A DNA stretch of 64,000 nucleotides from Flavobacteriia bacterium (GCA_013373425.1 JABXHW010000021.1:124001-188000); one strand, 5' to 3'. Positions 1 to 64,000 are shown, counted from the first letter of the stretch. Numbers and translations are program-made. Notes: generated from the letters alone by a model not told the origin.

Positions 1-888
1 TTCTAATTCTATGGAGTGAATGGTGATGTTCAGCTTTCTGTGAGAGAGTAGGTGAGTCACTTTGAAGGTCTCATTGCGGATGCTGTTGGCCACATCTACA
101 TCGATTTGCTCTGGCTCTGTTGGGTGAACCTCGTAAAGCCCGCCCCAGATGCCGTCGGTAGATCGCTGCTGAACGTACATGCCCCGTTGTCCGTATACGG
201 CGGTGTAGCTCATCCCCACTTCCTTCACCTTCGTTTTTTTGAGCTTGATGGGATACTTCAATTGTGTACCTGTTGCAAATGCTTCGCACTGATTTGCCCA
301 AGGACATTTCTCGCACTTGGGCGCTTTTGGGGTGCAAACCAGAGCGCCGAGTTCCATAATTGCTTGGTTGTGTTCGGCTGCAGGTTCATCTTTGATGAGC
401 TCATCGGCAATCCCTTGAATCAATTTATGTCCGATCGCAGTGTTGACGGGCTCTTCCACTCGATACACACGGGATAGTACTCTGTGTACATTTCCATCGA
501 CCACCGCTACGTTTTCATCTAGAGCAAATGAGGCAACTGCCGCGGCGGTATACGGACCCACACCGGGAACTTTCAACCACTCTTCAAAATTTTTTGGCAA
601 GCCGTTTTCCGAGATGTACTTCGCTCCTTTATGAAGGTTCCGCGCACGGCTATAATACCCCAATCCTTCCCAAAGTTTTAGCACTTCATCCAGGTCTGCT
701 GTAGCGAGATCATCGACGGTTGGGTAGGCTTCAATGAACCGCTCGAAGTAGGGTAGGCCTTGGTTTACGCGGGTTTGTTGAAGAATGATCTCCGATAGCC
801 AGATGGCATACGCATCCCTTGTCGACCTCCAGGGCAAGTTTCTCGCAATTCGCTTGTACCATTGTCTTAAGTCGTGTGATCTACTCAC
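1..888 (-). CDS. mutY: A/G-specific adenine glycosylase MutY (3' end cut by window)
   Basis: Base-excision repair enzyme that removes adenine mispaired with 8-oxoguanine. The frame opens with a GTG at 888 (protein begins MSRSHDLRQW) and is still open at base 1, giving 296 visible residues; the family is usually about 350 long, so the end of the C-terminal 8-oxoG recognition domain is missing. Visible are the LQQTRV helix near residue 40, the VDGNVHR segment with the catalytic aspartate, and a [4Fe-4S] loop with spacing C-x6-C-x2-C-x5-C near residues 180-200. It is transcribed away from the HU gene. The GTG start is chosen because no ATG lies between it and the conserved N-terminal motif. Confidence 0.95.
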   Translation of the reverse strand, partial: MSRSHDLRQWYKRIARNLPWRSTRDAYAIWLSEIILQQTRVNQGLPYFERFIEAYPTVDDLATADLDEVLKLWEGLGYYSRARNLHKGAKYISENGLPKNFEEWLKVPGVGPYTAAAVASFALDENVAVVDGNVHRVLSRVYRVEEPVNTAIGHKLIQGIADELIKDEPAAEHNQAIMELGALVCTPKAPKCEKCPWANQCEAFATGTQLKYPIKLKKTKVKEVGMSYTAVYGQRGMYVQQRSTDGIWGGLYEVHPTEPEQIDVDVANSIRNETFKVTHLLSHRKLNITIHSIELE

Positions 889-963
889 GGAAATTATTGG
901 AATTTAAGAAGTTACGCTTCCGAAAAAAGCTAAACGAGGTTTAGGATTTAGAAAAAAAGGGGC

Positions 964-971
964 TATATTTG
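964..971 (+). promoter_or_regulatory. Bacteroidota-type -7 box for the HU gene
   Basis: TATATTTG matches the Bacteroidota sigma-A consensus TAnnTTTG. A TTTAG at 940-944 could be a degenerate -33 element. The box lies 54 nt before the HU start, giving a normal leader. Assigned by motif only. Confidence 0.6.
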
Positions 972-1025
972 CGCCCTCAAATTTATGCAGTAAAACTGTC
1001 TCTAATCATTTAATTCACAGGAACG

Positions 1026-1319
1026 ATGACGAAGGCGGATATCGTTGGACGAATCTCCGATAAGACCGGAATGGAAAAAGCTGATGTTCAAGCTGTTGTA
1101 GAAGGCTTCATGCGCGAAGTAAAAACAGGTCTTGAATCTGGAGACAACGTATACCTGCGCGGTTTTGGTAGCTTCATTATTAAGAAGCGTGCCAAGAAGA
1201 CGGGTCGTAACATCTCTAAGAACACCACTTTGGTAATTCCAGCACACTACATCCCAGCATTTAAGCCTGCAAAGGTTTTCGCTGAGAGTGTTAAGGATAA
1301 GGTTCCTGTACAAGACTAA
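1026..1319 (+). CDS. HU family DNA-binding protein
   Basis: Histone-like nucleoid protein of 97 residues, the usual length for HU/IHF. It opens with the typical MTKADIVGRIS helix, has the GFGSF turn around residues 46-50, and the beta-arm follows with the conserved proline of VIPAHYIPAFKP. It would bend and compact DNA as a dimer. The upstream TATATTTG box and absence of a close upstream neighbour on the same strand suggest its own promoter; the TPR gene starts only 9 nt after its stop, so the two may be co-transcribed. Confidence 0.95.
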   Translation: MTKADIVGRISDKTGMEKADVQAVVEGFMREVKTGLESGDNVYLRGFGSFIIKKRAKKTGRNISKNTTLVIPAHYIPAFKPAKVFAESVKDKVPVQD

Positions 1320-1328
1320 TATTGTTTG

Positions 1329-1838
1329 ATGAAGGTTGGACCAATCATAGCCATTGCTTGTGCTGTAGGTGTTACAGCTGGGCTTTACTTCGCAAATCGC
1401 ACACCTAGCGAGGAGAAGTTAGCCGCTGACCGCATGCGTGAAGCTGAGCAGGAAATGGTGGAACAACAATCTTCGTTAGATGATAAAGTTGCACAAGCAG
1501 TAGAAATCATCCAAGGAGGGGAACAACCTCCAATGGTAGCTATTGGCTTACTTCGTGAAGTGTTGGCGGAAGATCCGCAGCATCATGAAGCGTTGATGTG
1601 GATGGGCGAATTCTCCGTAATGTCAGGTCAGTATGAAAAGGCCGTCGACCGTTACAATGAGATTCTGACCTATTACCCTACGGATGAGGTCGCTTTGAAT
1701 AAGTTGGTGGGAGTGCATCTCGCTATCAGCCAAAACGATGAGGCCGTAACTGCTATGCAGGACTTTTTGAACGAGAATCAAAATCATCCGAAAAGACAGG
1801 AGCTTGAAGAACTCCTCGGTCGAATTCGGGAACAATAA
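1329..1838 (+). CDS. Membrane-anchored tetratricopeptide repeat protein
   Basis: 169-residue protein with an N-terminal hydrophobic segment (about residues 2-20), probably an uncleaved anchor, followed by an acidic helical stretch and two to three TPR-like helix pairs (for example the run around HHEALMWMGEFSVMSGQYEKA). TPRs mediate protein-protein contacts; the partner is unknown. I use the ATG at 1329; a TTG directly before it at 1326 is in frame but less likely. It lies between HU and the mS38-like gene on the same strand. Family identity is a repeat-level call only. Confidence 0.75.
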   Translation: MKVGPIIAIACAVGVTAGLYFANRTPSEEKLAADRMREAEQEMVEQQSSLDDKVAQAVEIIQGGEQPPMVAIGLLREVLAEDPQHHEALMWMGEFSVMSGQYEKAVDRYNEILTYYPTDEVALNKLVGVHLAISQNDEAVTAMQDFLNENQNHPKRQELEELLGRIREQ

Positions 1839-1859
1839 TTCATTAAAATATTTTCAGCT

Positions 1860-1949
1860 ATGCCAAGCGGAAAGAAAAGAAAGCGTCATAAGATGGCAAC
1901 GCACAAGCGTAAGAAGCGCTTGCGTAAGAACCGTCACAAGAAGAAGTAA
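1860..1949 (+). CDS. 29-residue basic ribosomal protein, mS38/COX24-like
   Basis: The frame encodes 29 residues starting MPSGKKRKRHKMATHKRKKR and ending RKNRHKKK; nearly two thirds are Lys, Arg or His. The sequence matches what databases call the AURKAIP1/COX24 domain, the C-terminal motif of the mitochondrial small-subunit protein mS38, which is found as a free micro-protein in Bacteroidota. It is expected to sit in the small ribosomal subunit; that placement rests on the mitochondrial homologue. It starts 21 nt after the TPR stop and precedes the RNase G leader. Automated gene callers often miss it because of its size. Confidence 0.82.
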   Translation: MPSGKKRKRHKMATHKRKKRLRKNRHKKK

Positions 1950-1967
1950 TCCTCTTCTTTACATCTA

Positions 1968-2031
1968 GCCGTGAGCACCGCAAATGCTGGTGCTTTCGGC
2001 GTTTCATGTCATTCCGATTTTCCGGGATGAC
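1968..2031 (+). promoter_or_regulatory. Two consecutive hairpins in the RNase G leader
   Basis: First hairpin: GCCG..AGCACC (1968-1979) pairs with GGTGCT..CGGC (1989-2000), ten pairs around a 2x2 internal loop and a 9-nt loop. Second hairpin: GTCATTCC (2008-2015) pairs with GGGATGAC (2024-2031), with one G-U. Neither is followed by a U-tract, so a simple terminator is unlikely. Their position 27-90 nt before the rng start fits a structured leader. Confidence 0.5.
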
Positions 2032-2057
2032 TAGTTTGGTCTTAAAACATTACAGAA

Positions 2058-3605
2058 GTGCGTAATGAATTAGTAATTCACTCTCGTGAAAACGAGGCAG
2101 TGATCGCACTTCTCCAAGACGGTAAACTCACGGAACTCCATACGGAGAGCGACGATGATCGTTTCTCAGTGGGGGATATCTACGTGGGTCGTGTTCGCAA
2201 ACTCGCAAAGGGTTTGAATGCGGCGTTCGTTGACGTGGGATATGAAAAGGATGCGTTTCTTCATTATCACGACTTAGGTCCACAGGTAAACTCGTGGCTG
2301 TCGTTTTTGAAGCGTACCCAGACAGGCAAGCAGCAGAATAACATCACCAACTTCCAGTTTCAACCACTGATTGATAAGAATGGAAGTGTGGATGACGTGC
2401 TGAAGCCAGGACAAAACATAGTCGTTCAGATAGCGAAAGAACCTATCTCAACGAAAGGACCGCGCATTACATCGGAGATTTCCCTAGCGGGAAGATTCAT
2501 CGTTCTAGTGCCGTTCACCAACCGCGTTTCTGTTAGTCAGAAAATACGCGACCGTAAGGAGAAGGACAGGCTTAAGAAGCTTGCGATAAACATCCTGCCA
2601 AAGGGGTTTGGACTCATAGTTCGCACCGTTGCCGAAGGGCGTACGACTGCGGAGCTAGAAGCCGACCTGAAGAGCTTGCTCAAGAAGTGGCGAACAATGC
2701 ATCGTCAGCTTAAGAAGGCAAAGGCTCCTGCTAGAGCATTGAGCGAAATGGACCGTGCTAGCGCGTTCCTTCGCGATGTATTTAACGATTCTTATGAGCG
2801 CATCGTCGTCGACGATCAAGAGCTCTTCCAAGAAATCAAAGACTACATCGAATCGATTGCTCCAGACAAAGTCGACTTGGTTAAATACTTCGGAGGGAAG
2901 ACTCCTATCTTCCAACAGTTCGGAGTAGATCGTCAAATCAAATCGAGTTTTGGTCGCTCTGTGTCTATGACCAAGGGTACATACCTTATCATCGAACACA
3001 CCGAGGCCATGCACGTTATCGATGTCAATAGTGGTAACCGTTCAAATCAAGGCGAGTCTCAAGAAGACAATGCCCTTGCCGTGAACTTGATTGCTGCCGA
3101 AGAAATCGCCCGACAATTGCGCTTGCGCGACATGGGGGGAATCATCGTGATTGACTTCATCGATATGCACAAAGGCGAGAATCGAAAGATCTTGCACGAG
3201 AAGCTCAAGGAGATTATGAAATCGGATCGAGCAAAGCACAAGATTTTGCCTCCTTCACGTTTCGGATTGGTTGAAATTACTCGCCAACGTGTTCGTCCAG
3301 AGATGAACATCCCAACGCGTGAAGAAGATCCAGATTCATTGGTAGAAGCACCAATCTTGCTCATCAACGATATTGAGCATGAACTTCAGCGCATCGCCAA
3401 TAAAGGAATCAAACAAGTATTCTTGCACGTTCACCCATTTATCGCGGCATATCTCACTTCCACAAAAGGAAGATGGATTTCAATCCGCAGAAGATGGCAG
3501 CGTGAGTACAAAGTGAAACTTCGTGTTATCGAAAGAGATGCTCACAAGACCTTGGAGTATCACTTCTTCGACGCGGACGATAAAGAAATTCGACTCAAGA
3601 AGTAG
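2058..3605 (+). CDS. rng: Ribonuclease G (RNase E/G family)
   Basis: Single-strand endoribonuclease for rRNA maturation and mRNA decay, 515 residues from a GTG start (protein begins MRNELVIHS). An S1-type RNA-binding domain occupies roughly residues 38-130 (SVGDIYVGRVRKL...), with an insert typical of the Bacteroidota proteins. The catalytic Mg-binding aspartates are visible in MHVIDVNSGN and IVIDFIDM. The CPxC zinc-link motif that joins protomers in the proteobacterial enzymes is absent: after ITRQRVRPEM the chain runs straight into NIPTREEDPDS. No alternative ATG exists near the start. A terminator follows. Confidence 0.93.
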   Translation: MRNELVIHSRENEAVIALLQDGKLTELHTESDDDRFSVGDIYVGRVRKLAKGLNAAFVDVGYEKDAFLHYHDLGPQVNSWLSFLKRTQTGKQQNNITNFQFQPLIDKNGSVDDVLKPGQNIVVQIAKEPISTKGPRITSEISLAGRFIVLVPFTNRVSVSQKIRDRKEKDRLKKLAINILPKGFGLIVRTVAEGRTTAELEADLKSLLKKWRTMHRQLKKAKAPARALSEMDRASAFLRDVFNDSYERIVVDDQELFQEIKDYIESIAPDKVDLVKYFGGKTPIFQQFGVDRQIKSSFGRSVSMTKGTYLIIEHTEAMHVIDVNSGNRSNQGESQEDNALAVNLIAAEEIARQLRLRDMGGIIVIDFIDMHKGENRKILHEKLKEIMKSDRAKHKILPPSRFGLVEITRQRVRPEMNIPTREEDPDSLVEAPILLINDIEHELQRIANKGIKQVFLHVHPFIAAYLTSTKGRWISIRRRWQREYKVKLRVIERDAHKTLEYHFFDADDKEIRLKK

Positions 3606-3627
3606 TCGTCTACTTGACTGAACCCTC

Positions 3628-3660
3628 AGCCCTCTGCCTTTCGGTAGGGGGCTTTTTGTT
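3628..3660 (+). terminator. Intrinsic terminator after rng
   Basis: AGCCCTCTGCC and GGTAGGGGGCT form an 11-pair stem with two G-U pairs, followed by TTTTTG. It separates rng from recX. Confidence 0.8.
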
Positions 3661-3692
3661 TCTGACATCCGCCGAATTGCCATCGAGATAAA

Positions 3693-3700
3693 TACCTTTG
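3693..3700 (+). promoter_or_regulatory. -7 box 5 nt before the recX start
   Basis: TACCTTTG is an exact TAnnTTTG match. It lies just after the rng terminator and ends 5 nt before the recX ATG, so the transcript would start at or within a few bases of the start codon. Confidence 0.6.
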
Positions 3701-3705
3701 AATCC

Positions 3706-4200
3706 ATGCAAGACTCCGGTAAGGTATACGACCTCGATAAAGCGCGTGAAGTGATTCGCAAGTTCTGCGCTTACCAGGAGAGAAGCCAGAAGCAAGTCCG
3801 TCAGCGACTTCAAAAGATGGGCTTGATTGAAGAGGCCGTTGATCTGCTCATTTCAGAATGCATTCAAGATAACTTCCTCAATGAAGAGCGCTTCGCAAAG
3901 GCGTTTGTTCGAGGGAAGCACTCCATCAAAGGGTGGGGGCGCAAACGACTCGAGCGCGAACTGAAAATGAACGAGGTCAGCGAATATTGCATCCGAAAGG
4001 CCATAGAGCAACTAGACGATGAGGCTTATTCAGAAAAATTAGAAGACCTCGCGCGAAAGAAATGGCTCCAAACCAAAGAGCCCAATCGATTCAAGCGAGG
4101 GAAGAAAGTGGTAGACCATCTTCTCCGCAGAGGGTACGAATCCGATGCAGTATGGACCATCGTCCGTGACTTTATCAATCAATCGCCTGAAGAAGATTAA
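3706..4200 (+). CDS. recX: Regulatory protein RecX
   Basis: 164-residue three-helix-repeat protein that binds RecA filaments and modulates recombination. The repeats are visible as REVIRKFCAYQERSQKQVRQRLQKMG near residues 10-35, a central FAKAFVRGKHSIKGWGRKRLERELK block, and a C-terminal VVDHLLRRGYESDAVWTIVRDF block. The ATG at 3706 is preceded at 5 nt by an exact -7 box, so expression is probably near-leaderless and separate from rng. recA is not in the window. It ends 3 nt before the end of the convergent outer-membrane gene. Confidence 0.88.
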   Translation: MQDSGKVYDLDKAREVIRKFCAYQERSQKQVRQRLQKMGLIEEAVDLLISECIQDNFLNEERFAKAFVRGKHSIKGWGRKRLERELKMNEVSEYCIRKAIEQLDDEAYSEKLEDLARKKWLQTKEPNRFKRGKKVVDHLLRRGYESDAVWTIVRDFINQSPEED

Positions 4201-4203
4201 CTG

Positions 4204-5127
4204 CTAGAAGACAAAATACTGATAGCCGACGTTTAGTTGGGATATCCGTCTTTCAATATCGTTCGCATGGCGCTCACTTGACAGGACTTGATGCTCGTAA
4301 TTCAAGGATAAGAATAGCTGAGAATTCCTTGTTAGGAAGTAGGCCAATTTTATTCCACTGCTCCAGCTGCGGCTTGATTCGTTGAGCGAATTGAAATACT
4401 GAACGAAATCACCATTGGAGTAACTCATATTTCCGCACTGACCCTTCAACGAAACCTGCACAAATAGTCTTGGGTTAATCTGTAGACTTGATAGCATGCC
4501 AAATCGGATTCCCGTTTGTTTTTCGTTGGGAGGTAGGTAGCTCGAATCTGTGAAGTGAACGGCTTTATGCTGAAGCACTTCGCGTTGATAAAGCTCAAAG
4601 CTGGGATACAAACTGATTGAAGAACTTAGTCGTATTCCACCCATGTAGCCAGCTCTTAATTCATAAGACAAAGGGGCTGCATCCACCAAAGAAGCTGTGC
4701 CCAATAGGGGGTCTCCCACAATAGGGGAGGTCATTCCAACATGAACTAGAGTAGAGTTGTAAGTTTCTGAATTAATGTGGATTAGGTACTTCGCGTCGAT
4801 TGAGGCATTGTCGAAAACACTGAGTGCATTTCTGTCTTCGTTGTTTGAGCCAGGAAGAGAGAAGTCCACCTGAAAGTGTTCCGACAATCGTACTTTACCT
4901 GATAAATCGAATTGCCAGGAAAGCTCGCCTTTGTACCAGAGTCCGTCTGGATGACTACCCAAGATAAATTTCTCGTCAGGTCTATTCAATCCAGCCGCTA
5001 CGTTTACCGAGGAGTACAACTGGGTAGGGTCGTAGTTCCTTGGATAATCGGTCGAGTTATCAGCATTTTGAGCGTAAGTCGCATTGCATCCGAAGATGAC
5101 AAAGCATGAGAGAGCTAGTCTGTGCAT
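4204..5127 (-). CDS. Putative outer-membrane protein, function unknown
   Basis: 307 residues from the ATG at 5127, chosen because it gives a clean signal peptide (MHRLALSCFVIFGCNATYAQ) with cleavage after YAQ; an ATG-less extension upstream adds only 11 polar residues. The mature part is rich in alternating aromatic/polar strands such as GIRFGMLSSLQINPRLFVQVSL and ends in an aromatic residue (GYQYFVF), as expected of a beta-barrel. The layout resembles FadL/transporter-like barrels, but I recognise no specific family. It converges on recX and stands alone, 70 nt downstream of ltaA on the same strand. Confidence 0.65.
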   Translation of the reverse strand: MHRLALSCFVIFGCNATYAQNADNSTDYPRNYDPTQLYSSVNVAAGLNRPDEKFILGSHPDGLWYKGELSWQFDLSGKVRLSEHFQVDFSLPGSNNEDRNALSVFDNASIDAKYLIHINSETYNSTLVHVGMTSPIVGDPLLGTASLVDAAPLSYELRAGYMGGIRLSSSISLYPSFELYQREVLQHKAVHFTDSSYLPPNEKQTGIRFGMLSSLQINPRLFVQVSLKGQCGNMSYSNGDFVQYFNSLNESSRSWSSGIKLAYFLTRNSQLFLSLNYEHQVLSSERHANDIERRISQLNVGYQYFVF

Positions 5128-5198
5128 GGTTAGATATTTATCAGAAAACGTCGCAAGCAAATAGATTGATATACTGGTATGGTCTTTTAAAACAGGGA

Positions 5199-6218
5199 TT
5201 AATCAATCGCCTGAATCCTCCGAATAACTTCCTCAATATCGGCGTCGTTGATATCGTGATGGGTGACCATTCTCAAATCTGTTGCGCTCATAGCAATAAT
5301 GGAGATTTCTTGCTTGGCCAACTCTTCCATCCAAGCTTTAGCATCGTAGCCCTCTTTTAGCTTGAAAATGACAATGTTGGTTTCTACAGGCTTTATAGCG
5401 GCAACAGCTTTGTGATTCGATAATGCGTCTTCCAATCGACGAGCTCGAGCATGATCTTCCGCCAATCGCTCCACATGATGATCCAACGCGTAAATACCAG
5501 CGGCAGCTAGATATCCCGCCTGACGCATTCCACCGCCAAAGCGCTTTCGCACGCGATTAGCAGCTACAATGAAATCGTGAGAACCGAGAAGGAGCGAACC
5601 AACGGGGCAGCCTAGTCCTTTGGATAAGCAAATGGAAATACTGTCGAAAAGCTGACCGTAATCTTTTGGACTTTCATTATTGGCGACAAGCGCATTGAAC
5701 AAGCGAGCACCATCCATGTGATAGGGTAATCCGTTTTCAGAAGCAAGCTGACCAATAGCTTTGAGCTCGTTCAGATCCATACACGTTCCACCACCTTTGT
5801 TGCTGGTGTTCTCCATAGAAATTAGACCAGTTGGACATGCATGAACATCTCCCCATCCATTGATGAGGGGTTTGATTTCTTCTGCGGTAATATGCCCGTA
5901 ATCGTTGCCAGCCGTACGAATTTGCAAGCCCGAATTAAACGCCGCACCTCCACCTTCGTAATTGTAGATATGAGCGTGTCGATGACATATTACTTCGTTG
6001 CCTGGAACGGTATGAACATTCAGCGCAATCTGATTGGTCATGGTGCCAGATGGACAAAAAAGTGCATCCTCCATTCCAAACATTTCTGCGGCTTTCAGCT
6101 CTAATTTTCGAACTGTTGGATCGTGCTCAAGTACATTGTCGCCAACTTCTGCATTAAACATAGCCTCGAGCATTGCTTTCGTAGGCTTGGTAACAGTATC
6201 GCTTCTAAGATCAATCAT
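5199..6218 (-). CDS. ltaA: Low-specificity L-threonine aldolase
   Basis: PLP enzyme that splits L-threonine or allo-threonine into glycine and acetaldehyde. The 339-residue length fits the fold-type I GLY1/LtaA family. It begins MIDLRSDTVTKPT, the family signature; Asp169 in HMDGAR should bind the pyridine nitrogen of PLP and Lys200 in LSKGLG should form the Schiff base. The gene is divergent from prfB, and the region between them carries the octamer array. Confidence 0.93.
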   Translation of the reverse strand: MIDLRSDTVTKPTKAMLEAMFNAEVGDNVLEHDPTVRKLELKAAEMFGMEDALFCPSGTMTNQIALNVHTVPGNEVICHRHAHIYNYEGGGAAFNSGLQIRTAGNDYGHITAEEIKPLINGWGDVHACPTGLISMENTSNKGGGTCMDLNELKAIGQLASENGLPYHMDGARLFNALVANNESPKDYGQLFDSISICLSKGLGCPVGSLLLGSHDFIVAANRVRKRFGGGMRQAGYLAAAGIYALDHHVERLAEDHARARRLEDALSNHKAVAAIKPVETNIVIFKLKEGYDAKAWMEELAKQEISIIAMSATDLRMVTHHDINDADIEEVIRRIQAID

Positions 6219-6256
6219 GGTGGGAAGGTAGGAAAAGGTTGGGAAGTGCTGAGATT

Positions 6257-6438
6257 GGGACGACTGGATAAATGGAGGACTGGAGCTCCGGACGACAGGA
6301 GGGCTGGATGGTCCAAATGTCTGATGGTCTAAAATCTATTGGTCTGACAGTCTAATAGTCTATTAATCCGATAGTCCAACCGTCTGACAGTCTATTAATC
6401 TGATAGTCTAAAAATCTGATAGTCTATGAGTCTTATTA
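6257..6438. repeat. Degenerate octanucleotide array between ltaA and prfB
   Basis: About 23 consecutive units of 8 bp. Seven units from 6257 follow NGGAnnnn (TGGATAAA, TGGAGGAC, TGGAGCTC, CGGACGAC); then sixteen units from 6312 to 6438 follow TCtrAtag or TCTAttaa (TCTGATAG, TCTGACAG, TCTATTAA). Only two units, at 6305-6311 and 6328-6334, are 7 bp. Units differ in sequence but keep the period, and the array ends 2 nt before the prfB -7 box. Confidence 0.85.
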
Positions 6439-6440
6439 TT

Positions 6441-6448
6441 TACTTTTG
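6441..6448 (+). promoter_or_regulatory. -7 box 5 nt before the prfB start
   Basis: TACTTTTG matches TAnnTTTG exactly and ends 5 nt before the prfB ATG, the same spacing as in recX. No -33 TTTG is visible; the octamer array occupies that position. Confidence 0.55.
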
Positions 6449-6453
6449 CCGCT

Positions 6454-7569
6454 ATGGTTGGAACGGAACAGCTCAAAACACTGCAGGAGCGATTGAAGTC
6501 GCTCAAGGGCTACTTGAAGCTAGAAGAGAAACGCATTCAAATTGCGAATGAAGAGGAGCGCACAGGCGATCCAAGCTTCTGGGATGATCCCAAGGAGGCA
6601 GAGAAGACCATGCGCTATATCCGCGAGCTCAAGTTTTGGGTGGAAGGCTATGAGAAGGTTTCCAACCTCGTGGATGAGCTCGAGCTCGGCATCGAATTCG
6701 CCAAGGAAGGCGGAATGTCAGAAGAAGAGGTAGAAGATATCTATAACAAGGCGATGGATCAACTCGAAGATCTCGAGTTTAGAAACATGCTTTCAGGAGA
6801 AGAAGATAAACTATCGGCGGTTCTGCAGATTACTGCCGGTGCAGGTGGTACCGAGTCGTGCGACTGGGCCGGGATGCTCATGCGTATGTACCTTCGTTGG
6901 GCGGAGAGAAGCGGACACAAGGTTCGTGAACTCAATTTCCAAGAAGGAGATGTTGCAGGAGTTAAAACCGTGACCCTCGAAATCGATGGTGAATATGCTT
7001 TTGGCTACCTCAAAGGCGAGAATGGCGTTCACCGTTTGGTGCGTATTTCTCCATTTGATTCCAATAACCGTCGTCACACGTCTTTCGTTTCTGTTTATGT
7101 ATACCCGTTGGTGGACGATAGTATCGAAATTGACGTGAATCCATCTGATATCAGTTGGGATACTTTCCGTTCGTCTGGAGCAGGTGGTCAGAACGTAAAC
7201 AAGGTAGAAACTGGTGTTCGTCTACACCACGGTCCATCGGGAATCGTGATTGAGAACACCGAAACTCGTTCTCAGCACCAGAACCGCGAAAAGGCAATAC
7301 AATTGCTCAAGTCGAGATTGTATGAAAAAGAGGTGGAAGAACGCAATGCGAAACGTTCTGAAATCGAAGCCGGTAAAAAGAAAATCGAGTGGGGATCTCA
7401 AATCCGAAACTACGTCTTGCACCCATACAAATTGGTGAAGGATGTGCGTACAGCGGTAGAGACTTCTCAGGTAGATCACGTACTGGACGGAGATATCGAC
7501 AAATTCCTCAAGGCATTCCTCATGGCAGAAGGTCAAGGGGTAGATGTTGACGAAGACGCGATGGGATAG
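6454..7569 (+). CDS. prfB: Peptide chain release factor 2
   Basis: Class I release factor for UAA/UGA, 371 residues. It carries the SPF stop-codon discriminator at 199-201 and the catalytic GGQ at 244-246. The N-terminal LKTLQERLKSLKGYLKLEE aligns with the region where many bacteria place an in-frame UGA and a +1 frameshift; here the frame is continuous, so this gene lacks that autoregulation. The ATG at 6454 starts in register with the family. Promoter and array upstream suggest independent transcription. Confidence 0.96.
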   Translation: MVGTEQLKTLQERLKSLKGYLKLEEKRIQIANEEERTGDPSFWDDPKEAEKTMRYIRELKFWVEGYEKVSNLVDELELGIEFAKEGGMSEEEVEDIYNKAMDQLEDLEFRNMLSGEEDKLSAVLQITAGAGGTESCDWAGMLMRMYLRWAERSGHKVRELNFQEGDVAGVKTVTLEIDGEYAFGYLKGENGVHRLVRISPFDSNNRRHTSFVSVYVYPLVDDSIEIDVNPSDISWDTFRSSGAGGQNVNKVETGVRLHHGPSGIVIENTETRSQHQNREKAIQLLKSRLYEKEVEERNAKRSEIEAGKKKIEWGSQIRNYVLHPYKLVKDVRTAVETSQVDHVLDGDIDKFLKAFLMAEGQGVDVDEDAMG

Positions 7570-7627
7570 GCCGTTCTATCATTCAAGCCATCCATGAGCC
7601 AAGTCTATTCGTATATTGGTTGTAACG

Positions 7628-10600
7628 ATGAAGACCATGGTTCGAATCTATATTCGAGAGTCTCTTTTATTTCTATTTGTTATCCTATGCTCACATGTCA
7701 GTATGGGACAGCATTACTTTGTCCCAAATGAAGGACAATGGGGGGATGACTATGCCTTTAAAACCCAATTCGGGAATACGACTTTCACTATAGGGTCTGA
7801 CCATTTTGGCTTCATTCAGACACAATATGAAGATGAACCGGAAGGCGGACATAGCCACGGGCATTTCGCGGGTGGACACTTTTACAAGATGAACTTCATT
7901 GGCGCTCAGGTGCCGAGCTTTGAAAGTGTTGGTGAAGCGCCTTATTACGAGAACTATTTTATAGGGGATAAGAAGTTCTGGCGCGATGGAATTCAGCCTG
8001 TCGAGGAAGTGTACATGCGACAGCTCTATCCGGATGTGGATGTTCGCGTTTACACGCAGTACGGTCAATTGAAATACGACCTTCTCGCCCCTTCAGCGGA
8101 TGACATTCAGCAAGTTGCGATTTACTATGACGGAGTTGAATCGATTCAAGTGAAAGATGGGCGACTGCACGTGACCACTAGCATTGGCGAAAATGTTGAA
8201 ATACGGCCTTACGTCTATCACCCCGATTCTAAGCGCGCCATTGAAGCGTCATATGTGCTTTCAGGAGACACATTGAGATTCCAAATCGATGAGGAATACC
8301 ATGGGCCGGTCGTTGTAGATCCAACTTTCATTTTCTCGACCTACACTGGATCTTCAAAAGACAACTGGGGCTACAGTGCCACCTTTGATCCTTCCGATAG
8401 TTCGGTTTACGTAGCTGGAATTGTTCGTCAAGCTGCGGGGAATTACCCCACCACACCGGGTGCTTTCGATTCTACCTATAATGGCGGTCCGGATGTTTCG
8501 ATTTCCAAGTTTTCGAGTGATGGAACAACCTTGCTTTATTCTACCTACTTAGGAGCAGCTCAACCAGATCAGCCTACGAGTATAATTGCAGATGCTCAAG
8601 GTCGACTTGTAATTATTGGCTCTACGGGGTCTGCAAGTTTCCCTGTTGATTCCATGGGTTACGACACTTCATTCGGTGGTGGGAATTCGGTGACATCTGG
8701 GTCTTTCACTTTTAGTACGGGATGTGACTTGTTTGTCACTGTGATGAACCCGGATGGAAGGAGTTTGTATGGTAGCACTTTCATGGGTGGGGCGGCTACA
8801 GATGGCATTAATCAAGGATTGATCAACAACTACGGAGATAAGGTTCGTGGGGAGGTTATCTTATCGCCTTGGAATACTATTCTCATAGCCACATCGAGCT
8901 CAAGCTTGGACATTCCTCTAGTGAATAGCACAAGTACTGGGAATGCCGGAAAGCAAGACGCCTGGGTCATGGAGCTCTCACTGGATTGCCGACAGTTGCT
9001 GTGGAGTACAACTTTCGGAGGAAGTGAACTGGAAAGTGGCTTCTCCATTCGGGTAAATGAAACCACGGGAGATATTGTGGTTGCAGGCTCCACGGAAAGT
9101 GCACTCTTGCCTCAATCTGCGAATGGAGCCTTTACAAATTCGCATGGTCAGAGAGATGGATATATCACCATTTTTGATAGCGTGACAAGAGCGCCTTTGG
9201 CCACCACATTTACGGGGACTGCATCCGATGATATGAACTTCCTCATCGATCTGGATGAGCAAGATAATGTCTATGTACTAGGACAAACTGAAGAAGGAAG
9301 TTATCCGACATCGCCCAACGCAATTTCTGAGATAAACCCTTCCGTGTTCGTGCATCAGTTCTCGCCCGACTTAAGCGTGAGCATGCGGAGTTTGGCTTTC
9401 GGTAACAAGCAGTTTGGATCTATGGCCATTTCGCCAACAGCATTCTTGGTGGACAAATGTGGAGATGTGTATATCTCAGGCTGGGGTGGAGTAGTTGGCA
9501 ACAGTACGAGCAATACTCGAAACATGCACATTACAAAAGATGCCTTCCAGAGCACGACTGATGGAAGTGACCTGTATTTTGCAGTGATTGATGCAAGTTT
9601 CAGGAAGTTCAATTACGCTACCTACTTTGGTGCGAATGGGGTGGAAGAGCACGTAGATGGAGGTACTTCTAGATTTGATAATAACGGGGTGATGTATCAG
9701 GCGATTTGCGCTGGATGTGGAGGCTTCGATACGTATCCTACTTTCCCGAATAACGTTTACAGCAGGAACAATGGAAGTGGAAACTGCAACTTGGCGGTAA
9801 CTGTTATCGCATTTGAACAGCAAGATGCCACCGTAAATATCAGCGCGCCCGACACGGTGTGCTCTCCTTTCAATCTTGTGATTTACGACACAATTACAGG
9901 AGCAGACGTTGTTATCTGGGACATGGGCAATGGTGATATTGATACCAGTTTGACCGTCCCTCAGCGACAATACAACACCCCTGGGACATACAACATCCAA
10001 GTGATTGCATTGGACACGAATTGTAATACTTCCGATACGGCAGAGATTACTTTTACAGTTGTCAATGCGACTGTAGATGCCAATGTGGGTGTGTCCTACG
10101 ATCCTTGTGATCCATCTCGTACCGTCAATTTCATTACCCCGAATAACAATGGCTCGGCGTACTACTGGGACTTTGGAGACGGGACAAAGGATACCACTTT
10201 CGGCAACACCTCCCACACCTATATCACCATAGGTCAATATACCGTAACCGTTATCGCACAAGCATCGAACTGCTTCGGTTCTGCTATCGATACCATGACG
10301 ACCACTATTGGTTTTTATAATGCTCCAAGTGATCCGAGGATATCGTTCCTATACGATGGATGTAACAATCAGGGTGAAGCTAGATTTTCGACACAAACAC
10401 CGAATTGGCACATCTTCGAATGGGAGTTTGATGACGGAAGACGCTATAATGGAAATTCCATTGTGGTTGATGTTGAGCCAGGCTTTATTACCGTGACGCT
10501 GACGGTTACAGATACATTCTGTAACAGGACTGTGACCGTTTCAGAGACCTTTGAGGCTCGACCATTGAGCTATGCTTTTGGAGGTCTTGTCCCGAACGCC

Positions 10601-10870
10601 TTTAGTCCGGATGGCGATGGGCAAAACGACTTTTTCCAACTTCAAGAGGGCTTTACAGCTCCAACCAATATCGGGTTCAATATTAAGGTGTACGACCGCT
10701 GGGGTCAGTTGTTATTTGAAAGTGGCACAGCCGATTTTAAGTGGGATGGAACTGTAGATGGTAAACCATTGACAGAAGGTGTGTACTTTTGGATCGTCGA
10801 AGCCTCGTCAGATTGTGGCGCAGGTGCCGAGGAAAATGGTGTAGTACACATAATGAAGACTCCAGAATGA
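7628..10870 (+). CDS. Secreted T9SS type B protein with SBBP propeller and PKD domains
   Basis: 1,080 residues from the ATG at 7628; an in-frame TTG at 7616 is less likely. Order of parts: signal peptide ending near SMGQ; a DUF7948-like N-terminal domain (HYFVPNEGQW... to about residue 230); SBBP-type beta-propeller repeats (for example STYLGAAQPDQPTSI) to about residue 700; PKD-like domains with WDFGDGTKDT and WEFDDGRRY cores between about 740 and 990; and a C-terminal gliding-motility-associated domain (VPNAFSPDGDGQND ... VYDRWGQLLFES). It should be exported by T9SS and stay at or leave the cell surface. Its stop overlaps the ArsC-like start by ATGA. Confidence 0.9.
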   Translation: MKTMVRIYIRESLLFLFVILCSHVSMGQHYFVPNEGQWGDDYAFKTQFGNTTFTIGSDHFGFIQTQYEDEPEGGHSHGHFAGGHFYKMNFIGAQVPSFESVGEAPYYENYFIGDKKFWRDGIQPVEEVYMRQLYPDVDVRVYTQYGQLKYDLLAPSADDIQQVAIYYDGVESIQVKDGRLHVTTSIGENVEIRPYVYHPDSKRAIEASYVLSGDTLRFQIDEEYHGPVVVDPTFIFSTYTGSSKDNWGYSATFDPSDSSVYVAGIVRQAAGNYPTTPGAFDSTYNGGPDVSISKFSSDGTTLLYSTYLGAAQPDQPTSIIADAQGRLVIIGSTGSASFPVDSMGYDTSFGGGNSVTSGSFTFSTGCDLFVTVMNPDGRSLYGSTFMGGAATDGINQGLINNYGDKVRGEVILSPWNTILIATSSSSLDIPLVNSTSTGNAGKQDAWVMELSLDCRQLLWSTTFGGSELESGFSIRVNETTGDIVVAGSTESALLPQSANGAFTNSHGQRDGYITIFDSVTRAPLATTFTGTASDDMNFLIDLDEQDNVYVLGQTEEGSYPTSPNAISEINPSVFVHQFSPDLSVSMRSLAFGNKQFGSMAISPTAFLVDKCGDVYISGWGGVVGNSTSNTRNMHITKDAFQSTTDGSDLYFAVIDASFRKFNYATYFGANGVEEHVDGGTSRFDNNGVMYQAICAGCGGFDTYPTFPNNVYSRNNGSGNCNLAVTVIAFEQQDATVNISAPDTVCSPFNLVIYDTITGADVVIWDMGNGDIDTSLTVPQRQYNTPGTYNIQVIALDTNCNTSDTAEITFTVVNATVDANVGVSYDPCDPSRTVNFITPNNNGSAYYWDFGDGTKDTTFGNTSHTYITIGQYTVTVIAQASNCFGSAIDTMTTTIGFYNAPSDPRISFLYDGCNNQGEARFSTQTPNWHIFEWEFDDGRRYNGNSIVVDVEPGFITVTLTVTDTFCNRTVTVSETFEARPLSYAFGGLVPNAFSPDGDGQNDFFQLQEGFTAPTNIGFNIKVYDRWGQLLFESGTADFKWDGTVDGKPLTEGVYFWIVEASSDCGAGAEENGVVHIMKTPE

Positions 10871-11208
10871 TTCGAGTATATCACAACCCACGTTGCACAA
10901 AATCAAGAGAAGCCGTTCAATACCTAGAGGATAAAGGCGAGAAGGCGGAAATAATCGAGTATATGAAGGACCCTCTAACTCCCAATGAGCTAGAGATTAT
11001 CCTTGATGCCCTGGATATGGTTCCAATGGAATTGATTCGAACGAATGAGGCAGAGTGGAAGTCGGAATTCAAGGAGAAAGAGCTCGATGACTATGAGTTA
11101 ATCCTCGCCATGATTGAATTCCCGAAGCTCATGCAGCGCCCAATCGTCATGAAAGGAGATAAGGCGGTGATTGCCCGTCCTGCTACGGAAATAGACAAAC
11201 TTCTCTAG
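10867..11208 (+). CDS. ArsC-family reductase (glutaredoxin-type)
   Basis: 113-residue thioredoxin-fold protein of the ArsC/Spx/YffB group. Cys12 in NPRCTKSREA is the catalytic thiol, and the C-terminal QRPIVMKGDKAVIARP segment is characteristic. The start overlaps the preceding stop as ATGA, so translation is probably coupled to the large T9SS gene. No ars regulator or arsenite pump is nearby, so arsenate reduction is a family-level guess; a general thiol oxidoreductase role is equally possible. Confidence 0.85.
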   Translation: MIRVYHNPRCTKSREAVQYLEDKGEKAEIIEYMKDPLTPNELEIILDALDMVPMELIRTNEAEWKSEFKEKELDDYELILAMIEFPKLMQRPIVMKGDKAVIARPATEIDKLL

Positions 11209-11223
11209 AAGATTTGTATATAG

Positions 11224-11259
11224 AAAAGCCCCCAAGTTCAATCGAGCTTGGGGGCTTTT
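11224..11259. terminator. Bidirectional terminator between arsC-like and fumC
   Basis: AAAAGCCCCCAAG and CTTGGGGGCTTTT form a perfect 13-pair stem with A-tract on one side and T-tract on the other, so it can stop transcription from both convergent genes. Confidence 0.9.
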
Positions 11260-11280
11260 ACTTTAGGGCGAATCTGTAGC

Positions 11281-12678
11281 TTACTTCATGCTACCTACCA
11301 TGTTTTCTGGGCGAACCCACTCGTCGAATTGCTCACTGGTGAGTAGTCCGAGTTCAACGGCTGCCTCGCGAAGTGTCTTGCCTTCCTTGTGTGCTGTCTT
11401 GGCAATCTTCGCTGCATTTTCATAGCCAATGTGCGTGTTCAACGCAGTAACCAGCATCAAGCTGTTCTCCAAGTGTTGTTGGATGATCGGCTCGTTCGGA
11501 AGAATTCCTGCCGCACATTTGTCTGTGAATGACACACAAGCGTCGCCGATGAGTCTTGCACTCATCAATACATTGTAGGCCATCATCGGCTTGAATACGT
11601 TCAATTCAAAGTGACCAGTAGAGCCTCCAACGCTCACCGCAGTGTCGTTACCGATTACCTGAGCCGCGACCATCGTCAATGCTTCAGGTTGTGTTGGGTT
11701 CACCTTACCTGGCATAATGCTCGATCCTGGCTCGTTATCAGGAATGACGATTTCGCCGATTCCACAACGTGGACCAGAGCTCAACATGCGAATGTCGTTT
11801 CCGATTTTCATCAAGCTAACTGCAACACGCTTGAGTGCACCGCTCAATTCAACCATGGCATCATGGGCAGCCAAAGCTTCAAACTTATTAGGTGCAGTGA
11901 CAAACGGAAGGCCTGTGAGTTCGGCAATCTTACCCGCTACTTTCACGTCGTAGCCAGCAGGCGTATTCAAGCCAGTACCTACAGCAGTTCCGCCAAGTGC
12001 TAATTCCTTCACCATCTCCAATGCGTTGTTGATAGCGCGTAAGCCGTTGTTCAATTGCTGAACGTATCCAGAGAACTCCTGACCCAATGTAAGAGGTGTT
12101 GCATCCATGAAGTGGGTGCGACCTGTCTTTACAATTGAGCTGAATTCTTCAGACTTGGCTTTAAGGGCGTCGCGCAATTTCTCAATCCCAGGAATGGTGT
12201 TCTCCACTGTGAGCTTGTATGCAGCGATGTGCATAGCCGTTGGGAAGGTGTCGTTGGATGATTGTGATTTGTTCACATCATCGTTCGGGTGAAGTGCTTT
12301 GTCGTTGTCGGATAGCTTGCCGCCATTGATAACGTGACCTCTATTCGCTACTACCTCATTTACGTTCATATTGCTCTGCGTACCTGAGCCAGTCTGCCAG
12401 ATCACCAACGGGAAGTGCCCGTCGAGTTTTCCTTCGAGGATTTCATCACACGCCTTCCCTATCAAGTCGGCTTTTTCAGAAGCGAGAACTCCAAGCTCAT
12501 TGTTGGTTAAGGCTGCGGCCTTCTTCAAGTAGGCAAATGCGTGTACAATTTCACGAGGCATAGAGGCCTCTGGACCAATTTTGAAGTTGTTGCGGCTACG
12601 CTCAGTCTGGGCTCCCCAGTATGCGTCTGCCGGTACATTTACTTCACCCATGGTGTCGTGCTCAATGCGATATTCCAT
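11281..12678 (-). CDS. fumC: Fumarate hydratase, class II
   Basis: Iron-independent fumarase that hydrates fumarate to malate in the TCA cycle, 465 residues, typical length. The superfamily signature [13 protein letters not shown] is present, as are the [14 protein letters not shown] and [10 protein letters not shown] active-site blocks. I start at the ATG at 12678 ([13 protein letters not shown]); the TTG two codons upstream is less likely. The small membrane-protein gene ends 11 nt upstream on the same strand, so both may be one transcript. Confidence 0.96.
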
Positions 12679-12689
12679 TTTCAAATGGT

Positions 12690-13025
12690 TTATAGTGTTG
12701 TTTCAACGATATACATAACAAGAAAGGCTGGGATGGTGCTCATGATCAGTGCAGCAAATCCTCGAAGCACGTAGGATGAGGTGCCTACACTTTTCATTTT
12801 CACAAGGGCAATGATGTGGTAGAACAGCAGAATGAAGCCGAAGGTTAATGTCCCTGCTCCATTTACGCGGTTGTATGCCATCCATTCACTGTCGGATAAA
12901 GGGACGTCTCCAGCGAATCCAATAAGGGTATTGGGTTCAATTTTTCCGGCAAACAGCGGAAAGCCAAGCGCAATGAGCGCTAAGCCGGAGATAATGAATG
13001 TGATAGAAAAGATTTTCTTCACCAT
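12690..13025 (-). CDS. Small SdpI-like membrane protein
   Basis: 111 residues from the ATG at 13025, with three hydrophobic helices: about residues 4-24, 57-76 and 87-108. The segment EPNTLIGF...[17 protein letters not shown] resembles the SdpI/YhfL motif in which a P-N-x-x-x-G-x loop precedes a W-x-x-x-N-R-x-x-G helix. SdpI proteins give immunity to a toxic peptide in Bacillus; no such role is implied here. A TATTTTTG box on this strand lies 19 nt before the start. Confidence 0.55.
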
Positions 13026-13043
13026 GGTGAGCCAATTCTGGCA

Positions 13044-13051
13044 CAAAAATA
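13044..13051 (-). promoter_or_regulatory. -7 box for the SdpI-like gene and fumC
   Basis: On the minus strand this reads TATTTTTG, an exact TAnnTTTG match 18 nt before the start codon. Confidence 0.45.
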
Positions 13052-13167
13052 CAATGAGAAAGGCGGCTTTAAAGCCCTGAGTTTAGTTTTCTGTGGAGAT
13101 TCTTCAGAATATTGGTTTTTGTAAAGCCAATAATATTTAATTTAGCCGCAGCTAATCAGACAGAGAC

Positions 13168-13338
13168 ATGAAGTTCATAGGATTCCTCATTTTCTTGACC
13201 ATCGCATTGATGGGATTTTCAATGCTCATTTTCTTGGCCCTTTTCGTAGGCTATTGGATTACACTGACTACAGTGGAGCGTTTCAACCCAGAATTGGCAA
13301 ACCGCATGGTAGGCCACAAAGAGTCGAGCGAGGAATAA
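13168..13338 (+). CDS. Small single-span membrane protein
   Basis: 56 residues: MKFIGFLIFLTIALMGFSML opens a long hydrophobic helix to about residue 32, followed by a short polar tail VERFNPELANRMVGHKESSEE. I do not recognise it. It stands alone, divergent from the SdpI-like gene and followed by a strong terminator. A weak promoter-like TAATTTAG lies 22 nt upstream. The isolated placement between promoter-like sequence and terminator supports a real gene. Confidence 0.55.
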   Translation: MKFIGFLIFLTIALMGFSMLIFLALFVGYWITLTTVERFNPELANRMVGHKESSEE

Positions 13339-13360
13339 CACCTTCGATATAGAATATTGA

Positions 13361-13394
13361 AAGCCCCCTTCGAGTAATCGGAGGGGGCTTTTTA
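13361..13394. terminator. Intrinsic terminator downstream of the small membrane gene
   Basis: AAGCCCCCTTCG pairs with CGGAGGGGGCTT (one G-U) and is followed by TTTT; the A-rich left flank allows use from the other strand as well, where another gene converges. Confidence 0.85.
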
Positions 13395-13399
13395 TTGCA

Positions 13400-13843
13400 T
13401 TAGCTGAAGTCCTTGATTAGCGCGAAAAGATGCTCGACGTTGAGGATGGTCAAGTATCCAAAGGCTGATTTGGTGTGTATTCCTTTGAATAGACTTACAA
13501 GATAGAGTCCGAGCGAGGCTGTAAATAGCGCCGGCTCTATGGCATGTGGTAAATGGATAAACATCGCAAAGAACCAGTAGCTTGAGACCGCTCCCGCTGT
13601 AATTATCGTGACCTTTTCCATTTTGGAAAGAGCATTGTTTCTAGTTGCAAGGAACACCACAAGTAGCGAAGTCAAGCCATGAAGAAAGAATCCCAAGGTA
13701 CTCGCCCATGAAATCCCAAGCCATAAAACGAGAATGCTGAGTGAAAAGCTCGATGTTAGTAGGGTTGCCTCCTTGTCGCGCTTCTTTATCGTTAAGCCCA
13801 ACATAGCAACGGTTACAACCGTCAGAATAACTTGCAGTGTCAA
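13400..13843 (-). CDS. Multi-span membrane protein, unknown
   Basis: 147 residues with four to five hydrophobic helices and a short basic loop near KKRDKE. No family recognised. The frame begins at a TTG (13843), 11 nt after the DUF389 stop; the first ATG would cut into the first helix, so the TTG is preferred. The position suggests it is the last gene of a manC-DUF389 operon, and its 3' end meets a shared terminator. Confidence 0.6.
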   Translation of the reverse strand: MTLQVILTVVTVAMLGLTIKKRDKEATLLTSSFSLSILVLWLGISWASTLGFFLHGLTSLLVVFLATRNNALSKMEKVTIITAGAVSSYWFFAMFIHLPHAIEPALFTASLGLYLVSLFKGIHTKSAFGYLTILNVEHLFALIKDFS

Positions 13844-13854
13844 GATTTGTCTAC

Positions 13855-15309
13855 TTATAATTCTGTGATAAACACCGTATCGGATTCAAGTCGAATCTTA
13901 ATCCAAGAGGCGAGTCGGGTTTTAATCGCCTGACTTGTGTTCTCGGTCATTTCGAGGTTTTCATCAAACTTGATGACCAAGGTGCAGATGGTATCCTGAC
14001 GAGCACTTGAAAGTTGAAGCTGACCTGCGTATACCTCTGAAATCTCAGGATTATTAATCTTGATTTCATCGATGAGTCCGGCTGGAAGTCCAGCTTCACG
14101 CGCATTTTCTAACAAGGATCGCAAGCGTTCAATCTCTCGATCTTTCCCTTCCATGGTCTTTTGTGTCTCCACCATGGACGTAACGATACGTTGCATTTCC
14201 TCGCCGTTCGCGTAATCGTCTCTATCTGCATATTGGGTGATGTTGAGAACGACATGGTCGAGATCGTGCTGCTCCAATTTGCGCTCCCAACTCTGAATGA
14301 GCTCTGGAGTAGCTTGTTCTCCGATGAATGAGAGGGTAACCACAGTTTCGTCTCCCAAACGTTCTATGCTAGGAGGCATCATTACTGCACCGTCGACATG
14401 AATTTCTTCTGCAATGAAAGTGTTGATGCTTTGCTCTTCAACGGCCTTAGAAACAACAGAGTAGAATACATAGCCACTTGGAAGAATGAAGATGACAAGA
14501 ATCGCAGAAATCAGACGGCGACGCTTTCTTTCCTTAGCCGGGTCGGCAAGCTTCCGAAGTGGGAATTGAAGATAGCGAACCACCAAAGTGGTAGTCAGAC
14601 TGATGAAAATACTATTGATGAGGAACAAATAAATAGCTCCGAGGAAGTAGAGCATATTTCCTGTGGCAATTCCATATCCCGCCGTACAGAGCGGTGGCAT
14701 AAGAGCGGTAGCAATCGCCACACCAGGAACCACATTGCTCTTGGCCTTTCTCGAACCCGCTAGAATTCCTGCGGCGCCACCAAAGACGGCGATGAGTACA
14801 TCCAATAAGGTAGGCTGAGTGCGGGCAAGTAGGTTGTCTGCGGTACCAAAGTCAGGTGCAATAAGAAAGTACGCAATGGAGGCAGCGAGTGCCATTCCCA
14901 CTGCAACTCCCCAGTTTCTCAAGGAGCGCTTAAGTAGTTCAATATCATTGATGCCGATAGATAAACCCACGCCCATAATAGGACCCATGAGCGGGGAAAT
15001 TAACATGGCGCCGATAATTACGGGGTCTGAATCGACGTTCAGTCCAATCGAACAGATGAAGATGGAGAAGATGAGAATCCAAAGGTTGAATCCTTTGAAC
15101 TCGACGTCGTTTTCAATTCCTTCTATCGTGGCTTTTGGATCGGCATTGTCGATAATGCTCAACCGCTTACCAACAAATCGGCGGGCAGCAGAAAAGAATT
15201 TGCGCAAGTAGAGTTCGCCTTCTTTTCGAGCTTTTTCCTCCTCTTGTGTGTGCTTATCGCTTGCTTCAGATGATTGAGTAGGAGGGGTGTTCTTAGGTTC
15301 TTCGTTCAT
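13855..15309 (-). CDS. DUF389 domain membrane protein
   Basis: 484 residues. A charged N-terminal tail (about 1-75) precedes six or so membrane helices that carry the DUF389/TIGR00341 motifs, for example DSDPVIIGAMLISPLMGPIMG and SRKAKSNVVPGVAIATALMPP. A soluble C-terminal domain (about 300-484) follows, with a coiled-coil-like MVETQKTMEGKDREIERLRS segment. Function unknown. It lies 12 nt downstream of the mannose-1-phosphate guanylyltransferase gene. Confidence 0.85.
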   Translation of the reverse strand: MNEEPKNTPPTQSSEASDKHTQEEEKARKEGELYLRKFFSAARRFVGKRLSIIDNADPKATIEGIENDVEFKGFNLWILIFSIFICSIGLNVDSDPVIIGAMLISPLMGPIMGVGLSIGINDIELLKRSLRNWGVAVGMALAASIAYFLIAPDFGTADNLLARTQPTLLDVLIAVFGGAAGILAGSRKAKSNVVPGVAIATALMPPLCTAGYGIATGNMLYFLGAIYLFLINSIFISLTTTLVVRYLQFPLRKLADPAKERKRRRLISAILVIFILPSGYVFYSVVSKAVEEQSINTFIAEEIHVDGAVMMPPSIERLGDETVVTLSFIGEQATPELIQSWERKLEQHDLDHVVLNITQYADRDDYANGEEMQRIVTSMVETQKTMEGKDREIERLRSLLENAREAGLPAGLIDEIKINNPEISEVYAGQLQLSSARQDTICTLVIKFDENLEMTENTSQAIKTRLASWIKIRLESDTVFITEL

Positions 15310-15321
15310 GTTTTATTCGGG

Positions 15322-16407
15322 TCAGCTATAAGTATCCCCGAAATCCACTCGCACGTCGTTTACAATTTGCTTGATGCCTTGTTCTTCTGATCTAGGACAA
15401 ATCAACAACCTGTTGCCGTCCTGAATCACGATGTAATCTTCCAGCCCGCTCACTACAGCGAGGTTCCCTTCATCAACGCGTACGATGTTGTTTCGGCTAT
15501 TGTAAAATAACACCTTTTTGGAATTGGTGCTGTTACCATTATCATCCAATTTCGACTCTTCGTGTACAGATCCCCAAGATCCTAAATCGCTCCATCCAAA
15601 GCTACTTGGAATGACATATACATTCTTGGCTTTCTCCATGATGCCATAGTCGATGCTCTCATTCTCACAGCTTGGGTAAATGTGCTCGATAAACTCTCGT
15701 TCTCCTTCCGTATTTATCACATCCCACCCTTGTTCAAAGGCCTGGTAGATATCCGGTAGGTATTTGTCGAATGCATTCATAATGGTGTTCGCATTCCAGA
15801 TGAAAATGCCCGAATTCCACAAGAAATCGCCACTGTCGAGAAACTGCTCAGCAATCTCCAAACTCGGCTTCTCTGTGAAAGTCTTCACCTTCTTAATCTC
15901 TGCATTCAGCTCTCTCTCTGAAGCTTTGTACTGGATGTAACCGTAGCCCGTTTCCGGTCGGTGCGGATTAATACCCAGAGTGAGAAGGATGTTGTTATCG
16001 GTTACCGCTTCAAAGCCCAAATTGACAATACGTTGGAACTCGGCTTCGTCAGTAATTAGATGGTCAGCAGGTGAAACGAGGATATTCGCCAACGGGTTCA
16101 GCTTTTTAATCTTGAAAGATGCATAAGCGATACAAGGCGCTGTATTTCTTCGGGCCGGTTCGAGGATGATGTTCTCCTTCGGTAAGCTTGGAAGTTGTTC
16201 CGCTGTTAGGTCTTCGTATTGCTCATTGGTGATAATGTAGATGTGATCTTCTGGGCAAATTTTACTCAAACGGCGGAAGGTCTGCTGAAGTAAGGTCTCG
16301 CCAGTACCGACAACGTCGAGAAACTGCTTTGGGCGCTTAGAAGTGCTAGACGGCCAAAAGCGACTACCAACGCCACCTGCCATTATCACGCAATACGAAT
16401 TCTTCAT
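15322..16407 (-). CDS. manC: Mannose-1-phosphate guanylyltransferase
   Basis: Makes GDP-mannose from mannose-1-phosphate and GTP for surface polysaccharide and glycan synthesis. The 361-residue length is the short form without the fused isomerase domain. The nucleotide-binding GGVGSRFWP with the catalytic SKRPKQFL lies at residues 11-30; NTAPCIAYA and FWNSGIFIW are further family motifs. It heads an operon with the DUF389 and 147-residue membrane genes, under a TATATTTG box. It is divergent from adk. Confidence 0.92.
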   Translation of the reverse strand: MKNSYCVIMAGGVGSRFWPSSTSKRPKQFLDVVGTGETLLQQTFRRLSKICPEDHIYIITNEQYEDLTAEQLPSLPKENIILEPARRNTAPCIAYASFKIKKLNPLANILVSPADHLITDEAEFQRIVNLGFEAVTDNNILLTLGINPHRPETGYGYIQYKASERELNAEIKKVKTFTEKPSLEIAEQFLDSGDFLWNSGIFIWNANTIMNAFDKYLPDIYQAFEQGWDVINTEGEREFIEHIYPSCENESIDYGIMEKAKNVYVIPSSFGWSDLGSWGSVHEESKLDDNGNSTNSKKVLFYNSRNNIVRVDEGNLAVVSGLEDYIVIQDGNRLLICPRSEEQGIKQIVNDVRVDFGDTYS

Positions 16408-16430
16408 GGGGTCAATTTGAAAAGCTGGAA

Positions 16431-16438
16431 CAAATATA
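16431..16438 (-). promoter_or_regulatory. -7 box for manC
   Basis: Reads TATATTTG on the minus strand, an exact consensus match 23 nt before the start codon. Confidence 0.55.
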
Positions 16439-16495
16439 ATGTTCTAGAGGAGCTTATCCTTCTAAACACGGCGTTAAGGCAACGTCAATTTTGGC

Positions 16496-16556
16496 TATCT
16501 TCGCGGCTTTAATGATGTACCTCATTCGCAGACGCTTCTGCGGATTCAAAACATAG
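16496..16556 (+). promoter_or_regulatory. adk leader: weak -7 box, hairpin and possible leader peptide
   Basis: TATCTTCG (16496-16503) has one mismatch to TAnnTTTG. A perfect 6-pair hairpin CGCAGA-CGCT-TCTGCG lies at 16527-16542. A 14-codon frame MMYLIRRRFCGFKT (16512-16556) overlaps the hairpin, contains three adjacent arginines, and stops 5 nt before the adk start. Confidence 0.3.
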
Positions 16557-16561
16557 CCACC

Positions 16562-17134
16562 ATGCTGAATTTAGTGTTGTTCGGCCCTCCCGGCGCCGGA
16601 AAAGGAACACAGTCAGAACGACTCATCAACGCCTACGAACTCGTCCATTTGTCGACTGGAGATATCTTCCGTTACAATATGAAGAACGATACCGAGCTCG
16701 GTAAATTGGCCAAGTCGTTTATCGATAAAGGACAGCTCGTGCCAGATGAAGTAACCATCAATATGCTTTCATCTGAAGTTGACAAGCATCCTGAAGCTAA
16801 GGGTTTCATCTTCGATGGTTTCCCTAGAACTAAGCCTCAAGCAAGTGCGTTAGATGCGCTCATGACTGAAAAGGGTACTTCGATCACTGCTATGATTGCA
16901 CTTGAAGTGCCTGAGGAGGAATTGAGAGTTCGTTTGAAGGAGCGTGCTATCAGCAGTGGAAGAAGTGATGATGCAGATCCGGCGATTATTCAGAATCGCA
17001 TTGATGTGTACAACGCAGAAACCGCACCAGTAAAGGATTTCTATATCGCACAGAATAAATTCCACGGTATTGATGGCGTGGGTTCAATCGACGATATCAC
17101 CAACCGACTTACGTCTGTTATCGACCAATTGTAA
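16562..17134 (+). CDS. adk: Adenylate kinase (short form)
   Basis: Interconverts AMP, ADP and ATP. The P-loop GPPGAGKGT is at residues 8-16. The 190-residue length and direct passage from [17 protein letters not shown] to the last helices show the short isoform without the zinc-type LID insert. Its TAA overlaps the ATG of obgE (TAATG), so the two are translationally coupled. The ATG at 16562 is fixed by the P-loop spacing. Confidence 0.96.
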
Positions 17135-18126
17135 TGGCGAATTCTAACTTCATCGACTACGTCAAGATTCACTGTACCTCTGGAAAAGGAGGAAAGGGGT
17201 CTACTCACTTGCTCCGCACGAGAGGGAACGCTAAAGGCGGTCCAGATGGTGGCGATGGAGGTCGCGGTGGTCACGTGATTGTAAGAGGTAGCTCCAATAA
17301 GTGGACGCTTCTTCACCTCAAGTACCACAAACACATCAAGGCCGAACACGGTGGCGATGGTAGCCGAATGGATCGACACGGTTCAGACGGCTCGGATAAA
17401 TATATTGATGTCCCCCTAGGAACGGTCGCGAAGGATCCCGAAACCGGAGAAATTCTCTTTGAGATTACTGAAGAAGGGCAACAGGAAGTGTTGATGCAAG
17501 GCGGACGAGGAGGTAAGGGGAATACCCACTTCAAGTCGCCTACCAATCAAACTCCTCGATATGCTCAGCCCGGTGAAGAAGGCGAAGAAGGATGGAGAAT
17601 CCTTGAGCTGAAAGTACTCGCAGATGTCGGTTTAGTAGGATTTCCGAACGCTGGAAAATCTACGTTACTATCTGCGATGAGCGCCGCGAAGCCAGAGATT
17701 GCTGATTACCCATTCACGACGCTCGTACCCAACCTTGGAATGGTAGAGTATCGCGATTATCAATCTTTTGCTATTGCCGATATCCCAGGAATTATTGAGG
17801 GTGCCAGTGAAGGGAAAGGACTCGGTCACCGTTTTCTACGCCACATTGAGCGAAACGCGCTGTTGCTCTTCATGATTCCTGCAGATTCCGATGACTACGC
17901 CAAGTCGTATGAAGTCCTCTTGGAAGAATTGAAGAAATTCAATCCAGATTTGTTGGATAAAGAGCGTGTTTTGGCCGTTTCGAAATCCGACCTCATCGAC
18001 GAAGAGCTGGAGGCAGAAATCAAGTCTGAGCTCCCTACCGATATTGAGCATATCTTTATTTCTGCCGTCTCAGGTAAGGGCATCCAAGAGCTGAAAGATC
18101 TTCTTTGGAAGAAACTCAATCAATAA
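17134..18126 (+). CDS. obgE: GTPase ObgE
   Basis: Essential ribosome-assembly GTPase, 330 residues. The glycine-rich Obg fold occupies about 1-158 ([27 protein letters not shown]); the G domain has Walker [10 protein letters not shown] at 169-177, DIPG switch II and the SKSD specificity motif. It lacks the C-terminal OCT domain of some Gram-positive proteins. It is coupled to adk by a 1-base overlap and followed 15 nt later by the PAP2 gene. Confidence 0.96.
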
Positions 18127-18141
18127 ACTACCTTTCCCATT

Positions 18142-18738
18142 ATGGCAGCTTTTGAAGGCGATATTTGGGATTGGGATAGAGCGACGTTCGTTGCGCTCAA
18201 CAATGCAGGAGAGTCGGCTAGTTTCCTAGATGGAACTATGCTAGCTATTTCGGGAACTGCATTGTGGATTCCACTTTACCTTTTTCTCATATATCTTCTT
18301 TTCAAGCACAAAGGCCTGAATGGCATGCTAGTCGGTCTGGCTTGGGTAGTGGTTTTAATCTTGATTTGTGATCAGGGTTCTGTCCATCTTTTTAAGGATG
18401 TGTTTGAACGATTGCGACCTTGTCATGAGCCCTTACTCGAAGGTCAAGTTCGATTGGTGAAATCGCACTGTGGGGGACAGTTCGGGTTTGTTTCCTCTCA
18501 CGCCACCAACACCTTTGGCTTGGCTGTATTCGTTGGAACTTTGCTCAAACGTGAAGTGCGCTGGCTTTTGCCGGCTCTTTTGATTTGGGCAGCCATTGTT
18601 TCATACAGTAGAATTTGGCTGGGTGTGCACTATCCGCTCGATTTACTTGGAGGAGCAGTTTTGGGCACTACAGTAGCAAGACTTCTACTTATTGCGGCAC
18701 GCCGCCCTGGGTCGGTTCTAGCGGCTCGGGAAGTTTGA
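18142..18738 (+). CDS. PAP2-family phosphatase
   Basis: 198-residue membrane protein with five to six helices and the three PAP2 motifs: KDVFERLRP, SSHATN and SRIWLGVHYPLD. These form the vanadium-peroxidase-like active site facing the periplasm, acting on lipid or undecaprenyl pyrophosphates. Probably the third gene of an adk-obgE transcript. Its last 50 bases overlap the convergent TonB-like gene. Confidence 0.9.
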   Translation: MAAFEGDIWDWDRATFVALNNAGESASFLDGTMLAISGTALWIPLYLFLIYLLFKHKGLNGMLVGLAWVVVLILICDQGSVHLFKDVFERLRPCHEPLLEGQVRLVKSHCGGQFGFVSSHATNTFGLAVFVGTLLKREVRWLLPALLIWAAIVSYSRIWLGVHYPLDLLGGAVLGTTVARLLLIAARRPGSVLAAREV

Positions 18739-19606
18739 TTCGCAAGGGGAGGTGATAGTAACATCGAACGATGCGGCCGTCTTTCATTCCAGGTTTCCAT
18801 TTCGGCATTGTACTGAACAACTTTTCGACAGGCCGCTCAAATAGCTGATCATTTCCAATCCCTCTTACTATTTCAGGATTCTCGACAGAGCCATCTCGGT
18901 TGATGATAAAGCGAACGTAAATTCGACCTTCAAGGCCCATCTCAACAGCTGCTTCTGGTATTTCAAAGTTGTTGTTGATGAAGGAGAATAAACTGTCTGC
19001 GCCACCCTCAAATTCTGGGAATTGATCGACGAACTCATAGATGAGATTCGTGTCGGGTTGAGTGGAATTATACGCTTCGGCATTCTCAATGACCTCGTTG
19101 GTGTCGATAGGGTACTCTATGGCCACCTCTCCTTCAACGATGAGTTCAATTTCACCTGGGACTGGGATGTTCGCGGGTAAGGTAGAGTCAACATCCTTGG
19201 CGCAAACGGTGTCCACTTTGAGTGCAGTTGTATCCGTGGTAGCGGTGTCAGTAACAATATTCGTTTCAGGAGGTCCTTGGTATTTTGAACCTGGAGGTGA
19301 ACAACTCGCCATGAACATGGCACCAATGGCGAGCACAAAGAATGCTCTGTTCGTGTTCGGGTTTTTGCTAATATAGCTGCGAACAGCTGCGGCAATCTCC
19401 TCCTCGTGAAAGTCAACTTGACCTCGGTTCAATCTTCCACAGACATTCTCTTGAGAGTGTAGGATAAGAAAACGGATAATTTCCTCTCGACGCATCTGCG
19501 TGAAGTCCATGACGTCTTTATCGCATTGTGCGCAATGTCTTGAGTTTACCTTGATTTTCATGTCGTCCCAGTTAGCGGGACAAGGAGAGGGAATGCGGGC
19601 CTTCAT
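18689..19606 (-). CDS. TonB-C-terminal-domain protein with N-terminal cysteine motif
   Basis: 305 residues. A cytoplasmic N-terminal region has four cysteines (SPCPANW, RHCAQCDKDV, NVCGRL) that may bind metal; one hydrophobic span follows near residues 87-103, then a Thr/Pro/acidic spacer. The C-terminal TonB-like domain is GRIYVRFIINRDGSVENPEIV to LPLRIK. Such proteins are annotated as energy transducer TonB in Bacteroidota. No exbB/exbD or TonB-dependent receptor is adjacent, so whether it energises transport is open. Confidence 0.8.
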   Translation of the reverse strand: MKARIPSPCPANWDDMKIKVNSRHCAQCDKDVMDFTQMRREEIIRFLILHSQENVCGRLNRGQVDFHEEEIAAAVRSYISKNPNTNRAFFVLAIGAMFMASCSPPGSKYQGPPETNIVTDTATTDTTALKVDTVCAKDVDSTLPANIPVPGEIELIVEGEVAIEYPIDTNEVIENAEAYNSTQPDTNLIYEFVDQFPEFEGGADSLFSFINNNFEIPEAAVEMGLEGRIYVRFIINRDGSVENPEIVRGIGNDQLFERPVEKLFSTMPKWKPGMKDGRIVRCYYHLPLRIKLPEPLEPTQGGVPQ

Positions 19607-19642
19607 GGGTTGTAGTTTGATTTAAACCACACAAAAGTCGTG

Positions 19643-19996
19643 CTAGAATCTTCCCAGGTGTTCGTGCATGGAATGATCGATGAGAAACTCGAGTTCGTTT
19701 TGATTCAACTCTTCCAAAGAAGGAACAAAATAGCTCCCCACATTTTTGCGCCCATCAATTCTCAAATGCGATTGCACATCTATCATCCGGGTGCCGTTGA
19801 GAAAGGATACATCAATTCCTCCTTCTCTCGGATTTAGGTAAATCCAGTTCTTTCCCTTTAGCATGAAAAATGGAATGCGATACTTGATGCCTTCTTTGAC
19901 ATCGTCGTATCGAGATAAAATAAACCACCGTAAGTGTAACCACAATGCACGATGGGATTCCGGTTGGTTGTCTATATAGACTTCTACAGGATTCAT
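19643..19996 (-). CDS. DUF1801 domain protein
   Basis: 117 residues from the ATG at 19996; a GTG at 20035 would add 13 residues. The YdhG-like fold is shown by the early EVYIDNQPESHRALWLHLRW helix and the GIKYRIPFFMLKGKNWIYL strand pair. Function unknown; family members are small cytosolic proteins. It sits between the TonB-like and LysR genes on the same strand. Confidence 0.75.
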   Translation of the reverse strand: MNPVEVYIDNQPESHRALWLHLRWFILSRYDDVKEGIKYRIPFFMLKGKNWIYLNPREGGIDVSFLNGTRMIDVQSHLRIDGRKNVGSYFVPSLEELNQNELEFLIDHSMHEHLGRF

Positions 19997-20067
19997 GGCA
20001 GGTCTCGTCTCAATGTCATACTCGACAATGAGCACTTATTTCATAGGATTAGGTGCCTTAAAGTTAA

Positions 20068-20967
20068 TCATTTAGGTGGAGTAAAATGAGTGAACCAATG
20101 GAAGTGACGTTCTACAATGGCTTCTTTTTCTTCACGAATGTGATCGATAAAGGCCTGGGCAACAGGGGAGAGCTTCACGTTCTTCAACCAGATAAGGCGC
20201 CATTTCGTAACGATGGGAAGTCCCTTCACAGGGATGATGTGAATGTCCCCATTTTCAATCTGATTCTTCACTCCGATTAGAGGCAAGATCGATTGACCAA
20301 GCCCAGCGATTACCGCCTGCTTTACCGCTTCGTTTGAGGTGAGCTCAATTCTCTTTCGCTCTTTGGTGCTTGAGAAATGGGCGTCCATGGCCTTTCGAGT
20401 GGCACTACCAGGTTCGCGGAAAATTAACTGACTCTTCTTGTCGCGCTTAGGTGAGTTCGACATCAAGAAAAGTTCATTGTCCAGTAAGGGTTCCTCCATT
20501 ACGTCGGTATCCTCCGGCACGACAGACACTAGTGCGAAGTCTATTTCACTATTGCGAAGTGAGTTCATCACTTGCGTTTTGTTCGTCACATCTAGATACA
20601 AATCGATACCAGGATGCTCGTGCATGAATTCAGTGAGTAGGTAGGGAATCACATACTTACCCGTGGAGGCTGAACTGATTCTCAATCGTCCTGCTTGAAG
20701 TCCTTTGAACTGATTGGTCTTGTATTTAATCTGATCAGCTTCCTTCAAAACACTCTCCGCCAACTCTGCAATAGAATAACCGAATTCTGTGATCTGAAGT
20801 CTCCTGCCCACTACCTGCGTAAGGGGTAAATCGAATTGATTTTGAAAGTTTTTCAACTGAATTGACAAGGCTGGCTGCGTCATGTGCATGGCTTCAGCAG
20901 CTTTTGTAATACTCTGTTTGTCAACGACTTCAGTAAATATTTGAAGTTGGTGTAAAGTGTAATTCAT
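20068..20967 (-). CDS. LysR-family transcriptional regulator
   Basis: 299 residues. The winged helix-turn-helix is in residues 1-60 (MNYTLHQLQIFTEVVDKQSI ... MTQPALSIQLKNFQ), followed by a type 2 periplasmic-binding-like effector domain. The arrangement resembles CbbR/CmpR regulators, which in autotrophs control carbon fixation or bicarbonate uptake. It is divergent from the 99-residue gene, sbtA-like and icd genes with about 90 nt between starts, the classic LysR arrangement, so it probably controls them. The effector is unknown. Confidence 0.9.
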   Translation of the reverse strand: MNYTLHQLQIFTEVVDKQSITKAAEAMHMTQPALSIQLKNFQNQFDLPLTQVVGRRLQITEFGYSIAELAESVLKEADQIKYKTNQFKGLQAGRLRISSASTGKYVIPYLLTEFMHEHPGIDLYLDVTNKTQVMNSLRNSEIDFALVSVVPEDTDVMEEPLLDNELFLMSNSPKRDKKSQLIFREPGSATRKAMDAHFSSTKERKRIELTSNEAVKQAVIAGLGQSILPLIGVKNQIENGDIHIIPVKGLPIVTKWRLIWLKNVKLSPVAQAFIDHIREEKEAIVERHFHWFTHFTPPK

Positions 20968-21057
20968 AACAAAACCTTATGCTTTTCATTTTAAACATAT
21001 ATAAAAATAAATAAAAAACTCATCTCAACTTTGCAGCGCAAACAAAAAACCACAGTT
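20968..21057. promoter_or_regulatory. Divergent control region between lysR and the bicarbonate locus
   Basis: AT-rich 90 bp. TATG and CATA flank a 14-nt spacer near 20977-21000, an imperfect dyad of the type LysR proteins bind. CAACTTTG at 21026-21033 has one mismatch to the -7 consensus for the rightward genes. Confidence 0.35.
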
Positions 21058-21357
21058 ATGAAAGATTTTAAGTTAATCGACAGTGTTTACGACGCCCAAG
21101 AGTCTAAATCTGTGCTCTTGAGTTTGATCGCCGACAAGGTGAGATTCCTCAACACCAAATCTCTCCGCAAGCGCGAATGCGAAGGAGAACCATGCACTCA
21201 TTCAGAGCTTCGCGTTTCGATGCTTAGAGATGAGTCAGTTGAACTTCAGACCATTCTAGACGACCCGAAGAATGCCGACAAGCACTACCAAGTGGAGTGT
21301 GTTGTGACGGTAAAAGAGGTTGTTGCTGAAAAAGCAAGTTCAACTGAAAAAGCATAG
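21058..21357 (+). CDS. Uncharacterised 99-residue protein beside sbtA
   Basis: Starts at the ATG at 21058 (MKDFKLIDSVYDAQ). Predicted soluble alpha/beta, no signal peptide, with two cysteines in CEGEPC near residue 42 and a C-terminal strand YQVECVVTVKEVV. It is not a PII protein: the T-loop and nucleotide-binding motifs of SbtB are missing. It ends 2 nt before the transporter start, so a role in transporter assembly or regulation is suggested by context only. Confidence 0.65.
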   Translation: MKDFKLIDSVYDAQESKSVLLSLIADKVRFLNTKSLRKRECEGEPCTHSELRVSMLRDESVELQTILDDPKNADKHYQVECVVTVKEVVAEKASSTEKA

Positions 21358-21359
21358 GG

Positions 21360-22316
21360 ATGAGTTTAGACCTACTGTTTGACAACCTGACCAACCCGGC
21401 CCTATTGTTCTTCTTCCTTGGACTCTTTGCGGTTCAAGTGAAAAGCGACCTGGCTATTCCGGAGAACTCGGCGAAGTTCATATCAATGTATCTTCTCTTT
21501 TCCATCGGTTTCAAAGGTGGACAGGAGTTATCGCACAGCGAGATTGGGATGGAAACCCTTGGTGTAATTGGCCTCGGGATCTTCACCGCCATTGCCATCC
21601 CGGCCTACACCTTTTTCATCTTGAAGCGCTCCTTAAACAAGTACGACTCTGCAGCATTGGCGGCAGCATACGGTTCAGTAAGTGCGGTAACCTTCGTTAC
21701 GACGGTTAGCTTCTTGGAGATGGAGGGAATCTCGTTTGGCGGACATATGGTAGCTACCATGGCCATGATGGAAGCACCATCCATCGTGATGGGAATGCTG
21801 TTCCTATCCATTTTCGCTAAAGGTGCGGGAAAGATGTCGATGAAAAAGCTGCTTCACCATTCCTTCACCAATGGGAGTGTACTTCTCATCCTGGGTAGCT
21901 TGGTGATTGGTTATGTAGCCAATGAACAGCAGGCTCAGGGGATTGCGCCATTCACCACGGACATCTTCAAGGGATTCTTGGCGGTATTCCTTCTGGATAT
22001 GGGGATTACTTCCGGTAGAAACCTCTCATCATGTTGGAAGAATGGTCCATTCCCGGTCATTTTCGGAATTGTAGTTCCAGTGATCAACGGTATAGTAGTG
22101 GCCCTGGTGAGTGGCTTCATTACGGACAGCGTGGGCGATCGACTGCTCATCGCCATCTTGGCAGCATCTGCATCTTATATCGCGGTACCTGCGGCGATGA
22201 AGCTGGCCAACCCCAAAGCGAACCCTGGGCTGTATATCCCAATGGCCTTGGCGGTCACATTCCCATTCAACATTACCATCGGGATACCCTTGTATCTCTT
22301 CTTCATTCAACTTTAA
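21360..22316 (+). CDS. Sodium-dependent bicarbonate transporter, SbtA family
   Basis: 318 residues, about ten hydrophobic helices. Family marks include IPENSAKFISMYLLFSIGFKGG in the first inverted half, the GSVSAVTFV stretch and AILAASASYIAVPAAMKLANP in the second half. SbtA takes up bicarbonate with sodium; in Bacteroidota, which do not fix CO2 by the Calvin cycle, the bicarbonate would feed carboxylation reactions. It is the middle of a 99-aa/sbtA/icd cluster opposite a LysR gene. The cyanobacterial cytoplasmic loop that binds SbtB is short here. Confidence 0.82.
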   Translation: MSLDLLFDNLTNPALLFFFLGLFAVQVKSDLAIPENSAKFISMYLLFSIGFKGGQELSHSEIGMETLGVIGLGIFTAIAIPAYTFFILKRSLNKYDSAALAAAYGSVSAVTFVTTVSFLEMEGISFGGHMVATMAMMEAPSIVMGMLFLSIFAKGAGKMSMKKLLHHSFTNGSVLLILGSLVIGYVANEQQAQGIAPFTTDIFKGFLAVFLLDMGITSGRNLSSCWKNGPFPVIFGIVVPVINGIVVALVSGFITDSVGDRLLIAILAASASYIAVPAAMKLANPKANPGLYIPMALAVTFPFNITIGIPLYLFFIQL

Positions 22317-22327
22317 AATTAGTACCC

Positions 22328-23773
22328 ATGAATAATTCGAGTAAACCAACAGTGACTATCGCTAGAGGCGATGGTATCGGACCAGAAATTATGGATGCCA
22401 CTTTGGCAATCCTTGACGCGGCTGGAGCTGACTTCAAGAAGGAGTTTGTTGAAATCGGCGAGGCTTCTTACCTCTCTGGAAACTCAAGTGGGATTTCAGC
22501 GGAAGCTTGGAAAGCCATTCGCGACAACAAGTTGTTCTTGAAAGCGCCTATTACCACTCCACAAGGAGGTGGCTACAAGAGTTTGAACGTAACACTCCGA
22601 AAGACTTTGGGGTTGTTCGCTAACATTCGCCCTTGTATAAGCTATGCGCCTTTCGTGAGAACGAAGCATCCCGAAATGGATGTGGTCATCGTTCGTGAGA
22701 ATGAAGAAGATTTGTACGCGGGTATCGAGCACCAGCAGACCGATGAGGTAGTTCAATGCTTGAAGTTGATTACCCGTCCAGGAACTGAGAGAATCGTTCG
22801 CTATGCATTTGAGTTTGCAAAGATGCACGGCAGAAAGAAAGTGACTTGCTTCACGAAGGACAATATCATGAAGCACACAGATGGACTCTTCCATAAGATT
22901 TTCAAGGAAATCGGAGAGGAATACCCAGAGATTGAAAAAGAGAACATGATCATCGACATAGGGGCTGCGCGATTAGCGGACACACCAGAGATGTTTGATG
23001 TAGTGGTGATGCCTAATTTGTACGGAGACGTGGTATCAGATATCGCAGCGCAAATTTCAGGTTCTGTTGGTCTGGCAGGTTCTTCCAACATCGGTGAGTC
23101 TTTCGCGATGTTCGAAGCCATTCATGGATCTGCTCCAACCATTGCTGGAAAGAACATCGCCAACCCTAGCGGATTGTTGAAAGCAGCGGAAATGTTGCTC
23201 GAACACATCGGTCAGGGAGAGGTAGCACAAAAGATCAAGAACGCCTGGGCGGTTACGATTGAAGATGGGATTCACACTGAAGACATCTTCGTTGCAGGCA
23301 AGAGTCGTGAGCTCGTTGGAACCAAAGAATTCGCGGAAGCGGTGATTGCTAGACTTGGCCAGAAACCAGAGCGCCTTCCAGAGGCAAAGCCGGTGGAGCA
23401 AATCAAAATTGAGATTCCAAAGTATGCTCGTGTTCAGAGAAAGAAAGAATACAAAGGCGTAGACCTTTTCGTGCACTGGTCGGGAAGCAATCCTGACGAG
23501 CTAGCGGAGAAGCTCCATGCGCTAGAAGGCGAGCACAAACTTTCCATGATTACCAATCGCGGTGTGAAAGTTTGGCCAAACGGGTTTGAAGAGACATTCT
23601 GCACCGACCACTGGAGATGTAGATTTGAACGTGTAGGTCAAGAAACAGAGAGTCGACAGGATATTGCTGTAATGATGGCTAGAGCGATAACGCAGGATAT
23701 CGACATCATCAAAACAGAGAACTTATTCGACTTTGACGGGGTTCGTGGTTACTCCCTAGGACAAGGTCAATAG
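22328..23773 (+). CDS. icd: NADP-dependent isocitrate dehydrogenase, Thermus-type with C-terminal extension
   Basis: Oxidative decarboxylation of isocitrate to 2-oxoglutarate and CO2, reversible. 481 residues from the ATG at 22328, which begins right before the conserved TIARGDGIGPEIMDAT; the frame stays open upstream through sbtA but that is not coding. Substrate-binding SLNVTLRKTLGLFANIRP and the NLYGDVVSDI metal-binding region are present. About 140 extra residues after the catalytic core (from KPVEQIKIEIPKYARVQ) match the extended form known from Thermus. It lies 11 nt after sbtA. Confidence 0.93.
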   Translation: MNNSSKPTVTIARGDGIGPEIMDATLAILDAAGADFKKEFVEIGEASYLSGNSSGISAEAWKAIRDNKLFLKAPITTPQGGGYKSLNVTLRKTLGLFANIRPCISYAPFVRTKHPEMDVVIVRENEEDLYAGIEHQQTDEVVQCLKLITRPGTERIVRYAFEFAKMHGRKKVTCFTKDNIMKHTDGLFHKIFKEIGEEYPEIEKENMIIDIGAARLADTPEMFDVVVMPNLYGDVVSDIAAQISGSVGLAGSSNIGESFAMFEAIHGSAPTIAGKNIANPSGLLKAAEMLLEHIGQGEVAQKIKNAWAVTIEDGIHTEDIFVAGKSRELVGTKEFAEAVIARLGQKPERLPEAKPVEQIKIEIPKYARVQRKKEYKGVDLFVHWSGSNPDELAEKLHALEGEHKLSMITNRGVKVWPNGFEETFCTDHWRCRFERVGQETESRQDIAVMMARAITQDIDIIKTENLFDFDGVRGYSLGQGQ

Positions 23774-23801
23774 TACCGATCCAATAAATTGGACTCTCTT
23801 G

Positions 23802-23831
23802 CCCCGACGGCCTTGGCTGTCGGGGTTTTTT
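23802..23831 (+). terminator. Intrinsic terminator after icd
   Basis: CCCCGAC and GTCGGGG form the stem, extended by GGCC/GGC pairing at the loop, followed by TTTTTTCG. It ends the bicarbonate/icd transcript. Confidence 0.85.
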
Positions 23832-23867
23832 CGTCTTGCTATATTAGCAGCCAACAAACGACATCGC

Positions 23868-24242
23868 ATGAACTACTTGTGGGTTTTTATTGGCGGAGGC
23901 TTCGGCTCCATGTTGAGATACGGAGTTTCACTATTGTCGCCTAAGTGGTTCAGCGAGAAATGGGCACCCGTTATTGCCTCCTTCGGATCAAATGTACTCG
24001 CTTGTATTCTTTTAATGCTCGTAGTAAGATGGCAAGCTCAAGGCCTGCTTTCTAAATCGGCCTACTTGCTTTTAGCTACTGGAATTTGTGGTGGGTTCAG
24101 CACTTTTTCAACCTTCAGTCTTGAGACCTTCACACTTTGGTCGAGAGGCGATTACCTCTGGTCGATTTTGAACGTATTGATATCTGTATCAATCGGATTT
24201 TTTGTGATGTGGTTAGGCTTGAAAAATATGCCTAGCGCATAA
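23868..24242 (+). CDS. crcB: Fluoride channel CrcB/Fluc
   Basis: 124-residue four-helix membrane protein that exports fluoride as a dual-topology dimer. The GGFGSMLRYG opening and GGFSTFSTFSLE motif, whose phenylalanines line the pore, are diagnostic. The ATG at 23868 is preferred over in-frame starts inside the icd terminator. I see no fluoride riboswitch in the short leader; TATATTAG at 23840 is a possible weak -7 box. Its last 11 bases overlap the convergent T9SS gene. Confidence 0.93.
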   Translation: MNYLWVFIGGGFGSMLRYGVSLLSPKWFSEKWAPVIASFGSNVLACILLMLVVRWQAQGLLSKSAYLLLATGICGGFSTFSTFSLETFTLWSRGDYLWSILNVLISVSIGFFVMWLGLKNMPSA

Positions 24243-26409
24243 GGGTTACGGTGCCCTTTCGTTCTAAGAACTCACCTTCTGTACTCAGGAATTTCACCAC
24301 CCAGACGTAAGTGCCGACTTGAACATCCCTGCCGGTATTCATGTCGGTTCCGTCCCACCATTCTTCAGCGTCGAAACTCTGGAAGACGAGATTACCCCAA
24401 CGGTCGAATATTTCAAACCTGAACTGCTTGTAGCCAGAACTGAATGATCTAAAGAGGTCGTTTATTCCATCGCCATTGGGCGAGAATGCAGAAGGTGTGT
24501 AGATCAGAGGAATTGGTGCAACTCTGAAAGGTATCTCGATTTCGGTAACGCATCCAAAGTTGTTGACGGCACCAACAGTGATGATGTACGTACCCGTATC
24601 ACTGTACTTGTGAAAGACGTTTAAGCGATTGTTGTAGGTAGCTCCATCGCCCATGCGAACGACAAATTCCTCGTCGGGGTCTATTCCCGATACCATCACT
24701 CGAACTTGGGGCGAGAAGATGTCCGTTTTCTCAGGGTCTATGTCCACTACAAATCGTGGTGAAGGATAAATGGTGACCGTAAACTCATATCGCGCACTGT
24801 CTATACAACCTCGGGTGGTGTACATCAGCAGATAGCCTGTATAGGTTCCGGGTTCGGTGTAGACATATTGAGGATCGGGCGAAGAGCTAGTGTTACCATC
24901 TCCAAAATCCCACTCAAACGTAACCGACTCTACCGCGTTCGCAGTGTGTCTTAGGTTTAGACTGTAGGGTTCGCATTGGAATTGATCTGGGACGACAGCA
25001 CTGAACTCAGGTCGCAATCCAATCGCTATGGAATCACCAATGGTGGTCGTACAGCCGAAGTCGGATACCGTCAGTTCAATGTAATATGTACCTGGGTTGG
25101 TGAATTCTAAAGGTGGAGGGTTCGCCGTATTGTGTGTTTGAATATTCGCTTCTGGTGGGAAGGCCCAATTGAATGTAGCATTACTACTGAAGTTGCCGTT
25201 TGCCGCGATTTGGAAGTTCTGATCATCTAGGCAAGCTGAACCGCCTTCATTAAATGTGAAGCTCACAGGATAATTCACCTGATACACTGTCGTGGCAGTA
25301 TCAGCACAAGGATAACCTTTATTCACAATCAATGTAATGATGTAGGTGCCGGTATCGGAGTAGGTGTAAACCGGGTTCTGTACGATACTGGTATCGGTCG
25401 TAGAGTTTGGGTCGCCAAAGTCCCAGAAGTACTTTACTGCGTTGAGCGCATCTTCTTCGAATAGCACTGTAGTACCTACACAAATCGACGCTGAATCCTG
25501 TAGTTCAATTCCACTTCGAACGTTGCTTTGGCAGTTCGTTACATTGAACTGGTAGTCACGTCGGATGGTGGAGAGGAGCTGGCCGTTTCTGTATTCTTGA
25601 ACACAAATGGCAAAGACAAACTGACCCAATTGAGTGGGTGTTCCAGTGATCAAGCCGGTATTTGGATTGATAGTAACCGTTGGGTTGGATGGAATCGGAT
25701 TCGCTGGAGTTCTCGGAGCGATGAAGGGTACATTGGTGTACGGCGGTGCTACGGCAGGATCCGGCGCAGGACAAGTCGGACAATCAGAACCACTCGGCGG
25801 TTGATCGGTTCCACCTCCATGAAGTGGAGTACACAGCTCGTAATAGACGGAATCGCCATCTGGCTCACTCACTGAAGAATCGATAATGAGCGGATCATTC
25901 AAACACATCACAATGGGCGGCTCCGTGTTGAAGGTAGGAGTCGAATTGCAATTGTCGTTTGATGGGATGGTAACCGTATAGGTATTCCCCCAGTCGCCTG
26001 GGTTGGGAATATTGTCAATGGTATTGTTCCTACAGCAACGTTGGTGCGTGATGGTATAGCCGCCCGCTTGTGGAGGTAGGGTAACGGTCGTAACGTAATC
26101 CGTGTATTCAGTACAGACGTTTGGAGGCGACTGCAAACACGGGTTGTTGATGGTTGCTGGTAATCTTCTGATTGGCCCGTGACTCACGTCAAGATTCTCC
26201 TCGATGTTGCCGTTGGAGTCGAATATTGTCACTGCTGCAAACTGGTCGAATTGAGCCCCTTGCGAGTTACAGTCGCGATAAATTCTAAGGGTGATGCGGT
26301 ATCTGTCGTTCCCCAAACACTCGTATGTAATTTCTCCACCCACGAGGTGCGCAGCAGAAGCCCCGAGCGAAGAGATGAGTGTGAGAAGTAAGACAGCGAG
26401 TCTACGCAT
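24232..26409 (-). CDS. Secreted PKD protein with T9SS type B sorting domain
   Basis: 725 residues: signal peptide ending at ASA (residue 19); a Cys-rich N-terminal domain opening HLVGGEITYECLGNDRYRIT that recurs in gliding-related surface proteins of this phylum, to about residue 290; three PKD-like domains (YFWDFGDPNST, FNWAFPPEA, FEWDFGDGNTS) between about 310 and 550; and the C-terminal gliding-motility domain (YTPSAFSPNGDGINDLF ... IFDRWGNLVFQS). It is expected on the cell surface; the binding target is unknown. It stands alone on the minus strand. Confidence 0.88.
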   Translation of the reverse strand: MRRLAVLLLTLISSLGASAAHLVGGEITYECLGNDRYRITLRIYRDCNSQGAQFDQFAAVTIFDSNGNIEENLDVSHGPIRRLPATINNPCLQSPPNVCTEYTDYVTTVTLPPQAGGYTITHQRCCRNNTIDNIPNPGDWGNTYTVTIPSNDNCNSTPTFNTEPPIVMCLNDPLIIDSSVSEPDGDSVYYELCTPLHGGGTDQPPSGSDCPTCPAPDPAVAPPYTNVPFIAPRTPANPIPSNPTVTINPNTGLITGTPTQLGQFVFAICVQEYRNGQLLSTIRRDYQFNVTNCQSNVRSGIELQDSASICVGTTVLFEEDALNAVKYFWDFGDPNSTTDTSIVQNPVYTYSDTGTYIITLIVNKGYPCADTATTVYQVNYPVSFTFNEGGSACLDDQNFQIAANGNFSSNATFNWAFPPEANIQTHNTANPPPLEFTNPGTYYIELTVSDFGCTTTIGDSIAIGLRPEFSAVVPDQFQCEPYSLNLRHTANAVESVTFEWDFGDGNTSSSPDPQYVYTEPGTYTGYLLMYTTRGCIDSARYEFTVTIYPSPRFVVDIDPEKTDIFSPQVRVMVSGIDPDEEFVVRMGDGATYNNRLNVFHKYSDTGTYIITVGAVNNFGCVTEIEIPFRVAPIPLIYTPSAFSPNGDGINDLFRSFSSGYKQFRFEIFDRWGNLVFQSFDAEEWWDGTDMNTGRDVQVGTYVWVVKFLSTEGEFLERKGTVTLMR

Positions 26410-26493
26410 TAATCCTGTTTGAGTACCAATTAACTACAAAAGATACGAAGATGTAGGCGTATCGGTTGTGCTGTGAGGCCGACATTTTGCAAT

Positions 26494-27414
26494 TTAATAA
26501 TCTAGCATCATCTCTTTCCAAGGGATGATAAGTTGTGCTCCACCCTCCCGAAGCAGGTCGAAATCGGAAGCTTGGTCTGTTGCCAAAAGGAAGAAATCTC
26601 CTCCCCAAGCTCCAAGATGTTTCATCGCTCCGTCGATTTCAGCCCAATCTTCGTTCAGCGTCTCACGCTCTAATATCGTGCCGAGAAGCGACTCGTGTTT
26701 TCGCATGGCAGTTTGGAAGTCGGAAAGCTCTTTAGTAGTAAGCATCTCTTGAGTGAGCTTATTCACTTCAGGTACGAGCGTTTCCCTTTTGGAGAGGTCA
26801 ATGTTGGCGTAGCGGAGCACTTCAGATTTACTGCTCTGCTTCATGCCTGAATACACGAAGTACAGGTGTTCAACGAAAGTCGGGACGTGGTCTACATTCA
26901 CGATTTCTTTCCTAACCTCGCCTTTGCGGTAAACACATCCTCGATTGTAATAGGCAACGGCCACATCGTATCCCGATCCAGTCATGGACGAATCGAAGAG
27001 TTCGAAGGGCTCGACGTTCAGCCATTTGCTTATGAGCGCTACCAAGCTGCTGCTAGTCCCTAGCCCCCATTCCCGAGGGAAGTCCACTTCAGTGCTGACA
27101 TTCCAACCTGAAAATGGGTTGTGACCTTTCAGTTTTGAAAAGTGAAGCAGATTATGAAGGGTTTCGGCGGTGTCAGAATCTGTGAAGTCAATGAGCTTTC
27201 CCTCGCCATCCCACAGTCCTTCAAACCACACCTTCTGGTTGTGATCAACACTTCTCCATTTAAGTCCAGCGCCAGGCGATGGGTTAGCGGTAAGCGACTG
27301 ACCGTATTTAGTAGGTATAGCCCAGGTTCGAGCGCCATCTAGCACGAGATACTCTCCGGAAATCATCAATTTCCCAGACGCTCTCAGCTTTACTTGGTCT
27401 CTATTTTGGCTCAT
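26494..27414 (-). CDS. GYDIA-family GHMP kinase
   Basis: 306 residues with the GHMP fold: substrate loop in SGKLMISGEYLVLDG near 13-27, ATP-binding GLGTSSSL at 117-124, and the family-naming GYDVA at 148-152. Adjacent to HMG-CoA reductase, it is the likely mevalonate or phosphomevalonate kinase of the isoprenoid pathway; which phosphorylation it performs cannot be told from sequence. Its ATG overlaps the reductase stop as ATGA, indicating coupling. Confidence 0.88.
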   Translation of the reverse strand: MSQNRDQVKLRASGKLMISGEYLVLDGARTWAIPTKYGQSLTANPSPGAGLKWRSVDHNQKVWFEGLWDGEGKLIDFTDSDTAETLHNLLHFSKLKGHNPFSGWNVSTEVDFPREWGLGTSSSLVALISKWLNVEPFELFDSSMTGSGYDVAVAYYNRGCVYRKGEVRKEIVNVDHVPTFVEHLYFVYSGMKQSSKSEVLRYANIDLSKRETLVPEVNKLTQEMLTTKELSDFQTAMRKHESLLGTILERETLNEDWAEIDGAMKHLGAWGGDFFLLATDQASDFDLLREGGAQLIIPWKEMMLDY

Positions 27415-28763
27415 TTATCTTTCTTCACATCGCTTCTTGGCACTGGAATTCCACGAATCTCGCAGAATTTTGAAACCACCAAGTTGTGATGAGGAACCTT
27501 GTCTTCAAAGAATTTAACGACTTCGTCGCGTTCTTCTGGAGTAGCCTCCAATTGATTCAAGATGTTGAAGAGGTGCATCTTCATGTGCCCCTTCTGAATA
27601 CCTGTGGTCACCAAGGCGCGTAAGGCACCGAAGTTTTGTGCAAGACCAGATGCTGCTACGATTCCCATGAGGGTTTCGCTATTTGGATGTCCGAGAAGCT
27701 CATGCGCCAATTTCACCATAGGGTGAAGTTTGGTCAATCCGCCAACGGTTCCCAGGGCAAGAGGAATTTCAATCCAAAACTTAAAGATGCCGTCGTCGAT
27801 GGTGCAGTGAGTCAAACTAGAATACTGCCCATTGCGAGCTGCGTAAGTGTGTGATGCTGCCTCAATCGCACGGAAGTCGTTTCCTGTAGCGATGATCACC
27901 GCATCAATACCATTCATGATGCCTTTGTTGTGCGTAGTAGCACGGTATGGCTCCACTTCTGCGATTTGTACCGCACGCTTGAATTTGGTTGCAAACTCCT
28001 CTGGAGTTACACCTTTATCGTCGTTGAGTTCTTCAATTTTACAACTCACTTCAGCGCGTACCACACACTCTGGAGTATAGTTGCTCAAGATGCACATCAC
28101 CACCTGAAGGTCGCGATCTGCTTCGCTGAGTTCCGTGCGCATCGCCACGTCCATCTTCATTACTTGGGCGAATTGCTCCAAGCAAGAGTTGATGAAGTTG
28201 GCACCCATAGAATCACAGGTTTCGAAGCGCGCTTCGATTTGGTAGTAATCTTCGAGTACGTCGGTCCTGTTCACCAATTCAACACTCAAGATTCCACCAC
28301 CTCGGGCTCTCATGTTAGCTGTGAGCTCTTCAGTTTCTTCAAAAAATCTTGGTTTCCAATCTTCGAACATCGACTGAAGCGTATCGAAAGATCCCGCGTA
28401 GTTGAAATGTACGTGACCGATTTTAGTCGTGGAAACAATTTCAGTTTTGAAACCGCCTCTTTTAAGCCAGAAGCCAGCCGCTTTTGAAGCTGCCGCCACC
28501 ACAGAGCTTTCTTCAATCGCCATCGGAAGGGTATAGAGTTCTCCGTTGATTTTGAAATTCGGAGCTACTCCAAATGGCAAGAAATAGTTGGTCACCGTGT
28601 TCTCGATGAAATCGTCGTGCAGTTGCTGACGCTTTTCATTGGAGTGCCAATATTCCTCGAGTAAATTTCTCGCTGCTTCGGGATTTTCGAAGTGCTCGTT
28701 TACTAACCATTCAATCTTTCCTTCTTTGGAAAGTTTGCTAAATCCTTTGATGGGCTGTTTCAT
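27411..28763 (-). CDS. mvaA: Hydroxymethylglutaryl-CoA reductase, class II
   Basis: Reduces HMG-CoA to mevalonate (or the reverse; class II enzymes are named degradative but serve biosynthesis in Bacteroidota). 450 residues. Class II marks include MAIEESSVVAAAS with the catalytic glutamate, CDSMGANFINSCLEQ, GIDAVIIATGNDFRAIEAA and the catalytic histidine in AHELLGHPN. It is coupled to the GHMP kinase and has a TACCTTTG box 19 nt upstream. Confidence 0.93.
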   Translation of the reverse strand: MKQPIKGFSKLSKEGKIEWLVNEHFENPEAARNLLEEYWHSNEKRQQLHDDFIENTVTNYFLPFGVAPNFKINGELYTLPMAIEESSVVAAASKAAGFWLKRGGFKTEIVSTTKIGHVHFNYAGSFDTLQSMFEDWKPRFFEETEELTANMRARGGGILSVELVNRTDVLEDYYQIEARFETCDSMGANFINSCLEQFAQVMKMDVAMRTELSEADRDLQVVMCILSNYTPECVVRAEVSCKIEELNDDKGVTPEEFATKFKRAVQIAEVEPYRATTHNKGIMNGIDAVIIATGNDFRAIEAASHTYAARNGQYSSLTHCTIDDGIFKFWIEIPLALGTVGGLTKLHPMVKLAHELLGHPNSETLMGIVAASGLAQNFGALRALVTTGIQKGHMKMHLFNILNQLEATPEERDEVVKFFEDKVPHHNLVVSKFCEIRGIPVPRSDVKKDK

Positions 28764-28782
28764 GATGTGGTTTTGCTCGTTG

Positions 28783-28790
28783 CAAAGGTA
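28783..28790 (-). promoter_or_regulatory. -7 box for the mevalonate gene pair
   Basis: Reads TACCTTTG on the minus strand, exact consensus, 19 nt before the HMG-CoA reductase start. Confidence 0.55.
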
Positions 28791-28914
28791 AACGAATATG
28801 GGGATACGATTGTTTTCAGGAAGAGAGTTAAAGGTGCGTTAGGGAATTTTGAGTTTCAGGAACTTAACTCCCCAGAAAATGAAACGAGAAAGGGGTGGTG
28901 GAGCAATCGTGACT

Positions 28915-28922
28915 TATCTTTG
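28915..28922 (+). promoter_or_regulatory. -7 box for the zinc-ribbon gene
   Basis: TATCTTTG matches TAnnTTTG exactly, 17 nt before the start at 28940. Confidence 0.5.
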
Positions 28923-28939
28923 TTGCACACTTTCAAAAT

Positions 28940-29224
28940 ATGGCTAGCCAGGTACTTTGCAAATCATGCAAAAATTGGAACCCGTCCACTGAAGATTACT
29001 GTCAATCTTGCGGCACTGAGCTTCATCAGGAGCGAAAGGAGCGGGAAAAAGTTCAACTCGAACGAAGCGAAACTCAAAAGGGCTGGGATGTGCCAGTCAT
29101 CAAAATCAAGCCAACACATCCTTGGTTTATCAAACCATTTCTCTATGTAGCCAGAGCGATTCAACTCGCAGCACTCGCTATTGGTGGAGCGCTGGCATGG
29201 TCGGCTTTCTGGGCTTCCGCATAA
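28940..29224 (+). CDS. Zinc-ribbon membrane protein
   Basis: 94 residues. Two CxxC pairs (CKSC at 7-10 and CQSC at 21-24) form a zinc ribbon, then a charged linker (ERKEREKVQLERSE), then one hydrophobic helix near 72-92. No function known. Its stop overlaps the next start as TAATG, so the pair is coupled; both are small membrane proteins. Confidence 0.7.
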   Translation: MASQVLCKSCKNWNPSTEDYCQSCGTELHQERKEREKVQLERSETQKGWDVPVIKIKPTHPWFIKPFLYVARAIQLAALAIGGALAWSAFWASA

Positions 29225-29595
29225 TGCATCCTCCTCAACCCAAAGCGCTACAACCCTACCTGTTCTTTTCAGGAGTGTTTTTGATTCATCAATACACTCA
29301 AATGATGGGGTGGCATGTCCGTATTCTAGATCACTACCTCGATCCCTTTTTAGCGGTTCCAGTTATGATGGGAACGGCCTTGCTGATCATCAGGCTCTGG
29401 CGTCCAAATGAAGTAATTTACCCTACCACAAACTTGCTGTTTACGGTAGGTTTGATTCTGTTCTTTGAATCAGGTTGGTTTGAAGATCCACGCATTCATC
29501 CAGACGCGTGGGATATTCCGGGATACATTGTCGGGTCTTTATTGTTTCACTTCACCATCAACCGACCTGTAGAGGAATCACCTTCCCATAAGTAG
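29224..29595 (+). CDS. Small four-helix membrane protein
   Basis: 123 residues from the ATG that overlaps the previous stop. Hydrophobic helices lie near 9-27, 42-58, 70-85 and 98-112; the loop HVRILDHYLDPFLAVP is conserved-looking. Small proteins with an LDPFL or LDDLL loop are common in Bacteroidota, but I cannot name the function with confidence. Its 3' end overlaps the convergent secreted-protein gene by 18 bases. Confidence 0.65.
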   Translation: MHPPQPKALQPYLFFSGVFLIHQYTQMMGWHVRILDHYLDPFLAVPVMMGTALLIIRLWRPNEVIYPTTNLLFTVGLILFFESGWFEDPRIHPDAWDIPGYIVGSLLFHFTINRPVEESPSHK

Positions 29596-30138
29596 GTCGC
29601 TCCATTTTTCCACCACCTCCGCCGGAGTTCTGGTGTAGAATCCCATGAAGCCATACTTGGATACAAAAGAGGGGAATGGTGAAGGTGGGTTAACCCAGTG
29701 TTGACCGTCCCATTGCCAGAGATTTAGACCTCGCAAACTCATGTTCTTGGTCTGAGAAAAGTCGGCCACCAGATAGTCGGTAGGTTCTATTTCGAGAACA
29801 TTTCCATCGTAGTCCTGAAGAATTCCTTCCCACTCACCTTCGATGAGCAATCTCGAATCGTCGGAATCCATAAAGGCAACATCGCCAAATGAATAATGGG
29901 ATCTGAAAGCTTCGATAATTTTCGTGTTGTAGTCGTTAATTTCCTCAACCACTTGCTCGTATTCTGACACTGACCCAGATCGGCGCAGGTGCTCAACTCT
30001 GTCTTTTTGCCAAAAGAGACGGACCACCAATATCCCACCTTCAAGTGCTCTGGCAGATTCTTGCGCATCATAGAGAACTGGCTGAGCGGATGCCTTAAAT
30101 CCTAAGGCGATGAACAGCAAGGGAAGAATGTATTTCAT
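29578..30138 (-). CDS. Secreted protein of unknown function
   Basis: 186 residues from the ATG at 30138, with a signal peptide MKYILPLLFIALGFKASAQ. The mature part has the start ILVVRLFWQKDRVEHLRRSG and a tryptophan-rich end (LWQWDGQHWVNPPSPFPSFV). No domain recognised; likely periplasmic. It lies 47 nt after the beta-barrel lipoprotein gene on the same strand. Confidence 0.65.
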   Translation of the reverse strand: MKYILPLLFIALGFKASAQPVLYDAQESARALEGGILVVRLFWQKDRVEHLRRSGSVSEYEQVVEEINDYNTKIIEAFRSHYSFGDVAFMDSDDSRLLIEGEWEGILQDYDGNVLEIEPTDYLVADFSQTKNMSLRGLNLWQWDGQHWVNPPSPFPSFVSKYGFMGFYTRTPAEVVEKWSDLLMGR

Positions 30139-30185
30139 AATGGTGTTTTGCAAGATGACGTGAAATTAAGCCTTGTGGCTGGGGA

Positions 30186-30851
30186 TTAAAAAAGATATCG
30201 CGCTTGAATACTCAATCCGCCTCCCCATTGATAGTCCTCAAATCCATCTGTCCCCATGTTCTGATTGAACTCTACACGAGCTTCAAAATGATTGTTGAAC
30301 CTATGTTGAACGCCAAGTGAAAGTGTACCGAGTTGAGTGATGTTGTCGATATCGATTTCTGCCCCAACGCCATACATTATACTTAAGTAGGGTTGTGTCC
30401 CTCCCGGAGCATTGGCGCGAATCATATATGACAGTCCGAGAGCATTAGCGGTGAGAGAGTTGGAGTCGTCGTTCCATGCAATGAATTGGTAATGTCCACC
30501 TACAAATTGCTGATAGTTCCCCGTTCTGAACAGCTTCCTGTAATAACGAATAGAAGCATTCGTGTTCCTGTTCGGTGTGGTGAATAAATCCATATTGGCC
30601 TGAACGCTGGTGTAGAGGAAATCAAAATCATTCAATGCGCTTCCAACGCCAAGACTGAATGCCGGTTTGAAATTCATTCTCGATTCATCGTCATATCCGG
30701 CAACCGGGCTCATCGACACGCCTCCGTCGAAATAGAGGTCACCTGCCTGTGCAGCCACAGGTGGAGGAGCAACGGAATTGTCTACCATTACTCCACAGGA
30801 AGAGAATAGGGCAGAGTAGAGAAGGAGAAGGCTGATGTGCAGTCGTTTCAT
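30186..30851 (-). CDS. Beta-barrel-like lipoprotein
   Basis: 221 residues. The signal ends in a lipobox LFSSC at about residue 19. Alternating strands (YQFIAWNDDSN, SLTANALGLSYMI, QPYLSIMYGVGAEID) and a C-terminal aromatic residue (IQARYLF) suggest a small outer-membrane barrel or barrel-like fold. It is divergent from the 153-residue outer-membrane gene. Function unknown. Confidence 0.65.
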   Translation of the reverse strand: MKRLHISLLLLYSALFSSCGVMVDNSVAPPPVAAQAGDLYFDGGVSMSPVAGYDDESRMNFKPAFSLGVGSALNDFDFLYTSVQANMDLFTTPNRNTNASIRYYRKLFRTGNYQQFVGGHYQFIAWNDDSNSLTANALGLSYMIRANAPGGTQPYLSIMYGVGAEIDIDNITQLGTLSLGVQHRFNNHFEARVEFNQNMGTDGFEDYQWGGGLSIQARYLF

Positions 30852-30972
30852 GCTGGAGATTTTGAGTGATGTAAATGTACACTCTGTTCAAGAAATTGAA
30901 AGCTGTGTTGAATTCTGTCAATGGGTGTTCAGTGTATTTTCTATCTTTCGACTCGCATTTACAACCTATCAA

Positions 30973-31434
30973 ATGAAGAAGCTCGCTTACACTTCGCTAT
31001 TTGCGCTTTGTGGATTTTTCGGATTCACATCTTTGAACGCTCAAACTCTAGTGGACGTCCATGCTGGATATGATTTCGGATTTGATGCCGCATACCTCGG
31101 TGGCGGTGTTGAAATCAATGAATGGGTATTGCTGACGGCCGACTTGGGAACCAATGCGGATCAGGTGATTACCAAAACGAATATTGCGGTTCGAACGATG
31201 CGTTTTAGAGAAGCTCAAGTAGATGTGTTCCTCGGCCTTGGTGGAGGTAGAGCATGGTCGGTAGTTGAAAATGGCTACGATGATTGGATGGCAGAACTGA
31301 TTGCCACCGTTCAAATTCGTCCTTTTTACTTCGGATATGGCTTGGGCTTTTACACTCCTATCGAGAACCCAAACTTGGAAGGTTTTGGTAACTACCATTA
31401 TTTTAGAGTTGGGGTGTTGTTTGATATGAGGTAG
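30973..31434 (+). CDS. Small outer-membrane beta-barrel protein
   Basis: 153 residues; the ATG at 30973 gives the signal peptide MKKLAYTSLFALCGFFGFTS with cleavage after NAQ. Eight-strand-like pattern: AGYDFGFDAAYLGGG, LTADLGTNADQ, AQVDVFLGLGGG, FYFGYGLGFYTP, ending FRVGVLFDMR. Similar in size to OmpA/OmpW-like porin-fold proteins. A TATCTTTC sequence at 30942-30949, one mismatch to consensus, may be its -7 box. The octamer array starts 4 nt after its stop. Confidence 0.65.
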   Translation: MKKLAYTSLFALCGFFGFTSLNAQTLVDVHAGYDFGFDAAYLGGGVEINEWVLLTADLGTNADQVITKTNIAVRTMRFREAQVDVFLGLGGGRAWSVVENGYDDWMAELIATVQIRPFYFGYGLGFYTPIENPNLEGFGNYHYFRVGVLFDMR

Positions 31435-31438
31435 GTAA

Positions 31439-31494
31439 GCAGGAGCGCAGGAGCGCATGAACGCAGGAGCGCAGGTACGCGTGAACGCACTTAG
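31439..31494. repeat. Second octanucleotide array
   Basis: Seven 8-bp units in unbroken register: GCAGGAGC, GCAGGAGC, GCATGAAC, GCAGGAGC, GCAGGTAC, GCGTGAAC, GCACTTAG. The consensus differs from that of the array before prfB but the period is the same. It lies between the small barrel gene and the first of three TonB-CTD genes. Confidence 0.85.
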
Positions 31495-31516
31495 AATCAC
31501 ACACACCCTTATCATT

Positions 31517-32050
31517 ATGACTCTCTCATTTTCCAAGGTTTCAATTTTATTCTTCGTTTTACTTTCTGGATTGGCGAGTGCCCAAATGTGTCCGGGAGGT
31601 GGAATTTTTGCTCCTCCTCCTAGTTCGGATGAACTGGATGAAAGCGACATGATTGAAGAAGTCGAAGAAATTGAAGGAGGTCGCAAGTATGAATTTACTC
31701 AAGTTACAGAGTTTCCGATAGCTGAAGCATGCGAATCCGCAGCGTCACGCGACGAACAATGGTCATGTACCGTTTATCAAATACAGCGTCACATCGCTAG
31801 TAACTTTGTCTTTCCCGAGGATGCTCGATCTGGTCCAGGAGGCCGGGTGATCATCAACTTTGAGATTAATGCAAAGGGTCAAGTCGTCAACGTGTGTATC
31901 GTCAAGAGTTCGGGAATAGAGAGTATTGATGAGGCAGGGATTATCGCAGTCGCAAGTCTGGATGATTTTCAGCCTGCTCGATTGAATGGGCGTACAGTTC
32001 GAATGACCTATAATGTGCCTATTAACGCAAGTACTGGTAATGATGAGTAG
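31517..32050 (+). CDS. Short exported TonB-C-terminal-domain protein, copy 1
   Basis: 177 residues from the ATG at 31517; an in-frame ATG at 31457 lies in the repeat array and would spoil the signal peptide. Signal ends at ASAQ, then a linker with an acidic run (DELDESDMIEEVEEIE) and a TonB-like C-terminal domain (GRVIINFEINAKGQVVNVCIV ... VRMTYNVPINA). A cysteine pair with spacing C-x11-C precedes the domain. There is no proline-rich spacer or N-terminal anchor of a true TonB. First of three tandem paralogues. Confidence 0.75.
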   Translation: MTLSFSKVSILFFVLLSGLASAQMCPGGGIFAPPPSSDELDESDMIEEVEEIEGGRKYEFTQVTEFPIAEACESAASRDEQWSCTVYQIQRHIASNFVFPEDARSGPGGRVIINFEINAKGQVVNVCIVKSSGIESIDEAGIIAVASLDDFQPARLNGRTVRMTYNVPINASTGNDE

Positions 32051-32495
32051 AATATTTCTCACCCTTTTAGCTGCTTTACTGTTCAGCTTTGCAGCAGTAG
32101 CACAAGAGGTAAGTCCTCAACCTCAAGATCCACCTGTTTCAATACAGAGTGTAGAATCTTATCCCATAGCTCCAGGATGTGCAGATGGCGAAACTTTGGA
32201 TGAGCAGTATGCCTGTCTTACACGGTTCTTACAGAATCACATCCGTGAAAAATTCGAATTTCCGGAACGTGCAAGAGCTCAACAGCAAGGAGGCAGAGTT
32301 TGGATTGGATTCGTAATTGAACTTGACGGTTCGATTTCAAATGTTCGGGTTGATCGCTCGTCGGGAGTTGCGAGCATAGATGCGGAAGCGCTGAGAGTGG
32401 TCCAACTCCTCCCTAAAATGGAAAAGCCCGCAACGCTGAACGGCGAGCCAGTGAAAATTCAATATCACGTGCCAGTAAACGCACAACTCCACTGA
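32040..32495 (+). CDS. Short exported TonB-C-terminal-domain protein, copy 2
   Basis: 151 residues. Two adjacent ATGs (32040 and 32043) both overlap the previous stop, so translation is coupled. Signal peptide ends at AVAQ. The C-x11-C pair (CADGETLDEQYAC) and the domain GRVWIGFVIELDGSISNVRVDRSSGVASIDAEAL match copy 3 closely. Probably periplasmic or outer-membrane associated; function unknown. Confidence 0.75.
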   Translation: MMSRIFLTLLAALLFSFAAVAQEVSPQPQDPPVSIQSVESYPIAPGCADGETLDEQYACLTRFLQNHIREKFEFPERARAQQQGGRVWIGFVIELDGSISNVRVDRSSGVASIDAEALRVVQLLPKMEKPATLNGEPVKIQYHVPVNAQLH

Positions 32496-32541
32496 TCAAA
32501 GAGAGCACGAGTCTTTTTCAATTGATAGTAAATGAATAGTC

Positions 32542-32985
32542 ATGATGAACTTACATAAGCCACTTGTTTTAGCCTTTGTATTCGTTGTTAGTTTCACCGC
32601 TTTCAGTCAAGATGAGAAGGAAGCGCCGAAGAGCTTCATGGAGATTACTTCATTCCCAGTGGCTCCTGGATGCGATGCAGATCAAAGTCAGGATGAAATC
32701 ATGAAGTGCTTTCAAACTTTTGTCTCCAGACATATTTCTGAGAACTTTGAGTATCCAGAAGACGCCAGAGAAGGAGGTCTTGAAGGACGAGTTTGGCTTC
32801 GCTTTATCGTTGAGGCCGATGGCTCAATCAGTAATGTGGAAGTGGTTAGAACTTCAGGCGTGGCAAGCATTGACGCGGAGGGCGTTAGAGTTCTTCAATC
32901 GCTTCCGAAGCTTTCTGCACCAGGTTACCTCGACGGAAGAGCTGTCAGAATGCAGTATTCAATTCCCATCAATGCTCGGATTTAA
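32542..32985 (+). CDS. Short exported TonB-C-terminal-domain protein, copy 3
   Basis: 147 residues with signal peptide ending AFSQ, the C-x11-C pair (CDADQSQDEIMKC) and TonB-like domain GRVWLRFIVEADGSISNVEVV to VRMQYSIPINARI. SNVxVxRxSGVASIDAE is shared with copy 2, showing duplication. It ends 74 nt before the multiheme-cytochrome operon, on the same strand. Confidence 0.75.
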   Translation: MMNLHKPLVLAFVFVVSFTAFSQDEKEAPKSFMEITSFPVAPGCDADQSQDEIMKCFQTFVSRHISENFEYPEDAREGGLEGRVWLRFIVEADGSISNVEVVRTSGVASIDAEGVRVLQSLPKLSAPGYLDGRAVRMQYSIPINARI

Positions 32986-33036
32986 AGATTTCGATCTAAA
33001 TCAATATCTCCCTTTCATTTCCGTTTTGTGAATCCT

Positions 33037-33044
33037 TACTTTAG
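33037..33044 (+). promoter_or_regulatory. Possible -7 box for the multiheme operon
   Basis: TACTTTAG has one mismatch to TAnnTTTG and lies 15 nt before the first gene of the electron-transfer operon. No clear -33 element is visible. Confidence 0.3.
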
Positions 33045-33059
33045 ACTAGGAATTCACAC

Positions 33060-33905
33060 ATGGGAAAACTCGCGCACACCTTGTACATCTGGTCTATGGT
33101 GCTCATCACCGTGGCCGTAACCGTTTATCTCTCATGGGTAGGGTACACGTATTACGCCACCCCAGTAGTCGATCGTTTTTCGCATCCTCAATACGATTGG
33201 TTCAAGTCTTCGGGTACTTTCGGAGGAGGCTTAGGGGTGATTGGAACCATCCTCATTTTTATTGGTGTTGTCCTGTATATAACTGCGAAGAAGTATCGCT
33301 ATTTAGAGCGATGGGTTCGTCTTAAGTACCTACTAGAGTTTCACATCTTCCTATGCACAGTTGGACCCATCATGATCCTTTTTCACACCACCTTCAAGTT
33401 CGGAGGAATTGTATCCATAGCCTTTTGGAGCATGGTGCTCGTTGTGCTAAGTGGAGTCATAGGTCGTTACATTTACCTTCAAATACCCCAGGCTGTTAAC
33501 GGTAGAGCCCTTTCTCTTGAAGAATTGAACGGTATGCGCAATGAAGCCATGGCCAGCATCCGTAAGCAGGAGCAAATTGACGGAGATATCTATAATACCA
33601 TTATGACATTCGACCCGCCGGCAGGTTGGGGATTGAAACCCATTCTCGAGGGAAGGAAACGAATAAAGAAAGTGGCAAATGCACTGGCGAACACTTCACT
33701 GAGTAGACCGGAGCAAGAAGAAATTCTGAAGAATGTGCGAACTGAAATCACATTGAAGAGAAAAATGAAGCGATTAGACTTGATGCAATCGCTCTTCAAG
33801 TACTGGCACGTGGCCCATCGTCCATTCGCTTTAATTATGCTGTTCGTTGTGGTGTTGCATGTTGGAGTGGCAGTGTTTTACTTCGGATATACCTGGGAGT
33901 TTTGA
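33060..33905 (+). CDS. Membrane b-type cytochrome with two H-x13-H helices
   Basis: 281 residues with five hydrophobic helices: about 7-30, 56-75, 91-110, 116-140 and 253-276. His95/His109 and His253/His267 each have H-x13-H spacing within one helix, the pattern that binds two stacked hemes b in ferric-reductase/NOX and cytochrome-b type bundles. A soluble helical segment (about 145-245) separates helices 4 and 5. It should carry electrons across the inner membrane. First gene of a seven-gene operon; its stop overlaps the next start. Confidence 0.75.
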   Translation: MGKLAHTLYIWSMVLITVAVTVYLSWVGYTYYATPVVDRFSHPQYDWFKSSGTFGGGLGVIGTILIFIGVVLYITAKKYRYLERWVRLKYLLEFHIFLCTVGPIMILFHTTFKFGGIVSIAFWSMVLVVLSGVIGRYIYLQIPQAVNGRALSLEELNGMRNEAMASIRKQEQIDGDIYNTIMTFDPPAGWGLKPILEGRKRIKKVANALANTSLSRPEQEEILKNVRTEITLKRKMKRLDLMQSLFKYWHVAHRPFALIMLFVVVLHVGVAVFYFGYTWEF

Positions 33906-35233
33906 GTTGGGAGATTCTCATATACGGCGGAACCTTTCTGATTTGCTTCACGATAGTGTTTATCTACGTTCGAAAAGGAGCTAAGAAATCGGCTGAGGTG
34001 AGAGCCAAGGTGGAAAGGGCGAAGGAAGAAGGTCGATTTCAACCAAATTCATTGCATCCTCACATCAATCTAGACGTCTGCATTGGCAGTGGGGCCTGCG
34101 TTCAAGCTTGCCCGGAGGAAGATATCCTCGGACTTATTGATGGAAAAGCTACGGTAATTAATACGACGAGCTGCATCGGACACGGAGCGTGCTTTCACAC
34201 TTGTCCGGTTGATGCAATAACTCTCCGAATCGGCACAGAAGAAAGAGGAGTAGAATTGCCGCATGTTAAACCCGATTATGAGACCAATGTAGAAGGGATT
34301 TATATCGCCGGTGAACTCGGCGGTATGGGATTGATTCGCAACAGCGCCGAGCAAGGTATTCAGGCGGTGGAGAATCTTTCAGAGGGGTTGGAGAAAGGAG
34401 CTTATGGAGATTGTGATCTCGTGATTATCGGAGCAGGGCCTGCAGGATTAGCGGGCAGCCTAAAAGCAAAAGAGCTCGGTGTGAACGCTCGAGTGCTTGA
34501 GCAAGATTCACTCGGCGGCACGGTCTATACCTTCCCGCGATCAAAAGTGGTAATGACACAACCTATGAACCTTCCGCTCTATGGCAAACTCAAATTGGTC
34601 AATACTACAAAAGATGAGCTACTAGAGATTTGGAACGATGCTCTGACAAAGAATGATATCACCATTGATGAGGGCTGCAAAGTGGAGCGAATTATTCAGA
34701 AGGATAATAAGGGCTTCGAAGTTCAAATAGCGGGTAAAGAAGCTATTACCACTCAAAAAGTACTGATAGCCATTGGGCGTAGAGGCACTCCTCGCAAGCT
34801 GGGTGTGCCCGGTGAGGAGTCTCAAAAGGTGGCCTATAGAATGCTCGAACCCGAGCAGATTGAAGGCGAGAAAATCTTAGTGGTAGGAGGTGGCGATTCC
34901 GCGGTGGAATCAGCCCTGTTGGTTTGTGAGAAGAATCATACCATCCTATCCTACCGCAAGGAAAACTTCGCCCGTATAAAATCAGGAAATCAACAGGCGT
35001 TAGAGCAAGCTGTCGCTGAAGGAAAAGTTGAGTTGATGCTATCATCTAACGTCACAGAAATTAAGCCTGATTCTGTTAAGCTGACCAATGTTAATGGAGA
35101 TGAGGTGGAGATTGAGAACCACAGAGTCTATATCTTTATTGGAGGCGAGTTGCCTATTCCATTCCTCAAAGATGCGGGCATTGATGTCAACATGACCTTT
35201 GGTAAGATCTTGAAGAAGCACAAGAGGAAATGA
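33902..35233 (+). CDS. Membrane-anchored Fe-S/FAD oxidoreductase
   Basis: 443 residues. The start is a TTG overlapping the previous stop (TTGA), as no ATG occurs before the conserved part. An N-terminal helix (4-23) anchors it; two ferredoxin motifs follow, C60-x5-C66-x3-C70-P and C91-x5-C97-x3-C101-P, in which the usual second cysteine is Ser63 and His94. Then a segment GIYIAGELGG (133-141), an FAD Rossmann motif GAGPAG (177-182) and an NAD(P) motif GGGDSA (329-334), as in thioredoxin-reductase-like proteins but without their CxxC. It likely passes electrons between NAD(P)H and the b-type cytochrome. Confidence 0.85.
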   Translation: MSWEILIYGGTFLICFTIVFIYVRKGAKKSAEVRAKVERAKEEGRFQPNSLHPHINLDVCIGSGACVQACPEEDILGLIDGKATVINTTSCIGHGACFHTCPVDAITLRIGTEERGVELPHVKPDYETNVEGIYIAGELGGMGLIRNSAEQGIQAVENLSEGLEKGAYGDCDLVIIGAGPAGLAGSLKAKELGVNARVLEQDSLGGTVYTFPRSKVVMTQPMNLPLYGKLKLVNTTKDELLEIWNDALTKNDITIDEGCKVERIIQKDNKGFEVQIAGKEAITTQKVLIAIGRRGTPRKLGVPGEESQKVAYRMLEPEQIEGEKILVVGGGDSAVESALLVCEKNHTILSYRKENFARIKSGNQQALEQAVAEGKVELMLSSNVTEIKPDSVKLTNVNGDEVEIENHRVYIFIGGELPIPFLKDAGIDVNMTFGKILKKHKRK

Positions 35234-36831
35234 GAAGACTACTGTCCATATTGCTCTTGCTTTGTGGAGTGTGCGCATACGCTCAATTCTCGCCGGGGGA
35301 GTTGTCTGAAGCGCATAGTCATCTCGAAGGCATGTCGAATTGCTCCTCATGTCACGAAGCGGGGAATCGCGTTCCAGATGTGAAATGCCTCGATTGCCAC
35401 AATGAAATAGAATCCTTGATTAACCTCGACAGAGGCTATCATTCCAGTTCGGAAGTTCAGACAAAGACCTGCGTGGATTGCCATAGCGAACACCATGGTA
35501 GGTCGTTTAATTCAGTCCGTGTGGATGAAGACGGGTTTAATCATTCCTTGACGGGCTACGAGCTGGACGGTGCGCACAATAGGATCGAATGTCGAGATTG
35601 TCACCAACCAACCAACATTGCCAACCGAGATATCCGGAAGCGAACCGATACCTATTTGGGACTGGGCTCAACCTGCTTGTCTTGTCATACCGATTACCAC
35701 CAAGGAACCTTGGGAAGTAGCTGCACCGATTGCCACAACATCGAAGATTGGCGTCCAGCTCCGGGCTTTGATCACGACGAAACCGATTATGCATTGACGG
35801 GCGCACACCGGGAAGTGGAGTGCGTGGATTGTCATGAGATAGGTACTCGCTACGGGGAAGAGTATCAGGCTTTCTCAGGTATTGACTTTGGAGAGTGTTT
35901 GGACTGTCACCGGGACGAACACGAAGGTCGATTTGGTCGCAACTGCACGGAATGTCACAGTATTTTCAGCTGGACACAAATGAAGTCGAATAATACCTTC
36001 AATCACGACCTGACGGACTATCCACTCGAAGGAAAGCATAATGAGGTAGAGTGCATAGAGTGTCATACTTCGGGGAGGAATTCTCAACCCCTTGCTTTCG
36101 GTCGATGTGACGATTGCCATGACGATTATCACGAAGGGGAGTTTACCACCACGCGAGGCAAACGCGATTGTGCCGAATGCCATAATGTGATGCAGAACTT
36201 CACCTGGTCGAGTTATTCGATCTCGGAACACAACGAAACCGATTGGCCTTTGGAAGGCGCGCACATGGCTACACCATGCTTCGCATGTCACAAGCCTGAC
36301 GAGGAGCCTCGATGGAGTTTTGCTTTGGAGAGCACGAGTTGCGTGAGTTGTCATGATGATGTGCATGAAGGCTACATTTCTGAGCAATACTATCCTGAAA
36401 AGACTTGTGAATCATGCCACTCTTCCAACACTTGGTCGAGTGTTGAATTTGATCACACTAGAACCGATTGGGCGCTTGAGGGAGCGCATGAATCTATCGA
36501 TTGTCGTGAATGTCATTGGCGAGGAGAAGATGATGTGCAGGTGCAGGAGTTCTCGGGACTCAACACGGATTGCGCAACGTGTCACGATAATCCACATGGA
36601 CGTCAGTTCGAGGTAAGTGGAACCACAGATTGTTTGCGATGTCACTCCTTGTCAACGGTTTGGAATATCGCTACATTTGACCATAGCTCAACGGAGTTTC
36701 CATTGGATGGAAAGCATGCACAGCTCGAATGTGCAGAATGTCATCAACCTAAAATAGACGATGACGGCGTGGAACGCGTTGAATATGTTATAGACGCATT
36801 CCAATGTATCGACTGCCACGGTTCCAACTAG
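35230..36831 (+). CDS. Exported multiheme cytochrome c, 20 CxxCH motifs
   Basis: 533 residues, starting by ATGA overlap. Signal peptide ends at AYAQ. I count 20 CxxCH heme-attachment sites, one per 27 residues, from CSSCH (38) to CIDCH near the end. A three-heme module recurs about six times: CxxCHxDxHxG, CxxCHxxxxW, then FDHxxTxxxLxGxHxxxxCxxCH, whose extra histidines can be distal heme ligands. No T9SS domain or lipobox is present, so it is probably periplasmic. It would form a heme wire between inner and outer membranes. Confidence 0.93.
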   Translation: MRRLLSILLLLCGVCAYAQFSPGELSEAHSHLEGMSNCSSCHEAGNRVPDVKCLDCHNEIESLINLDRGYHSSSEVQTKTCVDCHSEHHGRSFNSVRVDEDGFNHSLTGYELDGAHNRIECRDCHQPTNIANRDIRKRTDTYLGLGSTCLSCHTDYHQGTLGSSCTDCHNIEDWRPAPGFDHDETDYALTGAHREVECVDCHEIGTRYGEEYQAFSGIDFGECLDCHRDEHEGRFGRNCTECHSIFSWTQMKSNNTFNHDLTDYPLEGKHNEVECIECHTSGRNSQPLAFGRCDDCHDDYHEGEFTTTRGKRDCAECHNVMQNFTWSSYSISEHNETDWPLEGAHMATPCFACHKPDEEPRWSFALESTSCVSCHDDVHEGYISEQYYPEKTCESCHSSNTWSSVEFDHTRTDWALEGAHESIDCRECHWRGEDDVQVQEFSGLNTDCATCHDNPHGRQFEVSGTTDCLRCHSLSTVWNIATFDHSSTEFPLDGKHAQLECAECHQPKIDDDGVERVEYVIDAFQCIDCHGSN

Positions 36832-37838
36832 CTCTAATGCTGCTCGTTTCGAGTTTCACACTCGTAGCGCAGAACCCACACGGCGACGATCTTGCCATTT
36901 CCTGTACCGATTGCCATACCACCGATAGCTGGACCCTATCCGTCACATCTGAAATGACATTCGACCATGGAGAGCAAACCGACTTTCCCTTGGAAGGACA
37001 GCACGCCTTCGTGGAATGTGTCGACTGTCACGCTGATTTGACCTTCAAGAATGCATCTACGGAGTGTGTGGATTGCCATACGGATGTGCATCAGCAGACC
37101 GTTGGAAACGACTGTGCTCGCTGTCATACTGCAGAGTATTGGTTGGTAGATAACATTCCTCAGATTCACGAGCAAAATGGCTTTCCCCTTGAAGGTTCTC
37201 ATGCCATGACGTCTTGTGTTGAATGTCACACCACTTCAAATACCATGGCTTGGAATCGAGTGGGAAATGAATGTGTGGATTGCCACCGTGAAGATTACTT
37301 CGCCACATCTGACCCGAACCACGTGACAAATGGTTTTTCACTGGATTGTATAGAATGTCACGAGCCAATTTCTCAAAGTTGGGAAGGAAGTAATACACAC
37401 TTCTTCTTTCCCTTGGTTCAGGGGCACGATTTACCTGATTGCAACGAATGCCATACTCCTAACCAGCCTTTCACGGGATTAAACCCAGATTGCATTTCTT
37501 GCCACTTGGACGATTACAATGGCGCTTCACAGCCCAATCACGCGCTGAGTGGATTTAGCCAGGACTGTTCACAGTGCCACGACCTGACCCCGGGTTGGCC
37601 AGCTAACTTGCTCGACCACGACGCCAATTATTTTCCCATTTATTCCGGAACTCACCAAGGGGCTTGGAACGATTGTGTAGAATGTCATACCAATCCATCA
37701 AACTTTAGCATGTTCTCGTGTATTGATTGCCATGAGCACAACGATCCAAACGACCTTGCAGATGATCACGATGACGTAGGAGGATATCAATACGTAAGTA
37801 CAGCCTGTTTAGATTGTCACCCTAACGGATCGGAATAG
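36804..37838 (+). CDS. Exported multiheme cytochrome c, 13 CxxCH motifs
   Basis: 344 residues. The ATG at 36804 overlaps the previous gene by 28 bases; it is preferred over the ATG at 36837 because it supplies the basic start of the signal peptide (MYRLPRFQLALMLLV, ending LVAQ). I count 13 CxxCH sites, with two modules of the FPLEGxHxxxxCxxCH type shared with the preceding cytochrome. Later hemes sit in more divergent contexts (NECHTPNQPFTG, CHDLTPGWP). It may be the partner nearest the outer-membrane barrel. Confidence 0.92.
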   Translation: MYRLPRFQLALMLLVSSFTLVAQNPHGDDLAISCTDCHTTDSWTLSVTSEMTFDHGEQTDFPLEGQHAFVECVDCHADLTFKNASTECVDCHTDVHQQTVGNDCARCHTAEYWLVDNIPQIHEQNGFPLEGSHAMTSCVECHTTSNTMAWNRVGNECVDCHREDYFATSDPNHVTNGFSLDCIECHEPISQSWEGSNTHFFFPLVQGHDLPDCNECHTPNQPFTGLNPDCISCHLDDYNGASQPNHALSGFSQDCSQCHDLTPGWPANLLDHDANYFPIYSGTHQGAWNDCVECHTNPSNFSMFSCIDCHEHNDPNDLADDHDDVGGYQYVSTACLDCHPNGSE

Positions 37839-39449
37839 ATGCGTTACCTCTTGTTCACGATTGCATTTATACTTCCCATTCTGAGCTTGGCACAGACAGA
37901 AGCTCAGGGTGAAGTTAGCTATGTGAGTAGTAGCTCCGTTTATGTGCGGTTTGAGAGTACGAATGGAATTGAAGTAGGGGATACGCTCCAATTGGTGGGT
38001 TCCAATGATGCGTGCTTGTTGGTGCTCAATAAATCTTCGGTTTCCCTTGTTACAGAGGTGATTGGAGATTGTAATCCAGAAGTTGGACAAGCACTTCAAG
38101 CTAAAGTTCGAAAGTCAGAACCTGAAACTCCAGTAGATCCTGTACAAGTAGAAAGCCCAGATCCTTCCGTCGAAGTTGCTGAGGTGGCGGCTAGCCCAGT
38201 GGAAGGGAAAGGTGATTTTCGAATTCGAGGGAACAGCTCCATCGCCAGCTACAATGTATTCTCAGGAGATGGCTTTTATTCGGGGTATTCACGAAATGTC
38301 GCCCGGTTGAATATGGATATCCAAAATGTGCGAACACCTGGATTGGACATCGAATTCAACGGGAACTATCAATATTTTCATTACTTAAATCGGGAGAGTA
38401 CCACTCCGAGAGCTGAAGGCCGCTTGAACTTATACAATGCAGCTCTCCGCTGGAATAGGGACTTGAACAGCACGGGTAGCCGGAATATTAATATGGCGGT
38501 AGGGAGGTTTTCCAATCGAAGAGCGGCTTCACTCGGACCTATAGATGGTTTATCAGCGGAACTTCATCTCAATAACTTCTTCGTCGGAGGTATCGTAGGA
38601 AGTCGTCCAGATTTTGAAACCTTCGGAGTAAATCCTCAACTTTTGCAGTTCGGCGGATATGTTGGTGCGGATTTCAACACGAACTCTTCACAGCATCAAA
38701 GCACTCTTGGCTGGTTGCAGCAAGGGAACTCTGGTGGAATCGATCGAAGGTATTTGTACCTACAACACTCTAGCTCCTTTGGAGGAAAGGTGACTTTGTT
38801 CGCCTCATCAGAAATGGACTTGTTCGAGAATTTCGACACGGCCACTGCTCGTCAGACCTTCAAACTTTCAAGCTTATACCTCTCGGCGAACTATCGCTTT
38901 CATCCAAAGTGGAACTTGTTTTTATCCTACGACAGTCGACAACAGATCATCTTCTTTCAACAGTACGATTCAGAGATTGAGCGATTGCTCGATGAATCTG
39001 GAATCCAGCAGGGATATCGCGCTCGGTTGAGGTACAATCCAAACCGTCATTGGTCTTTTGCGCTGGGGTATCATCACCGTTTGCGAACAGTAAGCTCGGG
39101 TAACGGAAGCAATGCACAATTTTACATGGGCTACCGCGATTTGCCATGGATGGGTGGTTCAATAAGTCTTCAGGCCAACTTGAATATGTCCAGTTACATG
39201 CAGAGTGAAGTGGGCTCTATTCGGTATTCTCGAATGTTAGGTCAGAGTTTGAGATTCCAACTCTACAGTAGATATCTACAGTATCACTACATCGGGAAAG
39301 AGTTCGCAATTAGTCCACAGTGGTATTACGGTACGGAATGGTCGTATCGCTTGGGTGGCGACTGGTCCTTAGGTATTTTAGCAGAGTATAGTATGCAGAA
39401 AGATCAAGATGTGATTCGTGGCAATCTCAGATTGATTAAAAGATTTTGA
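37839..39449 (+). CDS. Outer-membrane beta-barrel of the electron-transfer operon
   Basis: 536 residues, starting directly after the cytochrome stop. Signal peptide ends SLAQ. Residues about 20-90 form a small beta domain with two cysteines (NDACLLV and GDCNPEV); a Pro/Glu/Val linker (about 92-122) follows; the rest alternates aromatic and polar residues in long strands and ends in LRLIKRF, as outer-membrane barrels do. By position next to two multiheme cytochromes it could act like the barrel of a porin-cytochrome conduit, though I see no sequence match to MtrB. Confidence 0.72.
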   Translation: MRYLLFTIAFILPILSLAQTEAQGEVSYVSSSSVYVRFESTNGIEVGDTLQLVGSNDACLLVLNKSSVSLVTEVIGDCNPEVGQALQAKVRKSEPETPVDPVQVESPDPSVEVAEVAASPVEGKGDFRIRGNSSIASYNVFSGDGFYSGYSRNVARLNMDIQNVRTPGLDIEFNGNYQYFHYLNRESTTPRAEGRLNLYNAALRWNRDLNSTGSRNINMAVGRFSNRRAASLGPIDGLSAELHLNNFFVGGIVGSRPDFETFGVNPQLLQFGGYVGADFNTNSSQHQSTLGWLQQGNSGGIDRRYLYLQHSSSFGGKVTLFASSEMDLFENFDTATARQTFKLSSLYLSANYRFHPKWNLFLSYDSRQQIIFFQQYDSEIERLLDESGIQQGYRARLRYNPNRHWSFALGYHHRLRTVSSGNGSNAQFYMGYRDLPWMGGSISLQANLNMSSYMQSEVGSIRYSRMLGQSLRFQLYSRYLQYHYIGKEFAISPQWYYGTEWSYRLGGDWSLGILAEYSMQKDQDVIRGNLRLIKRF

Positions 39450-39450
39450 T

Positions 39451-40203
39451 ATGAAATTAGGAGTTGGGGTGTTTGTCATGCTCGCAGTAGCGTGCAACAA
39501 TAGTGGAGAAGTGGTAGAAACTACAGCAGAATCATCGGCGGTAGTGAATGAAGTTTTTGGTTCGTCATCCTCGCATTCGCAATCGGCCAATACGGCTAAT
39601 GGTTTGGCTGATGCGCACGTGAAAGTGCTCGAGCAGATGGACACGGATCGCTATTCTTATCTCAAAGTGTCGGAGAGCAACGGACGTGAGTACTGGATTG
39701 CAGCTGCGAAAGGAGAATTCATGGTAGGTGCCGAATATCACTACCACGACGGAATTTATAAGACTGAATACTACAGCACTCATTTCGATAGAACCTTCGA
39801 CGAGATTTACCTCGTTTCCAAAATTCACTTAGCGAGTGCAGGTCATGCTCAGGGTGCTGCTCCAAGGGCAAGTACATCTTCAGTAGCATCTTCTTCCGTG
39901 GATTACTCTGTTGAAGGTGGAGTGACCATTGCAGAAATTGTTGCTAATCCAGGTGACTATGCCGGTGAGAAGATTCGTGTTCGCGGAAATGTCACCAAAG
40001 TAAACCCCATGATTATGGGAAGAAACTGGGTGCATTTGCAGGATGGTACAGCAGATGACTTCGATTTTGTGATTACAACTCAAGAGGATATTCCTGTAGG
40101 TCACACTGCTACATTCGAAGGCACCTTAAATGTCAATGTGGATTTCGGTTCAGGTTACACCTATGAGATCATCATGGAAGACGCCGTGTTAATTCGCGAT
40201 TGA
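39451..40203 (+). CDS. Lipoprotein with OB-fold domain (NrfJ-like)
   Basis: 250 residues. Lipobox LAVAC at 11-15 gives a lipidated N-terminus; a Ser/Ala-rich stretch follows. The C-terminal part (about 158-250) has the OB-fold pattern GDYAGEKIRVRGNVTKVN, GRNWVHLQDGT and GHTATFEGTLNV. Such domains accompany nitrite-reductase and other multiheme cytochrome clusters as NrfJ. The middle (about 55-130) contains several histidines (YHYHDGIYKTEYY). It starts 1 nt after the barrel and overlaps the next start by one base. Confidence 0.75.
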   Translation: MKLGVGVFVMLAVACNNSGEVVETTAESSAVVNEVFGSSSSHSQSANTANGLADAHVKVLEQMDTDRYSYLKVSESNGREYWIAAAKGEFMVGAEYHYHDGIYKTEYYSTHFDRTFDEIYLVSKIHLASAGHAQGAAPRASTSSVASSSVDYSVEGGVTIAEIVANPGDYAGEKIRVRGNVTKVNPMIMGRNWVHLQDGTADDFDFVITTQEDIPVGHTATFEGTLNVNVDFGSGYTYEIIMEDAVLIRD

Positions 40204-43200
40204 TGAAGAAAACACTGGATTCCCTCCTCAAGGTCATGTTTGGCATGCGTGCCGGAATGATCTACGTTTTGTTATTCGCCGCATCCATTGGTGTGGCTAC
40301 CTTTGTTGAAAATGACTTTGGCACTTCAGCCGCTCAGAAGTGGATTTATCAGGCCACGTGGTTTGAAGTTTTATTGGTACTCTTCATGGGTGCCGTTGCT
40401 TATAACATCCATAAGTACCGTCTCATCCAGCGCAAGCAATGGGCATCTTTGATGTTTCATGCAGCATTTGTCATCATCTTAATTGGTGCGGGAATTACCC
40501 GATGGACGGGGTATGAAGGAACTATCTTGATATTCGAAGGAGAGTCCGAAAGTCAGTTTTACTCTCGCGAGCAATACATCAATCTGGATATTCAATTCGA
40601 CGGACGACAATTTGAGGTTCACGAACCCGTGTTGTTCTCATCGTTAGGTGACAATCACTTTCATAAATCGTACGAAATCGACGGTCGGGAGCTCGAAGTA
40701 GAGTTGCTTGATTTTATGCCGAATCCGGTAGAGACATTGGTCGAAAACCCGAATGGAAATGATCTCATAAAAATTGTGGTGGGCAGTGCCGAAGGGCGCA
40801 ATGAAGTGTTTTTGGCTAGAGGGGAAGCTAAGCGCATAGCTGGAACCTTATTCAGTTTTGAAGGAGGTGCAGGTGATGTCTTCATTTTTGGAGCATCCGA
40901 TTCGCTGCTTATCCAGTCAAGTTTCGCTTTGACTACACGTGTTATGGCTACCGGTCAGACGGATACCATTGCCGCAAATCAAGCGAGCAGCTTGCGTTTT
41001 TTAGCTTTGCATCAAGCGATGAATCCGCAAATGAGACCCTTCGTTTTCGGTGGGGTTGAAACTGGGAAAGCGATTCAACTTACTTCCGATGACTTTAAGA
41101 TTTCTGGAGAGTCTTCCGTGGCTCTGCAGGTTCGAACCGCTTGGGATGGTCAGGAAGATGTACGTTGGATTGTTGCAGAACCGAGACTGCTTCCAAAGAG
41201 AGAATCTATCAACTTCGATGCAACACAAGTTGGAATTTCTTACGGTTCCATGGTGAAGCAATTGCCATTCTCCATTTATCTCTACGATTTTCAAATGGAG
41301 CGGTATCCGGGAACGAATAGCCCCATGTCTTTTGCCAGTGAGGTGAGAGTTCTCGATTCAGAGATGGGACATGAGGAGGACTTTAGGATTTACATGAATC
41401 ACATCTTGGACTATCGAGGATACCGATTTTTTCAATCCTCTTACACTCCCGATGAAACCGGAACTTACCTCAGTGTCAATCACGATGCTACTGGCACTTG
41501 GGTAACGTATTTGGGCTATTTCCTACTTACCCTTGGAATGATTTGGACGCTATTCGCAAAGAATTCTCGCTTCAGAATGCTCTTGTCGCAAATGAGAAAG
41601 AGCCGAAATAACCTGGCAGCATTGGTGATATTTCTTTCTATCGGCACACCAGCATTCGCTCAAGAAGAAGTGAACCTCCCTATTGTTGACGCATCTCATG
41701 CAGAACGAGTGAGTGAACTGCAAGTGCAGGACTTTCGTGGTAGAATGAAACCCTTCCACACTCTGTCTCGTGAGGTGATGCGTAAGGTGCACGGCAAATT
41801 GAGCTATTCAGGAATGAATGCCGATCAGGTGGTGCTCAGCATGTTTGCGACGCCTTCGGACTGGTACAGCAGGAAGCTCATTGATATCGATGCGAATGAG
41901 CAGATGCAAGAGCTCTTGGGGATACAGACTGAGTTTGCTGCCTTCAAGGATTTCTTCTCGGTAGAAGGAACGTATAAGCTCTCCGCAGCTGTAAGTGAAG
42001 CGACGCGGAAGGATCCTATCGACAAAAGTAAATTCGACAAGCTTTTGATTCAAGTGGACGAGCGTGTGAACGTCCTCAATAATCTCTTTTCTGGAACCCT
42101 TTTGCGCTTGGTTCCCATCCCAAATGATGAAGCCAACACCTGGACAGGTGCACCTACACATGGAGGGAATTTTGCTGAGGATGTACCGATTCAGTTCTTC
42201 TCGGCGTATCGCGAATCTTTACTTCATGGAATACGCGACGGTCATTATTCGGATGCCGATGCATTGATTCAAAACTTGGCTTCATTCCAGAGAGAATGGG
42301 GGGCGGAAATCATGCAGAGCGAATCGCAATCCCACGCTGAGATTACATTCAACAAACTGAATCCATTTAGTCGATTAGTTCCAATCTACGGTCTACTGGC
42401 CATGGTTTATCTGGTAATACTTTTCATCACGGTATTACGCCCATCCACCCGCGTAAAATGGACTATGCGTGTATTGACCGGCATAGTGATGCTAGCGGTT
42501 GCGTTCCACCTTTATGGGCTTGCCTTACGATGGATTGCGGGAGAACATGCACCGTGGAGTAATGGCTATGAAACTATGGCCTTCATCAGCTCCATTGTAA
42601 TGGTTGCCTCGTTGATTTTCTTGAGAAAGGGAGCAGGAGGAATGGCTGCTGCGAATCTGCTCACAAGTGTGCTCCTCCTAATTGCCATGATATCCTCCTT
42701 GAATCCGGAAATCACGCCACTTGTTCCAGTGCTAAAGTCTTATTGGATGCAGATTCACGTTTCCATCATCACTGGCAGTTACGCTTTCTTGATGCTTGGA
42801 GCGATTATCGGAATTCTCAACTTATTACTGCTTTCCATCTTGGGTTCAGCCAACCGAAAAAACATTGCCCATCAAGTTCGCCAGCTTACAATGATGAGCG
42901 AAGTAATATTGATTGTTGGTGTATTCATGCTGAGTGTTGGTACCTACTTAGGTGGGGTTTGGGCCAATGAATCTTGGGGGCGATACTGGGGATGGGACGC
43001 GAAAGAGACCTGGGCATTGGTTTCAATTCTCGTTTACGCCTTTATTCTTCACATGCGATTCATTCCAGGTCTCAAAGGGGTGTATGCATTTAATGTGTCG
43101 ACCTTGTTCGGATTGGCCTCCATCGTAATGACCTATTACGGGGTGAACTATTTCCTAAGCGGATTGCATTCCTATGCCGCAGGTGAACCTGAACAAATAC

Positions 43201-43289
43201 CTCGTGAAGTGTACATCAGCGTAGTGTCGCTCACCATTGTGTCTCTATGGGCGTATTACCGATATCGGGTGCATTGGAAGAAGTCTTGA
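40203..43289 (+). CDS. ccsBA: Fused ResB-CcsA cytochrome c heme lyase (CcsBA)
   Basis: 1,028 residues. The ResB part covers about 1-470, with helices near 15-35, 50-68, 78-95 and 430-450; a linker with a large periplasmic stretch follows; CcsA occupies about 720-1028 and carries the tryptophan-rich heme-handling WWD motif (ESWGRYWGWDAKETWALV near 920) and flanking membrane histidines. System II maturation proteins export heme and attach it to CxxCH sites. Fusion of both parts is known from NrfI-type proteins. Being last in the operon, it probably matures the 33 hemes encoded upstream. Confidence 0.93.
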   Translation: MKKTLDSLLKVMFGMRAGMIYVLLFAASIGVATFVENDFGTSAAQKWIYQATWFEVLLVLFMGAVAYNIHKYRLIQRKQWASLMFHAAFVIILIGAGITRWTGYEGTILIFEGESESQFYSREQYINLDIQFDGRQFEVHEPVLFSSLGDNHFHKSYEIDGRELEVELLDFMPNPVETLVENPNGNDLIKIVVGSAEGRNEVFLARGEAKRIAGTLFSFEGGAGDVFIFGASDSLLIQSSFALTTRVMATGQTDTIAANQASSLRFLALHQAMNPQMRPFVFGGVETGKAIQLTSDDFKISGESSVALQVRTAWDGQEDVRWIVAEPRLLPKRESINFDATQVGISYGSMVKQLPFSIYLYDFQMERYPGTNSPMSFASEVRVLDSEMGHEEDFRIYMNHILDYRGYRFFQSSYTPDETGTYLSVNHDATGTWVTYLGYFLLTLGMIWTLFAKNSRFRMLLSQMRKSRNNLAALVIFLSIGTPAFAQEEVNLPIVDASHAERVSELQVQDFRGRMKPFHTLSREVMRKVHGKLSYSGMNADQVVLSMFATPSDWYSRKLIDIDANEQMQELLGIQTEFAAFKDFFSVEGTYKLSAAVSEATRKDPIDKSKFDKLLIQVDERVNVLNNLFSGTLLRLVPIPNDEANTWTGAPTHGGNFAEDVPIQFFSAYRESLLHGIRDGHYSDADALIQNLASFQREWGAEIMQSESQSHAEITFNKLNPFSRLVPIYGLLAMVYLVILFITVLRPSTRVKWTMRVLTGIVMLAVAFHLYGLALRWIAGEHAPWSNGYETMAFISSIVMVASLIFLRKGAGGMAAANLLTSVLLLIAMISSLNPEITPLVPVLKSYWMQIHVSIITGSYAFLMLGAIIGILNLLLLSILGSANRKNIAHQVRQLTMMSEVILIVGVFMLSVGTYLGGVWANESWGRYWGWDAKETWALVSILVYAFILHMRFIPGLKGVYAFNVSTLFGLASIVMTYYGVNYFLSGLHSYAAGEPEQIPREVYISVVSLTIVSLWAYYRYRVHWKKS

Positions 43290-43348
43290 AAAACAGACAT
43301 TCCAACCTAACGTGCATTTTCAACGTATTTTTAGAGAAAGAACGCCGC

Positions 43349-43963
43349 ATGAAGAAATACTTACTCACCTCCTTGATATTGGTTCTTGCTTTTGTGGCTT
43401 GTACCGATGACAATGATCCGACTGACTTTTTTCAAATCGCCGACCGTACTACTTACAACGTGTCGATGATTGGTGATTTCACGGATTCACTCTACTTCAG
43501 GAACGATACGCTTCAGCAGTGGGAGAATGTAGGAGGGAGAGAAGAGCTCACAGGTATTCTCTACGTGAACGACGTTACGAATGAAAGAAATTTTGTGGGT
43601 TACATCCAGTGGGATAATCGCCTGAGAACGTACCAAGGTCAGGTTATTCGTCAGCTTTTTACCCAATGGGATACCACTACCATTTCAGGCTCAAATGAAG
43701 CTTCAGCGTTATCGGATAGCATTGTGCCTGTTGTAGGTCGGCTACGCGACTTTGCTTTGGGATTCAGAAATGATACCCTACCACTTCTTCTGTCCTCAAA
43801 AAACCTTCAGTTTGATATTGATGATCAAACGGCAACGAGCATAGATGGCTCAGCGGGATATCAAGTTCGATCTACACAGATTGACGGTCATCCGGATAGC
43901 ACTAAGATCTATTACCTCAGACGCTACTGGGATTTGAGTAGCTTCCATGTGCGCACTCCTTAA
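43349..43963 (+). CDS. Lipoprotein of unknown function
   Basis: 204 residues from the ATG at 43349. Signal MKKYLLTSLILVLAFVAC ends in a lipobox with the +1 cysteine at 18, followed by an acidic DDNDPTD stretch that in Bacteroidota can be part of a surface-export signal. The mature part is beta-rich, with no domain recognised. It is 59 nt after ccsBA and may or may not belong to that transcript. It overlaps the next, convergent gene by 4 bases. Confidence 0.7.
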   Translation: MKKYLLTSLILVLAFVACTDDNDPTDFFQIADRTTYNVSMIGDFTDSLYFRNDTLQQWENVGGREELTGILYVNDVTNERNFVGYIQWDNRLRTYQGQVIRQLFTQWDTTTISGSNEASALSDSIVPVVGRLRDFALGFRNDTLPLLLSSKNLQFDIDDQTATSIDGSAGYQVRSTQIDGHPDSTKIYYLRRYWDLSSFHVRTP

Positions 43964-45987
43964 CGGCACTGTTGAAGCAGGGCAGGATTAATTTGCACGC
44001 CAATTTCAACCGCCTTCAAATAGTATTCGCACGATTTTTCGGTATCTCCTAAATCGGCGAAAAGCTTGCCGAGCATCGCCTGTATTTGTCCATTTCTTGG
44101 TGCGAGTTCGTCGGCTTTTAAGAAGTCGTTCTTCGCCAATTCCAATCGGTTGTTTTGTGCGTAGTAGCTTCCACGATTCGCGTAGGCCGAATGGAAACTT
44201 GGATCAGTAGATATGGCCTGCGAGAAGAGCTGCAATGCGCGATTGTCATTTCCTGCTTGCGCCGCAGCAACTCCTTCTTGAGTGAGTCGCTCAGCTTGGG
44301 CCCTCGCACGATCTGCTTCTACTTGCCCTGGGTTGTTTTTAAGTTGCTGGATGGTCTGAATCAGTGGCTGAGCCTCAGCATCATCCGCATGAGCCTCAAG
44401 TGCATTCAAGGCTTCATCATACATTTCTAATTGAGCTGCTGCTCGCGCATACATCGTAGCGATCTCAACGTTGTCTGGGTAGAGTTCAATGCCTCTTTCT
44501 CCTAGGTCGAATGCACGTTTAATCTGACCTCTTCTGAACATTAAAATCGGCGCTTTTGAAAGAACGGTCTCGCTCTCCATGTCGATGTCCAGCGCTTGGT
44601 TCATTCGTTGATCTGCCTTTTCTGCTTGACCTTGCTGTTCGTACAAGATGGCCAAGTTGACGTAGGCATCCGGAGAACTTGGGTTCTGGTCAATCATGTT
44701 TTGAAAACCTCGGATGGCTTCTTGAACATCTCCTTCTTGAAGAGCTCCAAGAGCATACATATTTCCAGCGTGTCCATACGTTGGATAATCTTCTAGAACG
44801 CGTCCCCACAGTTGAGTACTCGATTCCCAGTATCCAATTTGAGTTCTGCTCAGCCAACCAAAGGCCAAGCCAATCACGGCTAAGACGATATATGCCGTAT
44901 TCGAATTTTCAGACTTGAGGCGCTGAGAAATGGAATAGATAATTGGGAGAAGTAAGCCCAACATCGGCAAATAAGCATATCGATCAGCGAGGATATAGTT
45001 GCCATAAGGCACTTCGAGAATCTTCAACATCAAAACGATATTGATTCCAAACCACGTCAAGCCGAAGAACCAAACTTTGAGTCCTTTGCGGTAGGTTAAA
45101 TACAAAGCTGCGAGATACCCAAGCACCACTGGGATTCCGATGTAGTGCATTCCGCCAATTTCCTTGTCGATCTCGGTAGGATAAGGAACGTAGGGAATCA
45201 GGTCGATCGGAATGATGGTGTGGAAGGCGTACATCGCAAAGGCATAGGTGCCCAAAATAATTCGCTCGCTGAGTTCGTAAGGATTTCCGCCTAAGTCCCA
45301 AGCCTCCGCCTGTGCCTGACGGTTCAAGAATGCGAAGAACAGGGCAATGACCAGGAACCCCGCCTTTTCCATCCATTTCGATTTGTCGAAGAGGCTGCTC
45401 TTTTCGAAATAATCAATCAAGAAGAAAACGGGAAGCAAGAGTATACCTTGACCCTTAGCCAGGCACGAGAGGATGAAGAACAAAGCTGTGTAACCGAGGT
45501 TCTTCTTGTCATCTGACTTTCGGTATTTCAAATATTGAATGGCTGAAAGAAGAAAGAACAGGGAGTACAGGACGTTTTTCCGCTCCGTCATCCATGCATA
45601 GCTTTCTACCGCCAGTGGATGCAATCCCCAAATCAAAGTGACGCCTACAGCGGTTGGAATATCTCCAATCAATAAGAAAATAAAGAAGCCAATCAGGAAG
45701 GCATTTGCTCCATGCAACAGCCAATTCGTGCGGTGGTGCGCTTTGATGGGGTCATTTCCCAGAGACTCATCCATCTTTAAACTGAGGAGGGTAAGCGGGT
45801 GGTAGTGACCGTCGAAATACGCCGTGAACATCGGCTCATCTGTATCTTCTTGCGACATCTCCAGCCACGGGTTGCCGCTGATGTAACGTTCATCATCGTA
45901 GTTCAACAAACCACCGCCGATGGAAGAAGAGGTAATGACGAGAACTATAAGCGTAGCTCCAATGAGGCGAGTCCACAGTTTTTGCAT
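43960..45987 (-). CDS. TMTC-like membrane protein with TPR domain
   Basis: 675 residues. The N-terminal 400 residues have about ten membrane helices and begin with LLNYDDERYISGNP, resembling the Asp-Asp first-loop motif of GT-C glycosyltransferases of the TMTC and PMT type; HYHPLTLLSLKMDE follows. The C-terminal 270 residues are TPRs (PDAYVNLAILYEQQGQAEKAD, PSFHSAYANRGSYYAQNNR). By analogy it would glycosylate exported proteins from a lipid-linked sugar, but the donor is unknown and a non-catalytic role is possible. A TATATTCG near-match to the -7 box lies upstream. Confidence 0.7.
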   Translation of the reverse strand: MQKLWTRLIGATLIVLVITSSSIGGGLLNYDDERYISGNPWLEMSQEDTDEPMFTAYFDGHYHPLTLLSLKMDESLGNDPIKAHHRTNWLLHGANAFLIGFFIFLLIGDIPTAVGVTLIWGLHPLAVESYAWMTERKNVLYSLFFLLSAIQYLKYRKSDDKKNLGYTALFFILSCLAKGQGILLLPVFFLIDYFEKSSLFDKSKWMEKAGFLVIALFFAFLNRQAQAEAWDLGGNPYELSERIILGTYAFAMYAFHTIIPIDLIPYVPYPTEIDKEIGGMHYIGIPVVLGYLAALYLTYRKGLKVWFFGLTWFGINIVLMLKILEVPYGNYILADRYAYLPMLGLLLPIIYSISQRLKSENSNTAYIVLAVIGLAFGWLSRTQIGYWESSTQLWGRVLEDYPTYGHAGNMYALGALQEGDVQEAIRGFQNMIDQNPSSPDAYVNLAILYEQQGQAEKADQRMNQALDIDMESETVLSKAPILMFRRGQIKRAFDLGERGIELYPDNVEIATMYARAAAQLEMYDEALNALEAHADDAEAQPLIQTIQQLKNNPGQVEADRARAQAERLTQEGVAAAQAGNDNRALQLFSQAISTDPSFHSAYANRGSYYAQNNRLELAKNDFLKADELAPRNGQIQAMLGKLFADLGDTEKSCEYYLKAVEIGVQINPALLQQCR

Positions 45988-46098
45988 GGATGGGAGTTTT
46001 GACGAATATAAGAAAGAGACCCCTGAACTTAGCGAATAGGCGATTCCAACCTGAGCGTCGTTACAATCGTAACTCTTACGAACCTATTTCTGCTCATT

Positions 46099-48507
46099 AT
46101 GCGATTCTCTCTCATCGTCTTCTGCTCAATCTTGAGCCTTCATTCACTTAGTCAGGCTTCTCTATCCTACGGAAGAGTTCAAGACCAACTCATTGGTATT
46201 GAGGAAACCTTCAATGGCGAAGTGTATGCGATTAGTGACACAGCCTTATATCGTAATGATATTCAAAACTCTGGCTGGACAAAAGTCAGAGGGATGGCAG
46301 CATACCCCGGGTTTCAGCCAACACTCATTGAAGCAGACGGATTGAACTTGTTCATTGCCACTGAAGATGATGGACTTTGGAAAAAGGCCCCCAATGGATG
46401 GACTCAATATGGATTGGCCCAGGGACTCCCAAGTCTGAATATCAACGATATGTCGATTGCCTCTAGCGGGCAAGTTTGGCTAGCTACCGATTCTGGCGCA
46501 GCTGTTCTCTCTGGTGGAACCATTACGGTCCACACGCCTTTTGTAGATAATAAACTTTCAGTGATAGAATGCGTGGGCAATTTAGTCTATGCAGGGAACA
46601 CCAGCTTTAATGAATCCATTAAAATCTTTGATGGTACAAATTGGACACCCACTCCTCAATCCACTCTCTCGAGAAATAGCCAACGGGCGCTAGAAAAGGC
46701 AAAGAACGGAACGCTTATAAGCGACAATGCCGGAGCAATATCCATCTTCGATAATGGGCAGTGGACCGATTTGTCTGCGCTTGGAGGACAACGTCTCATT
46801 ACCGAAGGGAACAACAAAGCCATTTTTCAGGTCAGCAATCAAGAGTTGTATTCATTCGATGGAATCAAAGTGGATACGCTTAATTTCTTACTAGGCACTT
46901 CAAATGGACCTATCGTGGAAATTCGTGAAGGCTTCACAAATGGCAGCACATGGATTATCAGTAGGCCCTTTAGCAACACCAGCGCAGTAATTCTCTTGGA
47001 TTATAATTCCGAAGGAAACGACGTCGCTTATATAGGTGATAGCTTGGTAGGAGCATTGTCGAGCAATGGCGGCCTCTTTGATGTGGTGTCTGATCCATTC
47101 AATAACAGTCAGAAAGGCTTGCGTTACGGCAACCGACGATTGGCGAACTATGCCGGATTGTGCATTGGAGCGAATACGAGCAATGGGCTGCAGGTGAGTG
47201 TTTCTCATGGAAAGATCACCGGATCGGATTGGTTCTCAGGGCCAGTTGCGAGTAGTTATGACTTGAGCTATCTCAGAAAGTACAATCGCGTATGGCGTGT
47301 AACCAAAGCGCAAATTGATCAGCATAGAATCATGCACGGTCAGCCGGGGTATATCACTCCACAAGCGATTTCATCTTGGCCAGGGAACGGCGATGTTTCG
47401 AATGGCGAGGCTCAAATCTTAGCGCCATTCATAGATGATAATTTGAATGGAATCTACGAGCCGAACTTGGGGGAAGTACCCGATATCCGAGGAAGAGAAG
47501 CGCTTTATGCCATTTCCAACGATATTCGGGGAGAGCGTTATTCAACCTCAGATGGAATGGGAATTGAAGCCCACATCATGCTTTACCTTCCAGATACCAC
47601 AAACTGGAATATGGCAAGAAATACCTTGCTCGTTCATATTGAACTCAAGGCTAGAAGGGGCAACATTTCAAATGCTAAAGTTGGATTTATAGGGTCGCTT
47701 TTTGCCGTGCCCTATTATGGTGAGTTTGGCAGTGATAGTGAGCACCAACTTGTTTATCACCTAAGAGATTGGTTTCGTGGTGGACTAAATATTCTAAGCC
47801 TGGGTGACTCACTGTCGAGTGTTCGATTCTTTACCAATGCTTCGGCCTATCCACTTCCTCATTCTCATCCTTATACAGATGCGTATGCATGGCAAGCGCT
47901 TCATGGAAGGTTTGTAGATGGAGCGCAAGTTTCAGTTCAGAATCCCAATGCAAGTATGATGTGGGATGATCACAGCTTGGGATATAACTCTGCTCCTACC
48001 AAGACAACGTTCCAAGTAGATTGGGCTCACTTGTGGTACAGCGGGTCCTTTCTAATGGATTCTCAATTGATGACCTTGAAAGACAGAGATATCACAGAGA
48101 GCTCAACCGACTGCATCGACTTTGGATTCGTTTACCAACACAGCTTGCAGTTGGGCTGGACCGTGTCCGATCAACATGCCATTGATTCACTGATCATTCG
48201 TTCCATGGAGGTCAAAGACTATTTTGACCGCGAGTTTAATTCCTGTTTGGGTGTAGGATTATCCAATATTGAGGAGATTCCCTCACCTCAGCAATTCTCT
48301 CCATATCCTAATCCAACTAACGGACAGGTCTATGTCGGAGAGCGCATTGATACTCGTGTTGAGGTGTTTTCTGTGCAAGGTGTTTTGATGGGTGAATTCA
48401 ATACTTCAGCGGGGCAGCTAAACCTTTCTGGCTTACCTACAGGCGTCTATATTTTGCAGGTTGAAACTCCTCAAGGATTGAGAATGGCAAAGGTGATTCT
48501 CGAATAG
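46099..48507 (+). CDS. Secreted protein with T9SS type A sorting domain
   Basis: 802 residues. Signal peptide ends near LSQA. The first third resembles two-component-regulator-type propeller repeats (NDMSIASSGQVWLATDSG). The middle has the FIDDNLNGIYEPNLGEVPDI block common in T9SS surface proteins of this phylum, and the end is the type A sorting domain (PYPNPTNGQVYVGE ... LPTGVYILQVETPQG). It is exported by T9SS, then probably processed. Target or substrate unknown. Confidence 0.85.
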   Translation: MRFSLIVFCSILSLHSLSQASLSYGRVQDQLIGIEETFNGEVYAISDTALYRNDIQNSGWTKVRGMAAYPGFQPTLIEADGLNLFIATEDDGLWKKAPNGWTQYGLAQGLPSLNINDMSIASSGQVWLATDSGAAVLSGGTITVHTPFVDNKLSVIECVGNLVYAGNTSFNESIKIFDGTNWTPTPQSTLSRNSQRALEKAKNGTLISDNAGAISIFDNGQWTDLSALGGQRLITEGNNKAIFQVSNQELYSFDGIKVDTLNFLLGTSNGPIVEIREGFTNGSTWIISRPFSNTSAVILLDYNSEGNDVAYIGDSLVGALSSNGGLFDVVSDPFNNSQKGLRYGNRRLANYAGLCIGANTSNGLQVSVSHGKITGSDWFSGPVASSYDLSYLRKYNRVWRVTKAQIDQHRIMHGQPGYITPQAISSWPGNGDVSNGEAQILAPFIDDNLNGIYEPNLGEVPDIRGREALYAISNDIRGERYSTSDGMGIEAHIMLYLPDTTNWNMARNTLLVHIELKARRGNISNAKVGFIGSLFAVPYYGEFGSDSEHQLVYHLRDWFRGGLNILSLGDSLSSVRFFTNASAYPLPHSHPYTDAYAWQALHGRFVDGAQVSVQNPNASMMWDDHSLGYNSAPTKTTFQVDWAHLWYSGSFLMDSQLMTLKDRDITESSTDCIDFGFVYQHSLQLGWTVSDQHAIDSLIIRSMEVKDYFDREFNSCLGVGLSNIEEIPSPQQFSPYPNPTNGQVYVGERIDTRVEVFSVQGVLMGEFNTSAGQLNLSGLPTGVYILQVETPQGLRMAKVILE

Positions 48508-48606
48508 TCCACATTTGCTTTCAGCAATATTGAACCAAAGATTTTGCTGATTTCTTTCGAAAATGCACTTAGAAACTGACTGGTTTCAAACTATAGGTGC
48601 ATTTCA

Positions 48607-49860
48607 ATGGATAAGATTATTGAGAAAAAGACGTGGACGGTCCGGCGTTGGCTGTCTGTCGTCGGTGGGTTATTGGTCCTCTCCGGACTGATATACCTCA
48701 TTGTGGCGGGCTCCGGCGGAGGGGTCCTCAAAGTGGAACGCGATCGGCTCACGGTGGGAACGGTCGTCAAACAGGGATTCGAAGAAACGATTCCTATCAC
48801 AGGAGCAGTTCAACCTCTTCAGAGCATATTTATCACGGCCACTGAAGGTGGAACCGTTCAAGAAATATTCGTGGAAGACGGCGCCATGGTCGAGCAAGGT
48901 GATCCTTTGCTTCGTTTGACCAACGCGAATCTGATGCTCGATTTTATGAATCGGGAGACACAGATAATTGAGCAAATAAACAATCTGCGAAACACTCGAC
49001 TTCAAATTGAGCAGAACAAGCGCACGCAGTCGCAACAGCTCATCGATGCCGATTATCAGTATAAAGAAGCCTATCGGCAATTCCGTATCGATTCCGTGCT
49101 CATGCGCGATTCAGTGATTTCTGTTTCGCAGTTTGAAGCCTCACAGAATAACGCCCATTACCAGAAACAACGACGAGATTTTACAGCGCGAAACCTCGCT
49201 CGGGAAGAATCGATTCAGAACCTCCAATTGAGCAGGATTGATGCGAGTATCGGTTTGATGGAGCGAAATCTCACAGCCATCCGAAGTAACCTGGAGAACC
49301 TCACGGTAAGAGCGCCGATCACCGGGGAACTCACTGGATTCAACCACTTCCTAGGCCAGCGTAAAGCACAAGGAGAAAACTTGGGACAAGTCGACTTGAT
49401 GTCCGGGTTCATCGTTAGATGTCAAGTCGACGAGTTCTACCTCGCCCGAATTTCTCAAGGGTTGGATGCCGTTTACACCTTGAGTGGAAACGAACATCCA
49501 TTACGTGTGACCAAGGTTTTGCCGCAGGTTACCAACGGACAGTTCACTGTAGAAATGGAGTTTCTCGATTCCATCCCTCCTTCTATCACCCGTGGACAGA
49601 CTCTTCAAATCCGACTTAAACTCAGTAATCGATCTACCGCTCTGACAGTGCCTCGAGGAGGTTTTTATCAGAGTACAGGCGGAAACTGGGTCTTTGTGCT
49701 CGACGGTGAAGACAGAGCCGTAAAGCGCGATGTGGAACTCGGCCGTCAAAGCACCGAATTTATCGAAGTCCTCAGCGGACTTGAAGAAGGTGAACAAATC
49801 ATACTCAATAGCTACACCACTTTTGGAGACGCATCTCAACTCGAAATCAACAAAAACTAA
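48607..49860 (+). CDS. Periplasmic adaptor (MacA/HlyD-type)
   Basis: 417 residues: cytoplasmic tail, one membrane helix (about 17-35), barrel-sandwich/lipoyl half-motifs (GGTVQEIFVEDGAMVEQGDPL and NLTVRAPITGELTG), a long coiled-coil hairpin between them (about 112-230), then beta-barrel and membrane-proximal domains. It would link an ABC permease to an outer-membrane exit channel. First gene of a four-gene system; 11 nt separate it from the ATPase. No TolC-like gene follows. Confidence 0.9.
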   Translation: MDKIIEKKTWTVRRWLSVVGGLLVLSGLIYLIVAGSGGGVLKVERDRLTVGTVVKQGFEETIPITGAVQPLQSIFITATEGGTVQEIFVEDGAMVEQGDPLLRLTNANLMLDFMNRETQIIEQINNLRNTRLQIEQNKRTQSQQLIDADYQYKEAYRQFRIDSVLMRDSVISVSQFEASQNNAHYQKQRRDFTARNLAREESIQNLQLSRIDASIGLMERNLTAIRSNLENLTVRAPITGELTGFNHFLGQRKAQGENLGQVDLMSGFIVRCQVDEFYLARISQGLDAVYTLSGNEHPLRVTKVLPQVTNGQFTVEMEFLDSIPPSITRGQTLQIRLKLSNRSTALTVPRGGFYQSTGGNWVFVLDGEDRAVKRDVELGRQSTEFIEVLSGLEEGEQIILNSYTTFGDASQLEINKN

Positions 49861-49871
49861 AACGCAATATT

Positions 49872-50570
49872 ATGTCACTCATTCAAATTGAAAATCTGAA
49901 GAAGACCTACCGAACCTCCGACATCGAAACAACTGCTCTAAATAATGTGAGCTTGGGAATCGAAGAAGGTGAGTTCGTTGCGATAATGGGACCTTCGGGT
50001 TGTGGTAAGTCTACTCTGTTGAACGTACTAGGACTGCTCGATCGTCCAGATGGCGGGAGCTATCAATTCGACGGCTCAGAGATGACTCGCTTAGCGGAAC
50101 GCGCCAAGTCGAAGGTGCGCAAGAACAACATCGGGTTCGTCTTTCAAAGCTTCAATTTGATTGATGAGCTGAACGTATACGACAACATTGAGCTTCCCCT
50201 CATCTATATCAAAATGACTTCGGCAGAGCGCAAAAAACGCGTGACGGAAATGATGGAGCGAATGGGAATTGCCCATCGAGCGAAACACTTCCCACAGCAA
50301 CTTTCTGGCGGTCAACAACAGAGAGTGGCAGTAGCTAGAGCCTTGGTTACTTATCCCAAAATGATCTTGGCGGATGAGCCTACTGGTAACCTCGATTCAG
50401 CCCACGGTAAGGAAGTGATGCAGCTTCTCGCAGAGTTGAATAATGGCGGTACTACCATCGTGATGGTGACGCACTCCCCATCCGACGCCGGCTACGCAAG
50501 TCGCGTAATTCAACTCCTCGATGGAGAGGTGGTGTCTGAGCACGCAAAGCCAACTGCAGCCCAACTTTAA
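49872..50570 (+). CDS. ABC transporter ATPase (MacB/LolD type)
   Basis: 232 residues with Walker A GPSGCGKST at 40-48, Q-loop FQSFNLI near 91-97, signature LSGGQQQR at 144-151 and Walker B MILADEPT at 164-171. The length and motif spacing fit the LolD/MacB/FtsE group that drives mechanotransmission rather than direct substrate passage. It ends 10 nt before the first permease. Confidence 0.93.
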   Translation: MSLIQIENLKKTYRTSDIETTALNNVSLGIEEGEFVAIMGPSGCGKSTLLNVLGLLDRPDGGSYQFDGSEMTRLAERAKSKVRKNNIGFVFQSFNLIDELNVYDNIELPLIYIKMTSAERKKRVTEMMERMGIAHRAKHFPQQLSGGQQQRVAVARALVTYPKMILADEPTGNLDSAHGKEVMQLLAELNNGGTTIVMVTHSPSDAGYASRVIQLLDGEVVSEHAKPTAAQL

Positions 50571-50580
50571 GTCGATAGCC

Positions 50581-52965
50581 ATGTGGAAGAACAGACTTAA
50601 ACTGGGTTTCCGACACCTGTGGTCGGAGAAAGGATATACATTCATCAACGTGTTCGGATTGGCCATCGGACTCGGATCGACATTGGCCATTTTACTCTAT
50701 GCGCATTTTCATCTGAGCTATGATTCGATGCATTCGGATGCCGATAGAACGTTTCGCCTGTTCACAGTAGATAAAGCCTTGGGGGTAAGTAGTTCAGAAG
50801 TAGGAATTACCACTCCGGCAGCCGGACCAACAGCATTGAGAGAGATACCGGAAGTGACGGAGCAAGTCCGCTATTTTTCACAGGGGCGACGTCTGTTGCG
50901 CAATGGAGAAACATCGATTTACATTGAGTCGTTCGCCGCCGTTGATAGCAACTTCTTTTCATTCTTCGACTTTGAATTACTGTCGGGTAATGCAAAGACG
51001 GTGTTTACAGGGCCGGATGATGTCGTATTAACCCAAAGTACCGCTGAACGACTGTTCGGTAGTGAAGATCCGGTGGGGCAGACCTTCGAGTTAGATGGAA
51101 ATGGAACGCCGGTTCAGGTCACTGGAATCTGCGCCGATTTACCGGCCAATTCACATATCCAGTTCGACTTACTGACGTCGACCATTGTGGCTGCAGGGGA
51201 TACGAATACGGCACAATTCTTCTCTTCCTGGGGGACGATTGCTGCTCCAACTTATATCAAGCTCTCCAATCCAGGTAATGTAGATAGGGTAGTAGATCGA
51301 CTATTAGAAATTGCCCGGGAGAACAATTATGGCGAAAACTTTTCGCTAGCCACACAGCCTTTTCGAGAGGCGCATTTAGGCTCGACAGAAATCCTATTCG
51401 ATAATGCCAATGTCGGGAAATCAGACGGCGGACAGTTGAATAACCTAATCTTAGTTGCTGTTTTCTTGTTGATAATCGCCGCATTCAATTTCATGAACTT
51501 GGCCACAGCGCGTAGTGCAAAACGGGCCAAGGAAATTGGAATGAGAAAGGTGATTGGCGCGAGCAGAGGAGAGCTAGTACTTCAGTTTCTTTTTGAGGCT
51601 ATTGTAGTAGTTCTCTTCTCTGCAATTATCGGTGTAATTCTGCTTCGGTTAGTAGAAGGGTACATCGGTTTGGATGTGCCGAACGGATTCACAACCTACT
51701 TCTTTGCTAACCCAGAATTGTGGATGTATCTGGGAGGATTGGCGCTTTTGTTGGGATTATTGAGTGGGCTTTACCCTGCTTTTGTGCTCTCATCGTTTGA
51801 GCCTATTGACGCCTTGAAAGGGAATGCGAAATCGGCAGCATCTGGACAGTGGATGCGCCGGGTTTTAGTCACCGCCCAGTTTACGGTTTCCATCGCTGTC
51901 ATCATCGGTATGTTGATTGTGAAATCGCAGGTGGATTACATGCAAGAGAAGGATCTCGGGTTCGTGAAGGATGGCGTCATTCGAATGCAATTGAACAGTC
52001 CTGAGCTATTCCAAAATGCCGGTGTTTATCGCGACAGATTGAACCAAATTGACGGAGTAGAAGGAGTGGCATTTGCTACATCATTGCCAGGTGCAGGATA
52101 CGGCAGACAAAGCGTAGTGCCTGAGGGGTACACCGGGGATGAAACATGGATTTTCAGCATCTGTGCTGGGAATGTCGACTTTGCCGATGTATTGGATTTC
52201 AAACTCGCCGATGGTAGATGGTATGACGAAGAGCATACTTCAGATGTGCAAAACAGCGTCGTTATCAATGAAGCGGCGGCAGAAGCTTTGGGCTGGACGG
52301 ATGCCGTAGGGAAAGAGCTCACGGTCGGAGGAGGAGCACGCACCGTCATTGGCGTTATTGAGAATTTCCACTACGTGGGATTGAGGTATCCTATTGAACC
52401 ATTGGTTATTATGCCACTCGGACAAGCGGGAGGGACGATGGTCATTCGCGTCGAAAACCGAGATGTTCAAGAAGTACTAGCAGATGCCGAAACAGCTTGG
52501 CGGGAGGTGAATTCCAATCATCCTTTTGAGTATGCTTTCTTCGACGACGACTTTAATCAGTTGTTCACAGATGATGCTCGATTTGCCACTGTACTCACCA
52601 ACTTCAACGGCTTGGCCATTCTTATTGCCTGCTTGGGGCTGCTGGGGTTAACCGCATACACCGTTCAAAGCAGAACGCGCGAGCTCGGCATGCGTAAAGT
52701 TTTGGGCGCGGATGTTCCACATATGATTGTTGTTCTAAGTAAAGAGTTCAAATGGCTGTTGTTGGTTTCAAATCTCATTGCCATTCCAATCGCATTCTAC
52801 TACATGCAATCGTGGTTGAGCGATTTTGTATTCAGAATCGAGCTGACCATTTGGCCATTTGTCATCGCTGTTGTCGCAACAGCCTTGGTGGCTTTTGTGA
52901 CCATTGCTATTCAAGCGATTCGAGCCATGCGAATCGACCCGGTGAAAGCACTTAAATACGAGTGA
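50581..52965 (+). CDS. ABC permease with two FtsX domains, copy 1
   Basis: 794 residues. One N-terminal helix (about 20-40) precedes a large MacB-type periplasmic domain; three helices follow at about 300-415, then a second periplasmic domain (about 460-680) and three final helices. FtsX core features include NLATARSAKRAKEIGMRKVIGASR and SRTRELGMRKVLGAD. The second ATG (50581) is used because it aligns with copy 2 (both begin MWKN). Likely pairs with copy 2 as a heterodimer driven by the ATPase. Confidence 0.9.
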   Translation: MWKNRLKLGFRHLWSEKGYTFINVFGLAIGLGSTLAILLYAHFHLSYDSMHSDADRTFRLFTVDKALGVSSSEVGITTPAAGPTALREIPEVTEQVRYFSQGRRLLRNGETSIYIESFAAVDSNFFSFFDFELLSGNAKTVFTGPDDVVLTQSTAERLFGSEDPVGQTFELDGNGTPVQVTGICADLPANSHIQFDLLTSTIVAAGDTNTAQFFSSWGTIAAPTYIKLSNPGNVDRVVDRLLEIARENNYGENFSLATQPFREAHLGSTEILFDNANVGKSDGGQLNNLILVAVFLLIIAAFNFMNLATARSAKRAKEIGMRKVIGASRGELVLQFLFEAIVVVLFSAIIGVILLRLVEGYIGLDVPNGFTTYFFANPELWMYLGGLALLLGLLSGLYPAFVLSSFEPIDALKGNAKSAASGQWMRRVLVTAQFTVSIAVIIGMLIVKSQVDYMQEKDLGFVKDGVIRMQLNSPELFQNAGVYRDRLNQIDGVEGVAFATSLPGAGYGRQSVVPEGYTGDETWIFSICAGNVDFADVLDFKLADGRWYDEEHTSDVQNSVVINEAAAEALGWTDAVGKELTVGGGARTVIGVIENFHYVGLRYPIEPLVIMPLGQAGGTMVIRVENRDVQEVLADAETAWREVNSNHPFEYAFFDDDFNQLFTDDARFATVLTNFNGLAILIACLGLLGLTAYTVQSRTRELGMRKVLGADVPHMIVVLSKEFKWLLLVSNLIAIPIAFYYMQSWLSDFVFRIELTIWPFVIAVVATALVAFVTIAIQAIRAMRIDPVKALKYE

Positions 52966-52967
52966 TT

Positions 52968-55370
52968 ATGTGGAAGAATATTTGGAAATCCGCATGGTCG
53001 GGTATGAAGAACGACCGGCTCTATGCCGGCATCAATATAGTAGGTCTTACTATCGGACTGACTGCATGCTTGTTCATTGTGATATACGTTCAAGATGAGT
53101 TAAGCTATGATCGGTATCATTCCCAAGCCGACCGCACCTTCCGGCTGTGGGAAATCCTCGAGCTCGAGGGCACCGGGGAGCACAGTTCAAGCATGCAGTT
53201 TCCGGTAGGGCCCGCGCTGTTGAATGATTATCCAGAAGAGATTGAAGATGTGGTTCGCTTCTTCAATTTTCAGCGACCTGTTTTTACGCTAAAAGTAGAT
53301 GAGATTGTCTTCAATCAAGAAGGAGTGTTCTTTGCCGATAGTGGGGTTTTTGAAATGTTCGATTGGCCGCTCCTTTCCGGAGATCCAGAAACGGTCTTCA
53401 CTCAACCCAACGTCATTGTCCTCGATGAAGACCTTGCTGAGAAGTACTTCGGTTCAGAAGACCCGGTCGGACAACAAATGCTTCTTGAAGGCGGAGCCCA
53501 ACTTATGGTGGGTGGTGTGATGAAGAATGTACCTTCTCAATCTCACTTTCAACCCAAAGCGCTCATCTCTTTCGTGACCTTGGCCAATTTTCTCGGTCCG
53601 GATATGCAGAGCAACAATTGGGTTTGGAACCCGTGTTGGACATACGTTCGCGTTGCTCCGAATACCAACCTTGAGCGATTGGATGCTTCATTTGATGCGT
53701 TCACCAGAAAGTACTTTCCGGAGTTTTTGAAAGAGCAAGTGGACATGAATTTGATGCCGCTAGCAGATATTCATCTTGAGTCGCATTTGGAGTACGAAAT
53801 ACGCCCCAATCAGGAGCGATCGTATCTCTACATTCTCATCGGAATTGGGGTGATTATCCTCATCATCGCCTGTGTGAATTTCACGAATTTGTCTACCGCA
53901 AGATCGGTGCGAAGAGCCCGTGAAGTGGGCGTCCGAAAGGTAGTTGGCGCATCGAGGTCGCAATTGATATTTCAGTTCATTTTTGAAACCTTCCTCACGG
54001 TATTTGTATCCATGGTGGTAAGTCTGGGATTGGCTAATCTCCTGTTGAATTCATTCAATTCCATTGCCTCTAAGACACTTTCATTCTCTGCCTTGCTCGA
54101 TCCACAATTCTTGTGGGCTATTGTGGTGTTGGTGTTGATGGTTACACTGTTGGCAGGCGCGTATCCCGCGTTTTATCTTTCAAGTTTCCGTCCGACAGCC
54201 GTGTTGAAAGGTGGAGCGGTTCAGGTAAACGCAAAGGTGAATGTTCGAAAGGTGTTAGTACTTCTCCAATTTGCTCTGGCAAGCGCAATGATTGTAGGTA
54301 CGTTAATGGTCAATCGTCAATTCGAGTTCTTGAGAAGTGAAGACCCCGGTTTTGATGAGGACAAGATTGTAATGATGGCGAATCGCCCGGCGCTTATGCC
54401 GCAGTTCGAAGCATTCAGAACTGAGATTTTACGTAGTTCTGCTGTCGAATCTTTCACTGTGATGAACGACATCATTGGGGAAGATCACAATGTGTTTGAG
54501 TACAACTATGAGGGAATGAATCCCGAAGATTGGCAGTACCTGCCGACCTTGATTGTGGATGAAGACTTTGTCCCAACAATGGGGCTTGAGATTGTTGCAG
54601 GTAGAAATTTCGATCGTGAGATTCAAAGTGACGATACCGCAGGTGTTTTGGTGAACGAAACCCTTGTTCGTGAAATGGGGTGGGGGTCACCGCAAGACGC
54701 ACTCGGCAAACGAATGGATACGCCGAGAGGAAATGAGAGAGTGATTGGTGTGTTGAAAGACTTCCACTATGTCGGACTCACGGAGCCCATTCGCCCCTTT
54801 GTATTGGATATGATTTCAGGGAATGGATTCTGGGTTCAAGACTTGGGCATTCGAATCACAAATGGAAAGGAAACCGAAGCGATTGCCCACTTAGAGGAAG
54901 TTTGGAATGAGTTTGCGCCCGCTTACCCCTTCGAGTACTTTTTCTTAGAGGATAGGTTGGATGGCTTATACAAAGGGCAAGATGTTCTGCGAATTCTAGT
55001 GGCTCTCTTTTCGTTTGTAGCTATTTTGATTTCCTGCATTGGACTTTTTGCACTCACCTCTTTGAGTGTCACTCAGCGAACCAAGGAACTTGGTGTTCGT
55101 CGGGTTCTCGGTGCAGAACCTCCAACAATCGCTTGGCTCATTGGTAAGGAGATTTTGATCTTAATTTTGCTCGCTTTTGTGGTTGGGATTCCCTTTGCTT
55201 ACTGGGGTGTGCAAGATTGGCTCGATGGGTTTGCGTATCGAATTCCCTTCGCTTGGATGACTGTTTTCACCGCCCTGAGCTTATCAATTCTAGTCGCTGG
55301 AATCTCCGTATTATATCAGATTGTAAAAGTGGCAAGAATGGACCCAGTGCGCTCGCTCAGGTATGAATAA
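52968..55370 (+). CDS. ABC permease with two FtsX domains, copy 2
   Basis: 800 residues with the same layout as copy 1: N-terminal helix, periplasmic domain, three helices with NLSTARSVRRAREVGVRKVVGASR, a second periplasmic domain and a terminal FtsX block (TQRTKELGVRRVLGAEP). The ATG at 52968 follows the copy 1 stop by 2 nt; an upstream GTG is rejected because the ATG matches the MWKN start. The substrate is unknown; systems of this type in Bacteroidota export peptides or act on lipoproteins. Confidence 0.9.
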   Translation: MWKNIWKSAWSGMKNDRLYAGINIVGLTIGLTACLFIVIYVQDELSYDRYHSQADRTFRLWEILELEGTGEHSSSMQFPVGPALLNDYPEEIEDVVRFFNFQRPVFTLKVDEIVFNQEGVFFADSGVFEMFDWPLLSGDPETVFTQPNVIVLDEDLAEKYFGSEDPVGQQMLLEGGAQLMVGGVMKNVPSQSHFQPKALISFVTLANFLGPDMQSNNWVWNPCWTYVRVAPNTNLERLDASFDAFTRKYFPEFLKEQVDMNLMPLADIHLESHLEYEIRPNQERSYLYILIGIGVIILIIACVNFTNLSTARSVRRAREVGVRKVVGASRSQLIFQFIFETFLTVFVSMVVSLGLANLLLNSFNSIASKTLSFSALLDPQFLWAIVVLVLMVTLLAGAYPAFYLSSFRPTAVLKGGAVQVNAKVNVRKVLVLLQFALASAMIVGTLMVNRQFEFLRSEDPGFDEDKIVMMANRPALMPQFEAFRTEILRSSAVESFTVMNDIIGEDHNVFEYNYEGMNPEDWQYLPTLIVDEDFVPTMGLEIVAGRNFDREIQSDDTAGVLVNETLVREMGWGSPQDALGKRMDTPRGNERVIGVLKDFHYVGLTEPIRPFVLDMISGNGFWVQDLGIRITNGKETEAIAHLEEVWNEFAPAYPFEYFFLEDRLDGLYKGQDVLRILVALFSFVAILISCIGLFALTSLSVTQRTKELGVRRVLGAEPPTIAWLIGKEILILILLAFVVGIPFAYWGVQDWLDGFAYRIPFAWMTVFTALSLSILVAGISVLYQIVKVARMDPVRSLRYE

Positions 55371-55632
55371 GGGGCAAGCTTACTAGCGGTTATTGAACTC
55401 GAACAATCTTAGAGCTTGAGTGACAGAATGATAACATAGGCTGAGTCCGGTTGTTGGTTGGTAATTTCTTACATTTGGAAACCTACTAACTACTACATGA
55501 TTTGCTACTCCTCTAATACCAAACCGGAGGGAGCACTCTTTTGCTCGTTCTCGCCGCTATTCAATATTGATGGCCAGCTTATTGAAGTTGGTAGAGATTT
55601 TGGTTTAATCATCAGAATCTACTAGCATCAAG
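55371..55632 (+). promoter_or_regulatory. Leader region of the giant surface-protein gene
   Basis: 262 bp without a recognised gene. It holds a TACATTTG -7 box (55470-55477, exact consensus) with TTG-rich sequence upstream, then about 150 nt of leader. A 42-codon frame (55497-55625, MICYSSNTKPEGALF...) ends 7 nt before the TTG start of the giant gene; whether it is translated is unknown. No terminator for the ABC operon is evident. Confidence 0.45.
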
Positions 55633-58600
55633 TTGAAACTACGACTACTCATATCACTAGTTTTTGCCGTGACTTCCCTTTGGAATGTTCAAGCGCAAAC
55701 GGTGGATATAGAGCAGGGTGGTTCGCCCATTAATTCTGCTACGGCTTGTACAGGGATCACCTTGAACCTCACTGCTAATGCAAGTGGTGCCGGTATTCCG
55801 GGATATGTCTGGTCGTATCAAGGAAGCCCTTTGGCAGGACAAACCACAGCGAATCTGTCATTTACTTTCGGATCGGCAGGCTCTGGAAATTTAGTGGTGG
55901 AGTACACCGATAACGGTTCAACCGTCGCTTCAGATACCATCAGCTTAACCGTTCTAGCAAATCCTTCTGCCAGTTGGAACCCGACAGACACCATTTTTTG
56001 TGAAAATGAAACCGGGATTTCTTTCTCAGCAGGCAGCGGAACCTTCTTCGGAAATGGGGTCTCCGGAAATGGAAATTTTGATCCTTCAGCAGCCGGTGCA
56101 GGGGTTCATACCATAGGCTACTATGAAACAAATGGCGTTTGTGCTGATACGGTTATGAGATCGATTGAGGTACTAGCAAGTCCGAATTTGTCGGTTGCCG
56201 GAACAGGGGCAATCACAATCGATGGCAATCCGTATTTCAGAGTCTGTACATCAAGTTCTTCTCAAGGTTTTCAATTTTTCAACTCCAGCTCCACGGGTGG
56301 CCTTTCTAACCACTATGTTGATTTTGGAGATGGATCCACTACAACTTTTGCAAGCTGGCCCGCACCGCTGACTCACACGTACACAAGTCCGGGATTGTAT
56401 TTCTTTAGATACGCAGCTCAAGCCCCTAATGGCTGTTGGGACACCGTTACCTATCGAGTGTTCTTTGGTACCAACCCATCTGGCGGTATTACGACTTACG
56501 GAAACACGCAAGGGTGTGAAGGCTCGACGTTTGCCTTTCAATTGAGTAATGTTTCCAATAATCCCGATGGTACGGAGTACGTTGTTTCATTCTCTGATGG
56601 ATCTCCGGCAGTTACTTATTCTCACCCGCCACCTGATACCATTTTCCACACCTTCAATGAAGGGAGTTGTGGATTTACTACAGGAGGTGGAACACCATTC
56701 AATAATGCATACGAGGCTTCTGTGGTTATCACGAACCCTTGTGGAACAACCTCTGGTGACGTTCGTCCGATATATGTAGCAGAAGCTCCAATCTCAGGTT
56801 TCGAATGGTTGGATCCTATCTGTTTGGGAACACCTACCACTTTCACGGATACCTCTTATGCGGGTACAGACCCTGCTAACGGATTTTGCCCGGGAGGAAG
56901 TAACAGAGTTTGGGAAATAACTGCGTTGACAGGCGGAAGTTTCACAATCGGTTCTGGCTTTGCGGGACTTCGGTTTGGGTCCGATCCCCAGCTTTGGATT
57001 AACGGCTCATCAACAATCGATGTGACCTTTAATCAAGAAGGGACCTATGCCATCAACATCTACGTTTGGAATACTGCTTCATGTGGGGTCGATTCTACTA
57101 CCCACATCATCTGTGTTACGAATCCACCAGTGACGGATATTTACATCGAAGATTCAGTTTACCTCTGTTCACCTGATACGACTTTGATCGCCTATAACGG
57201 CGATATCTACGGAGCATGTGACACAACACAGCTGACTTGGAGCATTACGCCGAATACCGGATGGTCGATTGTTAGCTCGAACGATACTTCAATGCAGGTT
57301 CGCTTTAATACAGCGGGCGAATATTACGTTTCGGTGACTGCGACCAATGAATGTGGATCGGATTCTGAAACAGATACCATTTTTGTTTTTGGAGAGCCCA
57401 CTGTTTTTCTCCCCACCGATCTTACCAACTGTGGACCTATCACCATAGATTTCGGAGCACCACCCTATGTGCCTGTAGAGAACGATAGTTTATCTCCGAT
57501 CTCAGCGCGCTCGTGGACTATAACCCCTGGCTCTGGATGGACTTTGCAAAGTGGCTCGCTGACAGGTGCTGATCCTGAAATCCTATTCTCAGATCCTGGA
57601 GTTTATCAGGTGGTTTATTCTATCACCAATGATTGTGGAACAGCCTACGACACTATGCTTGTTGAGGTGTATGATGTTCCCGTCCTTGACGCTCTGAACG
57701 ATACGCTGATCTGCCATCTATCGGATATCACGGTAATAGCCAGTGTAACTGGCGGAACACCGGCGTATACATGGAACTGGACACTCGATGGGAACCCGGT
57801 GGGCGGGAACTCCGACACGCTGAGCTTAACCAATCTTACTTCTGGAGGCATCGTACAAGTGATCGTGACTGATCAAAATGGATGTGCGGATACCGTGGCC
57901 TTCAATCTCTCTGTTAACCCTGCACTCTCTGTTTCGGTTACCCCAGATCAGACCATTTGTTACAACGATACCCTCGCCTTGTCAGCTTCTGGTGTGGGGG
58001 GTTCGGGTCCTTATACTTACGTATGGACTCCTGGTGGACAGTTGAGTGATTCTACCATTGCCAATCCCGATTTCTATGCGGATGGAAGTCCTGTGACCTT
58101 ATACGTTACAGTAACAGATAGCGAGGGATGTACCGCAACAGACAGCGTGCAGATTTCCATCTTCCCGCTCACTCTTGTAAACGCCGGGCCAGATACAACT
58201 TTCTGTTTTCAGAACATCGTAGAAACGTTGCCTACACCTAATCCCACAGGGGGAACCTGGTCGGGCACCGGAGTGGTTGACGGAACCGTCGGAACATTCA
58301 ATCCATTCGTTGCCGGTCTCGGTACGCACCAAGTGGTATATCGATACGAAGATGCTAATGGCTGTGTGTTCAGAGATACAATTGAGGTGGATGTTATCAA
58401 TCCGACACCAGTTTCGACCATGGCGGATTTCGCAGTGTGTTTGGGTGATGCGGATGTTACACTGACAGCGACACCGAGTGGCGGATCTTGGAGTGTGTTG
58501 TCCGGTTCGGCTACAGTATTGACAGATTCTACATTCTCGCCTTCAATCGCTGGAACCTACACAATTCTCTACACCAGAGGAGCGGGTAGTTGCCAAACAT

Positions 58601-61600
58601 TCGACACGCTCACCATTTTTGTTGCTGAGAATCCGATCCTTCAAAACCCAGGGACGTTCACTATTTGTAGCGGACAGACTTTCAGTTTTACGCCATCCTT
58701 CCAGGTGCCCTCGAGCTTTGAATTCCGCTCTTTTGTGCTCAACGGAAATGTGACAGGGAATACGGCCACAGGTAACGGGCCAATCGCAGATGTGCTTATC
58801 AATTTGAGTACATCGCCAGATACTGTCATTTATAGATTTGCCGGAACACGAACCGACAGTGCAGGTTGTGTTGGAGATAGCGCAGATGTGACGGTGATTG
58901 TAGAGCCTCGTCCGATTTTGCAGAATACCAACTTGACCGATACCATTTGTCATGGCGATGTGTTCACCTTCGTGCCTAACTTCAACATTAGCGGTGTTAC
59001 GCCATTATGGACCGGCTCTGGCGCGATGCAAAATCAAGTGAGATCGAGTGGTAGCGGGAATATTGTAGACACTTTGTTTAACCCTTCAGGCAGTATCGTC
59101 TCAGTTACGTATCAAGTGTATTCATTTGGACTCAATAGTTTGAGTTGTGGCTCAGATACAACAATAATCACCGTTTGGATTCAGCCTGAAGTAGTGGCTA
59201 ACGCCGGAGGAGATTTGAATCTATGTTCGGATGAAGTTGGCAACTTGGGAGAAGCCAATCAAGCTGGATTCTCTTACGATTGGACACCTGGAATTCACTT
59301 GAGCGACAGCACCATATCAAACCCAACTTTTCAGTATACGAACAGCGGTGCAACCAACGAAGTCTTTACCTACGTTGTACTCAAAACCGACTTGACGACA
59401 GGATGCTTTGACCATGACACTGTGGTGGTGAAAGTTTATCCCGATCCTACGTTCAATGCAGGCTCGAACATCGCATTTTGTAATGGGGACACGGTTCAAT
59501 TAGGAGCTAATCCAGGGGTTGGAATCACCTACAGTTGGACTTCCAATCCAGCTGGATTCACCAGTTCGGATGCGCAACCTTTCGTTTCACCTACAGTTCC
59601 TACGGATTACTATGTTTCGTACTCTGTAGATAGCACCGGCTGTACTTTTCAAGATACCATCACGGTTACTCCAATTGCGAATCCCGTAGCCATTGTGGCG
59701 GCTGTGCCAGATTCGGGCTGCTCGCCTCTCAGTCTCGTATTGCAGGATAACAGTCCGGGGGCAACCGCTCGCTACTGGGTAGTGAATGGAGATACTTTGG
59801 CCGATCAAAATGTGACGGTGAATCAAACTTGGATCAATAACAGCTTTACGCAAGATTCCATCGTTGAGGTGATTCTCTTCATCGAAGCGGGCACAGGCTG
59901 TAATGCTTCGGATACCGTTCAAGTTTATATTCATCCAAAGCCTTTTGCGGATTTCTCAATGCCATCGGATGTCTGTGCGAACGGAACAATTAGCACCACC
60001 AACTCCAGTTTGGTTCAAGGTCCGGAAACCTACTTGTGGACAGCCAATTCACCGGGTGTTGTTATTATCAATCCTACCGATGCTCAGCCGAGCATAACCT
60101 TCCCTGACAATCAATCAGGTTCTGATTCCATTTACGACATCACGCTTACCGTTACGTCGGTAAATGGTTGTGTGGATGACACTACGATTAGTATCACAGT
60201 ATTCAGCAGACCTGTTGCAGATTTCAGTCTGCCTGCTCGCGCCTGTGGTCCTGCAACCGTGAACCCAACCGATCTTTCAACAACGAACCACCCCGGGTTG
60301 AGCTATATCTGGACGGTCACACCATCAGCTGGTGTAGTCACTTCAGGTTTGAACACAGCCACTCCAAGTTTCGATTTCCCCGTATCCACTGCCGATTCTG
60401 TGGTCTATTCAATCCTGCTCGGTATCACAGATGATAATGGGTGTATCGATACGCTGAGACAATCGTACACCGTGTACCCTAAGCCTACCGCCAATTTTAA
60501 TGTGGCGTTGCGTGATAGCTGTGGTCCGTATACGGTTCAATTCAATAACATTTCACTCCCGAACCAGAATCCCGAGGATATCGACGATATGACATTCGTT
60601 TGGGATTTCGGAAATGGCCAGACGAGCACAGCGCAACAGCCTTCGGTAACATTTACGAATACTGGAGTTCACGATAGTACCTATTACGTGACGCTCATCG
60701 CTACCAATGCTTATGGATGTTCAGATACGATAGTGGATAGCATCACGGTGTACCCAAATCCATTGGCTGAACTCGACGTTACTGGCTTTGTGGAATGTGC
60801 TCCCTATGTGATCGACTCGACCGTTATCAGCGCGATTCAATATCCATTTGCCAACGATACGTACACTTGGACGATCTACGACACGGATTTTAACTCCCTC
60901 GGTACCTTCAATGGACCGAATGCTGTGAGTTATCAATTGCTCACGGATGGCGACTCAATCTACATTGGCCTTTCCGTTGAGAATGTGCACGGTTGCCAGG
61001 AGGATACAACACTTCAGCTGTTCTATACTATCGAAGATCCGACAGCTGCATTTGCCGCGATACCAGATACGGGTTGTACGCCACTGACCGTTCAGATTCA
61101 GGATAGCAGTTCATCAGGGGTAACCTACACCTGGTTCGTGAATGGAGTTCAGCAAGGCACTACCGCGGCCAATCCGAGTTTCACCTTCCAGAATCAATCT
61201 CTGACTCAAGATTCCTTGATTACTATCCAACTCGTAATCACAGCTGGAACGGGTTGTACGGATACTACTTCAAGGACGGTTTTGGTTCGTCCAGGTCCGT
61301 TTGCAGAGTTCTCCATTCCGTCTTCGGTTTGTGCCAACGGAAGCGTAGCCACTACAAATACGAGTATTGCCCAAGGACCGGAAACCTACTTCTGGACTGC
61401 AAGTTCTTCAAGCGTGGTAATTACGAATCCAACAGATGCCCAGCCGATCTTTGCATTCCCAGATAATCAGACAGGCACTGATTCGATTTACGACATCACT
61501 CTAACGGTTACTTCGGCGAATGGATGTACAGATGATACGACGGTGAGCATCACCGTATTTTCACGTCCTGTGGCTGACTTTAGTCTGCCTGCAGATGGAT

Positions 61601-64000
61601 GTGGACCGACTACCATCAACCCAACAGATTTATCTACCACCAACCACCCAGCCTTGAGCTATGTGTGGACAGTGAGTCCAACTACAGGTGTGACTACGGC
61701 GGGTATGAACACCGCGACACCAACGATTGATTTCCCTGTATCACTTAGTGATTCAGTGGTGTACGACATTCTTCTTGCCATCACCGATGACAATGGATGT
61801 ATAGATACGCTTCGCCAGAATTACACAGTTTACCCGAAGCCAACTGCCGCTTATACCGTTGCCTTGAGAGATAGCTGCGGACCATTTACAGTTCAGTTCA
61901 ACAACACATCGGTTCCAAATCAAGTAGGGGAGGATATCAACGACATGACCTTTGCTTGGGACTTCGGGAATGGACAAACAAGCACGGATCAACAACCAAG
62001 TGCCATCATCACCAATAGTGGTGTTCATGACAGTACGTACTTCGTCACTTTGATTGCTACAAATGTCTATGGCTGTTCGGATACGATTGTGGATAGCATC
62101 ACGGTTTATCCAAACCCGTTAGCGCAATTAGATGTAACCGGTTTTGTAGCCTGTGCGCCGTATGTAATCGACTCATCGGTGGTTCGAGCCATCACGTATC
62201 CCTTCGCAAACGATACCTACGATTGGACGATTTACGATACCGATTTCAACACCATAACCACATTCTCTGGTCCTTCAAGTGTGTTGTACACTTTGGCGAC
62301 AGATGGTGACTCGGTCTTTGTCGGATTGTCGGTTTCAAACGCACATGGCTGTCAGGTGGATACGGCCCTGCAATTGTTCTACACCATTGAGAATCCAATC
62401 GCGGCCTTTGCTGCTGTTCCAGATACGGGTTGTACACCACTAACTGTTCAGATTCAGGATAGCAGTTCAGTAGGGGTAACGTATACTTGGTTCGTGAATG
62501 GAGTTCAGCAAGCAACCACGGCTGCAAACCCGAGCTTCACTTTCCAGAATCAATCGCTGACTCAAGATTCACTCATCACCATTCAGTTAGTTATTACCGC
62601 AGGAACGGGCTGTACCGACACTACCTCTAGAACAGTATTGGTTCGTCCTGGTCCGTTGGCAGATTTCTCAATTCCAAGCGATGTCTGCGCCAGCGGATCC
62701 GTCCTCACTACAAACAACAGCGTCGCACAAGGACCGGAAACGTACCTATGGACAGCGAGTTCAACGGCGGTGGTAATTGCAAGTCCAACGGATGCGCAGC
62801 CTATCATTTCGTTCCCAGATAACCAATCTGGAACCGACTCGATTTACGATATCACCTTGACGGTAACTTCTGCGAATGGATGTACGGACGATACTACCAT
62901 TAGCATCACCGTGTATAGCCGACCTGTAGCCGACTTTATCGTGCCGCCATTCGCATGTGGACCTACGACCATCAACCCGGTGGATCAGTCGACAACCAAC
63001 AATCCATTGTTGAGCTACACCTGGACCGTGACTCCAAATACAGGGGTAGTGACTTCTGGATTAAATACGGCTACGCCGAGTATTAGCTTCCCTGTGTCCA
63101 CCTCAGATTCATTGGTTTATGAGATATTCCTCACCGTAGTTGATGACAATGGATGTAGTGATACCCTTCGCCAGAATTACACAGTGTATCCCAAGCCAAC
63201 GGCAGATTTCAATGTGGCATTGAGAGATAGTTGTGGTCCGTTTACGGTTCAGTTCAACAACACATCGGTACCGAATCAAGTAGGGGAGGATATCAACGAC
63301 ATGACCTTTGTCTGGGACTTCGGGAATGGGCAGTCAAGCACTGATCAACAACCGAGTGCCATCTTCACCAATACCGGCGTTCACGACAGTACTTACATCG
63401 TGACACTCATTGCAACTAATGCTTATGGTTGTTCCGATACGATTGTGGATAGCATCACGGTATATCCAAATCCATTAGCACAATTGAACGTGACGGGTAC
63501 AGTTGAATGTGCGCCATATTTCATCGATTCGACAGTCGTTAGTGCAGTGGAGTATCCTTTCGCCAATGATGATTACAACTGGACGGTGTATGATGCTGAT
63601 TTGAATGTGATCACGACTTTCAACGGCCCGTCGAGTGTGAACTATACGCTTCCAACGGATGGAGATACGGTTTTCATTGGTTTGTCTGTGACCAACGTTC
63701 ACGGCTGTCAAGAGGATACTGTTCTGCAGCGATTCTACACGATTGAGGATCCAATTGCAGCTTTTGCCGCAATTCCAGACACCGGTTGTTCTCCGCCTAC
63801 CGTCCAAATTCAGGATAGTAGTTCTGTAGGGGTGACGTACACCTGGTTCATCAATGGTATGGTACAATCAACGACCATCGCCAATCCGAGCTTCACGTTT
63901 GTGAACCAATCGACCACCCAGGATTCGACCATCACGATTCAATTAGTGATTACCGCTGGGACCGGATGTACGGATACCGTTGCACATGACGTGACCATTT
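55633..64000 (+). CDS. Giant secreted PKD/Ig-like repeat protein (3' end cut by window)
   Basis: The frame opens at a TTG (an in-frame stop at 55606 and no ATG exclude other starts) and is still open at 64000: at least 2,789 residues. The signal peptide KLRLLISLVFAVTSLWNVQA is cleaved before QT. About residues 25-1350 are varied Ig-like/PKD modules (for example VDFGDGST near 230), many holding the CxDT or GCxDTI turn. From residue 1352 a 452-residue unit repeats (1352-1803, 1804-2255, 2256-2707, 2708 onward). A gliding-type C-terminal sorting domain would be expected beyond the window. Probably a cell-surface adhesin. Confidence 0.85.
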   Translation, partial: MKLRLLISLVFAVTSLWNVQAQTVDIEQGGSPINSATACTGITLNLTANASGAGIPGYVWSYQGSPLAGQTTANLSFTFGSAGSGNLVVEYTDNGSTVASDTISLTVLANPSASWNPTDTIFCENETGISFSAGSGTFFGNGVSGNGNFDPSAAGAGVHTIGYYETNGVCADTVMRSIEVLASPNLSVAGTGAITIDGNPYFRVCTSSSSQGFQFFNSSSTGGLSNHYVDFGDGSTTTFASWPAPLTHTYTSPGLYFFRYAAQAPNGCWDTVTYRVFFGTNPSGGITTYGNTQGCEGSTFAFQLSNVSNNPDGTEYVVSFSDGSPAVTYSHPPPDTIFHTFNEGSCGFTTGGGTPFNNAYEASVVITNPCGTTSGDVRPIYVAEAPISGFEWLDPICLGTPTTFTDTSYAGTDPANGFCPGGSNRVWEITALTGGSFTIGSGFAGLRFGSDPQLWINGSSTIDVTFNQEGTYAINIYVWNTASCGVDSTTHIICVTNPPVTDIYIEDSVYLCSPDTTLIAYNGDIYGACDTTQLTWSITPNTGWSIVSSNDTSMQVRFNTAGEYYVSVTATNECGSDSETDTIFVFGEPTVFLPTDLTNCGPITIDFGAPPYVPVENDSLSPISARSWTITPGSGWTLQSGSLTGADPEILFSDPGVYQVVYSITNDCGTAYDTMLVEVYDVPVLDALNDTLICHLSDITVIASVTGGTPAYTWNWTLDGNPVGGNSDTLSLTNLTSGGIVQVIVTDQNGCADTVAFNLSVNPALSVSVTPDQTICYNDTLALSASGVGGSGPYTYVWTPGGQLSDSTIANPDFYADGSPVTLYVTVTDSEGCTATDSVQISIFPLTLVNAGPDTTFCFQNIVETLPTPNPTGGTWSGTGVVDGTVGTFNPFVAGLGTHQVVYRYEDANGCVFRDTIEVDVINPTPVSTMADFAVCLGDADVTLTATPSGGSWSVLSGSATVLTDSTFSPSIAGTYTILYTRGAGSCQTFDTLTIFVAENPILQNPGTFTICSGQTFSFTPSFQVPSSFEFRSFVLNGNVTGNTATGNGPIADVLINLSTSPDTVIYRFAGTRTDSAGCVGDSADVTVIVEPRPILQNTNLTDTICHGDVFTFVPNFNISGVTPLWTGSGAMQNQVRSSGSGNIVDTLFNPSGSIVSVTYQVYSFGLNSLSCGSDTTIITVWIQPEVVANAGGDLNLCSDEVGNLGEANQAGFSYDWTPGIHLSDSTISNPTFQYTNSGATNEVFTYVVLKTDLTTGCFDHDTVVVKVYPDPTFNAGSNIAFCNGDTVQLGANPGVGITYSWTSNPAGFTSSDAQPFVSPTVPTDYYVSYSVDSTGCTFQDTITVTPIANPVAIVAAVPDSGCSPLSLVLQDNSPGATARYWVVNGDTLADQNVTVNQTWINNSFTQDSIVEVILFIEAGTGCNASDTVQVYIHPKPFADFSMPSDVCANGTISTTNSSLVQGPETYLWTANSPGVVIINPTDAQPSITFPDNQSGSDSIYDITLTVTSVNGCVDDTTISITVFSRPVADFSLPARACGPATVNPTDLSTTNHPGLSYIWTVTPSAGVVTSGLNTATPSFDFPVSTADSVVYSILLGITDDNGCIDTLRQSYTVYPKPTANFNVALRDSCGPYTVQFNNISLPNQNPEDIDDMTFVWDFGNGQTSTAQQPSVTFTNTGVHDSTYYVTLIATNAYGCSDTIVDSITVYPNPLAELDVTGFVECAPYVIDSTVISAIQYPFANDTYTWTIYDTDFNSLGTFNGPNAVSYQLLTDGDSIYIGLSVENVHGCQEDTTLQLFYTIEDPTAAFAAIPDTGCTPLTVQIQDSSSSGVTYTWFVNGVQQGTTAANPSFTFQNQSLTQDSLITIQLVITAGTGCTDTTSRTVLVRPGPFAEFSIPSSVCANGSVATTNTSIAQGPETYFWTASSSSVVITNPTDAQPIFAFPDNQTGTDSIYDITLTVTSANGCTDDTTVSITVFSRPVADFSLPADGCGPTTINPTDLSTTNHPALSYVWTVSPTTGVTTAGMNTATPTIDFPVSLSDSVVYDILLAITDDNGCIDTLRQNYTVYPKPTAAYTVALRDSCGPFTVQFNNTSVPNQVGEDINDMTFAWDFGNGQTSTDQQPSAIITNSGVHDSTYFVTLIATNVYGCSDTIVDSITVYPNPLAQLDVTGFVACAPYVIDSSVVRAITYPFANDTYDWTIYDTDFNTITTFSGPSSVLYTLATDGDSVFVGLSVSNAHGCQVDTALQLFYTIENPIAAFAAVPDTGCTPLTVQIQDSSSVGVTYTWFVNGVQQATTAANPSFTFQNQSLTQDSLITIQLVITAGTGCTDTTSRTVLVRPGPLADFSIPSDVCASGSVLTTNNSVAQGPETYLWTASSTAVVIASPTDAQPIISFPDNQSGTDSIYDITLTVTSANGCTDDTTISITVYSRPVADFIVPPFACGPTTINPVDQSTTNNPLLSYTWTVTPNTGVVTSGLNTATPSISFPVSTSDSLVYEIFLTVVDDNGCSDTLRQNYTVYPKPTADFNVALRDSCGPFTVQFNNTSVPNQVGEDINDMTFVWDFGNGQSSTDQQPSAIFTNTGVHDSTYIVTLIATNAYGCSDTIVDSITVYPNPLAQLNVTGTVECAPYFIDSTVVSAVEYPFANDDYNWTVYDADLNVITTFNGPSSVNYTLPTDGDTVFIGLSVTNVHGCQEDTVLQRFYTIEDPIAAFAAIPDTGCSPPTVQIQDSSSVGVTYTWFINGMVQSTTIANPSFTFVNQSTTQDSTITIQLVITAGTGCTDTVAHDVTI
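59686..64000 (+). repeat. Tandem repeat of 1,356 bp inside the giant gene
   Basis: Landmarks recur exactly 1,356 bp apart: the codons for PDxGC at 59706, 61062, 62418 and 63774. Units start at 59686, 61042, 62398 and 63754 (last one partial). Units 2 and 3 share long near-identical stretches, for instance the block at 61882 against 63238, while unit 1 differs mostly at synonymous sites. Each unit holds several PKD/Ig-like modules, with conserved DSCGP and DFGNGQ motifs. Confidence 0.9.

Follow-up and report, generated by a model that had tools for sequence, protein, structure and literature searches.

A seven-gene operon of a Flavobacteriia bacterium (GCA_013373425.1), lying within the 64,000-nt stretch of JABXHW010000021.1 analysed here (the window, 124001–188000), probably encodes a porin-cytochrome conduit of the PCC3 type in its Bacteroidota form, which would carry electrons from NAD(P)H outward to an extracellular acceptor. 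Comparative sequence analysis and structure prediction identify the parts, show that they are conserved together, and give the heme-ligand signatures, a predicted barrel and the apparent arrival of the cytochrome c synthase CcsBA together with the operon; outward flow is the most likely reading of these features, its direction and acceptor being what we infer from them.

The reading frames are tightly packed on one strand (Table 1), with overlaps of 4, 4 and 28 nt at the first three junctions, gaps of 0 and 1 nt at the next two and, with an ATG start for g7, a 1-nt overlap between g6 and g7. This bears out the seven same-strand genes and the spacing given in a preliminary description of this DNA, the final overlap holding only for the ATG at 40203. 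Its heme counts (20 in g3, 13 in g4) are exact by count of CXXCH motifs, and its flavin/Fe-S module is recovered in g2, whose domains (Fer4 and Pyr_redox) exceed the Pfam cut-offs, as do those of g3 and g4 (Cytochrome_C7/c3) and g7 (ResB and Cytochrom_C_asm). The same Pfam search placed neither g1 nor g5 in a family above cut-off. Three small tandem paralogous proteins, TonB-C-terminal-like by eye, are encoded directly upstream of the operon (31457–32985), and further paralogues occur elsewhere in the genus.

Table 1 Features of the operon, in window coordinates
Feature	Position	Strand	Basis
Whole cluster, 7 genes	33060-43289	+	ORFs read in window
g1, di-heme b inner-membrane protein (IMP)	33060..33905	+	
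g2, Fe-S/FAD/NAD(P) protein with TM anchor, TTG start	33902..35233	+	
g2, two-cluster Fe-S domain	34055..34222	+	16-homologue alignment
g3, 20-heme cytochrome, predicted periplasmic	35230..36831	+	
g4, 13-heme cytochrome, predicted barrel/cell-surface arm	36804..37838	+	
g5, predicted outer-membrane beta-barrel, C-terminal Phe	37839..39449	+	AlphaFold2
g6, lipoprotein with GW domain	39451..40203	+	PF13457
g7, fused CcsBA cytochrome c synthase (System II)	40200 (TTG) or 40203 (ATG)..43289	+	

Dozens of Bacteroidota genomes contain the same set of genes, which is more than chance would give. Among 395 genomes sampled across the phylum, 40 contained a full-length or long relative of g1, and 20 loci of 20 kb were read (19 from this sample and one, G410, from the host family). 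A synteny search of the kind suggested in the preliminary description found that the families co-occur across Bacteroidota, with g1, g2, g3 and g4 together in 19 of the 20 loci (the exception being L045) and a barrel recognisable in 18 of the 20 phylum-spread loci; the position of g2 varies, either between the IMP and the cytochromes or after the barrel. The transenvelope layout proposed at the outset is supported by these parts and their synteny, from which we infer the electron path. In 84,980 species genomes, 536 relatives of g1 were found, the best 80 of which all belong to Bacteroidota whenever a group is given in the record, with many from cultured marine Flavobacteriaceae (Yeosuana, Arenibacter, Maribacter, Lutibacter, Ulvibacter and Aequorivita). 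All seven genes were present in 32 of ~101 loci, most of the remainder stopping at a contig edge. The lipoprotein and CcsBA fall outside the phylum-wide core and occur in Flavobacteriales, Saprospiraceae and Cyclobacteriaceae-type (Cytophagales-type) loci and on an Emticicia plasmid. The view that CcsBA is built into the system consequently holds in part: it travels with the cluster, but like the g6 lipoprotein it belongs to one clade of loci and not to the core. Many lineages without CcsBA in the cluster encode a membrane-anchored TPR protein of ~200 aa directly after g1 (L037, L038, L040, L042, L043, L046, L047, L052 and L055), which matches a CcmH-type TPR model weakly and may be an assembly factor. 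A second barrel homologue lies on the opposite strand beside the cluster in L067 (11620–13227).

The layout and the IMP signature fit a named system, contrary to the initial impression that the gene set matches none. PCC3 (He et al. 2017, PMC5566968; Hoover et al. 2023, PMC10734462) was described from Proteobacteria, including Fe(II) oxidisers, with a proposed role as a conduit (He et al. 2017, PMC5566968). In S. lithotrophicus its genes run from the IMP (Slit_1446) through a periplasmic and an extracellular multiheme cytochrome (MHC) to the porin (Slit_1449), which is the order of g1, g3, g4 and g5; the likeness consists of this published order and the IMP signature, sequence kinship of the IMP being shown only to porin-less relatives. 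The signature (~300 aa, five TM helices, SGxxG and two HX13H pairs) is present in g1 (281 aa), the porin has its counterpart in a predicted 22-strand barrel, and both systems have heme-rich, repeat-built cytochromes with ~26 aa per heme. Periplasmic heme number is nearly fixed in both (~21 in PCC3, 20 or 23 here) and surface heme number variable (10–73 here), the compartments here being predicted. Several differences were observed. PCC3 has only four components, to which the present loci add the conserved NAD(P)H/FAD/Fe-S gene g2 and either the lipoprotein and CcsBA (one clade) or the TPR protein (others); moreover, both Bacteroidota cytochromes keep to strict three-heme steps, and the barrel is below the size of the largest PCC3 porins. 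Because g2 is conserved in 19 of the 20 loci, the operon is better termed a PCC3-type variant linked to NAD(P)H than a plain PCC3 member. Plasmid searches for proteobacterial PCC3 gave, among the matches listed, only porin-less cassettes and Bacteroidota plasmids.

The AlphaFold2 model of g1 (pLDDT 86.9) has five TM helices, and its comparison with the PDB by Foldseek gave no significant fold match. The four membrane histidines form the two HX13H pairs, His95/His109 on helix 3 and His253/His267 on helix 5, the latter preceded by Trp249, while helix 4 carries the motif SGVIG. H95, H109, W249, H253, H267 and S131-G132-x-x-G135 are invariant in 21 homologues, and the same His, Trp and Gly residues are invariant in the porin-less proteobacterial (plasmid) IMPs. 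The helix 3 Trp of a WX3HX13H pattern is present in many homologues and is Leu91 in the window protein. A protein of ~190 aa, matching only g1 residues ~55–147 and looking like a smaller IMP relative, was found in many sampled genomes of one family (f19, ~50 genomes); a similar protein adjoins a 10-heme cytochrome in L047 (1530–2105).

The adjoining g2 combines an N-terminal TM anchor, a ferredoxin-like domain (Fer4_10, 7.5e-11) and a TrxR/YpdA-type FAD/NAD(P) domain (Pyr_redox_3, 1e-39), and its closest solved structures are YpdA/Bdr (7a76 and 7a7b). Its identification as a YpdA or thioredoxin reductase was rejected: the score against the YpdA model TIGR04018 is 148.6 (cut-off 339.9), and the domain is fused to the TM and Fe-S segments rather than stand-alone. 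In the two Fe-S motifs, C60-x2-S63-x2-C66-x3-C70 and C91-x2-H94-x2-C97-x3-C101, the second Cys is replaced (S or C at position 63 and an invariant His94 among 16 homologues), which suggests [3Fe-4S] or non-Cys-ligated clusters. Porin-less cassettes resembling the 'other MHC' clusters of He et al. share with the operon the invariant IMP residues, an NAD(P)H flavo-Fe-S neighbour and usually an MHC, and differ from it in lacking a porin, in having one short MHC and in having a reductase of FNR/Fer2 fold. In the proteobacterial plasmid cassettes this flavoprotein (FAD_binding_6, NAD_binding_1 and Fer2) precedes the IMP and is unrelated to g2, although it seems to fill an equivalent role. Eight plasmid cassettes (L137–L141 and L146–L148) encode an NAD(P)H/FAD/2Fe-2S reductase, a di-heme IMP and mostly a short multiheme cytochrome, often near genes for copper or other metal resistance, hydrogenase or the pentose-phosphate pathway. 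The reductase-IMP cassette of Bradyrhizobium BTAi1 lies beside zwf, gnd and tal, whose products make or feed NADPH.

These pairings bear on where electrons enter. The best evidence for NAD(P)H as the source comes from fold and context: two unrelated NAD(P)H flavoproteins are each joined to the same type of di-heme protein, which points to NAD(P)H entry. In an alternative that we consider possible but doubtful, menaquinol would reduce g1, and g2 would be auxiliary, as a redox sensor or an NAD(P)H bypass. A quinone-active role has been proposed for the IMP (He et al. 2017, PMC5566968), and b-type membrane proteins of the g1 kind often react with quinones, but g2 is conserved as much as the IMP and the cytochromes, and unrelated NAD(P)H reductases also pair with relatives of g1. 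A different outlet for NAD(P)H electrons would be an assimilatory extracellular ferric reductase for iron acquisition, combining the topology of a ferric reductase/NADPH oxidase with a heme wire. The absence of siderophore and iron-uptake genes from the operon and the iron cost of 33 hemes make this distinctly unlikely, even though the NADPH-FAD-two heme b logic and the HX13H pairs resemble those of FRD (He et al. 2017, PMC5566968), metal-related genes lie near proteobacterial g1 relatives, and outward flow without energy conservation would suit uptake.

The composition of both cytochromes suits a heme wire. Every heme motif seen is CXXCH, with no CXXCK, and spare histidines number at least 1.0 per heme in every g3 and g4 homologue (22 non-motif His for the 20 hemes of g3), as expected if the hemes form a bis-His wire. 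A PDB sequence search with g3 returned no match, and its identity as a decaheme of the MtrA/DmsE family was rejected (46.9 bits against a cut-off of 192.2). Heme number follows a rule of three: among complete homologues, it is 1 mod 3 in 73 of 75 for g4 (10, 13, 16, 19 and so on up to 73) and 2 mod 3 in 81 of 84 for g3 (nearly all 20 or 23), these homologues being related, so that the counts are not independent events. True exceptions were sought and rejected, each case being traced to an artefact: the choice of start codon, the end of a contig, a wrongly assigned class or a reading frame that was split. Inter-heme spacing likewise has a period of three, its autocorrelation being 0.71 and 0.80 at lag 3 and below zero at lags 1 and 2. 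In g4, the terminal 120 residues at either end are ~51% conserved, and the middle extends by units of ~73 residues. Since many different heme values obey the rule, many gains and losses of three-heme units are implied by these sequences. Homologues of g4 with 58–73 hemes were observed in L057, L039, L044, L050 and L117, that of L057 (73 hemes) being a near-regular tape of triheme repeats of ~73 aa each. Cytochrome repeats were reported by He et al. 2017 (PMC5566968), where the three-heme rule is not stated; the periplasmic PCC3 cytochromes of Gallionellaceae have 21, 24 and 27 hemes, likewise in steps of three. Large Bacteroidota cytochromes with no assigned role have been reported from activated sludge (PMC11495043).

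These features also bear on the reduction of a periplasmic N or S oxyanion, which was raised initially as an alternative and which we now regard as highly improbable. Multiheme cytochromes and a dedicated CcsBA (NrfI) do accompany NrfA in the nrfHAIJ operon of Wolinella (PMC12285233), and a CcsBA borne in the operon is the feature shared with the present locus. There, however, the CcsBA serves the CXXCK heme of the enzyme, whereas here all motifs are CXXCH and the operon has no NrfA. Searches of g3 and g4 against models of NrfA, HAO and octaheme tetrathionate reductase gave no match, the spare histidines leave no evident open site, and a barrel belongs to the core gene set.

The AlphaFold2 model of g5 (pLDDT 86.1) comprises a small N-terminal beta domain (residues 20–90) followed by 22 long strands (128–535), and Foldseek against the PDB returned FimD/PapC ushers and Occ/Opd porins (E 2e-9 and weaker); g5 is therefore predicted to be an outer-membrane barrel. 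By analogy, g4 rather than g3 would sit in this barrel. Such an arrangement recalls MtrCAB, MtoAB and PioAB, in which a decaheme-type wire is held in an outer-membrane barrel with an optional surface cytochrome, and the smallest g4 homologues have 10 hemes. In contrast to those systems, g3 falls below the DmsE/MtrA cut-off, g5 has no Pfam family and the operon has no CymA; the barrel of MtrB, with 26 strands, is also larger than the 22-strand g5. PDB sequence searches with g5 and g6 gave no match. In g6, a lipobox-like Cys is accompanied by a GW domain (PF13457, 4.5e-8); C15, M189, W193 and H195 are invariant, and a conserved C-terminal domain (NxxIMxxxWxHLxDG...FGxGYxY) contains Met189 and His195, which could be metal or heme ligands. 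Its first description as an OB-fold lipoprotein stands as regards the lipobox-like Cys; an OB fold of the C-terminal half is plausible from sequence and has no database match. A role for g6 as a heme chaperone like CcmE, or as a homologue of NrfJ, found no support in any search and is kept as a lead.

In g7, ResB and CcsA domains (PF05140, 1.3e-20; PF01578, 1.5e-35) occur with the landmarks WWD, PxSNxYE and GLHSY and conserved His, identifying it as a CcsBA of System II, and its score against TIGR03144 (170.1 bits) is just under the equivalog cut-off of 187.6. The host family has a System I background: CcmE was found in all 25 sampled genomes, and a ccm cluster is present in the window genome besides the operon CcsBA. 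ResB/CcsBA was present in both operon-bearing genomes of the family and in none of the 23 operon-free ones (Fisher exact p = 1/300 (0.003)), both genes lying inside the operon. Across loci, CcsBA lies either upstream of the cluster or downstream of it, where it may be co-directional or convergent, and this persistence of adjacency through rearrangement argues for a functional link with the cluster. In genus-mate G396, the flanks are collinear with the window (18.1–30.9 kb and 43.2–46.0 kb) and the slot holds four unrelated ORFs; in genus-mate G395, the downstream genes are present and the operon is missing beside them. As genus-mates lack the operon at the same site and CcsBA occurs only in carriers, the operon is best read as an island, either gained or differentially lost, that comes with a heme synthase dedicated to it. 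Base composition gives no sign of transfer, the GC content of the operon being equal to that of its surroundings; if the operon was gained, this match suggests an old gain or a similar donor.

Taken in order, NAD(P)H would be oxidised in the cytoplasm by g2, whose electrons would pass by FAD and a pair of atypical Fe-S clusters to the inner b heme of g1 and cross the inner membrane from the inner to the outer b heme. The 20 hemes of g3 would bridge the periplasm, and g4, seated in g5, would deliver electrons to the cell surface, where candidate acceptors are an Fe(III)/Mn(IV) mineral, humics or another cell; g7, perhaps with g6, would attach the 33 c-type hemes. As a strong reductant of low potential, NAD(P)H favours electron export, as does the membrane potential, which is why outward flow is preferred. 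Inward flow through the same conduit, from Fe(II), Mn(II) or another outside donor to the quinone pool or oxidases, with g2 as a side branch or as a reverse-flow NAD(P)+ reductase, we consider unlikely. Such flow has been modelled for PCC3, a complex found in Fe(II) oxidisers (He et al. 2017, PMC5566968), and the hosts look largely aerobic (cultured marine Flavobacteriaceae), the window genome itself encoding two heme-copper oxidases. It would, however, oppose the membrane potential, an NAD(P)H flavoprotein would be an awkward partner at Fe(II) potentials, and PCC3 of S. lithotrophicus ES-1 is not induced by Fe(II), both copies being down-regulated on it. With outward flow in an oxidase-bearing host, the conduit would help the cell to balance its redox state, to mobilise metals by reduction or to survive at low oxygen, and would not act as a proton-pumping respiratory chain; as electrons would leave without proton pumping, a redox valve or reductive tool is more likely than a coupling respiration.

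What is known here is best described as the conduit class (PCC3), and what is new as a Bacteroidota version with a conserved NAD(P)H module and a clade-specific lipoprotein and CcsBA. More tentatively, and at somewhat short of an even prospect, we propose that it is a self-contained, horizontally spread and quinone-independent route of NAD(P)H-to-outside export common in aerobic marine Bacteroidota, which supplies System I hosts with a heme-attachment enzyme of its own and whose surface wire, conserved at both ends, has grown or shrunk by exactly three hemes at a time. Little is known of extracellular electron transfer in Bacteroidota, though they are a major phylum of marine particles, sediments and activated sludge, and the huge cytochromes of the phylum (PMC11495043) would here gain a candidate complete system. 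The three-heme step provides a natural length series for the growth of heme wires, and cultured carriers (Maribacter, Arenibacter, Lutibacter, Aequorivita, Ulvibacter and Emticicia) make the system testable. Were the conduit indeed fed from NAD(P)H and not from quinol, its energetic logic would be unlike that of Mtr.
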